This document shows, in pieces, positions 1 through 44,254 of a DNA stretch of 44,254 nucleotides (position 1 is its first letter; the number at the start of each line of letters is the position of its first letter). Made by a program: the position numbers and the translations under genes. Origin of the DNA: Pseudomonadota bacterium. Lineage in GTDB: Bacteria; Pseudomonadota; Gammaproteobacteria; Pseudomonadales; Azotimanducaceae. The stretch covers positions 1 through 44,254 of the forward strand of contig JACZXA010000009.1 in NCBI GenBank assembly GCA_022571865.1, read 5' to 3'. The notes under the pieces were generated by a model. The model did not search any database. It was not told the DNA's origin and was given only the letters and a program-made list of their open reading frames with translations.

Positions 1-183
1 ATGGTTGGAAGAGAAAATAGTCAAGGTTTCTATATCGTATCACTCCGTACTGAGTCAGGATACCCAGAGTGTAGCACCTTTGAATTAGTTGAAAATGGCG
101 AGCTTAGCGTATCTACCCAAAAAATGAATGTAAGTGATGAAGTTGTTCACTCATATGTTGCAAATCAGAAAGCCTATCAATAA
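1..183 (+). CDS. Unrecognised small ORF, possibly 5'-truncated
   Basis: A 60-codon reading frame is open from the first base of the window and ends at TAA (181-183). The ATG at position 1 may be an internal Met, so the gene may begin upstream of the window. I do not recognise the product; it is hydrophilic with no membrane segment or motif I can name. Base composition is more AT-rich than the yggU-yggT block that follows. The stop codon lies in the first bases of an imperfect inverted repeat (181-242). This is the arrangement typical of integron gene cassettes, where the ORF stop falls at the left edge of attC. A cassette origin is inference; it could equally be a chance ORF. Confidence 0.35.
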   Translation: MVGRENSQGFYIVSLRTESGYPECSTFELVENGELSVSTQKMNVSDEVVHSYVANQKAYQ

Positions 184-242
184 CATCCAATGGATTGCCG
201 TACCCTTCGCTGGCGCTATGGGTCCGTCAACCGCTGATGTTA
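181..242 (+). repeat. attC-like imperfect inverted repeat
   Basis: The ends TAACATC (181-187) and GATGTTA (236-242) are perfect inverted copies. Inside them, TTG-CG-ACCC (195-205, with mismatches) pairs with GGGT-CG-CAA (220-230) around a 14-nt loop, and the two stems are offset by a 2-nt bulge. A hairpin with TAAC/GTTA termini, internal mismatches and an ORF stop at its left edge resembles an integron attC site. The right core GTTAGCG departs from the GTTRRRY consensus and no integrase gene is in the window, so this call is tentative. It has no T-run, so it does not look like an intrinsic terminator. Confidence 0.35.
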
Positions 243-566
243 GCGTTAAAACCTCGATCGTTCGCTACCAGTCACCAAAATCTTCATCACTTCGTACAGC
301 CGCTCTTGATACAATTGAAGTGGTCAGTAAATAGCCTTCTCGAGATATTGACTAAACCGACGGAATCGGCTCGAGCCTGATCGGACATCCGTAACAACCG
401 TGGATAAGGAGTCGAGTGGACGGCGGAGTCTAAAACACTGGCCAGGCAAGCAGAAGGGTCAAAAAAGAGGTTAGGCCTTTGCGTGGTCGAAAAGGTTCCT
501 GCGATCAAAACACGAAATCGGCCCGTTTCCCCGCTCTTTTTCGCCGCGCAGCGCCTTGTGCACCCC
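243..566. other. Gene-free stretch
   Basis: I see no convincing gene here. The short ORFs on both strands are unlike known proteins and overlap each other. No tRNA fold or clear T-tailed terminator for the minus-strand yggU transcript was found. Composition shifts from AT-richer near the left edge to the general GC level by about position 400, so the join between accessory-looking DNA and the conserved chromosome probably lies in this stretch. Confidence 0.4.
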
Positions 567-842
567 TCAACGGTGGATCTGCGAGGGAACCCGGCCCGGA
601 CGATCCACCCGAATCAGCTTGATGCGGCTGTTTGCTCCGTGCTCGATATGAACGGAACTGGGTGAGGGGGCGAATGAATTAGCCAGGAATTTCTTGAGTG
701 CGGTGTTGGCCTTCCCAGCGATCGGGGTGGCGCTCAACCGCACGACGGCATGGCCGGTCCTCGGTTCCCCCCAACCTGTTTTTTTGGCGCGGGTAATGAC
801 TTTACCGGTGAAGCGCACACTGTCTTCGGCCACCGGTTTCAA
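567..842 (-). CDS. yggU: YggU/DUF167 family protein
   Basis: A 91-residue protein of the DUF167 (YggU) family, a small alpha/beta fold of unknown biochemical role that is usually encoded next to yggT. The family core is visible: a beta strand rich in Arg/Lys near residues 12-20, then VVRLSATPIAGKANTALKKF (about 33-52), matching the conserved pattern V(R/K)LTAPPVxGKANxAL, and a closing SRIKLIRV strand. The first codon is TTG at 842, two bases after the yggT stop, which suggests translational coupling. The N-terminal strand is less conserved than usual (VITRAKK in place of V-x-P-x-A-S/K), so function is not certain. It is the last gene of the yggS-proC-yggT-yggU run. Confidence 0.8.
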   Translation of the reverse strand: MKPVAEDSVRFTGKVITRAKKTGWGEPRTGHAVVRLSATPIAGKANTALKKFLANSFAPSPSSVHIEHGANSRIKLIRVDRPGRVPSQIHR

Positions 843-844
843 TG

Positions 845-1393
845 TTACAGCACGGTTGCGAACAACTTCGGCACGATGATCTCGATAACGCCGAGGAGCA
901 GGAAGACCAGGATAGGAGAGAAGTCGAGCCCACCCATGGGTGGCAACAGTCGTCTTGCCGGGGCGAGTACCGGTTCGGTGATCTGCCGTAGCAGAGAAAG
1001 AATTGGATGCTGGCTGCCGGGGGCGATGAAACTGGCGATGATGACGATGAGGATGATCCAGCGGATGCCGGAGACGAACAACAACATCACTTGCATCAGG
1101 CTGACCAAAATAATCGGAATGAACTCCATGGCGCTTTCCCTAATGGTGGCGGTGGACACCTGTAGCACGATCTGAGTGATCCACACGGCAACAAAAGCGG
1201 CAAAATCCAGATTCTTGTAACCCGGTAATACCTGCCTGATGGGACGCAGAAGCGGGTCGGTGAAGCGCACGATTCCCTGGGAAATGGGGTTGTAGAAGTC
1301 CGCTCGGCAGGCCTGCAGTAGAAAGCGGGCAACGAACAATATCGTGACGAGCTGCAGAATAGCCGTGATCAGATAATATAAAATATCGTTCAT
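845..1393 (-). CDS. yggT: YggT family integral membrane protein
   Basis: 182 residues with two tandem YGGT repeats. Each has a hydrophobic hairpin followed by a conserved segment: DPLLRPIRQVLPG near residues 45-58, and the matching EPVLAPARRLLPPMGGLDFSPI in the second half. Hydrophobic stretches at about 3-25, 65-85, 95-125 and 155-180 indicate four membrane passes. The family is linked to osmotic and potassium homeostasis in E. coli and to division-site or photosystem assembly factors in other lineages; its exact role is unsettled. The ATG at 1391-1393 overlaps the proC stop (ATGA), showing a coupled operon. Downstream yggU follows after two bases. Confidence 0.92.
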   Translation of the reverse strand: MNDILYYLITAILQLVTILFVARFLLQACRADFYNPISQGIVRFTDPLLRPIRQVLPGYKNLDFAAFVAVWITQIVLQVSTATIRESAMEFIPIILVSLMQVMLLFVSGIRWIILIVIIASFIAPGSQHPILSLLRQITEPVLAPARRLLPPMGGLDFSPILVFLLLGVIEIIVPKLFATVL

Positions 1394-2235
1394 GGGTTTC
1401 CGAATTCCTCAGCTAATTCTTCCGCCCTGCGGGTTGCCCCAGCCAGAGCTTGTTTGATGGCGCCATGCACATCGTGTTCGTTAAGTATAGATAGTGCACG
1501 TTCCGTCGTCCCGCCGGGAGAGGTCACGTTTTCGCGCAGCGTTGCAGGCGATGGATCGCCGTTGCGAGCCATACAGGCTGCACCGTATGCAGTCTCCAGG
1601 GTCAAAAACATTGCAGTTTTCTTGTCGAGACCCAGTTCAACGGCCGAGGCGACCATGGCTTCCATCAGGTAGAAGAAGTAAGCCGGTCCGCTACCTGAGA
1701 CGGCGGTGACGGCGTCCAACTGAGTTTCATCGGTTAACCACACCACCTTACCAGCGGCTTCCATGATGTGTTGAGCGGTTGCGTGCTGATTTGGAGTAAC
1801 GTGAGCATTTCCGTACAGGGCGGTGACACCCACACCCAGGAGGGCGGGCGTGTTGGGCATACAACGCACAATGGGTTGCTCCTCGCTCGTCCAGTTCCGG
1901 AGGCTACCAATGGGTACGCCTGCGGCAACGGAGATCAGGAGTTGAGAATCGCCCTGGATCGTCAAACCGTTGAGCACCGAACGGAGCACTTGCGGTTTTA
2001 CCGCGGCTACGATGACGTCCGCCCCTTCGATGGCCGGGGCATTATCGGCGTAGGTGGTAACCCCCAGCGCCTCGATGAGGTTACGTTGCTCCACAGACGG
2101 GTCACTAGCGCAAATATCGGTTGAATTATGTCCGCTTGCGACTAACCCGTTGATGAGGCTACGCGCCATGTTGCCTGCGCCGATGAAGGCGATCCGGGTG
2201 GTACCAGGATTTGCTTGCTCGGGTTGATCGTTCAA
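1390..2235 (-). CDS. proC: Pyrroline-5-carboxylate reductase
   Basis: The 281-residue P5C reductase catalyses the last step of proline synthesis, NAD(P)H reduction of pyrroline-5-carboxylate, in the cytosol. The N-terminal Rossmann motif IAFIGAGNMARSLINGL (about 15-31) binds the dinucleotide. The family signature appears in VTAVSGSGPAYFFYLMEAM (about 170-188), and SPGGTT follows near residue 240 in the C-terminal dimerisation domain. The start is TTG at 2235 with AAGGA about 8 nt upstream; no ATG gives a better N-terminus. It lies 10 bp after yggS and overlaps yggT by 4 bp. Length is normal (E. coli 269). Confidence 0.95.
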   Translation of the reverse strand: MNDQPEQANPGTTRIAFIGAGNMARSLINGLVASGHNSTDICASDPSVEQRNLIEALGVTTYADNAPAIEGADVIVAAVKPQVLRSVLNGLTIQGDSQLLISVAAGVPIGSLRNWTSEEQPIVRCMPNTPALLGVGVTALYGNAHVTPNQHATAQHIMEAAGKVVWLTDETQLDAVTAVSGSGPAYFFYLMEAMVASAVELGLDKKTAMFLTLETAYGAACMARNGDPSPATLRENVTSPGGTTERALSILNEHDVHGAIKQALAGATRRAEELAEEFGNP

Positions 2236-2245
2236 ATAAGTGTCC

Positions 2246-2935
2246 TTAGCTTCTCGGTCCGAATATTGCGGTGCCTACCCTTACATGAGTCGCACCAGCG
2301 CTGATCGCGTCGCGATAGTCCCCGCTCATCCCCATGGAAAGTGTATCCCACTGGTCCGCTAAGGGACGCAGCGAATCGAAAATTTCCGCGAGATGCGAGT
2401 AGCTGTTACCGGGTTCTGAGGATCGATCAAGCATCGTCATCAGCCCGCGAACCTTGACCCTCGGCAGATCCATCAGAACGTTTAGCAATTCCGCTGTGTC
2501 TGCCGGAGCAACGCCTGCTTTGTTGGGGTCTCCGTCGACATTTACCTGAATACAAAGGTTGAGTACTTTGCCGTCGGGACATTGTTCGCTCAATCGACGG
2601 GCGATTTTGACCCGGTCTATCGTATGGATCCATTGAAAGTATGTCGCAATTGCGCGGGTTTTGTTTGACTGGATCGCTCCGATGAAATGCCAGCGTAACC
2701 CCAGATGGGCCAATGATTCGATCTTGGGGATTGCTTCTTGCAGGAAATTTTCACCGAAATCCTCAATACCGGCGGACGCCGCTTTGCTGATGTCTGAGGC
2801 GGGTTTGCGTTTCGAGACGGCGATCAGGCGAACCTCTGCAGGGTTTCGATCTGCTGCACGGGCGGCCTGGCTGATGGCGTCTTTTACCGCCACGATATTT
2901 TCGGAGATATTTTCGGAGATGGAGCGCAAAGCCAT
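2246..2935 (-). CDS. yggS: PLP homeostasis protein YggS
   Basis: 229 residues of the YggS/PROSC (PLPBP) family: an alanine-racemase-like TIM barrel that carries pyridoxal phosphate and buffers PLP and amino-acid pools rather than acting as a known enzyme. The PLP lysine lies in LIAVSKRKP (about residues 39-47). Later motifs are FGENFLQE, WHFIGAIQSNK, GLMTM and SMGMSGDYRDAI, all typical. The frame stays open upstream, but homology starts at MALRSISENI, so the ATG at 2933-2935 was chosen; no strong Shine-Dalgarno is visible. Close to the N-terminus a perfect 12-nt tandem duplication (2894-2917) gives a repeated SENI. It is divergent from pilT and heads the proC-yggT-yggU operon. Confidence 0.94.
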   Translation of the reverse strand: MALRSISENISENIVAVKDAISQAARAADRNPAEVRLIAVSKRKPASDISKAASAGIEDFGENFLQEAIPKIESLAHLGLRWHFIGAIQSNKTRAIATYFQWIHTIDRVKIARRLSEQCPDGKVLNLCIQVNVDGDPNKAGVAPADTAELLNVLMDLPRVKVRGLMTMLDRSSEPGNSYSHLAEIFDSLRPLADQWDTLSMGMSGDYRDAISAGATHVRVGTAIFGPRS

Positions 2936-3101
2936 AGTGCCAACGGTGTCGCAGATTTCGCACGCCTCCAGAGTAGAGTCGATTAGAGCGTGGTTAATCA
3001 GTAACTTAGATAATACTATAGGTAAGTCCGGCGTGAGCTTTACTTCCTTCGGTTTTGATCTTGGGTAATGGCGGGCAACTAGAGGTAGACAAGGACAGCT
3101 A

Positions 3102-4136
3102 ATGGATATCACCGAACTCCTCGCGTTCAGCGCGAAGCAAGGCGCTTCCGACCTGCATATCTCGGCGGGGTTACCGCCGATGATTCGGGTGGATGGTGAC
3201 GTACGACGCATCAATTTACCGCCGCTCGAGCACTCCGAGGTGCACTCGCTCATCTACGAGATAATGAACGATAAGCAGCGCAAGGACTATGAAGAGTTCT
3301 TGGAAACCGACTTTTCGTTCGAGGTTCCCGGAGTTGCCCGTTTCCGGGTGAACGCATTCAACCAGAATCGCGGCGCAGGTGCCGTGTTCCGAACAATTCC
3401 CTCCAAGGTGCTCACTATGGAGGATCTTGAAATGGGCCAGGTCTTCAAAGACATCGCCATGGTGCCCCGGGGTCTGGTCCTGGTGACCGGTCCGACCGGT
3501 TCGGGAAAGAGCACCACACTCGCGGCGATGGTGGATTTCATCAACGACAAACGTTATGACCACATCCTCACCATTGAAGATCCTATTGAATTTGTCCACG
3601 AAAGCAAAAAATGTCTCGTGAACCAGCGCGAGGTGCATCGCGATACCCACGGCTTCAACGAAGCGCTGCGCTCGGCATTACGAGAAGACCCGGACATTAT
3701 TCTCATCGGTGAACTCAGAGACCTCGAAACTATCCGTCTTGCACTCACCGCGGCGGAAACCGGACACCTGGTGCTTGGGACTTTACACACCACATCGGCG
3801 GCAAAAACGATCGACCGGATGATCGACGTATTCCCTGCTGAAGAAAAGGCGATGGTGCGTTCCCAGTTGTCAGAGTCGTTGCAGGCGGTTATCTCTCAGA
3901 CACTGCTCAAGCGGGCCAATGGAGGCCGGGTTGCAGCACATGAAATCATGATCGGGACCCCGGCGATACGGAACCTCATCCGCGAAGGCAAAGTGGCGCA
4001 AATGTATTCGGCGATTCAGACCAGTGCCAGTGTCGGAATGATAACCCTTGATCAATGTTTGCAGGACATGGTAGAGAAGCGGGTAATCACCCGTGAAATT
4101 GCGCGCGAGCAAGCCAAGATTCCGGACAATTTTTAG
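3102..4136 (+). CDS. pilT: Type IV pilus retraction ATPase PilT
   Basis: The 344-residue hexameric secretion-superfamily ATPase depolymerises type IV pili at the inner membrane, driving twitching motility. Visible motifs: N-terminal PAS-like domain with ASDLHISAG; Walker A GPTGSGKSTTLAAM (about 129-142); Asp box HILTIEDPIEFVHE; Walker B DPDIILIGELRDLETI; His box TGHLVLGTLHTTSAAKTIDR; and the PilT-specific AIRNLIREGK near residue 288. AAGGACAGCTA precedes the ATG. Length matches the family (344 in Pseudomonas). It is followed after 20 bp by its paralogue pilU, and the Pil-Chp system that controls such motors is encoded about 3 kb downstream. Confidence 0.98.
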   Translation: MDITELLAFSAKQGASDLHISAGLPPMIRVDGDVRRINLPPLEHSEVHSLIYEIMNDKQRKDYEEFLETDFSFEVPGVARFRVNAFNQNRGAGAVFRTIPSKVLTMEDLEMGQVFKDIAMVPRGLVLVTGPTGSGKSTTLAAMVDFINDKRYDHILTIEDPIEFVHESKKCLVNQREVHRDTHGFNEALRSALREDPDIILIGELRDLETIRLALTAAETGHLVLGTLHTTSAAKTIDRMIDVFPAEEKAMVRSQLSESLQAVISQTLLKRANGGRVAAHEIMIGTPAIRNLIREGKVAQMYSAIQTSASVGMITLDQCLQDMVEKRVITREIAREQAKIPDNF

Positions 4137-4156
4137 AGCGTTTAGAGGACACCAGT

Positions 4157-5299
4157 ATGGAATTCGACAAACTGCTCAAACTGGTCGTGGAGAAAGGGGC
4201 ATCTGACCTCTTCATTACCCCAGGTAAACCGCCGATGCTCAAGATCAATGGCAAACTGTTTGCTGCGGGTCAGTCGAGCCTGGCCCCGGAGCAGGCAAGA
4301 GAGGTTGTGCTCGGTGTCATGAATGAAGATCAGCAGGCCGTTTTCCTGAGTGAGCACGAGTGCAACTTTGCCATCAACACCCGGGGTCTTGGCCGTTTCC
4401 GAGTGAGCGCCTTCTTTCAGCGCAACCTAGTCGGTATGGTGCTGCGGCGAATCGAGGCGAATATTCCGTTGATCTCCGACTTGGGCCTGCCGGTCATCGT
4501 CGAAGAACTTGCCATGACCAAACGGGGTCTGATTATTTTTGTCGGGGCCACGGGTACGGGCAAGTCGACGTCCCTCGCCGCGATGATCGGACATCGTAAC
4601 GAAAATTCTTCCGGGCATATCATCAGCATCGAAGATCCCATCGAATTCATTCACCAGCACAAGGGCTGCATCATCACCCAGCGGGAAGTGGGCGTGGATA
4701 CCGAATCCTTCGAGGTGGCGTTGAAAAACACCCTGCGTCAGGCGCCCGATGTGATCATGATCGGTGAGGTGCGTACCCGGGAAACCATGGAGCACGCCAT
4801 TACCTTTGCCGAAACCGGCCATCTGTGCCTGTGTACGTTGCATGCCAACAACGCCAACCAGGCGTTGGACCGGATTATCCATTTTTTCCCTAGCGACCGA
4901 CACGACCAGATCTGGATGGATCTCTCGTTGAATCTGCGCGCAATGGTCGCACAGCAACTCGTGCCGACGGTCGACGGGCAAAGTCGGCGGGCGGTAATCG
5001 AGGTATTGGTCAACACACCACTGATGTCTGACCACATCCGCAAGGGCGACGTCCACCTGTTGAAGGAGCTCATGGGCAAGTCCAGAGAGCAGGGCATGCA
5101 GACCTTTGACCAGGCGCTCTACACCCTCTACAGCGAAGGTGAGATTACTTACGACGCAGCGTTAGCCCATGCTGATTCGGCGAATGACTTGCGCCTGTTG
5201 ATCAAACTCGGCAACGATGCGGACCCGGACCCGATGGAGTCGGTGGATGCTTTCAAGCTCGAAGACGACCAGGACTCCGTGCTCAGCTACCGACGCTGA
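4157..5299 (+). CDS. pilU: Pilus retraction ATPase-like protein PilU
   Basis: This 380-residue PilT paralogue works as a PilT-dependent accessory retraction ATPase that increases force. It has the same domain plan: ASDLFITPGKPP near the N-terminus, Walker A GATGTGKSTSLAAM (about 131-144), HIISIEDPIEFIH, Walker B APDVIMIGEVRTRETM, and TGHLCLCTLHANNANQALDR. PilU-like features are FFPSDRHDQIWMDLSLNLRAMVAQQL, given here only as a stretch around residues 235-260, and a ~35-residue acidic C-terminal tail absent from PilT. It sits 20 bp after pilT, almost certainly in one transcript. The gene converges with ruvX, with only 18 bp between the two stops and no obvious terminator. Confidence 0.96.
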   Translation: MEFDKLLKLVVEKGASDLFITPGKPPMLKINGKLFAAGQSSLAPEQAREVVLGVMNEDQQAVFLSEHECNFAINTRGLGRFRVSAFFQRNLVGMVLRRIEANIPLISDLGLPVIVEELAMTKRGLIIFVGATGTGKSTSLAAMIGHRNENSSGHIISIEDPIEFIHQHKGCIITQREVGVDTESFEVALKNTLRQAPDVIMIGEVRTRETMEHAITFAETGHLCLCTLHANNANQALDRIIHFFPSDRHDQIWMDLSLNLRAMVAQQLVPTVDGQSRRAVIEVLVNTPLMSDHIRKGDVHLLKELMGKSREQGMQTFDQALYTLYSEGEITYDAALAHADSANDLRLLIKLGNDADPDPMESVDAFKLEDDQDSVLSYRR

Positions 5300-5317
5300 C
5301 CCTGAAAGTAGCAAGAT

Positions 5318-5713
5318 TCAACTGTTGAGGTAGGTTTCGGCGATCAGCTTCGCCGCGATTTCGTGTGCACCCTTGAAGTCGATCCGTTTTGCTTCGAAGG
5401 TGGTCAATCTCTCATCGACCATATGTACCGCCAGCGAATAACGTTGTTCCAGCTTTACGGCAAAACCACGGGCCCTCTCAGCCATTTCGCTTTCGGTGTT
5501 GTCCATGTTCAGCGGGAGCCCAACAAGTAGAGTCTGCGGCTTCCAGGTGTGGATGAGTTTGCCTAGCTGGTCCCAGTCCGGGTTCCCGTCTCTGGCTGAT
5601 ATGGTCGTGAGAGGGTTTGCGCTATGGGTGACAGATTGACCAATGGCCACCCCGATATGCCGCATTCCGAAGTCGAATGCGATGACATATCCCTCCGGCA
5701 TGGATGGGCGCAT
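5318..5713 (-). CDS. ruvX: Holliday junction resolvase-like YqgF/RuvX
   Basis: 131 residues with an RNase H-like fold. Family members process the 5' end of pre-16S rRNA and have been proposed as Holliday-junction nucleases. Conserved acidic motifs are seen: FDFGMRHIGVA near the N-terminus, LVGLPLNMDNTESEM in the middle, and VDERLTTFEA towards the C-terminus. The catalytic Asp/Glu set therefore appears intact. I chose the ATG at 5711-5713; a TTG one codon earlier and an ATG at 5699-5701 are alternatives, and the ribosome site is weak in all cases. It follows yqgE by 11 bp and ends the gshB-tonB-yqgE-ruvX operon. Confidence 0.93.
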   Translation of the reverse strand: MRPSMPEGYVIAFDFGMRHIGVAIGQSVTHSANPLTTISARDGNPDWDQLGKLIHTWKPQTLLVGLPLNMDNTESEMAERARGFAVKLEQRYSLAVHMVDERLTTFEAKRIDFKGAHEIAAKLIAETYLNS

Positions 5714-5724
5714 CAAATAAGGAC

Positions 5725-6294
5725 TCAGGAATGTCCGGCTTGGCCGGACATTAGCCGGAAATCGATCCCAAGTGTGGCCGCGGCCTTGTTAACCCGATCG
5801 GGATAAGGAACGTTGAAGAGAATTTCGCGGTTAGCAGGACAGGTTAACCAACTGTTTTCTGTGATTTCCTGCTCGAGCTGACCTTCAGCCCAACCGGCAT
5901 AACCGAGGGTTACCAGGTACTCGCTGGGACCACGGTTTTCCGCGATGGCTTCCAGAACCTCCCGGCCCGTGGTCAGCATCAAGCCGTTTCCCAAGTCGAG
6001 CGAAGCGGGGAAATTGTTGTCGTCGTTCGCGTCATCCGTGTATAGAACGAAACCCTGTGCGCCGGAGACCGGCCCACCTTCGAGTACGGGCACCTCGGCC
6101 GTGGTACTGTCGGCGTTGATGCCGAGCTGACTGAGTAACTCGGCTAGAGTGATATCAGTTGGACGATTGACCATCAATCCCATCGCGCCCTGTGCGTTGT
6201 GCTCACAGATATAGGTCAGCGTGGCACCGAAATAGGAACCGGCAAGACCGGGCATCGCCAGGAGAAAATGGTTTTTCAGGTTGTCAGCTGCCAA
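5725..6294 (-). CDS. yqgE: YqgE/AlgH family protein
   Basis: A 189-residue UPF0301 (YqgE/AlgH) protein. AlgH was named from an alginate-regulation phenotype in Pseudomonas, but its molecular role is unresolved. Family motifs: NHFLLAMPGLAGSYFGATLTY at about residues 8-28 (first part NHFLLAMPGL), NAQGAMGLMVNRP, EVPVLEGGPV, GFVLYT, and GYAGWAEGQLEQEI. The frame extends further upstream but conservation starts at AADNLKNHF. A TTG at 6292-6294 with GAGG seven bases upstream gives a normal-length protein and overlaps the tonB stop by 11 bp, so translation is probably coupled. The neighbourhood gshB-tonB-yqgE-ruvX is conserved in gammaproteobacteria. Confidence 0.92.
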   Translation of the reverse strand: MAADNLKNHFLLAMPGLAGSYFGATLTYICEHNAQGAMGLMVNRPTDITLAELLSQLGINADSTTAEVPVLEGGPVSGAQGFVLYTDDANDDNNFPASLDLGNGLMLTTGREVLEAIAENRGPSEYLVTLGYAGWAEGQLEQEITENSWLTCPANREILFNVPYPDRVNKAAATLGIDFRLMSGQAGHS

Positions 6295-7138
6295 GTCGAG
6301 TCCTCGCGCGGGAAAATTTCCAGGTACGAATGATTTCCAGCTGATCGTACGCCTTGCGCATCTCCACAGGGAAGTCTTGAAATGGCGCCGCCTGGCGCAC
6401 GATACGCAAAGCGGCGTCATCCAGGGATTTGTAACCAGACGATTCAAGTATACGCACTTCCTTAAGCGACCCGTCGAAACGAAGAACCACCAGCATGCGA
6501 AGATTGCCGTCCTTGCCAGGGTAGTTGGCGGTTCCAATGCGCTCGACCTTCTTGCGCCAGGTGTTCAGATACGCGGCTTCGAATGCGGATTTACTCGATA
6601 CGCTCGTCAACCGTTTTACCCGGGGTCGCCGGGCTTCGGTCTGGCGGGTTTCGGCGATGCGCGCCTCCAGGCTTGCGATCTCTTTGGCGAGAGCTTCATA
6701 GGAAAGATTTTTGGTCCTGATTGGCGAAATAACCTCTTCCACCGGCACTTCGAGCTCAATGGTTGCCGCTTCTTCGGCGCTTGTCACCGTGGTGAGTAAC
6801 TCGCGCTTCTGAAATAGCGTGCGAGGGGTCGCCGCCAGCGGCTCCGATATCACTTCGGCGTATTTGTTGTCATGAAAATCAGCCTGTTCATCGGTGGTGG
6901 TTTCGAGTACCTCTTCGGCTGTGCCGCTCCCGAGTTGGTTGGCTTGAGCGATGAAATCGGCGTCCTCGGGTGCCTCGATGTCGCTGTGTTGAACGAGGGT
7001 GACCTCAATTGTCGGGCTCGCCTCAAGAGTGAGCTCCGAAGTGAACGTGACCCCTAAGATGATTGCGGCGTGTAGCGAGATTGCCAGAAAAAGCGTAAAG
7101 CCCAGTCGATCGCGGGGGGTTATTGTGGCGGCTACCAT
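6284..7138 (-). CDS. TonB-family energy transducer protein
   Basis: 284 residues with one N-terminal membrane anchor (about 13-33, FTLFLAISLHAAIILGVTF), a periplasmic linker with many Glu residues in place of the usual Pro-Lys repeats, a short helix-forming segment (ALAKEIASLEARIAETRQTE), and a C-terminal TonB fold. The latter contains YLNTWRKKVERIGTANYP and the stretch LRFDGSLKEVRILESSGYKSLDDAALRIV (about 213-241). TonB proteins carry proton-motive energy from ExbBD to outer-membrane receptors. No exbB/exbD genes are in this window, so the partner and substrate are unknown. This is the 'TonB3-like' position next to gshB in Pseudomonas, where a homologue affects twitching motility; a link with the adjacent pil genes is possible but inferred. 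Confidence 0.88.
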   Translation of the reverse strand: MVAATITPRDRLGFTLFLAISLHAAIILGVTFTSELTLEASPTIEVTLVQHSDIEAPEDADFIAQANQLGSGTAEEVLETTTDEQADFHDNKYAEVISEPLAATPRTLFQKRELLTTVTSAEEAATIELEVPVEEVISPIRTKNLSYEALAKEIASLEARIAETRQTEARRPRVKRLTSVSSKSAFEAAYLNTWRKKVERIGTANYPGKDGNLRMLVVLRFDGSLKEVRILESSGYKSLDDAALRIVRQAAPFQDFPVEMRKAYDQLEIIRTWKFSRARTRLGS

Positions 7139-7168
7139 GGTGTTCGAGGTAAACCTGTTGGTGATCGT

Positions 7169-8164
7169 TTAGAGTTTAGCGGCAACTGTGTCCATGAGCA
7201 TACCGCCAATATCCAGTGAAAACTGTGTATCGAGTTCGCGAATGCAAGTCGGACAGGTGACGTTGATTTCGGTTAGATAATCGCCGATTACGTCGATGCC
7301 GACGAAAGTCAGCCCGCGGCGCTTGAGCTCCGGGCCGATTTCAGCAGCAATCCAGCGATCTCTCTCGCTGAGTTCTTGGCCAACCCCCGTTCCTCCTGCG
7401 GCAAGGTTACCCCGGGATTCCCCTGCCATCGGCACTCGCGCCAGTGCATAAGGGACGGGTTCGCCGTCGATCATCAAGATACGCTTATCACCGGCACTGA
7501 TCTCGGGAAGATAGAGTTGGCCCATGATCTGTTCGGATCCCCCTTTGGTGAGCGTTTCGAGCACGACGGTGAGGTTTGGGTCGTTTTCCATGATGCGGAA
7601 TACCGAGGTACCGCCCATTCCGTCCAGGCGTTTGAAGACCACGTTTTTGTGAGTTTTATGGAAATCCCGCAACACGTCTTCACGGCGACTGACCACCAGG
7701 GGGGGGCAACACTGGGGGAATGCGGTAGCGAAGAACTTCTCGTTGCAGTCTCGCAGGCTCCCGGGGTGGTTGATCACATTAACCCCAAGCGATTGCGCCC
7801 GTTCGAGAAGGTAGGTGGAGTATATGTACTCCATGTCGAAAGGTGGATCCTTGCGCATCATGATGATGTCGAGGCTGGCTAGTGGGGTCATCTCAGGCTC
7901 GCCGAGGCGGTAACACCCGTCGTGTGCATCTTCAGGAGCAAGTGACTCGGCAAATTTGCCGGTCAATTCGAGGCTGCGAAGCAACCCCCGTGGTTCGCCC
8001 TCGACGAACAGGAGATCGCGTTGCTCAAGGTAGCTTACCTGCCATCCTCTGCGTTGCGCCGCGCGAATCATCGCGAGGGTGCTGTCCTTTTTGATGGAGA
8101 GCGTGGCAAGCGGATCCATGACAAATGCAATTTTCAGCCCATCGCGGTCAGTCTCATCGGGCAT
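7169..8164 (-). CDS. gshB: Glutathione synthetase
   Basis: The 331-residue ATP-grasp enzyme joins gamma-glutamylcysteine and glycine to make glutathione in the cytosol. Visible: N-terminal IAFVMDPLATLSIKKDSTLA (about 13-32), MMRKDPPFDMEYIYSTYLLE, VINHPGSLRDCNEKFFA, the ATP-grasp loop FKRLDGMGGTSVF, and GDKRILMIDGEPVPYALAR. The C-terminal metal/ATP motif is EINVTCPTCIREL. The ATG at 8162-8164 has GAGG eight bases upstream. Length is slightly above E. coli GshB (316), with the extra residues at the N-terminus. It is first in the minus-strand operon and divergent from pilG across 245 bp. Confidence 0.97.
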   Translation of the reverse strand: MPDETDRDGLKIAFVMDPLATLSIKKDSTLAMIRAAQRRGWQVSYLEQRDLLFVEGEPRGLLRSLELTGKFAESLAPEDAHDGCYRLGEPEMTPLASLDIIMMRKDPPFDMEYIYSTYLLERAQSLGVNVINHPGSLRDCNEKFFATAFPQCCPPLVVSRREDVLRDFHKTHKNVVFKRLDGMGGTSVFRIMENDPNLTVVLETLTKGGSEQIMGQLYLPEISAGDKRILMIDGEPVPYALARVPMAGESRGNLAAGGTGVGQELSERDRWIAAEIGPELKRRGLTFVGIDVIGDYLTEINVTCPTCIRELDTQFSLDIGGMLMDTVAAKL

Positions 8165-8409
8165 CGGGGAAACCTCGTCCGAGATCGGTTAAGAGCTACC
8201 AAAGTACCGATATGTGGACTAGGCAGCAATGTTAATGAGACCCGATTCCCCTTCCTATTGGGTGGTTATGGATCATTTCTTAACAATCGTGATACAACAT
8301 CATTGAGATTGGCCGGTTAAAAAGAGCGTGATCGATAATCTTGAGTCGCCATGGGCAGTGCCATACGCAAAGGACGGTAGTACGACGAAAGTCGGTGAGG
8401 ACCTAAGAG
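8165..8409. other. Divergent gshB/pilG intergenic region
   Basis: 245 bp separate two divergent operons, so promoters for both gshB and the pil-chp operon should lie here. AT-rich segments with -10-like hexamers (for example GATAAT near 8335) occur, but none has a well-spaced TTGACA-like partner, so I do not assign a promoter. A GTGAGGA Shine-Dalgarno precedes the pilG ATG. Confidence 0.4.
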
Positions 8410-8790
8410 ATGCAACGGGAACTTCAAGGCGTTAAGGTCTTGGTAATTGACGACAGCAAGACGATACGCCGCAGCGCCGAGAACTTGCTGACGAAAGAAG
8501 GTTGTGATGTGATCACGGCAATAGATGGGTTTGATGCGTTGGCGAAAATCGCCGACTGTCGACCGGCAATCATTTTTGTCGACATCATGATGCCGCGCCT
8601 GGACGGATACCAGACATGCGCGCTGATCAAGAACAACAGCGAATTCAAGGCTACCCCGGTGGTCATGTTGTCCAGCAAGGATGGCCTGTTCGATCGGGCC
8701 AAGGGACGGATCGTTGGATCCGACAGATATATCACCAAGCCGTTCAGTAAAGAGGAACTGCTTGGGACCATTCGCACGTTAGTGGACTGA
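8410..8790 (+). CDS. pilG: Twitching motility response regulator PilG
   Basis: A 126-residue single-domain CheY-like receiver. In the Pil-Chp pathway PilG is phosphorylated by ChpA and promotes pilus extension and polarity, also feeding adenylate cyclase signalling. The acidic pocket D14-D15 (VIDDSKTIRR), phospho-acceptor D58 (FVDIMMPRLDG), switch Ser (MLSSKDG) and the conserved Lys in YITKPFSKEEL are all present. The VIDDSKTIRRSAE N-terminus and the GYQTCALIK segment are characteristic of PilG rather than PilH. It is the first gene of a six-gene plus-strand operon and is 18 bp ahead of pilH. Confidence 0.95.
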   Translation: MQRELQGVKVLVIDDSKTIRRSAENLLTKEGCDVITAIDGFDALAKIADCRPAIIFVDIMMPRLDGYQTCALIKNNSEFKATPVVMLSSKDGLFDRAKGRIVGSDRYITKPFSKEELLGTIRTLVD

Positions 8791-8808
8791 ATAAGAGGTC
8801 GCGAAACG

Positions 8809-9174
8809 ATGGCACGGATTCTAGTCGTCGACGATTCTCCCACTGAAACGCATCAGCTCGTCAATGCGTTGGCTCGCCATGGCCATCAGGTTTTAACGGC
8901 CGCTTGTGGGAGCGATGGAATTGACATAGCGGCGGCGGAACAGCCGGACGTGATTCTGATGGATGTCGTCATGCCGGGAATCAACGGGTTTCAGGCGACC
9001 CGCCAGCTCACCAAGGGCGAACACACCAGCCACATACCGGTAATCATCGTGTCCTCCAAGAGCCAGGATGCGGATCGTGTCTGGGGCGAACGCCAGGGCG
9101 CTTGCGGTTATCTCACCAAGCCAGTGGACGATCGTCTCCTCATCGCGACGGTCAACCAGGCATTGGCGGGTTGA
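8809..9174 (+). CDS. pilH: Twitching motility response regulator PilH
   Basis: A 121-residue stand-alone receiver, the second CheY-like output of the Pil-Chp system. It is generally viewed as antagonist or phosphate sink to PilG, favouring retraction or reversal. Features: MARILVVDDSPTETH at the N-terminus, phospho-acceptor D52 (LMDVVMPGINGF), SSKSQDADRVWGERQGACGY, and Lys in YLTKPVD. The PTETH and WGxRQGA signatures match PilH. It is followed after 7 bp by pilI. Confidence 0.95.
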   Translation: MARILVVDDSPTETHQLVNALARHGHQVLTAACGSDGIDIAAAEQPDVILMDVVMPGINGFQATRQLTKGEHTSHIPVIIVSSKSQDADRVWGERQGACGYLTKPVDDRLLIATVNQALAG

Positions 9175-9181
9175 ACAAACC

Positions 9182-9727
9182 ATGACCGCAAGTCAAGCAC
9201 TCAGCATATTGACGGAGATAAAAACCGCGACATTTCGGCACGCGGCGCCTCTGCCGTCGCGCGAAAGCACTCATTCGGAATGGCAGGGTATCGGATATCA
9301 GGTAGGCGGGGTCCGGCTGGTCTCCCGCATGGGTGAGATCGATGAGATTCTGAATCTGCCAAAGCTCGCCCCACTACCGGTCGTCAAGAGTTGGGTACTG
9401 GGCGTAACCAATGTGCGCGGCCGACTCATGCCGGTGATTGACCTGCACGATTACCTGGGCATGACCAAGACGCTGCCTAAGTCTCTATGGCGCGTGCTGG
9501 TGGTGAGCGACGATGATCTGGTTGCGGGGCTGTTAGTGGAGCAATCACTCGGCATACAGCATTTTCTCGAAGACAGTTTTGAAGAGACCACGGCAGAGGG
9601 TATCGAGCGGCTGAAGCCCTATGTGCGCGGCGCGTTTCGCCACGGTGGACGCTTGTTTTACGAAACGAACTTGAAATCGATATTGAGGGATGAAAAGTTC
9701 TTCAATGTTGCGGATCAGAGTAATTAA
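9182..9727 (+). CDS. pilI: CheW-like adaptor PilI
   Basis: A 181-residue CheW-domain adaptor expected to couple the receptor PilJ to the kinase ChpA at the inner-membrane chemosensory array. The CheW beta-barrel runs from about residue 35 to 175. It includes VRLVSRMGEIDEIL, the conserved WVLGVTNVRGRLMPVIDL stretch (about 72-89), and a C-terminal YVRGAFRHGGRLFYE. The open frame continues upstream, but the ATG at 9182, 7 bp after the pilH stop, gives the family length (178 in Pseudomonas). A 16-bp gap separates it from pilJ. Confidence 0.94.
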   Translation: MTASQALSILTEIKTATFRHAAPLPSRESTHSEWQGIGYQVGGVRLVSRMGEIDEILNLPKLAPLPVVKSWVLGVTNVRGRLMPVIDLHDYLGMTKTLPKSLWRVLVVSDDDLVAGLLVEQSLGIQHFLEDSFEETTAEGIERLKPYVRGAFRHGGRLFYETNLKSILRDEKFFNVADQSN

Positions 9728-9743
9728 CGGGTTGTAAAGGATT

Positions 9744-10964
9744 ATGAAGTCAGGAAGGTTGCCTCCGTTCATTGGAATGCTGATGTTGGTGTTGGCCGCC
9801 ACGATGGCAGGTATGGCCTACGTGATCTACACCGAAGAAATAAATATCATCAGCAATACGAGCTTGCTGCTAGCGGTCGTCGGCATCGTATTGGTTGCGT
9901 TCATCGCTGTCGCGATGATCAGCCAGACGCGCAAGCAGCTCGCCGAGCAGGCTTCACAGAACGAACGTAACCAGGCTGCAATTCTGCAGTTACTGGATGA
10001 GATTGCGGATCTTGCCGAGGGAGATCTTAGAATCCATGCTTCGGTCACCGAGAACTTCACCGGTGCGATCGCCGATTCCATCAATTTCGCCATTGACCAG
10101 ATGCGTATTCTGGTATCGAACATCAACAATCTGTCCCTGCAAGTATCGAAGGCTGCAAGCGAGACTCAGAGTACCGCAAGTAACCTTGCCAGCGCCGCTG
10201 AGAATCAGGCCAGGGAAATCGGCGCAGCTTCACAAGCCATCAATGAGATGGCGATTTCGATCGATCAGGTGTCGTCCAACGCTGCCGAGTCGGCTGCAGT
10301 TGCGGAGCGAGCGGTGGAAATCGCCAACAAGGGTGCTGAAGTAGTACAGGACACCATCCATGGGATGGACACCATTCGTGGACAGATCCAGGAAACCTCC
10401 AAGCGGATCAAACGCTTGGGCGAAAGCAGCCAGGAAATTGGCGATATCGTTTCGCTCATCAACGATATTGCGGATCAGACCAACATTCTTTCCCTCAACG
10501 CGGCGATTCAGGCTTCCATGGCAGGAGATGCCGGTCGCGGTTTTGCTGTGGTTGCTGATGAGGTACAAAGATTGGCTGAACGTTCGAGTGCTGCCACCAA
10601 GCAGATCGCCGCTTTAGTCAAGACGATTCAAACCGACACCAACGAAGCGGTCATCTCCATGGAACAGACCACGTCTGAAGTGGTTGGTGGTGCAAAACGG
10701 GCACAGGACGCAGGTGTAGCACTGGAAGAAATCGAAAACGTTTCCACAAATTTAGCCGAGTTGATCCAGGCCATCAGTAACGCGGCCCGTCAACAGGCAG
10801 CCTCTGCCGGTCATGTGTCCAATACGATGAACGTCATTCAGGAGATCACCGCGCAGACCGTACACGGTTCGGAGCAGACGGCTGCTTCGATCGGGAATCT
10901 GGCTGGAATTGCCAGCGAAATGCAGACCTCTGTCGAGGGCTTCAAACTTCCTGAACAAGCTTAG
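9744..10964 (+). CDS. pilJ: Methyl-accepting chemotaxis transducer PilJ, short sensor form
   Basis: A 406-residue chemoreceptor placed exactly where pilJ lies in Pil-Chp operons. Two hydrophobic helices, about 9-29 and 41-59, are separated by only ~11 residues, so the periplasmic part is a short loop. A HAMP-like linker (LADLAEGDLRIHASVTENF region, about 88-120) and a long signalling coiled coil follow. The hairpin tip contains DIADQTNILSLNAAIQAS and GRGFAVVADEVQRLAERS, matching PilJ-type rather than E. coli MCP tips. Pseudomonas PilJ is ~680 residues with a large periplasmic module; that is missing here, with no frameshift or remnant between the helices. It may sense cytoplasmic or membrane signals, or a partner protein. 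Confidence 0.9.
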   Translation: MKSGRLPPFIGMLMLVLAATMAGMAYVIYTEEINIISNTSLLLAVVGIVLVAFIAVAMISQTRKQLAEQASQNERNQAAILQLLDEIADLAEGDLRIHASVTENFTGAIADSINFAIDQMRILVSNINNLSLQVSKAASETQSTASNLASAAENQAREIGAASQAINEMAISIDQVSSNAAESAAVAERAVEIANKGAEVVQDTIHGMDTIRGQIQETSKRIKRLGESSQEIGDIVSLINDIADQTNILSLNAAIQASMAGDAGRGFAVVADEVQRLAERSSAATKQIAALVKTIQTDTNEAVISMEQTTSEVVGGAKRAQDAGVALEEIENVSTNLAELIQAISNAARQQAASAGHVSNTMNVIQEITAQTVHGSEQTAASIGNLAGIASEMQTSVEGFKLPEQA

Positions 10965-10984
10965 AGACCAAGATTTAGTCGACC

Positions 10985-13900
10985 ATGGGCACAAGCCGTG
11001 AACATTTCGCTCTTGATTGGGTAAAGGGTGAACTCCTCGAAACGCTGAACGAATCTCGTCAAGCGCTGGAGGCGTACGCGGAATCCAATCGGGACGAAAC
11101 CCGCATGCGTGTGTGCTTGACATGTTTACATCAAGTACACGGCACGTTGATCATGCTTGAATTACAAGGTGTCACGCTCCTCGCAGATCATCTCGAACGC
11201 CTCGCACAGGAACTGCTCGACAATAATCCCGACAACGAAACCGGTGCCGTACAAAGTTTGATGCAGGGCATCCTGGAACTCCCTGGCTACGTCGACGAGA
11301 TTCAACGAGGTGCGACGGATTCCTGTGAACCCATGTTGCCTCTGGTAAACGAGATACGCGACTATCTCAATGAGGCACCGATTGAGAGTACGCAGACGGT
11401 TATCGATATCTCGGCCAGTGCCAGCGCATCCGCATTGGAGCGGTTCGACAGCATCGGCGGCATCGACAAAGCGAAGAAAATTCGTTCCGCCTACCAGCAG
11501 GTATTGTTGTCGATCATCAAAGGAGAAAATCTACAACTGGCGCTCGATACGCTGGTAAAAGTTGCGCAGAGTCTGTGTCGGGTTTGTGCCAACACGCCTC
11601 ACGAAACACAGTGGCAGGCTTTTGGCGAATTCATCGCCAGCCTGAATGGTCAACAGGGCCGACTCGACGGGGATGTAATCAGACTGTTGCGCCGCATGGA
11701 TTCGGAAATTCGCACGCTGGCTACCGATGGTGCGGCGGCGTTGAAAAATGAGGTTTCCGTTGAGCTGGTTCAACTGTTGCTCGATACCGCGCAGCTTCAC
11801 GGTTACAGCAGTGAGGTTCTCACAGAATTGCGTGCGGCAGTGTCCAGCAAAGGTCAGGCGAGTGGTCTGGCCATCTCGGGGCGGCAAGCCTTGGCCAGTG
11901 CCGCTGATGCCCTTCGCGAAGAACTGGCGACCGTCAAAGATCACCTGGATCTTTATACCCGCGCAAGTGATAAGAGTACCCATCAATTGGCTGCCTTGAC
12001 CGCCCCGTTGAAACAGATTGGCAGCACCTTGTCACTGCTCGGATTTGAGAGTTCCAAAATTATCGTTGCCGACCAGCTGGAGACTCTGAGTAGCATTAGC
12101 GACGAGGAACAGGTAGATCAACACATGTTGTTGAACATCGCGAGTGCACTCGTACAGGTGGATGAGAATCTCGCCAGCTTCTCAACAGGGGGTAATAAGC
12201 CTGAACTGGAAATCATCGCCGGTGAAGCTCAGAAATCGGTTGTAACGGAGGCGCGTGCTGGGTTGGATCAGGCCAAGCAGGCAATCGTCGACTACATATC
12301 ATCACAGTGGGATGTTCAACATCTAGCCGCCATACCGGAACTGTTCAGTGGAATCTGTGGAGCGCTCGACATCATACCGTTGCCGCGCGCGGCTCGACTA
12401 CTTGGCGGCTGCTCAGGCTACATTGAAAAAACCCTGGTGACCGACCATGTTCCGCAGTGGGAAGATCTGGATCACCTGGCGGACGCCATCAGCGGTATCG
12501 ACTACTACCTGGAACGACTCAACGATGAGTCGAGCGGAGGTACTGAAGATATCCTCGAACTTGTCGAGCGTAGCCTCGGACAACTCGGCTACGCCGCGTT
12601 GATCAACGATGACATGGCCACCAGTGAAGGTTCGCTTCAGGATGAGTCGGCAGCGCTTGTGAGTGAGACTGAACAGATTCCTGGAGAAGCTGAAACGAGT
12701 GGCGAAGCCGCCGGAGAGGTTGGCGAAGACGCCGGAGAGGTTGGCGAAGAAACCGAAGCTGACCTTGCTGCTGAGTCCCTGGCGACCACCGAAGAAGATC
12801 AACCCAGTGAAACGGTAATCGAGTTTAACGAGCCGACGCTTCAGTTGGACGATGACGAAGGATTCGATCTAAGCAACGAATTGTTTGATTTGGTTGAGGA
12901 GTCTGCTGAGACGGAAATGCCTGCTGGCGAATACGCTGAAGAGTTCAGCGACACCGCCGAAGAGGATGGCGAAGACGCCGAAGATGTTCGCGAGGACGCG
13001 GAAGATGTCGCTGGCGCGGAAGATGTCCGCGAGGACGTCGTTTCTGGTGAGGATGTCGTGACCGCACAAGTGGCTGAGCTGGACGGTGGAATCGAATCGG
13101 TTCCCGCTTCAACAGCGCACAAATCCATGACGGACAGCCTTGAAAGCGATGAAGAGATCACTGAGATTTTCGTTGAAGAAGCGACCGAAATTCTCGAAAC
13201 CATTGACGTCTGGTTGCCTCGTCTGCGCCAGGACTTGAAACACTCCGAAGCGCTCGCAGAACTTCGCCGCGCGTTTCACACTCTGAAAGGCAGCGGTCGA
13301 ATTGTCGGCGCGAATGTCATGGGCGAACTCGCGTGGTCGGTCGAGAACATGCTCAATCGGCTGATCGATGAAACGGTTGAACCAACGGAACAATTCGTTG
13401 ACGTTGTAAAGGAAGCCAGGCAGTTGTTACCCCGGTTGCGTGATAACTTCGAGATGCGCGCGAGCTCCCAGATGATCGATGTCGTCCAGATCATGGAGCA
13501 GGCCGACCTGCTTGCTTCGGGAGGTGTGCTGGAGCCCTCAGCACAGGTAGAGCCTTCAGCACAAGTAGAGGAGCCCATCGAACAGGATCAGACCGACTAT
13601 GACACGGCACCTCTGACGCTGTTTTTTGCTGAGGCAGAGGATCACCTCGAGGTGTTGATGAATACGCCTGAGGGAGAAGAGATAGTCCTCAATGAAGAGA
13701 TACTGAGAGCGTTGCATACGCTATCCGGTAGTGCGGCGATGGCAGGAATAGAATCCGTTGCCGAGCTTGCGCGACCGACCTATGAGCTGGCACAAGCAGT
13801 GCGGGGCATCGGTCCAGACAACAGGATTGGTGGTGAAACGGCAGAATTTTTGTTCCTGGCATTCTCGGCCCTGCGCGAGACCCTGAGTCAGCTCAGAGCG

Positions 13901-16900
13901 GATCAAGAGACTGGTGACCATGCACAGCTGGTCGCCCAAGCCAATCGTCTCCTTGCGGGTGTGGATCTGTCAGCATCCCCGCGTGGAATTATGGAGCTTG
14001 GGTGTATTCAAGTTATCTTGGAGGCGCCGGAATTCCTCGAAAGCTGGTGTGCCGGTCCGCTGGACGTCGGTTTTGCCGAGGAATTCAAGAACGCACTCGA
14101 CGAGCTGACTAGCGCAGCCAGCGCTATGCAGTGTGTTGAAGTCGAAAATTTGGCAACGGCTCTCAAAAACGCCTACACCTCGCTTGAGAACGGTGCACTC
14201 GATGAGTCGTGTGTGGTTGTACTGAGTCATGGTCACGATCGCCTGTTGCAGCTGATTGACTCACTGGCGGCCGATCAGGCGCTGGGTCCAGTGGAAGATG
14301 CGGTCGCAGACCTGGCCGAACTCGTCGCAGCCGAACGGTCGAACCGCAACCTGGAAGAAGTCGAAAGTGTTGGCGCGGACACCGAAGAGGTTGGCGCGGA
14401 CGCCGATGATGTTGGCGAGGACGCCGAAGATGAATCGGAAAATCTGCTAGACGACAACGCTCCGGATTTTTCGATTGAGTCCATTGCAGAGTACGTCCGC
14501 GAGGACGCCGTGGAGGTTGGCGAGGACGCCGAAGAGGTTGGCGAGGACGCCGTGGATACCAACGCGGTCGTCGAACAGATCGAACAAGTCTCTGAGGTTG
14601 CGGCGGCTTTACCGGGCGTCTCTGATGCTGAACTCATCCCCGAAGAAATCGATATGGAAATCATCGATATATTTTTCGAGGAAGCAGATGAGATCATGGA
14701 GAAGATCGACCATAACATTCAGGAGTGGGCTGTGGCGCCGACCAACCTGATTTATGTGGAGAATCTGCTCCGTGACTTGCATACGTTGAAGGGCGGAGCA
14801 CGGCTTGCGGGACTGGTTGCACTCGGCGACGAAACTCATCACTTCGAATCCTTCCTGGTAGAGATTCAACGAGATCAGGTAGGGGCGGATGCAGAGTTCT
14901 TCACGGAGCTTCATCTCCGCCACGACCGGCTCGCAGTGCTGGTTGTGAGATTTCAGAAGGTCTTGCAGCTTGCCGACGAACTTCAAGCGCCACAAGTCGT
15001 GCAAGAGCAGTCAGTCGAACCGCAGCCCGATGCTGGTGTGACCGAATCTGGCCGGGAACCATCGAAAACCGAACGGGCTTCTATTAAACCGCCCGAGGCG
15101 GAACCCAGGAAGAAAAGGCCTGAAGACAAACCATCCCATGAGATGGTGCGCGTTGGCTCGAAACTACTGGAATCCCTGGTCAACCTTGCCGGAGAGAGCA
15201 GCATCGTGCGTGCTCGAATCGAGCAAGGCATTAATGATTTCACCGGTGCGCTGGACGAGATGGAAACGACTATCGAGCGGGTACGTGAACAATTACGCCG
15301 GTTGGAGATCGAAACCGAAACTCAGATCTTGTTCCGTCGCGAGAACGTAGAAGGCCCGGCTTACGAAAATTTCGACCCGCTGGAAATGGATCGCTATTCC
15401 CAGTTGCAGCAACTCTCACGGGGTCTTTCCGAAAGCGCCTCTGACATGCTCGAGCTGAAGGATACGCTGCTTTTGAAAGCACGTGATTCGGAGACGCTTC
15501 TGTTGCAACAGGCGCGAATCAATACCGAACTCCAAGAAGGACTCATGCGCACTCATATGGTGCCGTTCAGTCGCATGTTGCCCAAACTGCGCAGAATCGT
15601 ACGACAGGTGTCGCAGGAGCTGAACAAAGATGTTGATTTTCACGCGTACAATACCGAGGGCGAACTGGACCGAAATCTGCTCGAGCGCATGGTGGCTCCG
15701 TTGGAGCACATGATAAGAAATGCAGTGGATCACGGTATCGAGAGCCCGGAGCTACGCAAGAGCTTCGGCAAACCGGCGACCGGTAGAATAGACCTCCGCC
15801 TCTCCCGAGAAGGGGGAGATGTGGTCATCGAGATCAGTGACGATGGTGCCGGTATCGACGTGGAGTCGGTGCGGGAGAAAGCGGTCGAACGGGGTCTGAT
15901 GACCGAAGGCGCCACTCTGAACGATGAACAGGTCAGTCAATTTGTACTCGCGCCGGGATTTAGTACCGCAAAGTCGGTTACGCAAATCTCCGGGCGAGGT
16001 GTGGGCATGGACGTGGTCCACAGCGAAGTAAAAAAGCTTGGTGGCAGCATCAACATTGTTTCACGGCCTGGTCGGGGAACTCGTTTCATCGTTCGAGTGC
16101 CTTTTACGGTGTCCATCAACAGAGCTTTGATGGTTTCCATCGCCGACGATTTGTATGCGATCCCGCTGAACACCATCGAAGGAATCGTGTTGCTGGCGCC
16201 GGAAGAAATTGAGAGGCTTTATGCCCCGGACGGCAATACGTTTGAGTATGCGGGTATACCGTACAGTGTTCGCTACCTCGGGCAGTTTCTGGGACGCGAA
16301 TACGATGCCGGTGCCCAGCGACAATCGGTGCCGGTAGTACTGGTTCGATCGGGCGATCAGTCGGTGGCCGTTCATGTCGACAGCGTACAAGGCAGTCGAG
16401 AGATCGTGGTGAAGAGCTTAGGCCCCCAGTTCGCAGGTGTTGGCGGGATTTCCGGCGCCACCATTTTAGGTGACGGGAGCGTTGTCGTGATCCTGGATCT
16501 ACTTGCGCTGATTCGAGCGCGAAGCGGTGAAAGTTTAGGTGCCAAGAAGCGTCTGGCAGGCGAGGCTCGTGCTCGCTGTGTCATGGTGGTTGATGATTCG
16601 GTTACGGTTCGTAAAGTAACGAGTAGGCTGCTGGAGCGGCAAGGCATAGACGTCATTGTGGCTAAAGATGGCGTGGAAGCCGTTGCAATGTTGCAGGAGC
16701 GCAAGCCCGATCTGATGTTGCTCGATATTGAAATGCCGCGCATGGACGGCTTTGAAGTGGCGCGCCAGGTAAGGCACGACGCGCGGCTGAGGGATTTACC
16801 CATCATCATGATCAGTTCGCGCACGGGAACCAAGCATAAGGAGCACGCGGCGGAACTCGGAGTGAACGATTTCCTTGGGAAACCGTTTCAGGAGAGTGAG

Positions 16901-16933
16901 CTGTTGGCAAAAATTGACGAGTTGGTGAACTAG
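10985..16933 (+). CDS. chpA: Hybrid chemosensory histidine kinase ChpA (PilL)
   Basis: A 1982-residue CheA-type hybrid kinase of the Pil-Chp system. An N-terminal FimL/Hpt-like region has LHQVHGT with H49 at the phospho-His position. Hpt domains follow: H765 (FHTLKGSGRIVG), H911 (LHTLSGSAAMAG, Lys replaced by Ser) and H1266 (LHTLKGGARLAG). The P3 dimerisation helices begin near 1383 and the HATPase domain has N-box N1579 (MIRNAVDHGIE), SDDGAGID and GRGVGMDVV. A CheW/P5 domain spans about 1705-1845 and a receiver 1863-1982 has D1914 (LLDIEMPRMDG). Linkers at 572-592, 661-691, 1129-1149 and 1171-1191 consist of acidic heptapeptide repeats. Pseudomonas ChpA is longer (~2470) with more phosphotransfer sites. 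Confidence 0.96.
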   Translation: MGTSREHFALDWVKGELLETLNESRQALEAYAESNRDETRMRVCLTCLHQVHGTLIMLELQGVTLLADHLERLAQELLDNNPDNETGAVQSLMQGILELPGYVDEIQRGATDSCEPMLPLVNEIRDYLNEAPIESTQTVIDISASASASALERFDSIGGIDKAKKIRSAYQQVLLSIIKGENLQLALDTLVKVAQSLCRVCANTPHETQWQAFGEFIASLNGQQGRLDGDVIRLLRRMDSEIRTLATDGAAALKNEVSVELVQLLLDTAQLHGYSSEVLTELRAAVSSKGQASGLAISGRQALASAADALREELATVKDHLDLYTRASDKSTHQLAALTAPLKQIGSTLSLLGFESSKIIVADQLETLSSISDEEQVDQHMLLNIASALVQVDENLASFSTGGNKPELEIIAGEAQKSVVTEARAGLDQAKQAIVDYISSQWDVQHLAAIPELFSGICGALDIIPLPRAARLLGGCSGYIEKTLVTDHVPQWEDLDHLADAISGIDYYLERLNDESSGGTEDILELVERSLGQLGYAALINDDMATSEGSLQDESAALVSETEQIPGEAETSGEAAGEVGEDAGEVGEETEADLAAESLATTEEDQPSETVIEFNEPTLQLDDDEGFDLSNELFDLVEESAETEMPAGEYAEEFSDTAEEDGEDAEDVREDAEDVAGAEDVREDVVSGEDVVTAQVAELDGGIESVPASTAHKSMTDSLESDEEITEIFVEEATEILETIDVWLPRLRQDLKHSEALAELRRAFHTLKGSGRIVGANVMGELAWSVENMLNRLIDETVEPTEQFVDVVKEARQLLPRLRDNFEMRASSQMIDVVQIMEQADLLASGGVLEPSAQVEPSAQVEEPIEQDQTDYDTAPLTLFFAEAEDHLEVLMNTPEGEEIVLNEEILRALHTLSGSAAMAGIESVAELARPTYELAQAVRGIGPDNRIGGETAEFLFLAFSALRETLSQLRADQETGDHAQLVAQANRLLAGVDLSASPRGIMELGCIQVILEAPEFLESWCAGPLDVGFAEEFKNALDELTSAASAMQCVEVENLATALKNAYTSLENGALDESCVVVLSHGHDRLLQLIDSLAADQALGPVEDAVADLAELVAAERSNRNLEEVESVGADTEEVGADADDVGEDAEDESENLLDDNAPDFSIESIAEYVREDAVEVGEDAEEVGEDAVDTNAVVEQIEQVSEVAAALPGVSDAELIPEEIDMEIIDIFFEEADEIMEKIDHNIQEWAVAPTNLIYVENLLRDLHTLKGGARLAGLVALGDETHHFESFLVEIQRDQVGADAEFFTELHLRHDRLAVLVVRFQKVLQLADELQAPQVVQEQSVEPQPDAGVTESGREPSKTERASIKPPEAEPRKKRPEDKPSHEMVRVGSKLLESLVNLAGESSIVRARIEQGINDFTGALDEMETTIERVREQLRRLEIETETQILFRRENVEGPAYENFDPLEMDRYSQLQQLSRGLSESASDMLELKDTLLLKARDSETLLLQQARINTELQEGLMRTHMVPFSRMLPKLRRIVRQVSQELNKDVDFHAYNTEGELDRNLLERMVAPLEHMIRNAVDHGIESPELRKSFGKPATGRIDLRLSREGGDVVIEISDDGAGIDVESVREKAVERGLMTEGATLNDEQVSQFVLAPGFSTAKSVTQISGRGVGMDVVHSEVKKLGGSINIVSRPGRGTRFIVRVPFTVSINRALMVSIADDLYAIPLNTIEGIVLLAPEEIERLYAPDGNTFEYAGIPYSVRYLGQFLGREYDAGAQRQSVPVVLVRSGDQSVAVHVDSVQGSREIVVKSLGPQFAGVGGISGATILGDGSVVVILDLLALIRARSGESLGAKKRLAGEARARCVMVVDDSVTVRKVTSRLLERQGIDVIVAKDGVEAVAMLQERKPDLMLLDIEMPRMDGFEVARQVRHDARLRDLPIIMISSRTGTKHKEHAAELGVNDFLGKPFQESELLAKIDELVN
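12698..12760 (+). repeat. 21-nt coding repeat, block 1 (three units)
   Basis: Three in-frame 21-nt units encode SGEAAGE, VGEDAGE and VGEETEA (ChpA residues 572-592). The second and third begin with the same GTTGGCGAAGA and sit in the linker between the N-terminal region and the H765 Hpt domain. They belong to the same family as blocks at 12965, 14369, 14495 and 31086. Confidence 0.85.
12965..13057 (+). repeat. 21-nt coding repeat, block 2
   Basis: Consecutive units encode DGEDAED, VREDAED, a shortened six-residue VAGAED, then VREDVVS and GEDVV. Codon choice (GAG GAC GC- GAA GAT) is nearly constant. Bases 13001-13025 are identical to 31128-31152 in the ygfB-family gene, in the same reading frame. 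Confidence 0.85.
13526..13572 (+). repeat. 18-nt tandem coding repeat in ChpA
   Basis: Two near-identical 18-nt units encode EPSAQV-EPSAQV in the linker after the H765 Hpt domain. The sequence differs from the acidic heptads but is another local duplication in the same gene, showing that the ChpA linkers tolerate repeat expansion. Confidence 0.75.
14369..14431 (+). repeat. 21-nt coding repeat, block 3 (three units)
   Basis: Three perfect-period 21-nt units encode VGADTEE, VGADADD and VGEDAED (residues 1129-1149) between the H911 and H1266 Hpt domains. They differ from one another at only a few positions, mostly GCG/GAG and ACC/GCC exchanges. Confidence 0.88.
14495..14557 (+). repeat. 21-nt coding repeat, block 4 (three units)
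   Basis: Three units encode VREDAVE, VGEDAEE and VGEDAVD (residues 1171-1191), just before the H1266 Hpt domain. All three share GAGGACGCCG. Low divergence between units suggests recent tandem expansion. Confidence 0.88.
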
Positions 16934-16947
16934 AAGGATCTTAGATA

Positions 16948-17415
16948 GTGGCAGCAGTAATGACCCAGGAACAGTCGGAACTCTCCTGCGTATTGATACC
17001 ACTTAATGCGGGTAACCTGTTGTTGCCTAACGTTTGCGTCGCCGAAATACTGCTCTGGCGACGGATCAAAAACCTCAAAGATGCGCCGGATTGGTGTCTC
17101 GGACTTCTGGGTTGGCGTGGTCAGTCAATTCCGGTCGTACGCTTCGAGCGTTTGAATAAGTCGACCGACGAGGAACGTAAAACCGGTCGATGTATGATCG
17201 TGATGAACCGGGCACGGTCAAGTGACGGTCTTGCGTTTTATGCACTTGCGGCAGAAGGTCTTCCCAGGATGGTTCAGCTCACCGATGACGATCTGAGCAA
17301 CGAGCCCCGTAAGCTCGGCCCTGCGGAGGTCGCGGTCGTGAAACTTGGTATGGAAACCGCGACCATCCCGAACCTGGAGTTCGTCGAGAGTAGCATCCGC
17401 CAACTCGACCTTTAG
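16948..17415 (+). CDS. chpC: CheW-like protein ChpC
   Basis: A 155-residue second CheW-domain adaptor, in the position of chpC at the end of Pil-Chp operons. It would link additional receptors to ChpA. The CheW fold is recognisable from LSCVLIPLNAGNLLLPNVCVAEIL (residues ~12-35, core LIPLNAGNLLLP), then WCLGLLGWRGQSIPVVRFE and the C-terminal LEFVESSIRQL. The GTG at 16948 has AAGGA nine bases upstream, better than the ATG at 16960, so GTG is preferred. It starts 14 bp after chpA. No chpB (CheB) lies between them. The gene converges with rsmE across 48 bp. Confidence 0.88.
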   Translation: MAAVMTQEQSELSCVLIPLNAGNLLLPNVCVAEILLWRRIKNLKDAPDWCLGLLGWRGQSIPVVRFERLNKSTDEERKTGRCMIVMNRARSSDGLAFYALAAEGLPRMVQLTDDDLSNEPRKLGPAEVAVVKLGMETATIPNLEFVESSIRQLDL

Positions 17416-17463
17416 CAGGCGACAACCCGCCGGTACGGTTTATCCATTTCCCTGGCGCAGAAC

Positions 17464-18183
17464 CTAGCGCCAACCCCAAGCTTGCCGTAATGCCGCCAGG
17501 GCGGCTAAAGGCACGGTTTCTGCACGGAGCACAAATTCCCCGAGCGAGAAGCCCAGTGCTCCATGAGTTTTTGCGATCTCGCGTTCGCTGGCCGACCAAC
17601 CACCCTCCGGGCCGATGAGCAACGCGGTGCTCTGCCTGGGTATTACCATTGGAAGTACTTCCTCATCGATGTCCAGAAAGAGCTTCTGAGCCACTCGACT
17701 TTCGGTAAGAAACGCTGCCAACGTAACCGGTTGGTGTAGCTCAGGCAGAAAGAGTCGCCGACTTTGTTCCGAGGCACTTTGAATTATGCGCTGCCAATGA
17801 CGATGTTTGCGTGCTTTGCGCAGGCCGTCGGCTTTCGCGTTGCTTCGTTGTGCCAAGATCGGCCAAATGTCGGTTGCCCCCAACTCGGTGGCTTTCTGTA
17901 TCGCCCGATCCATGGCGCTGCCCTTGAGCACGCTCTGGGCGAGGTGAATACGTTCCGCGGGCGATGCCTCGACGCGACTTTGCTCACCAACTTCGAGCAG
18001 GCTGGCTTTAGTATTCGCATCCCGTATGTAGGCATGAAATTCCCTTCCCGCCCCATCGAAGCACAGAATTTCGATGTCGGCCTTGAGTCGAAGAACGCGG
18101 GTTAGATAATGAGATCGTTCGGCATCCAGAGTCACAAGCGCACCGACTTTCAGTGGCGACGAGAGATATAGCCGATGTTTCAT
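17464..18183 (-). CDS. rsmE: 16S rRNA m3U1498 methyltransferase
   Basis: 239 residues of the RsmE family (SPOUT/trefoil-knot fold), which methylates N3 of U1498 in 16S rRNA using S-adenosylmethionine. It has an N-terminal PUA-like domain (MKHRLYLSSPL, HYLTRVLRLKADIEILCFDG), then the knot domain with ERIHLAQSVLKGSAMDRAIQKATELG, the active-site segment RSNAK, ALLIGPEGGWSASE (SAM-binding) and LRAETVPLAALAALR. The start was set at the ATG 18181-18183, which overlaps the metF stop as ATGA, giving standard length (E. coli 243). Coupling with metF and metK places a SAM user beside SAM and methionine synthesis genes. Confidence 0.95.
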   Translation of the reverse strand: MKHRLYLSSPLKVGALVTLDAERSHYLTRVLRLKADIEILCFDGAGREFHAYIRDANTKASLLEVGEQSRVEASPAERIHLAQSVLKGSAMDRAIQKATELGATDIWPILAQRSNAKADGLRKARKHRHWQRIIQSASEQSRRLFLPELHQPVTLAAFLTESRVAQKLFLDIDEEVLPMVIPRQSTALLIGPEGGWSASEREIAKTHGALGFSLGEFVLRAETVPLAALAALRQAWGWR

Positions 18184-19016
18184 GGGTCGGGATGGTCTAG
18201 ACCCAGATTTTTGCAGATTCTGCTGCTCACGCCCCAGCGATTCAGCGTGTAGAAATGTAAGCCGGGTACTTTGGCGGCAAGAAGTTCTTCGCACAATTGA
18301 GTCACCACATCGACTCCGAAATCGCGCAGACTTTTCTCGTCATCGCTTAAGGATTCCAGTTGCTTCGCGATCCACCGTGGTATGTCAGCCCCGCAGTTTT
18401 GCGAGAAACGCACGATGCCTTCGTAGTTGGTCAGTGGCATGATGCCTGGAATGATCGGGATGCGTAGATTCGCTTGTTCACAGCGGTTGACGAAATCGAA
18501 ATAGGCCTGAACGTTGTAAAAATACTGGGTAAGGGCTGAATTTGCGCCGGCGTCCACCTTGCGCTTGAAGAAGTCGAGATCTTCTGCGGGAGACCTGGCG
18601 TCGGGATGCACCTCGGGATAGGCCGCCACCTCCAGATGGAACCGATCGCCTGAGTGCTCGCGAATCCACCCGACGAGAGTTTCGGCATTGTTCACCACCC
18701 GCGAGCGCGCCATCCCGGAAGGTAGGTCTCCTCGCAATGCCACGATGCGTTTCACACCCAGGGTCAGGTAAGTGTCGAGCAGTTGGTTGATCTCGGTCTG
18801 GGTGTCGTTGCCGATGGACAAGTGTGGCGCACACGACATCCCGAGAGCGCCGAGGTGTGTCACTACCTCTCGGGTGCCCAGGCGCGTCGAGCCTCCCGCG
18901 CCGTAGGTACAGGAAAAAAATTCCGGATTGAAATCGTTGAGCTTGGTGGCTACGTTCCCAAGACTTTGCTCGCCTTGCTCGGTACGGGGCGGAAAGAATT
19001 CGAAGCTCAATCGCAT
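18180..19016 (-). CDS. metF: Methylenetetrahydrofolate reductase
   Basis: The 278-residue FAD TIM-barrel enzyme reduces 5,10-methylene-THF to 5-methyl-THF, the methyl donor for methionine synthesis. Motifs: FEFFPPRTEQGEQSL at the N-terminus, the catalytic Glu in FEFFPP, TYGAGGSTRLGT, IVALRGDLPSG, EVAAYPEVHPDA and the substrate/FAD segment ALTQYFYNVQAYFDFV. The C-terminus ends with HFYTLNRWG. The ATG at 19014-19016 matches the family start with AATAAGGTGGCG upstream. It overlaps rsmE by 4 bp and follows metK after 108 bp. The ahcY gene that often lies between metK and metF in related genomes is absent. Confidence 0.97.
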   Translation of the reverse strand: MRLSFEFFPPRTEQGEQSLGNVATKLNDFNPEFFSCTYGAGGSTRLGTREVVTHLGALGMSCAPHLSIGNDTQTEINQLLDTYLTLGVKRIVALRGDLPSGMARSRVVNNAETLVGWIREHSGDRFHLEVAAYPEVHPDARSPAEDLDFFKRKVDAGANSALTQYFYNVQAYFDFVNRCEQANLRIPIIPGIMPLTNYEGIVRFSQNCGADIPRWIAKQLESLSDDEKSLRDFGVDVVTQLCEELLAAKVPGLHFYTLNRWGVSSRICKNLGLDHPDP

Positions 19017-19124
19017 GGGTTCGCGCCACCTTATTCTTTTGTAACAACGCCACTTGCCCGGTCCAGTCATCGCGGCGACTTGCTTAGGAACCGCAGCTGG
19101 CTGCTGAGGAGCTGTGGCTCGTGT

Positions 19125-20276
19125 CTACAGTGCCGCGGCCAATGCCTCCACCTTGTCCGTTCGTTCCCAGGTGAAAGATTCTTCGGTACGTCCGAAGTGT
19201 CCATAGGCGGCCGTTTTGCGGTATATGGGCCGCTTTAAATCCAGCATGGCGATGAGCCCGCGCGGTCGCAAATCAAAATTCTCATGCACAAGTTGAACGA
19301 TAGTCTCGTCCGACAGTTTACCTGTGCCGAATGTGTTGACACTGATGGATGTGGGATCGGCGACGCCGATTGCATAACTCACCTGAATCTCACAACGTTC
19401 GGCGAGTTTTGCGGCGACGATGTTTTTTGCGACGTAACGCCCAGCATAGGCCGCCGAGCGGTCGACCTTTGACGGGTCTTTACCTGAAAAGGCGCCGCCC
19501 CCATGCCGTGCCATGCCGCCGTAAGTGTCGACAATGATCTTTCTTCCGGTAAGCCCGCAGTCGCCGACGGGTCCGCCGATGACGAATTTGCCGGTGGGGT
19601 TGATGAATATTTTGGTGTCTTTCGACAGCCAGTTGCTCGGGATCACCGGTTTGATGATCTCCTCCATCACCGCTTCGCGAAGATCTTTCTGAGACACGTC
19701 AGGATCGTGCTGAGTGGATAACACAACGGCGTCGATGCCTGTCGGGGTGCCGTTGGCTCCGTAACGGAAGGTAAGCTGACTTTTGGCGTCCGGCCGCAGG
19801 AACTTGAGTGTCGAGCGGCGCACCGTAGCCTGACGCTGGACGAGACGGTGGGCATAGGTCAACGGAGCGGGCATGAAAACGTCAGTCTCGTTGGTGGCGT
19901 AGCCGAACATGAGACCCTGATCACCTGCCCCCTGTTCGTGATCGTCGGTCTCGTCTACCCCGACGGCGATATCGACGGATTGAAGACCGAGGGCGTGCAC
20001 CACGGTACAGGCATCCGAGTCGAAGCCGTTGCTCGCGTCGTAGCCCACATCCGCGATGACCTGGCGCACCAGTTTGTCGACATCGACCACGGCATTGGAG
20101 CGAATCTCACCTGCGAGTACGACCATGCCGGTTTTTATCAGCGTCTCGCAGGCGACTCGGGAATCCGGATCCTGCTCGAGCATGGCGTCGAGGATCGCAT
20201 CGGAAATCTGATCCGCCAGTTTGTCTGGATGACCCTCTCCGACCGACTCGGAGGTGAATACGCTGTAATCGGACAT
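19125..20276 (-). CDS. metK: S-adenosylmethionine synthetase
   Basis: The 383-residue methionine adenosyltransferase makes SAM from methionine and ATP. Signatures: [20 protein letters not shown] near residue 7, with the catalytic His in GHPDK; the hexapeptide-containing [15 protein letters not shown] (about 117-131); and the P-loop-like [19 protein letters not shown] (about 260-278). Length equals E. coli MetK (384). It heads the metK-metF-rsmE run and is divergent from tkt across 216 bp. I see no SAM riboswitch that I can support in the leader. Confidence 0.98.
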
Positions 20277-20492
20277 TACTTTCCTTTGGTTCCGAGATTG
20301 ATCACTATTTTCGGTCGCGCATTGTAGCGTAACAGGCCGAGGCGCAGTTGTTGTTTTGTAGCAATGAAGTCTGAGTCGATACGGCCGGGTAGATCGTGTT
20401 TACGCGCGCAGAAAGGCCGCCTTTTTTGGCAACAACATTGCAGTGACTGTGCCGAGCGACGACAATAGCGCCGCTTCGCTTCGAGGGGTTAC

Positions 20493-22466
20493 ATGTCATC
20501 ACGAACAGATCGGGCGAACGCCATTCGGGCGCTCGCCATGGATGCCGTTCAACAAGCAAACTCGGGTCACCCCGGCGCGCCTATGGGGTTGGCGGATGTT
20601 GCCGAGGTGCTGTGGCGCGAAGTACTGCGCCACAATCCAAACGACCCAGGATGGATAAACCGGGATCGTTTTGTGCTCTCCAACGGGCACGGTTCGATGT
20701 TGCTTTACAGCCTGCTGCACCTTTCGGGTTATGAGCTTGGCATCGAGGATATCAAGTCGTTCCGTCAGCTTCATTCGAAAACCGCCGGACATCCGGAATA
20801 CGGGGAATGTGTGGGTGTGGAAACGACGACGGGTCCACTGGGTCAGGGGTTGGGTAATGCCGTCGGCATGGCGCTGGCCGAACAAAAACTCGCACAAACG
20901 TTTAACCGGGAAGGGTTTGATGTCGTCGACCATCGCACCTGGGTGGTGGTCGGAGATGGCTGCCTGATGGAAGGTGTTTCCCATGAAACCGCCTCTCTGG
21001 CGGGTACGTTGAAGCTCAATAAGCTCGTCTGCATATACGACGACAACGGTATCTCCATCGACGGAGAGACAGCCGACTGGTTCACCGAAGATGTACCCGC
21101 CCGGTTCGAGGCATACGGCTGGCGGGTCATTAGAGACGTGGACGGTCATGATCCCGATTCGATCATTGCGGCGTTCGGGCAAGCCGTCGAGCAGACCGAT
21201 CGGCCAACGTTGGTTTGCTGCAAAACGGTGATCGGTCTTGGGGCACCCAACAAGCAAGGTACGGCTGAAGCTCATGGAGCCGCGCTTGGGGAAAAAGAAG
21301 TAGCGGCTACCCGCCTGGCACTCAACTGGGGACATGCTCCGTTCGAGATTCCTGAACGGATTTATGCGCAGTGGGATTGCCGCCCGCGCGGTCGTGAACT
21401 GCAACAAGAATGGGAGACGCTTTTTGCCGCCTATCGCGAAAGCTATCCGGAGCTGGCAGGCGAACTCACCCGGCGTATGAACCGAGAGTTGCCCGAGAAC
21501 TGGCAGGCGGGAATACGCAAGGTGGCAACCGACGCCCAAGCGGCTATGGAACCGCTGGAAACGCGCAAGTCCTCCCAGCGCTGTCTCGCGGCGCTGGCAG
21601 ATTCGTTACCGGAATTGTTCGGTGGATCCGCGGATCTTACCGGTTCCAATGGAACGAAATGGCCCGGAGCTGGAGCGGACCGTTACCTGAGCTACGGCGT
21701 GCGCGAGTTTGGGATGACGGCGATTACCAACGGCATGGTTCTACACGGCGGTTTACGCCCTTATAGCGGGACGTTTCTGGTGTTCATGGAATACGCCCGC
21801 AATGCAGTCAGGCTTGCCGCTTTGATGCAGATACCCAATATATTCGTCTATACCCACGATTCGGTTGCGTTGGGCGAAGACGGTCCCACCCACCAACCCA
21901 TCGAACAGCTCACCAATTTGCGAACGACCCCGGGGCTTACGACCTGGCGACCCTGCGATACGGTAGAAAGCGCCGTTGCCTGGGAATCGGCGTTGACCTC
22001 CAGCAAACGGCCAAGTGCGCTGGTATTCACACGCCAGAAGACGGCTCCACAAGTTCGGGACGACGAAATTCTTGCCAACGTATCCCGTGGTGGTTACGTG
22101 CTGGTAGTAGAGCAGGGCGAACTAGAGGTGGTCATTATCGCGACCGGCTCAGAGGTGGAACTTGCCGTGACAGCCGCCTCCGTTCTCAGCAACGAAGGCG
22201 TCGGTGTGCGGGTGGTGTCGATGCCATCAACGGATGTGTTTCTCGCCGAGGACGAATCCTATCGGGAGAGTGTGTTGCCGAGAGCCGTCAAAGCCCGCGT
22301 AGCGGTTGAGGCGGGTCATCCGGACTACTGGTATCGTTTCGTCGGGCTTGACGGTGCGGTGGTTGGAATAGACACCTTCGGTCTATCCGCACCGGGCGAT
22401 ACCGTCATGGAAACCCTGGGAATGACGGTAGACAACGTAGTGCAGGCTGCGCGTTCCGTACTTTAG
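20493..22466 (+). CDS. tkt: Transketolase
   Basis: The 657-residue thiamine-diphosphate enzyme transfers two-carbon ketol groups in the pentose phosphate pathway. N-terminal [24 protein letters not shown]/Mg motif [14 protein letters not shown] through [28 protein letters not shown], the central [11 protein letters not shown], and [15 protein letters not shown] are all present, as is the second-half catalytic Glu region and [19 protein letters not shown]. Length matches E. coli TktA (663). The ATG has GAGGGG upstream. In many relatives tkt is followed by gap/epd and pgk; here pgk follows directly after 45 bp and no gap gene is present. Confidence 0.98.
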
Positions 22467-22511
22467 GGTGCGCAACTGGGTACCGTCTTGTGGTCAGCTG
22501 AGTGAGGTGAG

Positions 22512-23672
22512 GTGGCGCTAAGGTTGATGTCGGAGCTGTCTCTGGCGGGGCTCACGGTGCTGATTCGCGAGGATCTGAATGTCCCGATCAGCGATGGCAC
22601 CATCGTGAGTGATGCGCGCATCCTTGCGGCTGTTGCGACCATCGAGCAGGCGTTGAGTGCAGGTGCAGGCGTGTTGGTGATGTCCCACTTAGGTCGCCCC
22701 GGGGAGGGGAAGTTCGAAGCCGGGTACACTCTTGCACCCGTCGCAAAACGTCTCCAGGAGTTGCTTGGCAAGGATGTTCCGTTGTTGAGTGATCTGAACG
22801 GGGCGAAGGTAAAACCTGGTTCGGTCGCTCTGCTGGAAAACGTTCGGTTCCTTACCGGTGAGAAGGCAAACTCAGACGAACTCGCTCAGCGTTTCGCCAG
22901 ACTCTGTGATGTGTTCGTAATGGATGCGTTTGCCACGGCTCATCGCGCTCACGCCTCGACCCATGGAGTGGCGAAATTCGCCGGGGTTGCGTGCGCGGGA
23001 CCGTTACTCTCCCGCGAGCTTGTGGCACTCGAACAAGCGTTGCGTCAACCGGCTGCGCCCATGGTTGCGATCGTCGGTGGCGCCAAGGTATCCACCAAGC
23101 TCGAAGTGCTGCACGTGTTGGCCGATATGGCCGAGCACATCATTGTCGGAGGTGGAATAGCGAACACCTTCATCGCCGCGGCCGGTTACTCCGTAGGGCA
23201 GTCGCTGTACGAGCCCGATCTGGTGGGTGTTGCTCGAGCCATTGCCGCCAAGGTCGAGATACCGCTGCCGGTTGATGTCATGGTGGGGAAACGGTTTGCC
23301 GCAGACGAGATCGCGGTACTGAAAACGTTGGAGGATATCGAACCCGATGACATGATCATGGATGTTGGACCTGAAACGGGGCGTCGGTTTGCGGCGCTGG
23401 CGATGGACGCGGCCACGATACTCTGGAACGGGCCGCTCGGAGTTTTCGAGTTTGACCAGTTCGGTGAAGGAACGCGGGTACTTGCGGAAGCGATCGCGGC
23501 GAGCGACGGTTTTTCGATCGCGGGTGGCGGCGATACGCTGGCAGCGATCGAGAAATACGGGATACAGAAAGGCATTTCTTATCTGTCCACCGGTGGTGGG
23601 GCATTCCTCGAGTTCGTGCAAGGTAAAAGTCTACCTGCCGTTGCGATTCTGGAAGAGCGCGCTGCCGGGTAG
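22512..23672 (+). CDS. pgk: Phosphoglycerate kinase
   Basis: The 386-residue glycolytic kinase interconverts 1,3-bisphosphoglycerate/ADP and 3-phosphoglycerate/ATP. Motifs: [80 protein letters not shown] and the C-terminal [14 protein letters not shown] kept the GTG at 22512, preceded by GAGGTGAG; an ATG five codons later is possible and neither has ideal spacing. Length is normal (E. coli 387). Its stop overlaps the GTG of the next gene. The neighbouring pyk and fba seen in related operons are absent. Confidence 0.97.
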
Positions 23673-24640
23673 TGAGAGGGCAGACCACTTTCTCGCCTGC
23701 GCGATTACGAAGCGAAATTCTGCCACTTGATTTGCACGGTCCACCGAACTCTCCTCCTCCGGAGTTCGAGAATTACCTGCGCTTCTACGAACTGGACCTG
23801 ACCCAGGAAAATCCAGGCCTGAACCATCGGCTGGGCTACCTCGCGAGTGGTCCGTACCGGATAGCCCTGCAGTTGTTCGAGCCTGAGGCGCCGTGCGGCA
23901 CGGCGGTGGTCTGCCACGGTTATTACGATCATGTTGGACTGTATGGACACCTGATCCGCTATCTCTTGACCCACAATCTCACCGTGGTTGCGTTCGATTT
24001 GCCTGGACACGGGTTGTCTTCGGGCCAACCCGCGACCATCGAGGATTTTGCCGCGTATGGCGAGGCGCTGGAAAGTTGTCTCGATGCGGTTACGGGACTG
24101 GTTCCCAAACCCTGGCATATTCTCGGTCAGAGCATGGGTGCCAGCGTGGTGTTGGAATATCTCGCTCGAGCCGAACGAGACCGGGGCGCAAATTATAGGA
24201 AGTTCAATGAGGTCGTGCTTTTTGCGCCGCTGGTACGTCCGGCGCTGTGGCCGATCAACCGGCTATTCTTCGAAATCCTGAAACGAACGGTCAGCGAGCG
24301 GCCGAGGACGTTCACCAATAATGCTGAGAATTCTGAATTTCTTGCGCTCCTGCGTAGCGATCCCATGCAGGCCACCGTGCTGCCTGTGCAGTGGGTGGTC
24401 GCCATGACGGCTTGGATGAATCGGTTCGAAAAATACCGGCGACTGCCTGATAACATGAAGATAATTCAGGGCCATACGGACCGGACAGTGGGTTGGCGCT
24501 ATAACCTGAAGCTGCTGGATCGAATGTGCAGCGCCAAGGTGCTGCATCTTCCGAAGGCGCGCCATCACCTGGTAAACGAAGCGGAACCGTTGCGCCGGCA
24601 GATCTGGCAGTGGCTCGATGAATCCTGTCAGTGGAGTTAA
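23672..24640 (+). CDS. Alpha/beta hydrolase, monoacylglycerol-lipase-like
   Basis: A ~322-residue serine hydrolase. The alpha/beta-hydrolase core is visible: VVCHGYYDHVGLYGHLIRYL (lid/oxyanion strand), VVAFDLPGHGLSSG, nucleophile elbow GQSMG (Ser ~152), the acid in IQGHTDRTVGW and the base in KARHHLVNE. The HG-YYDH-G-Y and FDLPGHGLSSG pattern resembles lysophospholipases and monoacylglycerol lipases (Hydrolase_4 group). No signal peptide is seen, so it is probably cytosolic. The first usable start is the GTG overlapping the pgk stop; the real start may be a little further in, since the first ~30 residues look non-conserved. Substrate unknown; its link to glycolysis genes may be only co-transcription. 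Confidence 0.82.
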   Translation: MRGQTTFSPARLRSEILPLDLHGPPNSPPPEFENYLRFYELDLTQENPGLNHRLGYLASGPYRIALQLFEPEAPCGTAVVCHGYYDHVGLYGHLIRYLLTHNLTVVAFDLPGHGLSSGQPATIEDFAAYGEALESCLDAVTGLVPKPWHILGQSMGASVVLEYLARAERDRGANYRKFNEVVLFAPLVRPALWPINRLFFEILKRTVSERPRTFTNNAENSEFLALLRSDPMQATVLPVQWVVAMTAWMNRFEKYRRLPDNMKIIQGHTDRTVGWRYNLKLLDRMCSAKVLHLPKARHHLVNEAEPLRRQIWQWLDESCQWS

Positions 24641-24687
24641 CCTGGCTTAAGCGCGATCGGGTCGGCAAGGTCTTTTAGGGTTGCACC

Positions 24688-26052
24688 ATGAGTGAATCTC
24701 TCGACAAACTGTTTTCGCCCACCCGGATAAAAAGGGACGCTGACGCGCTCGCAACCTGGGGTTGCGATTGGACCCGCAGCTTTCCAGTGGCGCCCAGCGC
24801 CGTGGTATTCCCGGAGACGATTGAGGAAGTGCAGGCGCTCGTTGTACTCGCCAATGCAGAGGGATTGCAGCTTGTGCCGTCAGGAGGGCGTACCGGATTG
24901 TCCGGCGGTGCGGTGGCGAGCCATGGCGAAGTAGTCGTGTCGTTCGATCGAATGAACCGCATTATCGGCTTTGCCCCGGCCGATCGGTTGGTTACCTGCC
25001 AGGCCGGGGTCGTGACCCAAACCCTCCAGGAGTTTGCCGAGCGTCAGGGGTACTTTTATCCCGTGGATTTTGCTTCTTCAGGATCCAGTCAACTTGGCGG
25101 CAACATTGCGACTAACGCGGGCGGCATCAGGGTAATTCGCTATGGGATGACGCGTAACTGGATTGCGGGGCTGACGGTCGTTACTGGCACGGGTGAGATC
25201 CTGGACTGCAACCAGGGGCTGGTCAAAAATGCCACCGGCTACGATCTCAGACATCTATTCATTGGTTCGGAGGGGACCTTAGGCTTCATCGTAGAGGCGG
25301 ATGTCCGCCTGACAAGAATTCCGGAGCCGCAACGGGTGATGGTACTCGGGTTCGAGGAATTCCGGGGTATTCTCAAAGTCTTGAGCCACTTCCAGTCTCG
25401 TATCGAGCTCTCGGCCTTTGAGTTCTTCTCGGAGCTCGCGTTGCAGAAGGTCACGGCGCATCGGAAGCTACAGCGCCCGTTGGCGAAAAGCTCGCCGTTT
25501 TATGCTTTGCTTGAATTCGACGCCAGCGCAGTAGCCGACGCATCCGCTGCGTTTGAGCACACCCTCGGCGAAGGTTGGGTAACCGATGGGGTGCTCAGTC
25601 AGTCAGATGCGCAGGCCGCGTCTTTGTGGCAACTCCGGGAGGGGATTTCGGAGAGCCTCGCACCTTGTTCTCCCTACAAAAACGATCTGTCGGTGCGCAT
25701 AACCGAGATGCCTGAGTTTCTCGACGTTGTTGATGAACTAATGCGAGCGAGTTATCCGGATTTCGAATTAGTCTGGTACGGGCACATCGGCGATGGCAAC
25801 CTGCATCTCAACATCCTCAAACCTGATGATCTTTCAATCGAAGAGTTTTACGGTCGTTGTCGCGAGATCAATCCGCGGTTGTTTGAACTCGTCCAGGAGC
25901 GCAGGGGCAGCATCTCGGCCGAACACGGTGTGGGGCTGTTGAAAAAAGAGTTTCTCGAGTATTCACGAAGCCCGGCGGAGCTCGAAATCATGCGCGCGCT
26001 GAAATCGGTGCTGGATCCTAATGGGATCATGAACCCGGGTAAGCTGCTTTAG
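24688..26052 (+). CDS. FAD-binding oxidase, D-2-hydroxyglutarate dehydrogenase type
   Basis: A 454-residue flavoprotein of the FAD_binding_4 / FAD-oxidase C family (glycolate, D-lactate, D-2-hydroxyglutarate dehydrogenases). The PCMH FAD domain contains VPSGGRTGLSGGAV and the characteristic DFASSGSSQLGGNIATNAGG (about 129-148), then GSEGTLGFIVEADVRLTRIP. The C-terminal substrate domain has the metal-binding-type WYGHIGDGNLHLNIL and SAEHGVGLLKKEFLEYSR, ending GIMNPGKLL. In Pseudomonas the homologue near rpiA-ilvA couples to SerA by removing D-2-hydroxyglutarate, the best guess here; serA is not in the window. D-lactate dehydrogenase is the main alternative. It converges with rpiA across the repeat cluster. 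Confidence 0.87.
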   Translation: MSESLDKLFSPTRIKRDADALATWGCDWTRSFPVAPSAVVFPETIEEVQALVVLANAEGLQLVPSGGRTGLSGGAVASHGEVVVSFDRMNRIIGFAPADRLVTCQAGVVTQTLQEFAERQGYFYPVDFASSGSSQLGGNIATNAGGIRVIRYGMTRNWIAGLTVVTGTGEILDCNQGLVKNATGYDLRHLFIGSEGTLGFIVEADVRLTRIPEPQRVMVLGFEEFRGILKVLSHFQSRIELSAFEFFSELALQKVTAHRKLQRPLAKSSPFYALLEFDASAVADASAAFEHTLGEGWVTDGVLSQSDAQAASLWQLREGISESLAPCSPYKNDLSVRITEMPEFLDVVDELMRASYPDFELVWYGHIGDGNLHLNILKPDDLSIEEFYGRCREINPRLFELVQERRGSISAEHGVGLLKKEFLEYSRSPAELEIMRALKSVLDPNGIMNPGKLL

Positions 26053-26053
26053 T

Positions 26054-26204
26054 GGGGGTCAGGGTAAAGTGCCAGAGTAAAACGGGGGTCAGGGTAAAGT
26101 GCCAGAGTAAAACGGGGGTCAGGGTAAAGTGCCAGAGTGCTTTAAAAAACACTCTGGCACTTTACCCTGACCCCCCTATTGCATTGCCCTGACCCCCTAT
26201 TGCA
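26054..26204. repeat. REP-like repeat cluster with long hairpin
   Basis: Two complete 30-nt direct repeats (26054-26083, 26084-26113) and a partial third (26114-26138) begin with GGGGGTCAGGGTAAAGTGCC. The third copy and its exact inverse (26150-26175) form a perfect 26-bp stem with a 10-nt loop, CTTTAAAAAA. On the right, CCCTGACCCCC-TATTGCA occurs twice (about 26165-26183 and 26187-26204), the second copy covering the rpiA stop codon. The GGGGTCAGGGTAAA motif resembles repeats that flank REP-associated tyrosine transposases in gammaproteobacteria (recalled, not searched). No transposase gene is present. Lying between two convergent genes, it probably also ends transcription from both sides. 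Confidence 0.9.
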
Positions 26205-26865
26205 ATAGTTGTATGCCGTTTTCACCTGCAACGAAAACCACGTCAGCCGCTTGCGCGGCAAATACCCCGCTGCATACCACCCCGACAATGTTGTTGATCG
26301 CTGTTTCCAACGTGACTGGATCCGAGATTCTCAGCTCATGAACGTCGAGGATGATGTTCCCGTTGTCCGTGACGAACCCTTCTCTGAGTTCGGGTACGCC
26401 TCCCAAGCCTACCAGCGCTCGCGCAGCGAGACCGCGCGCCATGGGAACGACCTCAACAGGCAATGGAAAGGCGCCGAGTACGTTCACCATTTTTGACCTA
26501 TCAACGATACACACGAACTCATCCGCTGAGGCGGCGATGATTTTTTCCCGGGTCAAAGCGCCCCCGCCCCCTTTTATCAGCTGCTTGGCAGGGTTTACTT
26601 CGTCTGCACCATCCACATAGACGCTTACTTCACCCGCTGCATTGAGGTCCACAACGACAATGCCGTGTCCCATAAGACGCTCTGCCGTCGCCTCGCTACT
26701 TGCGACGGCGGCGTCGAACTTGTGTTTGATCCGGGCAAGGGCATCAACGAAATAGTTGGTGGTGGAACCGGTGCCGACGCCAACGATGCTCTTGGTGGTT
26801 AGCCTGGGTTCAATATAGGCGAGAGCCGCCGCGGCGGCACTGCGTTTTCGTTCGTCTTGAGCCAT
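26197..26865 (-). CDS. rpiA: Ribose-5-phosphate isomerase A
   Basis: The 222-residue enzyme interconverts ribose-5-phosphate and ribulose-5-phosphate in the pentose phosphate pathway. Signatures: [18 protein letters not shown] (about 28-45), [25 protein letters not shown] with the catalytic Asp and Lys, and a C-terminal hydrophobic beta strand. The frame stays open for another 229 codons upstream, but those residues are antisense to ilvA; the ATG at 26863-26865 gives the family length (E. coli 219) with AAAGG upstream. The last codons (QLLQ-stop) lie in the repeat cluster, whose copy duplicates this stretch. It is divergent from ilvA with 72 bp between starts. Confidence 0.96.
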
Positions 26866-26937
26866 ACTTTCGCGCCTTTCGGGGTTCGTCGATTGGGTAG
26901 AGGTTTGAATTTGATGAGGTGGGAGAGACCCTAACAA

Positions 26938-28455
26938 ATGCTTGAAAAGTACGTAAAGAAAATTCTTACGTCGCGCGTTTACGATGTGGCCGTTGAGACC
27001 CCATTGCAACCCGCCCGCATCTTGTCTCGGCGTTTGGAAAATCGTGTGTTGTTGAAGCGGGAGGATATGCAGCCGGTCTTTTCGTTCAAGATCCGCGGGT
27101 CGTACAACAAAATGGTGCAGCTCACACAGGACGATCGCGCCAAAGGTGTTATCGCGGCTTCGGCAGGCAACCATGCGCAAGGCGTTGCGCTGGCAGCCCG
27201 AGAACTGGGAATTCGTGCACACATCGTCATGGGTAGAAATACGCCCAGCATCAAGATCGACGCGGTGCGCAACCTGGGCGCCAGAGTGATCATGCACGGC
27301 GATACCTACGATGAAGCAGCCGCCCACGCAGCAATGCTCACTGAAAAGCACGGGTATGTGTTCATACACCCGTTCGATGACATCGACGTGATAGCAGGCC
27401 AGGGCACTGTGGGCATGGAAATCATCAACCAGCATCCCGGGAATCCGGATGTGATTTTCGTGCCGGTCGGGGGCGGTGGTCTCATTGCCGGAATCTCCGC
27501 CTATGTCAAATACCTGAAACCGGCAACCCGCATTGTCGGGGTTGAAGCGCAAGGGTCTGCCTGCCTTGCAGCGGCTATGGCGGCAAACCGCCGAGTCAAG
27601 CTGCCTTACGATAGTCTGGATCTTTTTGCCGATGGCGTTTCTGTAGCGCAGGTTGGCAAGGAACCGTTCAAGATTGCCAGACGTTATGTCGATGAGGTCA
27701 TCACAGTGAGTACAGATGAGATTTGTGCCGCTATCAAAGATCTATATGAAGATACCCGTTCGGTGGCCGAACCTTCAGGCGCGTTGGCAGTCGCCGGGAT
27801 GAAAACCTACGTGGAGCGAACTGGTATCACTGGTGAGAGTCTGGTGGCGGTAGTCAGCGGTGCGAACGTCAACTTTGATCGGTTACGACATATCTCCGAA
27901 CGCGCGGAAGTCGGGGAACAACGCGAAGTCGTTCTCGGGGTAACGATTCCGGAAGAGAAAGGCAGCTTCAGAAATTTTTGCCGCGTGCTCGGCAAACACC
28001 CGGTAACCGAATTCAACTACCGATGTACTGATGGTGCCGACGCTCACGTGTTTGTTGGCTTGCAGGTTACGGCTGCCGACGATCGCGCACAGGTGCTGGC
28101 GGACCTCAACAAGGGTGGTTACACGGTTCAGGATATGACGGACAACGAGCTTGCGAAGTTGCACGTCAGGCATATGGTGGGAGGCCGAACTTTGGGCAAC
28201 AAAGGTGAACTCTTGTATCGTTTCGAATTTCCGGAGCGCCCCGGTGCTTTGTTGAAGTTCTTGTCCGGCGTCGGAACCAAATGGAACATTACGATGTTTC
28301 ATTATCGCAATCACGGAGCCGCGTGGGGCCGTGTGCTCGTTGGGTTTGAAGCCGAAACCAATGAGAAGCGCAGGCTGGGGGAATACTTGCAGCGTGTTGG
28401 TTTTCGTTACTGGGAAGAAACGGACAACCCGGCTTACCGGTTGTTTTTGCGGTAG
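26938..28455 (+). CDS. ilvA: Threonine deaminase (ammonia-lyase), biosynthetic
   Basis: The 505-residue PLP enzyme converts threonine to 2-oxobutanoate, the committed step to isoleucine. The catalytic domain has the PLP lysine K51 in [26 protein letters not shown], the phosphate-binding glycine loop [12 protein letters not shown] and [10 protein letters not shown]. Two C-terminal ACT-like regulatory domains (about 330-410 and 420-505; [12 protein letters not shown] is visible in the second) are complete, so feedback regulation by isoleucine and valine is expected. Length is close to E. coli IlvA (514). It converges with def with only 9 bp between the stops. Confidence 0.97.
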
Positions 28456-28464
28456 CGGGCGACC

Positions 28465-29010
28465 TTAATCCTCTTCCTCGGGTAAAACGTAGCGTTCGTA
28501 TTCCGTTTCGAAGACGAGCTTGGTCGAATCGGTAATGTGGTCGATGTAGAGCTTGCCGTCGAGGTGGTCGAATTCGTGTTGAAATACCGTTGCCAGGAAT
28601 CCTTCGAGTTCGTGGTTTTGTTCCTCGCCTCTGAGGTTTCTTGAAGTCACTTTGATATGTTGGGGTCTTTCGACGAAACCACGAAGCCCTGGAACGGACA
28701 AACACCCTTCCCAGTATCCGCAGGTCGCCGAGTTCAATATTTCAATGGTGGGATTGACGAACACCGTCAGCGGCAATGAGTCGACATCCCCATAGCGGGT
28801 TTGACTGCCGGATATCTCGATTATTGCCAGGCGAACAGGTTCGTTCACCTGGGGGGCGGCGAGTCCGATGCCACCGTAGTCGTGAAGCGTGTCGATCATA
28901 TCGGCGACGAGGCGGTGGATCTCGTCACTCCCGATCTCTTCGACTTGTAATTCCCGAGCGACACGGCGTAAAGCCGGGTGGCCCATGCGAATGATTTTGC
29001 GAACTGCCAT
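28465..29010 (-). CDS. def: Peptide deformylase
   Basis: The 181-residue metalloenzyme removes the formyl group from the N-terminal Met of new proteins. The three family motifs are clear: GIGLAAPQV (about 47-55), the metal Cys in WEGCLSVPGLRG (about 99-110) and HEFDH in VFQHEFDHLDGKLY. It is not beside fmt, the usual partner of the main def, so another def copy may exist elsewhere. The acidic C-terminal tail (LPEEED) is unremarkable. The start is at 29010; 16 bp separate it from ygfA upstream on the same strand. Confidence 0.96.
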   Translation of the reverse strand: MAVRKIIRMGHPALRRVARELQVEEIGSDEIHRLVADMIDTLHDYGGIGLAAPQVNEPVRLAIIEISGSQTRYGDVDSLPLTVFVNPTIEILNSATCGYWEGCLSVPGLRGFVERPQHIKVTSRNLRGEEQNHELEGFLATVFQHEFDHLDGKLYIDHITDSTKLVFETEYERYVLPEEED

Positions 29011-29026
29011 GCGGTCAAAATAGTCG

Positions 29027-29614
29027 TTAGCCGAAGGTTTGCCAACCGGCTTCGGTGATCACCCCGTCCAGTCGTATGTCCCAGGCATCAAAGGGTAAAG
29101 GGGTCGGGGATCGTTGGGCTTCGTGCGCGATACCGATAATTCGTGGTCTCAGTGCCCGACAGATAGATCCGAGGTAACGATCGTAATATCCACCCCCCAT
29201 GCCCAAACGCACGCCCGCGTCATCGAACGCCACCAGCGGGGCAAGAACAAGGTCTTGGCTGATGCGCGTCACATGGGGGGCGTCGAGGGAAGGTTCGGGG
29301 ATGTGGAAGCGATTGTTGAGCAGAGACCCATCGGGATCGTATCCGTAGAATTCCATGGATCCACGCTTTCCTATCACGGGTAGTGCGATCTGTTTGCCCA
29401 TGGTGAACAGACGTTGGAGTAAGAGTCTGAGATCCACTTCGCCGTCTTGCCCATCGGGGCGGCTGAGGTATGCGCCGATTCTTCTCGCTCGTAACGCGAG
29501 ACCGGCTGCAAAAAAATGTCGGGTAATGGAGTCAGCGTTAGCGTAGCGATCCGCAAAGGAAAGCGCGCGCCGTCGTTTTCTAAAACTACGCCTGAGATCG
29601 CTGCGCTCAGTCAT
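29027..29614 (-). CDS. ygfA: 5-formyltetrahydrofolate cyclo-ligase
   Basis: The 195-residue 5-FCL/MTHFS family enzyme converts 5-formyl-THF to 5,10-methenyl-THF with ATP. Motifs: LRRSFRKRRRALSF at the N-terminus (ATP/nucleotide-interacting basic segment), IGAYLSRPDGQDGEVDLRLLL, QDLVLAPLVAFDDAGVRLGMGGGYYDRYL (about 125-153; the G-x-G-GGYYDR part is the signature), and C-terminal WDIRLDGVITE. The frame is open further upstream into the 6S RNA gene, but conservation begins at MTERSDLRRSF, so the ATG at 29612-29614 was chosen. It is just downstream of 6S RNA, as in E. coli and Pseudomonas, where the two are co-transcribed. Confidence 0.95.
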   Translation of the reverse strand: MTERSDLRRSFRKRRRALSFADRYANADSITRHFFAAGLALRARRIGAYLSRPDGQDGEVDLRLLLQRLFTMGKQIALPVIGKRGSMEFYGYDPDGSLLNNRFHIPEPSLDAPHVTRISQDLVLAPLVAFDDAGVRLGMGGGYYDRYLGSICRALRPRIIGIAHEAQRSPTPLPFDAWDIRLDGVITEAGWQTFG

Positions 29615-29663
29615 GGTAGAGGGTATTTTGCCCTCTTCTTTTGACAGAAAACGAAAAAATGAA

Positions 29664-29869
29664 AGTCTCCCGAAATGCCGCTGCATGGTTTGCCCTGAAC
29701 CGTTATGGCTCAAGGCGGAGACCCGGGCGACGCCTAAGGCTTCCCGAGCGCCGGGTACCCGAGGGTGCCATGACGCGTTGGGCTCGCACACCGTCGTCGG
29801 CTACGAAGTCCCCTATGTTTTCTCTAACGGCTCAAGGACGACACCAGCTGGCATACATTCCAGGAGACG
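29664..29869 (-). ncRNA. ssrS: 6S RNA
   Basis: The minus-strand transcript upstream of ygfA matches 6S RNA in place, size (~205 nt) and sequence. The ends pair as a closing stem: GTCTCC-GGAATG near the 5' end with the 3' arm CATTTCGGGAGAC. Conserved pieces include GGAAGCCTTA, CTTGAGCC, GGTTCAGGGC near the 3' side and GCAGCGGCAT just before the closing stem, all recalling E. coli ssrS. 6S RNA mimics an open promoter and sequesters sigma70 RNA polymerase in stationary phase. The exact ends are estimated from the stem and the -10 box. Confidence 0.9.
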
Positions 29870-29875
29870 TTACGG

Positions 29876-29881
29876 AGTATA
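29876..29881 (-). promoter_or_regulatory. Probable -10 element of the 6S RNA promoter
   Basis: TATACT on the minus strand lies about 7 nt before the estimated 6S RNA 5' end. No TTGACA-like hexamer lies 16-18 nt upstream; TTGTCA occurs but 26 nt away. The -10 call is fair; the -35 is unassigned. Confidence 0.5.
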
Positions 29882-29934
29882 TCCAAAAAAAGTTGCAGCG
29901 CCCGTCTTGACAACGAGCATTTGTGAAGCGGTTA

Positions 29935-30246
29935 CTATTTTGGAGATTTTTGCGTTGCTAATGCTTGACTTACCCGCTGGGTCAATTCGTTGAGGCTGTC
30001 GCCGAGTAGATCCTGAGTGACTTCCAACGACTCACGGTTGTTCAGGAATTCGTTGGCGATATTCAAAGCAGCTATTACCGCAATGCGGTCTGACCCGATC
30101 ACTTTGCCGGATTCGCGAATTTCGGCCATCTGCTCGTCCAGGTACCGGGCGGAGGCGGTCAGCGCGTCCACTTCATCAACGGGACAACTAACCTGATAAT
30201 TTTTATCGAGAATCTTTACGCTGATCGTGGTCACATCACCCGCCAT
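29935..30246 (-). CDS. zapA: Cell division protein ZapA
   Basis: The 103-residue ZapA family protein binds FtsZ and promotes bundling of Z-ring filaments at midcell. The N-terminal part (ISVKILDKNYQVSCP) forms the beta-hairpin globular domain; ALTASARYLDEQMAEIRESG and DRIAVIAALNIANEFL follow, and the C-terminal half is a coiled-coil helix. It is upstream of 6S RNA-ygfA and downstream of a ZapB-like gene, the usual gammaproteobacterial order. Length is normal (109 in E. coli). Confidence 0.95.
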   Translation of the reverse strand: MAGDVTTISVKILDKNYQVSCPVDEVDALTASARYLDEQMAEIRESGKVIGSDRIAVIAALNIANEFLNNRESLEVTQDLLGDSLNELTQRVSQALATQKSPK

Positions 30247-30252
30247 CTTGGG

Positions 30253-30480
30253 CTAATCCTGTTCCAATGCCTTCAAGCGAACGATCATGGACTCCACGCG
30301 GCTCTTGGCGAGTTCGTTTTTCTCGATGAGTTTTGCTCTCTGGGTCGTCCAGTTCTGTTGCTGTGTTCTGAGCGCACGGTTTTCTTTGGAAAGAACCGTG
30401 CAGAGCTCGATCAGTTCTTCCACTTTCTGCTGATGTGCCGTCCATTCCAGTGTTGTCATGGTTAGCTCCCCCGAACTCAT
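30253..30480 (-). CDS. ZapB-like small coiled-coil protein (TIGR02449 family)
   Basis: A small, almost wholly helical protein (75 residues from the ATG at 30480, or 68 from the ATG at 30457-30459). Heptad-like spacing of Leu/Val (VEELIELCTVLSKENRALR) and the WTTQRAKLIEKNELAKSRVESM segment match the TIGR02449 family found upstream of zapA in Pseudomonas-type genomes. A ZapB-like role in divisome bridging is inferred from fold and position. Both starts have a ribosome site (GAGG before 30480; GGGGGAG before 30459), so the start is unresolved. It is 6 bp ahead of zapA and divergent from the ygfB-family gene. Confidence 0.82.
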   Translation of the reverse strand: MSSGELTMTTLEWTAHQQKVEELIELCTVLSKENRALRTQQQNWTTQRAKLIEKNELAKSRVESMIVRLKALEQD

Positions 30481-30575
30481 TGTCTTACCTCATAGTCTGG
30501 CCTGAAAGCCATGGCATGTGAAGGGTCTGAGTTCTGGTAGGATACGGCCGTTTTTTACACAATTTCTCTCCGTCG

Positions 30576-31190
30576 ATGTCGGATTTGTACGCACTCGCAT
30601 TGAACGCAGCGCGCGAGCTGACGCCCGCCGAATTGCATGGTGCTGTCTGTGGGTTGACCGTTTGTAGCCCGGATGGATTTCCATTGGAGAGCCTTCTGGA
30701 ATTAGTGGGTGTGGACGCCGTAACGGATGAATTTTCCGTCGAGTCGTTTGTCTCTGGCAGCATCGAAGCGTTGATGGCCCTGGATATGAGCTTTGCACCT
30801 TTGTTACCCGACGATAGTGCGGAGATTGGCGATAGGATCGCAGGCCTTGCGGATTGGTGTGCGGCTTTCCTTGCTGGTTTGGCTGCGGGCCTCGTGCACA
30901 TCGAGGTGAATTCGCTCGAAGAACTACCCAAAGAAGCCAAGGAAATTATTGGTGACCTCCGCGCCATCACCGACGTCGACCAAGCGGCTTCGCAAGACGC
31001 CGCGCTCGACGCGGAAGAAGATCTCATGCAGTTACAGGAGTTCGTCAAGGTGGCCGTGTTGCTGATCATGAGTTTGTTGAACACGGACGCCGAAGATGGT
31101 GGCATAGATGCCGAAGATGTCGATGCCGAAGATGTCGCTGGCGCGGAAGATGATGGTGAGGACGCCCTAAACGCGGGTGGGGACGTCTGA
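30576..31190 (+). CDS. ygfB: UPF0149 (YgfB/YecA) family protein with repeat-expanded acidic tail
   Basis: A 204-residue UPF0149 protein, an all-helical family of poorly known function; a Pseudomonas homologue (YgfB) acts in control of ampDh3 and beta-lactam resistance. Family features: AARELTPAELHGAVCGLTV near the N-terminus, LPDDSAEIGDRIAGLADWCAAFLAGL (about 70-95, core LADWCAAFLAGL) and the SQDAALDAEEDLMQLQEFVKVAVLLI helix. After residue ~168 an extra acidic tail of AED/DVDAEDVAGAED repeats is added; relatives usually stop close to this point. The tail DNA is the same repeat family found in chpA. It precedes pepP by 1 bp, as in E. coli. Confidence 0.9.
   Translation: MSDLYALALNAARELTPAELHGAVCGLTVCSPDGFPLESLLELVGVDAVTDEFSVESFVSGSIEALMALDMSFAPLLPDDSAEIGDRIAGLADWCAAFLAGLAAGLVHIEVNSLEELPKEAKEIIGDLRAITDVDQAASQDAALDAEEDLMQLQEFVKVAVLLIMSLLNTDAEDGGIDAEDVDAEDVAGAEDDGEDALNAGGDV
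31086..31165 (+). repeat. ChpA-type coding repeat at the 3' end of ygfB
   Basis: In-frame units encode DAEDGGI, DAED, VDAED, VAGAED and DGEDA. Bases 31128-31152 are identical to 13001-13025 in chpA in the same frame, and GAGGACGCC recurs as in chpA blocks 3 and 4. These are unrelated host genes, so the repeat itself seems to have spread. Confidence 0.88.
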
Positions 31191-31191
31191 G

Positions 31192-32517
31192 TTGGCTCCC
31201 GAAGAGTACCATCGCCGCCGTCGGAAACTCATGAGCATGATGGCGTCCGGCACCGTCGCGCTATTACCCGCAGCACCCGCGCGGGTACGTAACCGCGATA
31301 CCGAATATCTTTATCGTCAGGACAGCGACTTTTTTTATCTCACCGGTTTCTCGGAACCGGACGCCCTCCTGGTGCTTGCGCCCGGAAGGGAACAAGGCGA
31401 AATCCTGTTGTTTTGTCGAGAACGTGATGAGCGGGCTGAACGTTACGAAGGCGAACGCGTGGGTCCTGATCGCGCGCCCCAGATGTTGAATGTCGATGAT
31501 GCTTTTCCGATCGACGACCTCGATGAATTCCTACCGGGCATATTGGAAGGCAGCGAACGGATATACATCACGCTAGGGGAATACCCGGAGTTCGACACCA
31601 GGCTCATTAACTGGGTGAGTACAATTCGCAGAAAAGAGGCAGGCGGAGCGATACCACCCGGCGAGTTCGTGTCGTTGAAACGTCTTCTTCACGAACAACG
31701 GCTCTACAAGTCCGCAGCGGAGGTTCGGCTGATGCGCGAAGCGGCCGAAATCACCTGCCAGGCGCACGTTCGTGCCATGATCAGTTGTCGTCCAGGGATG
31801 TCCGAGTCAGAGCTGGAAGCGGAGCTGGTGTACGTGTTCATGCGCAAAGGTGCCCGCACGCCCGCGTACCCCTGCATCGTAGGGGGTGGTGAGAACGCCT
31901 GCACTTTGCACTATGTGGAAAACTCCGCCACGCTCCGAAAGAACGATTTGGTGCTGATTGATGCGGGTTGCGAGTATCAACATTATGCGGCGGATGTAAC
32001 CAGAACTTTTCCGGTGAATGGCGTATTCAACAAAACCCAACAGGCACTCTACGAGGTGGTACTGGAAGCCAACAAACAAGGAATTGAACGGTGTACACCG
32101 GGGGCGCGATTTCGCGAACCTCATGAGGTGGCGTTGAAAATTCTGGTGGAGGGACTGGTGGCATTGAAGTTATTGGAAGGTGATGTGGAGGAGATCATCG
32201 CGCAGGAGACATACCGTCCATTCTGTCCACACACGAGTTCTCATTGGCTGGGCAGCGATGTGCACGACGTCGGCGATTATCGTGTTGATGGCACCTGGCG
32301 AGAACTGGAACCCGGTATGGTGTTGACCATGGAACCAGGAATCTATATTCCCAACATTGAGGCGATGGCGCACCTCGCACCTCGATGGCGTGGCATGGGG
32401 ATTCGCATTGAAGACGATGTGCTTGTCACCAGACAACGTCCTGAGGTGTTGAGTAGTACCGCGCCTAAGGAGATTCTTGACATCCAGCGAGTGATGGCCG
32501 ATGGCGATAGCGGCTGA
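31192..32517 (+). CDS. pepP: Xaa-Pro aminopeptidase P
   Basis: 441 residues, identical in length to E. coli PepP. This M24B metallopeptidase removes N-terminal residues before proline. N-terminal domain: EYLYRQDSDFFYLTGFSEPDALLVL. The catalytic pita-bread domain has IDAGCEYQHYAADVTRTFPV (metal Asp ligands), FCPHTSSHWLGSDVHDVG (metal/active His), VLTMEPGIYIP (metal Glu) and GIRIEDDVLVT (metal Glu). The start was set at TTG 31192, preceded by GGGGAC with nine-base spacing; a GTG at 31177 inside the ygfB gene is the alternative. It overlaps the following hydroxylase gene by 17 bp. Confidence 0.95.
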   Translation: MAPEEYHRRRRKLMSMMASGTVALLPAAPARVRNRDTEYLYRQDSDFFYLTGFSEPDALLVLAPGREQGEILLFCRERDERAERYEGERVGPDRAPQMLNVDDAFPIDDLDEFLPGILEGSERIYITLGEYPEFDTRLINWVSTIRRKEAGGAIPPGEFVSLKRLLHEQRLYKSAAEVRLMREAAEITCQAHVRAMISCRPGMSESELEAELVYVFMRKGARTPAYPCIVGGGENACTLHYVENSATLRKNDLVLIDAGCEYQHYAADVTRTFPVNGVFNKTQQALYEVVLEANKQGIERCTPGARFREPHEVALKILVEGLVALKLLEGDVEEIIAQETYRPFCPHTSSHWLGSDVHDVGDYRVDGTWRELEPGMVLTMEPGIYIPNIEAMAHLAPRWRGMGIRIEDDVLVTRQRPEVLSSTAPKEILDIQRVMADGDSG

Positions 32518-33691
32518 TGTCGTTGTTGTAGGAGCAGGCCTCGTGGGTGCTGCCGCAGCACTGGGGCTTGCCCAGCAAGGCTACTCGGTCGTTGTGTTCG
32601 AACGGCACAAACCCGAGATTCGACGCGGCAAACTCGGCATGGACATTCGCAACGTTGCACTCTCACCGGCATCCCAATCCCTCCTGGAGCGATTAGACGT
32701 CTGGCGCTCCATCAACGGCGCCGCACCCTATCGGCGGATGTGTGTGTGGGAAGAGCGTGGCACTAAAGGCATGGATTTTCGCGCAGCGTCCGTGGGTCGC
32801 GAGGAGCTTGGCTGGATTCTCGAGCAGAGCCCTCTCGCTGCTTTGTTTTGGCAGCGCCTCGAAGCGGAATCCAACGTCGAGTTGTTGCTGGGTGCTCCGT
32901 TGATCGGAATTCGAACAGATGACAACGTCGTTAAACTTGTTACCAGAGACAATGAAGTCGAAACCAGATTATTGCTTGGGGCGGATGGTGCGCGTTCCAC
33001 CGTTCGAGAATTACTCGGGGTTCGTGCTGAGATGGTGGATACGGGGCACCATGCGCTGGCATCGGTCGTGCGAACCGAGTTGCCTCACGAGGACGTCGCG
33101 TATCAACGATTTCTGTTGTCCGGCCCTCTAGCTTTGTTGCCCGGTGTCGAGGCGAATCTGTCATCGATGGTCTGGTCACAGCCGCCAGAGAACGCGCTCC
33201 GTAGACAGTCGCTGCCTGATCCGCAATTTTGCGAGGAACTCGCCCAGAGTCTGGATTTTCGCCTCGGAGCGGTACAGGCGGTGGATGAGCGAAGTGTTTT
33301 TCCACTACAGCAGATGTTGGTACGGTCTTTCAACCCGCATTCCCGTGTGCTCCTGATCGGCGAGGCGGCACGGATCCTCCACCCTCTCGCGGGGTTGGGC
33401 GTCAACCTCGGTTTTGAGGATGTCAGGGACGTGCTTCAACGGCTGGATGGCTCGCCGTCCGACGATCCAGGGGCTGACGGCCTGTGGCGGCGTTTCGCAC
33501 GTAGACGGCGGGCGCGTTCGCAATTGCTGATCGGACTCATGACGGCGTTTCGCAGGGTATACGCTGCGTCTGATCCGGGGCTTTCCTGGGCCCGCAACCG
33601 AGGAGTAGGATGGCTCGACAACGCGACCACCATCAAAACACAGCTGATCAAAGAAGCGCTGGGTCTGGGTTCCGTGGCAGAACTGTTATGA
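32501..33691 (+). CDS. UbiH/UbiI-type ubiquinone hydroxylase
   Basis: A 396-residue FAD monooxygenase of the UbiH/UbiF/VisC family, which hydroxylates the aromatic ring in ubiquinone synthesis. FAD motifs: DVVVVGAGLVGAAAALGLAQ (GxGxxG, residues 6-25), R-box-like DIRNVALSPASQSLLERL and LLGADGARSTVRELLG (DG motif). The third motif, normally GDAAHxxHPLAGQGVN, reads GEAARILHPLAGLGVNL, with three substitutions at usually invariant sites. Only one such gene follows pepP here, where E. coli has ubiH and ubiI (visC) in tandem; I cannot tell which position it hydroxylates. It overlaps pepP and lies 28 bp before gcvT. Confidence 0.88.
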   Translation: MAIAADVVVVGAGLVGAAAALGLAQQGYSVVVFERHKPEIRRGKLGMDIRNVALSPASQSLLERLDVWRSINGAAPYRRMCVWEERGTKGMDFRAASVGREELGWILEQSPLAALFWQRLEAESNVELLLGAPLIGIRTDDNVVKLVTRDNEVETRLLLGADGARSTVRELLGVRAEMVDTGHHALASVVRTELPHEDVAYQRFLLSGPLALLPGVEANLSSMVWSQPPENALRRQSLPDPQFCEELAQSLDFRLGAVQAVDERSVFPLQQMLVRSFNPHSRVLLIGEAARILHPLAGLGVNLGFEDVRDVLQRLDGSPSDDPGADGLWRRFARRRRARSQLLIGLMTAFRRVYAASDPGLSWARNRGVGWLDNATTIKTQLIKEALGLGSVAELL

Positions 33692-33719
33692 CGCCAGGGA
33701 ACGTGCGGTTGAGTGATTC

Positions 33720-34787
33720 ATGAGTAGGCAAACGCCGCTGCATGCTGCACATGTGCAAGCGGGTGCCAGGATGGTCGACTTCGCCGGTTGGCAAATGCCG
33801 CTGAACTATGGATCGCAGATCAGCGAACATCATGTGGTACGCCGGAGTGCGGGAATGTTCGATGTATCCCACATGACGGTCATTGATCTTTCCGGCACGG
33901 GGAGTTGCGAGTTTCTCCGTCATGTGGTTGCCAACGATGTAGCCAAACTCGATCGCGAAGGCGAAGCGCTCTATGGCACGCTTCTGAACGATGAGGGTGG
34001 TGTGATTGACGACCTGATCGTGTATCGCAGGTCAGAGGGATATCGGGTCGTAGCGAACGCATCGACCAGGGAACAGGTCTTGGATTGGTTCGAGAATTGC
34101 GCACCTGCAGACGTGGTTGTCGAAGAAAGGGATCTCGCAATGATTGCGGTACAGGGTCCCGAAGCAATGGCAAGTTTTCAGGCGGCGACGCACATCGATT
34201 CGATCGGTGCGTTGTTGCCGTTTGGCTTTCTCGAGCAAGACAATTGGATGATCGCGCGTACCGGCTACACGGGCGAAGATGGCGTGGAAGTAATTCTACC
34301 GACACTCGAGGTTCTGTCGTTGTGGAAACGTCTGCTGGACGTCGGCGTGCAACCGATTGGACTTGCCGCTCGCGATACGCTTCGTTTGGAGGCGGGTCTC
34401 AATCTGTACGGTCAGGACATGGACACATCCACGAGTCCTCTCGTGTCAAACCTCGCCTGGACGATCACCTGGAAGCCCGATAGCCGTGAATTTATCGGTC
34501 GTCGAGCGCTCGCCGCTCTGCGAACCGCGGGAATTGAGCAGAAACTCACGGGTCTCATCATGGCAGCCAGGGGGGTGTTGCGCCGCGGCCAGCGGGTGTT
34601 GACCCGCTTCGGTGATGGAAGCATTACCAGTGGTATATTTTCCCCAACGTTGGGTTACAGTATCGCTCTGGCCCGCCTCCCGAGCAGTGCAACGGGCGAC
34701 TGCCAGGTCGAAATTCGAGGGAAATTGTTGCCTGTACGCATAGTCAAACCGCCTTTTGTGCGTCGCGGGCAACCAGTCTTCGAATGA
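33720..34787 (+). CDS. gcvT: Glycine cleavage T-protein (aminomethyltransferase)
   Basis: The 355-residue T-protein transfers the methylene group from the lipoyl arm of GcvH to THF and releases ammonia. Motifs: MVDFAGWQMPLNYG, GMFDVSHMTVIDLSG (catalytic-domain signature), GGVIDDLIVYR with the catalytic Asp, ARTGYTGEDGVEVILP, and the C-terminal LRRGQRVL/GSITSGIFSPTLG. Length matches E. coli GcvT (364). No glycine riboswitch precedes it: only 28 bp separate it from the hydroxylase gene, so it appears to be read from the upstream pepP transcript or a promoter inside that gene. Confidence 0.97.
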   Translation: MSRQTPLHAAHVQAGARMVDFAGWQMPLNYGSQISEHHVVRRSAGMFDVSHMTVIDLSGTGSCEFLRHVVANDVAKLDREGEALYGTLLNDEGGVIDDLIVYRRSEGYRVVANASTREQVLDWFENCAPADVVVEERDLAMIAVQGPEAMASFQAATHIDSIGALLPFGFLEQDNWMIARTGYTGEDGVEVILPTLEVLSLWKRLLDVGVQPIGLAARDTLRLEAGLNLYGQDMDTSTSPLVSNLAWTITWKPDSREFIGRRALAALRTAGIEQKLTGLIMAARGVLRRGQRVLTRFGDGSITSGIFSPTLGYSIALARLPSSATGDCQVEIRGKLLPVRIVKPPFVRRGQPVFE

Positions 34788-34884
34788 CGGGTGTCCGCAG
34801 TGAACGGCTCGCGGACGATTGATTGGTAGAGCGTTTTTGTTTCCGCTTTTTAGAAGTGGAGTCGAGCTCAAATGGGAGTGCTTG

Positions 34885-35280
34885 ATGAGCGAGATCCCAA
34901 CGGAACTCAAATTTGCCGCTAGCCACGAATGGGCGCGACTCGAAGAGGATGGCTCGGTCACGGTCGGAATCTCGGATCACGCGCAGAACGAACTCGGCGA
35001 TGTGGTTTACGTAGAACTTCCCGAACCAGGCCAGCAACTTGCCGCCCGGCATGAAGCCGGGGTAGTGGAATCCGTCAAAGCAGCTTCCGACATCTATGCG
35101 CCGGTTGGGGGCAACGTCATTGCGGTCAACTCCGCCCTGGACGATGCCCCGGAAATGGTCAATCAGGATCCTTATGGCGAGGGGTGGTTTTACCGGCTCG
35201 AGCCTGACGATGTGGAAGAACTGACAGAACTGTTGGATGCGGAAGCTTACGCGGAAATCTGTGCGGCTGAGGAACATTGA
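34885..35280 (+). CDS. gcvH: Glycine cleavage H-protein
   Basis: The 131-residue lipoyl carrier protein shuttles the aminomethyl intermediate between P, T and L proteins. The lipoyl-lysine motif is [16 protein letters not shown] (Lys about residue 65). [32 protein letters not shown] precedes it (core [12 protein letters not shown]) and [11 protein letters not shown] follows, all typical. The ATG at 34885 has GGGAG six bases upstream; earlier in-frame codons are non-conserved. It is 97 bp after gcvT and 54 bp before gcvPA. A GTCCGC/GCGGAC inverted repeat in the gcvT-gcvH gap (about 34793-34816) has no T-run. Confidence 0.97.
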
Positions 35281-35334
35281 TGTTCGTGTTTCTCCCCCTT
35301 CGATTGCCCTCTTGTCCTTAAGGAGGGAGCAGTA

Positions 35335-36699
35335 ATGCCTTTCATTCCGCACACACAAGACGATGTGCAGATGATGCTGTCGGAGATTGGCGTCACGAGC
35401 ATCGAAGATCTGTTTGACGAAATCCCTGGCGAGTTGCGAGCCGGTGTGCTCGACGGCGTTCCCGAAGGCGTCAGTGAGATGGAGATGCTGAAGAAGCTCA
35501 GCGAGCGCGCATCCGCAGACGTATGCGGTGTTTGTTTTATTGGCGCCGGTTGTTACGACCATCACATACCCGCCGCGGTTTGGGATCTGACCACGCGCGG
35601 TGAGTTCATGACCGCCTATACACCGTATCAGGCAGAAGCAAGCCAAGGAACGCTGCAACTCATCTATGAATATCAATCCATGATGGCGGCGTTGACCGGT
35701 ATGGACGTTTCCAACGCATCGGTCTACGACGGCGCTTCGGGCCTTGGCGAAGCGGTACTGATGGCGATGCGTGCAAACAAGAAAATCAAGTCGCGCACGA
35801 TCCTGATTGCCGAAACCGTACACCCTTTCTATCGACAGACCGCGCAGAACATCGCCCGCAATCAAGGTGTCGAATTCCAACCGATTCCTTTTACCTGCGA
35901 TGGGCTGGTTGATATGTCGGCACTCGATCAAACGGGCGAATTTTCAGCAGTCGTTGTGCAGCAGCCGAATTTCTTCGGGCTCCTCGAAGACGTCGACGCT
36001 TTGACGGACTGGGCCAGTGAGCGAGGTGCGTTTGTCATCGCGGTGGTGAATCCACTCTCGTTGGCGATCCTGAACCCGCCGGGAAGCTGGGGGTCTGAAG
36101 GTGCCGACATCGTTTGTGGAGATGGTCAACCGCTAGGGATACCGATGGCGTCGGGCGGACCGTCGTTCGGTTTTATGTGTTGCCGGGACAAGCTGGTGCG
36201 ACAAATGCCCGGGCGCATCATCGGTCGCACCGAGGACTTGGAAGGTCGCCCCGGATTCACGCTGACCCTTCAGGCACGGGAGCAACATATTCGCCGTGGT
36301 AAAGCCACCTCGAATATCTGCACCAACCAGGGTTTGCTTGTCACCGCCGCAACGATACATATGAGTTTAATGGGCGCGCAGGGGCTGAAACAAGTTGCCG
36401 AACGGTGTTTCACCCAAACGGAGAAACTGGTTGCCGCTCTGGTTTCGGTACCGGGAGTAGAGGAACGTTTTCCTGGACCCTTTTTCCACGAGCGGGTCCT
36501 GAATCTGCCGCGCAATGCAAAGACCGTCGTGTCCGAGCTGGTCGAACACGGGATTTTGGCCGGCTTTCCACTGGGCGAACACTTCCCTGGCATGGATGAT
36601 GCGTTGCTGGTTTGTGCAACGGAGCAACGTACAGATGCGGAGATCGAACGCTACCGTGGTGTTTTACAAACGTGTCTCAGCTCGACACAAGAGACATGA
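35335..36699 (+). CDS. gcvPA: Glycine dehydrogenase (decarboxylating), alpha subunit
   Basis: The 454-residue subunit 1 of split P-protein corresponds to the N-terminal half of E. coli GcvP. Motifs: [15 protein letters not shown] at the start, [36 protein letters not shown] (about 101-120), [31 protein letters not shown], and [25 protein letters not shown] (core REQHIRR). The PLP-binding lysine is on the beta subunit. AAGGAGGGAGC lies just before the ATG, a strong ribosome site. It ends in an ATGA overlap with gcvPB, so the subunits are co-translated. Confidence 0.97.
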
Positions 36700-38162
36700 A
36701 GAGTGCCATAAAACAGACTTCGACAACGATTTTCGAACTGAGCAGAAGCGGTCGAGGAGCAATGGCGCAACGAGTTCCTGCGGGAGGAATGTTGAATATT
36801 CCCGAGAGTCTACTGCGCAAGGTACAACCTCGGTTGCCCGAAGTATCGGAGCTACAGGTGGTTCGTCATTACACCAATTTGTCGCGCAAGAATTTCTCTA
36901 TCGATAACCAGTTCTATCCGTTGGGTTCGTGCACCATGAAGTACAACCCGCGGGGTGCACATGGCGCTGCGAGTTTGCCGGGCTTCGTCGGACGTCATCC
37001 GCTGGCGCCGGTTGAGGTGAGCCAGGGGTTCCTCGCGTGCCTGTACGATTTGCAGGAGATCCTTAAACACGTTACCGGCATGCAAGGCGTGTCGCTCACT
37101 CCTATGGCCGGCGCCCAGGGTGAGTTCATTGGCGTCACGATGATCCGTGCTTATCACGAAGCGCGCCGAGATCACGAGCGAAACGAAATTCTCATACCCA
37201 GCACCGCCCACGGTACGAACCCGGCCACGGCGGTCATGTGTGGGTATAAAGTTTCTGAAGTTCCCGTGGATGCCAACGGCGATGTGGATACCAACGCACT
37301 CAAAGCGTCCGTTGGTCCCCAAACCGCCGGTTTGATGATGACCAACCCGTCGACTTGTGGCGTGTTCGAGCGGCGAATCCGCGAGATCGCCGATGTGGTG
37401 CACACGGCGGGCGGGTTGCTGTATTACGACGGAGCCAATTTGAACGCCATTTTAGGGAAAGTGAAACCCGGCGACATGGGTTTTGATGTCCTGCACATGA
37501 ATCTGCATAAAACCTTTGCGACGCCGCACGGTGGTGGCGGTCCAGGTGCCGGCCCGGTCGGGGTGGGCGAGCGATTGTTGCCTTATCTACCGGTTCCGTT
37601 GGTGGCAGAACAGAGCGGCGTTTATCGGTGGATGACGGAGAAAGACCTGCCACAGAGTATCGGGCGGTATTCCTGCTTCATGGGTAATGCCGGTATTTTG
37701 TTGCGTGCGTTGGCCTATGCGCTGATGTTGGGTCGTGAGGGGATGCATCGTGTTGGCGAGTACGCCACGTTGAATGCGAACTACCTGGCGAAAAGGCTGG
37801 AAAAATCCGGGTTTGAGCTCGCTTATCCAGACCGCCGTGCGACTCACGAGTTTATTGTTACTTTCAGTAAACAGGCAAAGTTGCTGGGTATTACCGCGAT
37901 GGACTTTGCGAAACGTCTCCTCGACTACGGTATTCACTCACCGACCACCTACTTTCCGATGTTGATTCCGGAGTGTTTTCTGATTGAGCCTACGGAAACG
38001 GAAACGTTAGAAGAACTCGACGCCTTCGTGAGCGCGATGGATGCCATTCAAAGGGAAGCGGAAAACGATCCCGAACGGTTGTTGGGCGCGCCTTACAATC
38101 TGCCAGTGCGACGCCTCGACGATGTGAAAGCCGCGCGCGAACTGGATCTCGTCTGGCGGTAA
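36696..38162 (+). CDS. gcvPB: Glycine dehydrogenase (decarboxylating), beta subunit
   Basis: The 488-residue subunit 2 of the split P-protein carries PLP on Lys 272 in [18 protein letters not shown]. Other motifs: [20 protein letters not shown] (about 72-91), [49 protein letters not shown] and YDGANLNAI. The alpha2beta2 enzyme decarboxylates glycine and passes the aminomethyl group to GcvH. The start overlaps the gcvPA stop (ATGA). The open frame runs 28 codons further back inside gcvPA and was not used. The L-protein gene is not in the window; the pyruvate-dehydrogenase L-protein is usually shared. Confidence 0.97.
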
Positions 38163-38175
38163 TGGCAGCTGCGGG

Positions 38176-40254
38176 TCAGCTGTCCAGCGCAAGCTTCAAC
38201 GCATCCGGCGAGGTGATCGGTAACGAACAGCTCAGGCCGCTGCATAGGTAAGCCACTGTCTTCTGGCGCGTTTCGGCACTGACGAGTTTCGGTAGATAGG
38301 CAGGCAGCACGTTGGCCGTCTCGTATGGCAGCGCATAACACTGGCGCCAAGGGGCGTAGCCGTACGTTGCGACAGCCTGCCAGGGTGCGAGCTGTGAAAC
38401 AGGACCGCGAATGATTATCTGAGTTGGCGTTGCGAGCTCGGCTTCCAGTGCCGTCAGTAATGTGCAATGTCCAGCCGGGTATTGCTCCATGGCGGTTCGC
38501 GCCCAGCGAAGGGTGTTTGCCGAGGCATCCAGGTAGCGGCTGTCGCCAAACAGGTGGCCTAACTTGGCAAGCGCAAGTGCAATGACCCCGTTGCCGGGCG
38601 GCAGCGCGTCGTCCATAGTCGGTTTGGGTCGATGAATCAACGACTCGTGAGTGTGGCTGGTGAAGTAAAACCCTCCGTTGTCCTGGTCGTAGAAATGTTC
38701 GAGCACCGCGTCGCCGAGGTCGATGGCAAACCGTGCGTCGCTGTCACGCCAGTTCGATGCCAATAAAGCGAGCAATCCATCCAGCAAGTTGGCGTAATCG
38801 TCGAGGTAGCCGAGATATTTGGCAGAGCCCGCCTTCCAGGTGGCGAAGAGCATGCCACCGTGCCACATATTGGCGCGGATAAAATCCGTGGCCCGCTGGG
38901 CTTGTTCGATCCAGGATGAATTCTTCAAGACGACGCCTGCCTTGGCGAGCCCTTTGATCGCCAGCCCGTTCCACGAGCTCAAAATCTTGTCATCCAGACC
39001 CGGATGCACTCGCTTCTCCCGTTCCCGCAGAAGCTTCGCTCTCGCTTCGCTGAGGCTGACGTCGGCTTCATCTCGATCTAGCGATAACCGCTCAACGACG
39101 CTTCGCCACGAGTCGTAACGATGAAGATTCCAGCGCCCTTCGAAATTTGCTGGTTTGTCCAGACCATACAGAGTCTCGACGATGAGGTACTCATCTTCGC
39201 TGAGTAGGTTTTGGACGTCTTTGCGACGCCAGACGTAGTATTTGCCTTCCTCTCCTTCGGAATCGGCATCGAGGGCCGCATAGAAGGCGCCTTCGGGATG
39301 TTGCATTTCCCGTAACATCCACTGCGCCGTGTGGGTGACGGCTTGCTCGAACAGTTCATCCGGGGCGATTGTCAGAACGTCCGCATACAACGACAACAGT
39401 TGCCCGTTGTCGTAAAGCATCTTCTCGAAGTGCGGGATCATCCATTTGTCATCTGTGGCATAACGACAAAAACCACCACCGAGATGATCAAAGATGCCAC
39501 CGCGCGCCATCTTGGTCAGAGTGCGCATCACCATTTCGAGGGCGTCTCGATCGCGAGTGCCCCTACGGTCGGTGAATGCCCAGTGGCGTAGCAGGCGATC
39601 GGTGGTGTTGGGCATCGGAAATTTCGGCGCGCTGCCAAAGCCACCTTCTCGAGCATCGTGCTGCCGGCCAAGCTGCGCCCTGGCCTCGGCCAGCAGCTTC
39701 GCGTCATCGTCACTTCCCGGCGTAACGTCCCGTTGTGTGCTTTCAGGGTTTAGTTTGCTCAAGACCTCGCTCACCTTGGCACTATGTTCCGCAAATTCCC
39801 CTCGCCGACTGGCGAAGGCTTCGTTGATCCGGAGCAGGAGATCCGTAAACCCTGGCAGTTGGAAACGCGGGGTCCTAGGAAAATAGGTCCCACCAAAAAA
39901 CGGTAGCTGGGTGTCGGGGTCGAGGAACATGGTGAGTGGCCAGCCCCCGCTTTGCTGGGTCAATAACTGGTGGGCTACCTGATAAACCTTGTCGAGGTCA
40001 GGCCGTTCTTCCCGATCGACCTTGATGCAAACGAAATGGGCGTTCATCACCCGCGCGGTCGCTTCATCTTCGAATGACTCATGAGCCATCACATGACACC
40101 AGTGGCAGGAGGAGTAACCGATGGACAGCAGAATCGGTTTCTGTTCGCTACGGGCAAGATCCAATGCCTCCTCGTCCCAGGGGTGCCATGCCACGGGGTT
40201 ATCAGCATGTTGCAGCAGATAGGGGCTCGTCTCCTGTGCCAGTCGATTGCTCAT
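38176..40254 (-). CDS. DUF255/YyaL thioredoxin-domain protein
   Basis: A 692-residue protein of the YyaL/SPATA20 family. The N-terminal thioredoxin-like domain (about 1-165) begins [24 protein letters not shown] (core [12 protein letters not shown]) and has the active-site-like [14 protein letters not shown]. The middle and C-terminal parts form a six-hairpin (alpha/alpha)6 toroid like glycosidases and N-acylglucosamine epimerases, with [40 protein letters not shown] and [17 protein letters not shown]. No signal peptide is visible, so it is probably cytosolic. Biochemical role is unknown. Its stop is 13 bp from the gcvPB stop (convergent), and it is divergent from rppH. Confidence 0.92.
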
Positions 40255-40370
40255 GGGACTGTCCGGTTGCGATTGAGGGTCATCGTTGCATATTTTCTAT
40301 GTGTTGTGGTGCTGCTTGCTAATTACCAGGGGTTTCGGTTCAATCGGCGAAAGGCAGGGGACTGGATAAG

Positions 40371-40865
40371 GTGGTAGACGAGGATGGGTTTCGACCCAAC
40401 GTCGGTATCGTGCTGTCGAATGACCGTGGCCAGGTGCTCTGGGCTCGCCGGATAGGTGGCCACGATGCATGGCAGTTCCCGCAAGGTGGAATCGACGAGG
40501 ACGAGTCGGTGGAAGATGCCTTGTTTCGAGAGCTATATGAAGAGATCGGACTCAACAGGGAAAGCGTCGAGATCCTGGCCTGTACCAGCGGTTGGTTGCG
40601 TTACCGACTTCCGCGCAGGTTACGCCGTTATGACTCGAGCCCCGGATTCAAGGGCCAGAAACAGAAGTGGTTTCTATTGCGCATGCTCGCCGAGGATGCT
40701 CTGGTGCAGGTAAATTCTACGCTCAATCCGGAGTTCGATTACTGGCGTTGGGTCAGCTATTGGTATCCCGTCGGCCAGGTTGTCGAGTTCAAGCGGGACG
40801 TATATCGCCGCGCGCTGAAGGAGCTCGCCCCTCACCTCCCTGCCGCTGAAGTCGAGCTTGTCTGA
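40371..40865 (+). CDS. rppH: RNA pyrophosphohydrolase
   Basis: The 164-residue Nudix hydrolase converts 5'-triphosphate RNA to monophosphate, triggering RNase E-dependent mRNA decay. The Nudix box is complete: [20 protein letters not shown] (about 36-55), followed by IGL. RppH-specific parts: [43 protein letters not shown] and the C-terminal [23 protein letters not shown]. The start is GTG at 40371 with AGGGG upstream; no ATG gives a complete N-terminus. TGATG joins it to ptsP with a one-base overlap, the conserved rppH-ptsP pair. Confidence 0.96.
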
Positions 40866-43153
40866 TGCTCAATACACTGCGCAGAATTGTCCAGGATGTT
40901 ACCTCGGCAGCGTCTTTCCAGGAGGCGCTGGACATCATCGTCCACGAAGTGCGCGAAGCGTTGGGTATAGAGGTCTGCTCGGTATATTTGCTGAATTCCG
41001 CACGTGATCGGTATCTCTTCGTTGCCAATGAAGGTTTCAACGCCGATGCGATAGGCACGCTTTCGCTCGGTTTGCACGAAGGGCTGGTGGGCCTCGTAGG
41101 TGAAAGAGCCGAGCCAATCAATCTCGACGACGCAACCGCGCATCCCAGATTCCATCTCATCCCCGAGATTGGCGAGGAATCATTCAACTCGTTTCTAGGG
41201 GTACCGGTCATTCACCAACGTCAGGTTCTTGGCGTGCTGGTCGTGCAGCAACGGGACCGGCGGCGATTTGACGAGAGCGAGGAAGCCTTCCTGGTCACTC
41301 TCTCCGCACAGCTTGCCGCCATCATTGCCCATGCCCAGGCCACCGGCGACATCGCCAGATTGACCGATAAAGGGGCCGGTTTGGGTGCCAGGGATCGCGA
41401 AGAAGTGATGTTTCGCGGGGTGGCAGGGGCGCCAGGAATCAGCCTCGGTACGGCAGTGGTTATACACCCCGCGGCGAGTCTTGAAGCGGTACCGGAAAAA
41501 GTTGTGGAGGACACGACCGTCGAGCTCATGGTGCTCGATAAGGCTGTCAATTCCGTACGTAATGATATCCAACGTATCAGCGATCAGTTCGCTGAGAGCC
41601 TGCCGCCGGAAGAGCTTGCGCTGTTCGACGTTTATTTGCACATGCTGGATGACAACGCGCTGCCTGGAGATATTCGTAAGCACATCCGTGACGGGCAATG
41701 GGCGCAAGGTGCGCTCAAACAGGTGATTCGGGAACACGTGCGGCGGTTTGAAGCGATGGAAGATTCGTACCTGCGCGAGCGTGGCGCGGATGTCAAAGAT
41801 CTGGGCCTGCGGTTGTTGGCGTATCTTCAGGACATTCGCGCGAAGAAGACCCATTTTCCCGACGACACTATCCTCGTGGGCGATGAAGTGACACCCGGGA
41901 TGCTCGCTAACATTCCAGCGGACACGCTACGCGGCATCGTTTCGGTGCGCGGGTCCGTAAACTCCCATGTGGCGATACTTGCCCGTGCGCTGGGTATTCC
42001 CGCCGTGATGGGCGCAGTAGATCTGCCGCTCGCCAACGTCGACAATCGGCCGCTCATCGTTGACGGTTTTTACGGCGAGGTATTCGCCAACCCTTCGGAA
42101 CAGTTTATCGAGCAGTACCAGATGTTGGCGAACGAGGAGCGCGAATTCGCCGAGGAGCTCGAAGAACTCAAGGAATTGCCTTGCGTGACTAAAGACGGTT
42201 GGCGGGTGCGACTTTGGGTAAACATCGGTCTTCCGGGTGACATCTCGCGATCTCTGGATCGCGGTGCGGAGGGTGTTGGCCTGTTCCGTACCGAAGTGCC
42301 TTTCATGACCCGGGATCGCTTCCCGAGTGAGGAGGAACAACGGCTCATATACCGCGAGCATATGGAGGCGTTTGAGCCGCGGCAGATGACAATGCGTACG
42401 CTCGATATCGGTGGCGACAAGTCACTGTCCTATTTTCCGATCAACGAAGACAACCCGTTCCTCGGTTGGCGCGGCATACGGGTGACGCTGGATCATCCAG
42501 AGATCTTCATGGTGCAGACCCGCGCCATGATCAAGGCTAATGCCGGACTTCAATGCCTGCTGCGAATCATGTTGCCGATGATCTCCAACATCACCGAGGT
42601 CGAAGAAGCCAAAGCACTCGTGCAACGAGCGTATGAAGAGGTTGTCGAGGAGGGTGTAGACGTGAAACAACCCATGGTGGGCGTGATGATCGAAGTACCG
42701 GCTGCCGTCTACCAGTCCCGCCAGCTTGCAAAGTCGGTTGATTTCCTTGCGGTCGGATCCAACGATCTCACCCAGTACATGTTGGCCGTAGATCGAAATA
42801 ATCCACGGGTTGCGAGTCTTTATCAGGAAACCCATCCCGCGGTGTTGACCGCGTTACGCGAGGTTGCCCGAGCCGCACACGCAGAGCGAAAACCGGTCGG
42901 CATATGCGGTGAGCTTGCTGGTACGCCCGTCGGGGCCGTACTGCTGATGGCTATGGGTTACGACGTTTTATCGATGAACGCCACCAACCTGCCTAAAGTG
43001 AAGTGGGTGATCCGTAACATAAAGCGATCCGATGCCCGACGCATGCTCGCCCGCGTGCTCAAGATGGATACGGCCCAGGAGATCCAGTCGTACATGCATG
43101 GACAACTCATCGATGCCGGTCTCGGGCGGGTTGTACCCAGTCATCACGGCTGA
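40865..43153 (+). CDS. ptsP: PEP-protein phosphotransferase PtsP (EI-Ntr)
   Basis: The 762-residue first enzyme of the nitrogen-related PTS phosphorylates NPr (PtsO) from PEP. A GAF domain fills residues ~1-160 (CSVYLLNSARDRYLFVANEGF, LGVPVIHQRQVLGVLVVQQ). The EI part follows with GVAGAPGISLGTAV, the phospho-histidine H368 in GSVNSHVAILARALGIPAVMG (core NSHVAILAR), EGVGLFRTEVPFM, MRTLDIGGDKSLSYF, GSNDLTQYMLAVDRNN and the catalytic Cys in PVGICGELAG. Length matches E. coli PtsP (748). A hairpin terminator follows directly after the stop. Confidence 0.97.
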   Translation: MLNTLRRIVQDVTSAASFQEALDIIVHEVREALGIEVCSVYLLNSARDRYLFVANEGFNADAIGTLSLGLHEGLVGLVGERAEPINLDDATAHPRFHLIPEIGEESFNSFLGVPVIHQRQVLGVLVVQQRDRRRFDESEEAFLVTLSAQLAAIIAHAQATGDIARLTDKGAGLGARDREEVMFRGVAGAPGISLGTAVVIHPAASLEAVPEKVVEDTTVELMVLDKAVNSVRNDIQRISDQFAESLPPEELALFDVYLHMLDDNALPGDIRKHIRDGQWAQGALKQVIREHVRRFEAMEDSYLRERGADVKDLGLRLLAYLQDIRAKKTHFPDDTILVGDEVTPGMLANIPADTLRGIVSVRGSVNSHVAILARALGIPAVMGAVDLPLANVDNRPLIVDGFYGEVFANPSEQFIEQYQMLANEEREFAEELEELKELPCVTKDGWRVRLWVNIGLPGDISRSLDRGAEGVGLFRTEVPFMTRDRFPSEEEQRLIYREHMEAFEPRQMTMRTLDIGGDKSLSYFPINEDNPFLGWRGIRVTLDHPEIFMVQTRAMIKANAGLQCLLRIMLPMISNITEVEEAKALVQRAYEEVVEEGVDVKQPMVGVMIEVPAAVYQSRQLAKSVDFLAVGSNDLTQYMLAVDRNNPRVASLYQETHPAVLTALREVARAAHAERKPVGICGELAGTPVGAVLLMAMGYDVLSMNATNLPKVKWVIRNIKRSDARRMLARVLKMDTAQEIQSYMHGQLIDAGLGRVVPSHHG

Positions 43154-43175
43154 CAATCCGAAGCGGGTTGTTTTT
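43154..43175 (+). terminator. Intrinsic terminator after ptsP
   Basis: CAATCC (43154-43159) pairs with GGGTTG (43165-43170) around a five-base loop GAAGC, and five T's follow (43171-43175). It begins right after the ptsP stop. One pair is T-G. The short stem and T-run fit a modest Rho-independent terminator for the rppH-ptsP transcript. Confidence 0.65.
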
Positions 43176-43327
43176 GTCGTTTGCGATCGCGTTGATGGTG
43201 GGAATGCGCTATCTGCAGCTGAGCCGATGGCCGCGTACTCGTGCGATATCCGGGCTAGGAATTTCCGGCCAAAGTCGCTATCATAGCGATGGTCGGGATA
43301 TGATTGCGCCAGATTCGAAAGAGCGTA

Positions 43328-43355
43328 TTGTAGCCGATTGAGGAAATGCTATAAA
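43328..43355 (+). promoter_or_regulatory. Candidate sigma70 promoter for the lipoprotein gene
   Basis: TTGTAG (43328-43333) and TATAAA (43350-43355) are separated by 16 bp, about 40 bp before the lipoprotein start. A 13-bp odd-centred palindrome, CGCTAT-C-ATAGCG (43276-43288), lies upstream and could be an operator or chance. Assigned by eye only. Confidence 0.45.
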
Positions 43356-43395
43356 GCGAATATTCAAATCCGTTGCTATGGAAGAGGACGCGACC

Positions 43396-43878
43396 ATGAT
43401 GAAAATCTCGTTTCAAGTCGTTCAGGCCACGCTTGTCTGCGCAGGCATCTTGATTCTCTCCGGTTGCGACAGCGGGAATCAGTCCTCGAACAAGACCCAA
43501 ACTCTAAGTAAAACTGGCTCGAACGCAAAAAGCAATCAAGCCGGGGAGAATCTCAAAGGCGAGGTCGGAAAAGAACCTCCACCGAAAGAGTTGTTGGCCA
43601 TTCGCATTCTCGCTTCGAAACTATTGAAAGTCCCTGTTTCCAAGATTCAAGACGATGTGCCTCTGAGCGACCATCAACCCCCGATGGGCGAACTCCATCT
43701 TTTAGAACTTGTGATAGAGATTGAGGAACAATTCGCCATCAAAATTCCCGACGCGGCACTCGAAGCCGAGTCCGACAACAAAGATCCAACGATTCTTAAG
43801 CCCAAGATAACCCTCAGAGCGATTGCTAAAGTCGTTGAGAAAATCAGGTCCAAGAAACCAGAAAACCAAAAGAAATAA
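43396..43878 (+). CDS. Lipoprotein with acyl-carrier-protein-like domain
   Basis: About 160 residues. A signal peptide (MMKISFQVVQATLVCAGILI) ends in lipobox LSGC, so Cys24 should be lipidated; Asp at +2 (C-D-S) is the inner-membrane retention signal in E. coli-type Lol sorting. A Ser/Asn/Lys-rich linker (25-60) follows. The rest looks like an ACP fold: helix LAIRILASKLLKVPVSKIQDD, then GELHLLELVIEIEEQFAIKIPD, which aligns with the DSLDxVELVMxxEExFxIxIPD of acyl carrier proteins. The phosphopantetheine Ser position is Glu here, so normal carrier activity is unlikely. ATG 43396 has GAGG eight bases upstream; 43399 is an alternative. The role is unknown. Confidence 0.75.
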   Translation: MMKISFQVVQATLVCAGILILSGCDSGNQSSNKTQTLSKTGSNAKSNQAGENLKGEVGKEPPPKELLAIRILASKLLKVPVSKIQDDVPLSDHQPPMGELHLLELVIEIEEQFAIKIPDAALEAESDNKDPTILKPKITLRAIAKVVEKIRSKKPENQKK

Positions 43879-43880
43879 TT

Positions 43881-44254
43881 GGTGTTTTTAAGAATAAATC
43901 TGGAAAACTAGATTATACTCATGGGAGTTCTGAATGGTTTGATAGATCAATAATAAGTAAATTGGGTAAAGAAAAGGCAGATTCTCTTAAAACTAATGGG
44001 AAAAAGACACATCGAGAGTTGATTTCAAAAATGATAGATGTGGATCCAGAGAAATTTGAACCTTTTTTACGATTAAATAAAAGACAAAGGCTAATAGCTA
44101 AAAATTTTCTAAGGATTCATCATTTATCAAGAACAGATTTAATAGTTGGAATAAATACAGGATCTGGAGAAAGATGGCCTAAAGATCTACCAATAAAAAC
44201 TACCATTAAATTAATTAATGAAATTTATAAGAAATTTAATGCTAAAATTTTACT
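43881..44254 (+). CDS. Fragment of a family-9 glycosyltransferase (heptosyltransferase-like), no start, cut by window end
   Basis: A reading frame with no stop runs from the lipoprotein stop to the window edge, about 124 codons. It contains GVFKNKSGKLDYTHGSSEWF, THRELISKMIDVDP and IVGINTGSGERWPKDLP, then TTIKLINEIYKKFNAKILL. This matches the middle of ADP-heptose:LPS heptosyltransferase-like (GT9) proteins, where (I/V)G(I/L)NTGAGxRWP opens the C-terminal nucleotide-sugar domain. No ATG/GTG/TTG in frame can supply the missing ~100 N-terminal residues, and upstream the frame runs inside the lipoprotein gene. Composition is near 30% G+C with AGA/AAA/ATA-rich codons, unlike the rest of the window. 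Either a foreign broken gene or an assembly join. Confidence 0.72.

Follow-up and report, generated by a model that had tools for sequence, protein, structure and literature searches.

A genus-restricted set of acidic coding minisatellites in unrelated genes of an Azotimanducaceae bacterium

Comparison with known in-frame repeats

To our knowledge, few reports describe in-frame dispersed repeats across unrelated bacterial genes, and those that exist concern palindromic elements. Rickettsia palindromic elements (RPEs) are single palindromic inserts of ~150 bp, which lie in frame and whose peptide is tolerated by the host protein (PMC10969869). PARCELs are tandem in-frame repeats of variable number that were proposed to be shuffled within genomes; they encode 25-residue amphipathic domains, have dyad symmetry, and occur across phyla in ORFs without assigned function (PMC2996958). 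Here we describe a set of in-frame 18- and 21-nt coding minisatellites built on a GAAGATG core (Glu-Asp-x), usually in the form GCC-GAA-GAT-GNT-GGC. The set came to light in a window of 44,254 nt, the whole stretch of DNA that was analysed, and its arrays lie in about 12 unrelated genes of the source genome (G000) and two congeners (G001 and G002), all three assemblies being fragmented metagenome bins.

Like RPEs, these repeats keep the reading frame of several unrelated genes, all within a single genus. The comparison with RPEs drawn in the initial annotation nevertheless fails in anatomy: instead of one ~150-bp insert with fixed boundaries there are tandem copies, typically of 18 or 21 nt (range 15-24 nt), which vary in number, form no long-stem palindrome and appear to be seeded in part by native codons. 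The description of the repeat as acidic and non-palindromic did hold. No inverted repeat was found in the ygfB array, and the folding z-scores (0.19 for the ygfB array, -1.2 to -2.5 for the chpA arrays) reflect short stems of 3-5 bp only, so that neither test supports a palindrome or a MITE origin. Some 21-nt units can form a weak GGC..GCC hairpin (z-score as low as -3.8 in a perfect trimer), and this hairpin might aid slippage; the ygfB array in the window does not form it.

With PARCELs the set shares in-frame tandem repetition and variable copy number. The units here, however, are acidic and 6-7 residues long rather than amphipathic and 25 residues long, they lie in identifiable housekeeping genes of a single genus, and dyad symmetry in the coding DNA is limited to the weak hairpin of some 21-nt units. 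In its working the set partly resembles both RPEs and PARCELs, but it falls under neither definition. Its properties are also those of intragenic VNTRs, namely tandem units of 18, 21 and 24 nt, multiples of three in an open frame, located at termini and in linkers and changing in copy number across species and contigs. We know of ordinary VNTRs only as repeats confined to one gene or one paralogue family, whereas here a unit is common, at the DNA level, to unrelated genes.

The ygfB tail and its match in chpA

The UPF0149 protein encoded by ygfB carries an extra acidic C-terminus, beginning directly after the end of the family domain (Table 1). D or E occupies 15 of the 35 tail residues, and the repeats are spaced at a mixture of 15, 18 and 21 nt; both congeners have near-perfect 21-nt arrays at this tail. 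In UPF0149 proteins of the nearest other genera the acidic tail is absent, homologues outside the genus ending without it; the tail is not an ancient feature of the family.

Table 1. Features of the ygfB and chpA genes in the window
Feature	Coordinates	Strand	Description
ygfB gene	30576..31190	+	UPF0149, 204 aa; family domain at residues 11-169
ygfB tail	31083..31187	+	C-terminal acidic repeat, residues 170-204 (TDAEDGGIDAEDVDAEDVAGAEDDGEDALNAGGDV)
25-mer, ygfB copy	31128..31152	+	GAAGATGTCGCTGGCGCGGAAGATG
25-mer, chpA copy	13001..13025	+	
chpA-like gene	10985..16933	+	1982-aa hybrid kinase: Hpt, HATPase, CheW and receiver domains
chpA array 1	12700..12750	+	21-nt unit, 2.4 copies (GEAAGEVGEDAGEVGEE)
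chpA array 2	12927..13037	+	21-nt unit, ~5 copies (TAEEDGEDAEDVREDAEDVAGAEDVRED)
chpA array 3	14368..14432	+	21-nt unit, 3.1 copies (GADTEEVGADADDVGEDAED)
chpA array 4	14499..14556	+	21-nt unit, 2.8 copies (REDAVEVGEDAEEVGEDAV)

Within this tail, 25 nt are identical to a segment of chpA 18 kb away. Both copies stand in the same codon frame ((31128-30576)/3=184 and (13001-10985)/3=672) and are translated as EDVAGAED, and two further words of the tail, GAGGACGCC (31158-31166) and GCCGAAGAT, are present again in chpA. The host proteins are unrelated, one being a UPF0149 protein and the other a hybrid kinase with Hpt, HATPase, CheW and response-regulator domains. The initial annotation was therefore right about the extra tail, the exact in-frame match, the shared flanking units and the lack of homology between the hosts. 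When the window was shuffled 100 times with its dinucleotides preserved, no such 25-mer pair arose. The genome-wide search that it had proposed gave no third copy at up to 3 mismatches in the 4.56-Mb genome (0 matches for the reversed control), and the 25-mer itself, with two copies in the source genome, was ruled out as a genome-wide family. The match is nonetheless not confined to these two genes, as the exact 25-mer is also present in an N-terminal GrpE array of G001.

In chpA, a related 21-nt unit forms four arrays, distributed over three linker stretches. The same gene contains, at 13532-13570, 2.2 copies of an in-frame 18-nt unit (GAGCCCTCAGCACAAGTA) that is not of the GAAGATG type.

Long exact runs are also seen between other array-bearing genes. 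Within one genome they reach 25 nt (G000) and 33 nt (G001) for chpA and ygfB and 26 nt for mlaC and the LLM-class monooxygenase gene of G000, and between chpA of G000 and grpE of G001 the longest run is 31 nt. We compared such runs with a recoding null of 1000 trials in which peptides were kept, codons followed the usage of the window and identical units were kept identical; the codon table was taken from 16 window ORFs picked as likely genes, chpA itself among them. For chpA and ygfB of G000, 25 nt was obtained in 0/1000 trials when codons depended on tripeptide or pentapeptide context and in 8/1000 when the codon was fixed per amino acid. Over the four gene pairs with runs of 25-33 nt the corresponding values were 0/1000 in the context classes and 2-8/1000 in the harshest class; for grpE and ygfB across species they were 1-2/1000, and 7 under the harshest class. 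The grpE-chpA pair within G001 had no excess identity (14 nt) under this null. Judged from these trials, the peptide alone is insufficient to account for the DNA identity between ygfB and chpA, and a DNA-level relatedness between unrelated genes is statistically supported.

Codon choice within the arrays is likewise uniform. GAA and GAT make up 54% and 52% of the codons for their amino acids in the window, and GAAGAT is used in 10 of the 11 arrays of at least 3 units (a hand tally involving judgement; binomial 2e-5); matches in a codon-degenerate search for GARGAYG pairs were almost all GAAGATG arrays. Outside arrays GAAGATG is not over-represented in the genome (142 occurrences vs 122-134 expected), and it was rejected as a Chi-like word on this ground. 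We also rejected a generally repeat-rich genome, the density of strong tandem arrays being 16 per Mb on sampled contigs (746 kb) vs 11.5 in relatives, a slight excess. With GAAGATG not over-represented and tandem repeats at an ordinary density overall, nothing points to a special mutator.

Arrays in other genes and in relatives

Arrays in other genes were sought with the 21-nt chpA unit, and later with more patterns and a sequence-only covariance model. The chpA unit retrieved the tail of the MlaC protein (AEDDGKAEDGGKDAEDGGK...), a mid-protein array in the LLM-class monooxygenase (EDGGKAEDAGEAAEDGGKAAEDVVEA) and a stretch downstream of the signal peptide in an MBL-fold protein, and the codons of these three arrays align on GCC GAA GAT GNT GGC. 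The later searches added a (TEDVVP)n array at the RimM N-terminus, a (VEDADQV)n array in a ZapG-like protein and an array in the linker of BlaR1-TonB. One array at the 3' end of a gene brings its own stop codon. Two others, situated at junctions between genes, are in part non-coding (C86/G002 C219 and C5); the 19-nt unit of the former, an exception to the multiple-of-three rule, is sited at and past the stop codon. Junction GAAGATG arrays (L301 1779-1870 and L304 3360-3424) provide either the stop codon of a gene or the initiating ATG of the gene that follows it. When single dispersed units were considered, one-mismatch matches to GCCGAAGATGNNGGC were mostly chance-like, and arrays alone stood out.

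Among 98 relatives, dense GAAGATG arrays occur in three, and these are all three members of the genus. Close GAAGATG pairs number 57, 25 and 15 in their genomes (4, 0 and 0 in the reversed control) and 0-13 per genome, scattered in appearance, in the remaining relatives. In a collection-wide scan for three GAAGATG copies at 21-nt spacing, the hits, among the matches listed, were scattered across many phyla and set no bound on the distribution. Among the relatives compared, the acidic coding minisatellites form a real set that is restricted to the genus.

At the sites of G000 arrays in ygfB, LLM, chpA, mlaC and blaR1, the congeners carry arrays with other copy numbers. Absence outside the genus was tested for the ygfB tail and for the LLM insert, and the latter is absent from orthologues of nine other genera. 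The LLM enzyme is the clearest example. These nine orthologues, whose identity is 66-81% when taken over the first block that matches, read CF-xDDVVEANGQ or similar and have no gap-filling insert: matches break at query positions 145 and ~170, which are contiguous in the DNA of the orthologue. The extra residues amount to 25 aa in G000, 14 in G002, where repetitiveness has been lost, and 9 in G001. Variation is also seen within a genome. The grpE gene of G001 occurs on two contigs with near-identical flanks and 8 vs 5 units, and the ZapG-like VEDADQV array of G000 exists in two versions (L136/L137, contigs C31/C48) whose left flanks differ by one SNP, which suggests either a length difference between strains or a split in the assembly. 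The two cases together point to array lengths that vary within the populations sampled, although assembly error may play a part. The AEDVAx array of G001 grpE (L132 979-1758) has a sub-threshold similarity to the PF20854 'LED repeat' (23.9 bits; cutoff 59).

Birth of arrays and exchange of units

The rimM gene illustrates how an array can arise. The RimM protein of G001 starts with MATDDVVIVGRIG, and in G000 the hexacodon (A/P)TEDVV found in this start is repeated several times ahead of IVGRIG. On this comparison the rimM array was born locally, a native Glu-Asp-Val site having been duplicated in tandem, and the LLM array, whose expanded site holds native A-E-D-V-V codons, was probably born in place likewise; arrays can therefore start locally from native Glu-Asp-Val codons. 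The outer members of the set (rimM, zapG-like, blaR1-tonB, C5 and C280) share the heptamer only and are probably independent births. The initial annotation had proposed a dispersed, protein-coding repeat family. It was correct in that arrays occur in unrelated genes of G000 and its congeners; since rimM, and probably LLM, were born in place, not every array of the wide set belongs to a single dispersed family. The evidence favours copying from gene to gene in only a subset of the arrays.

We consider it probable that arrays originate in place, within segments that are acidic and tolerant, and that, for a subset, units are then exchanged between genes. According to this model, arrays would start where a native segment already encodes Glu-Asp and where a change in length is tolerated, as at a terminus, in an inter-domain linker or in a surface loop. 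Strand slippage or unequal recombination would produce the first tandem duplication, after which units would expand and contract, only multiples of three surviving inside genes. For the subset with long common units (chpA, ygfB and grpE; mlaC and LLM) we infer that exchange between genes is needed. Such copying could proceed most simply via ectopic recombination or template switching, the arrays sharing a near-identical core of 15-30 nt, and chpA, with units of both types in its linkers, would be the likeliest reservoir. The products would be added acidic linkers and tails of variable length, probably disordered. Among the arrays compared, no donor-recipient transfer event with flanks was seen, and the exchange, its recombination mechanism, its direction and its effect on the proteins are read here from the arrays themselves.

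Alternatively, all arrays may be purely local births, slippage in acidic low-complexity segments having produced a likeness that reflects a small alphabet, codon preference and chance. This is a possibility that we regard as rather doubtful. It agrees with the native Glu-Asp-Val codons at rimM and probably LLM, with the GrpE acidic N-termini of G000 and G002, which are repetitive with quite different units, with the GAAGACG units of an acidic array in another genome (G014), and with the short run shared by grpE and chpA of G001. It does not, however, predict identities of 25-33 nt in four gene pairs beyond those of peptide-keeping recodings, nor a preference for GAAGAT over its three synonymous pairs in nearly all arrays when GAAGATG is not enriched elsewhere.

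One may also speculate, tentatively, that the genus maintains a pool of exchangeable acidic units, with chpA as its hub, which invade native GCC-GAA-GAT-G sites by microhomology and with no transposase. If so, acidic linkers and tails would be spreading in frame through the proteome.

A mobile element of the RPE or MITE type inserting itself in frame into genes is very improbable: it would account for insertions that are scattered over unrelated genes, in frame and restricted to the genus, one of them within an enzyme domain, but fixed length, terminal inverted repeats and a palindrome are all absent, copy number changes unit by unit, and native codons seed rimM and probably LLM. That assembly artefacts or chimeric binning placed similar repeats into different genes is equally hard to credit, although the assemblies are metagenome bins with arrays at contig ends (G002 C221/C91, G000 C31/C48/C93, G001 C634/C416/C42), because both copies of the 25-mer lie within one 44-kb contig, array lengths are near one read length, and the separately assembled congeners have arrays at equal sites. 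Some individual arrays may still be misassembled, as the bins are fragmented and many arrays are at contig ends.

Together with outgroups, the three species provide empty, seeded and expanded states of equal sites, including a conserved enzyme domain, and it thereby becomes directly testable, via sequence comparison, how disordered acidic linkers and tails originate and spread in bacteria. Copying of units from gene to gene, which we infer for part of the set, could show how bacterial proteins acquire disordered tails and linkers.

The window contains, in addition, an intergenic 30-nt tandem repeat at 26054-26143 (GGGGGTCAGGGTAAAGTGCCAGAGTAAAAC), present in three copies that are followed by an inverted copy of the repeat end. 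Words related to it (GGGTCAGAGTAAA) were counted 15 times over 746 kb of G000 and were absent from the relatives sampled, and it looks like a separate, dispersed intergenic repeat.
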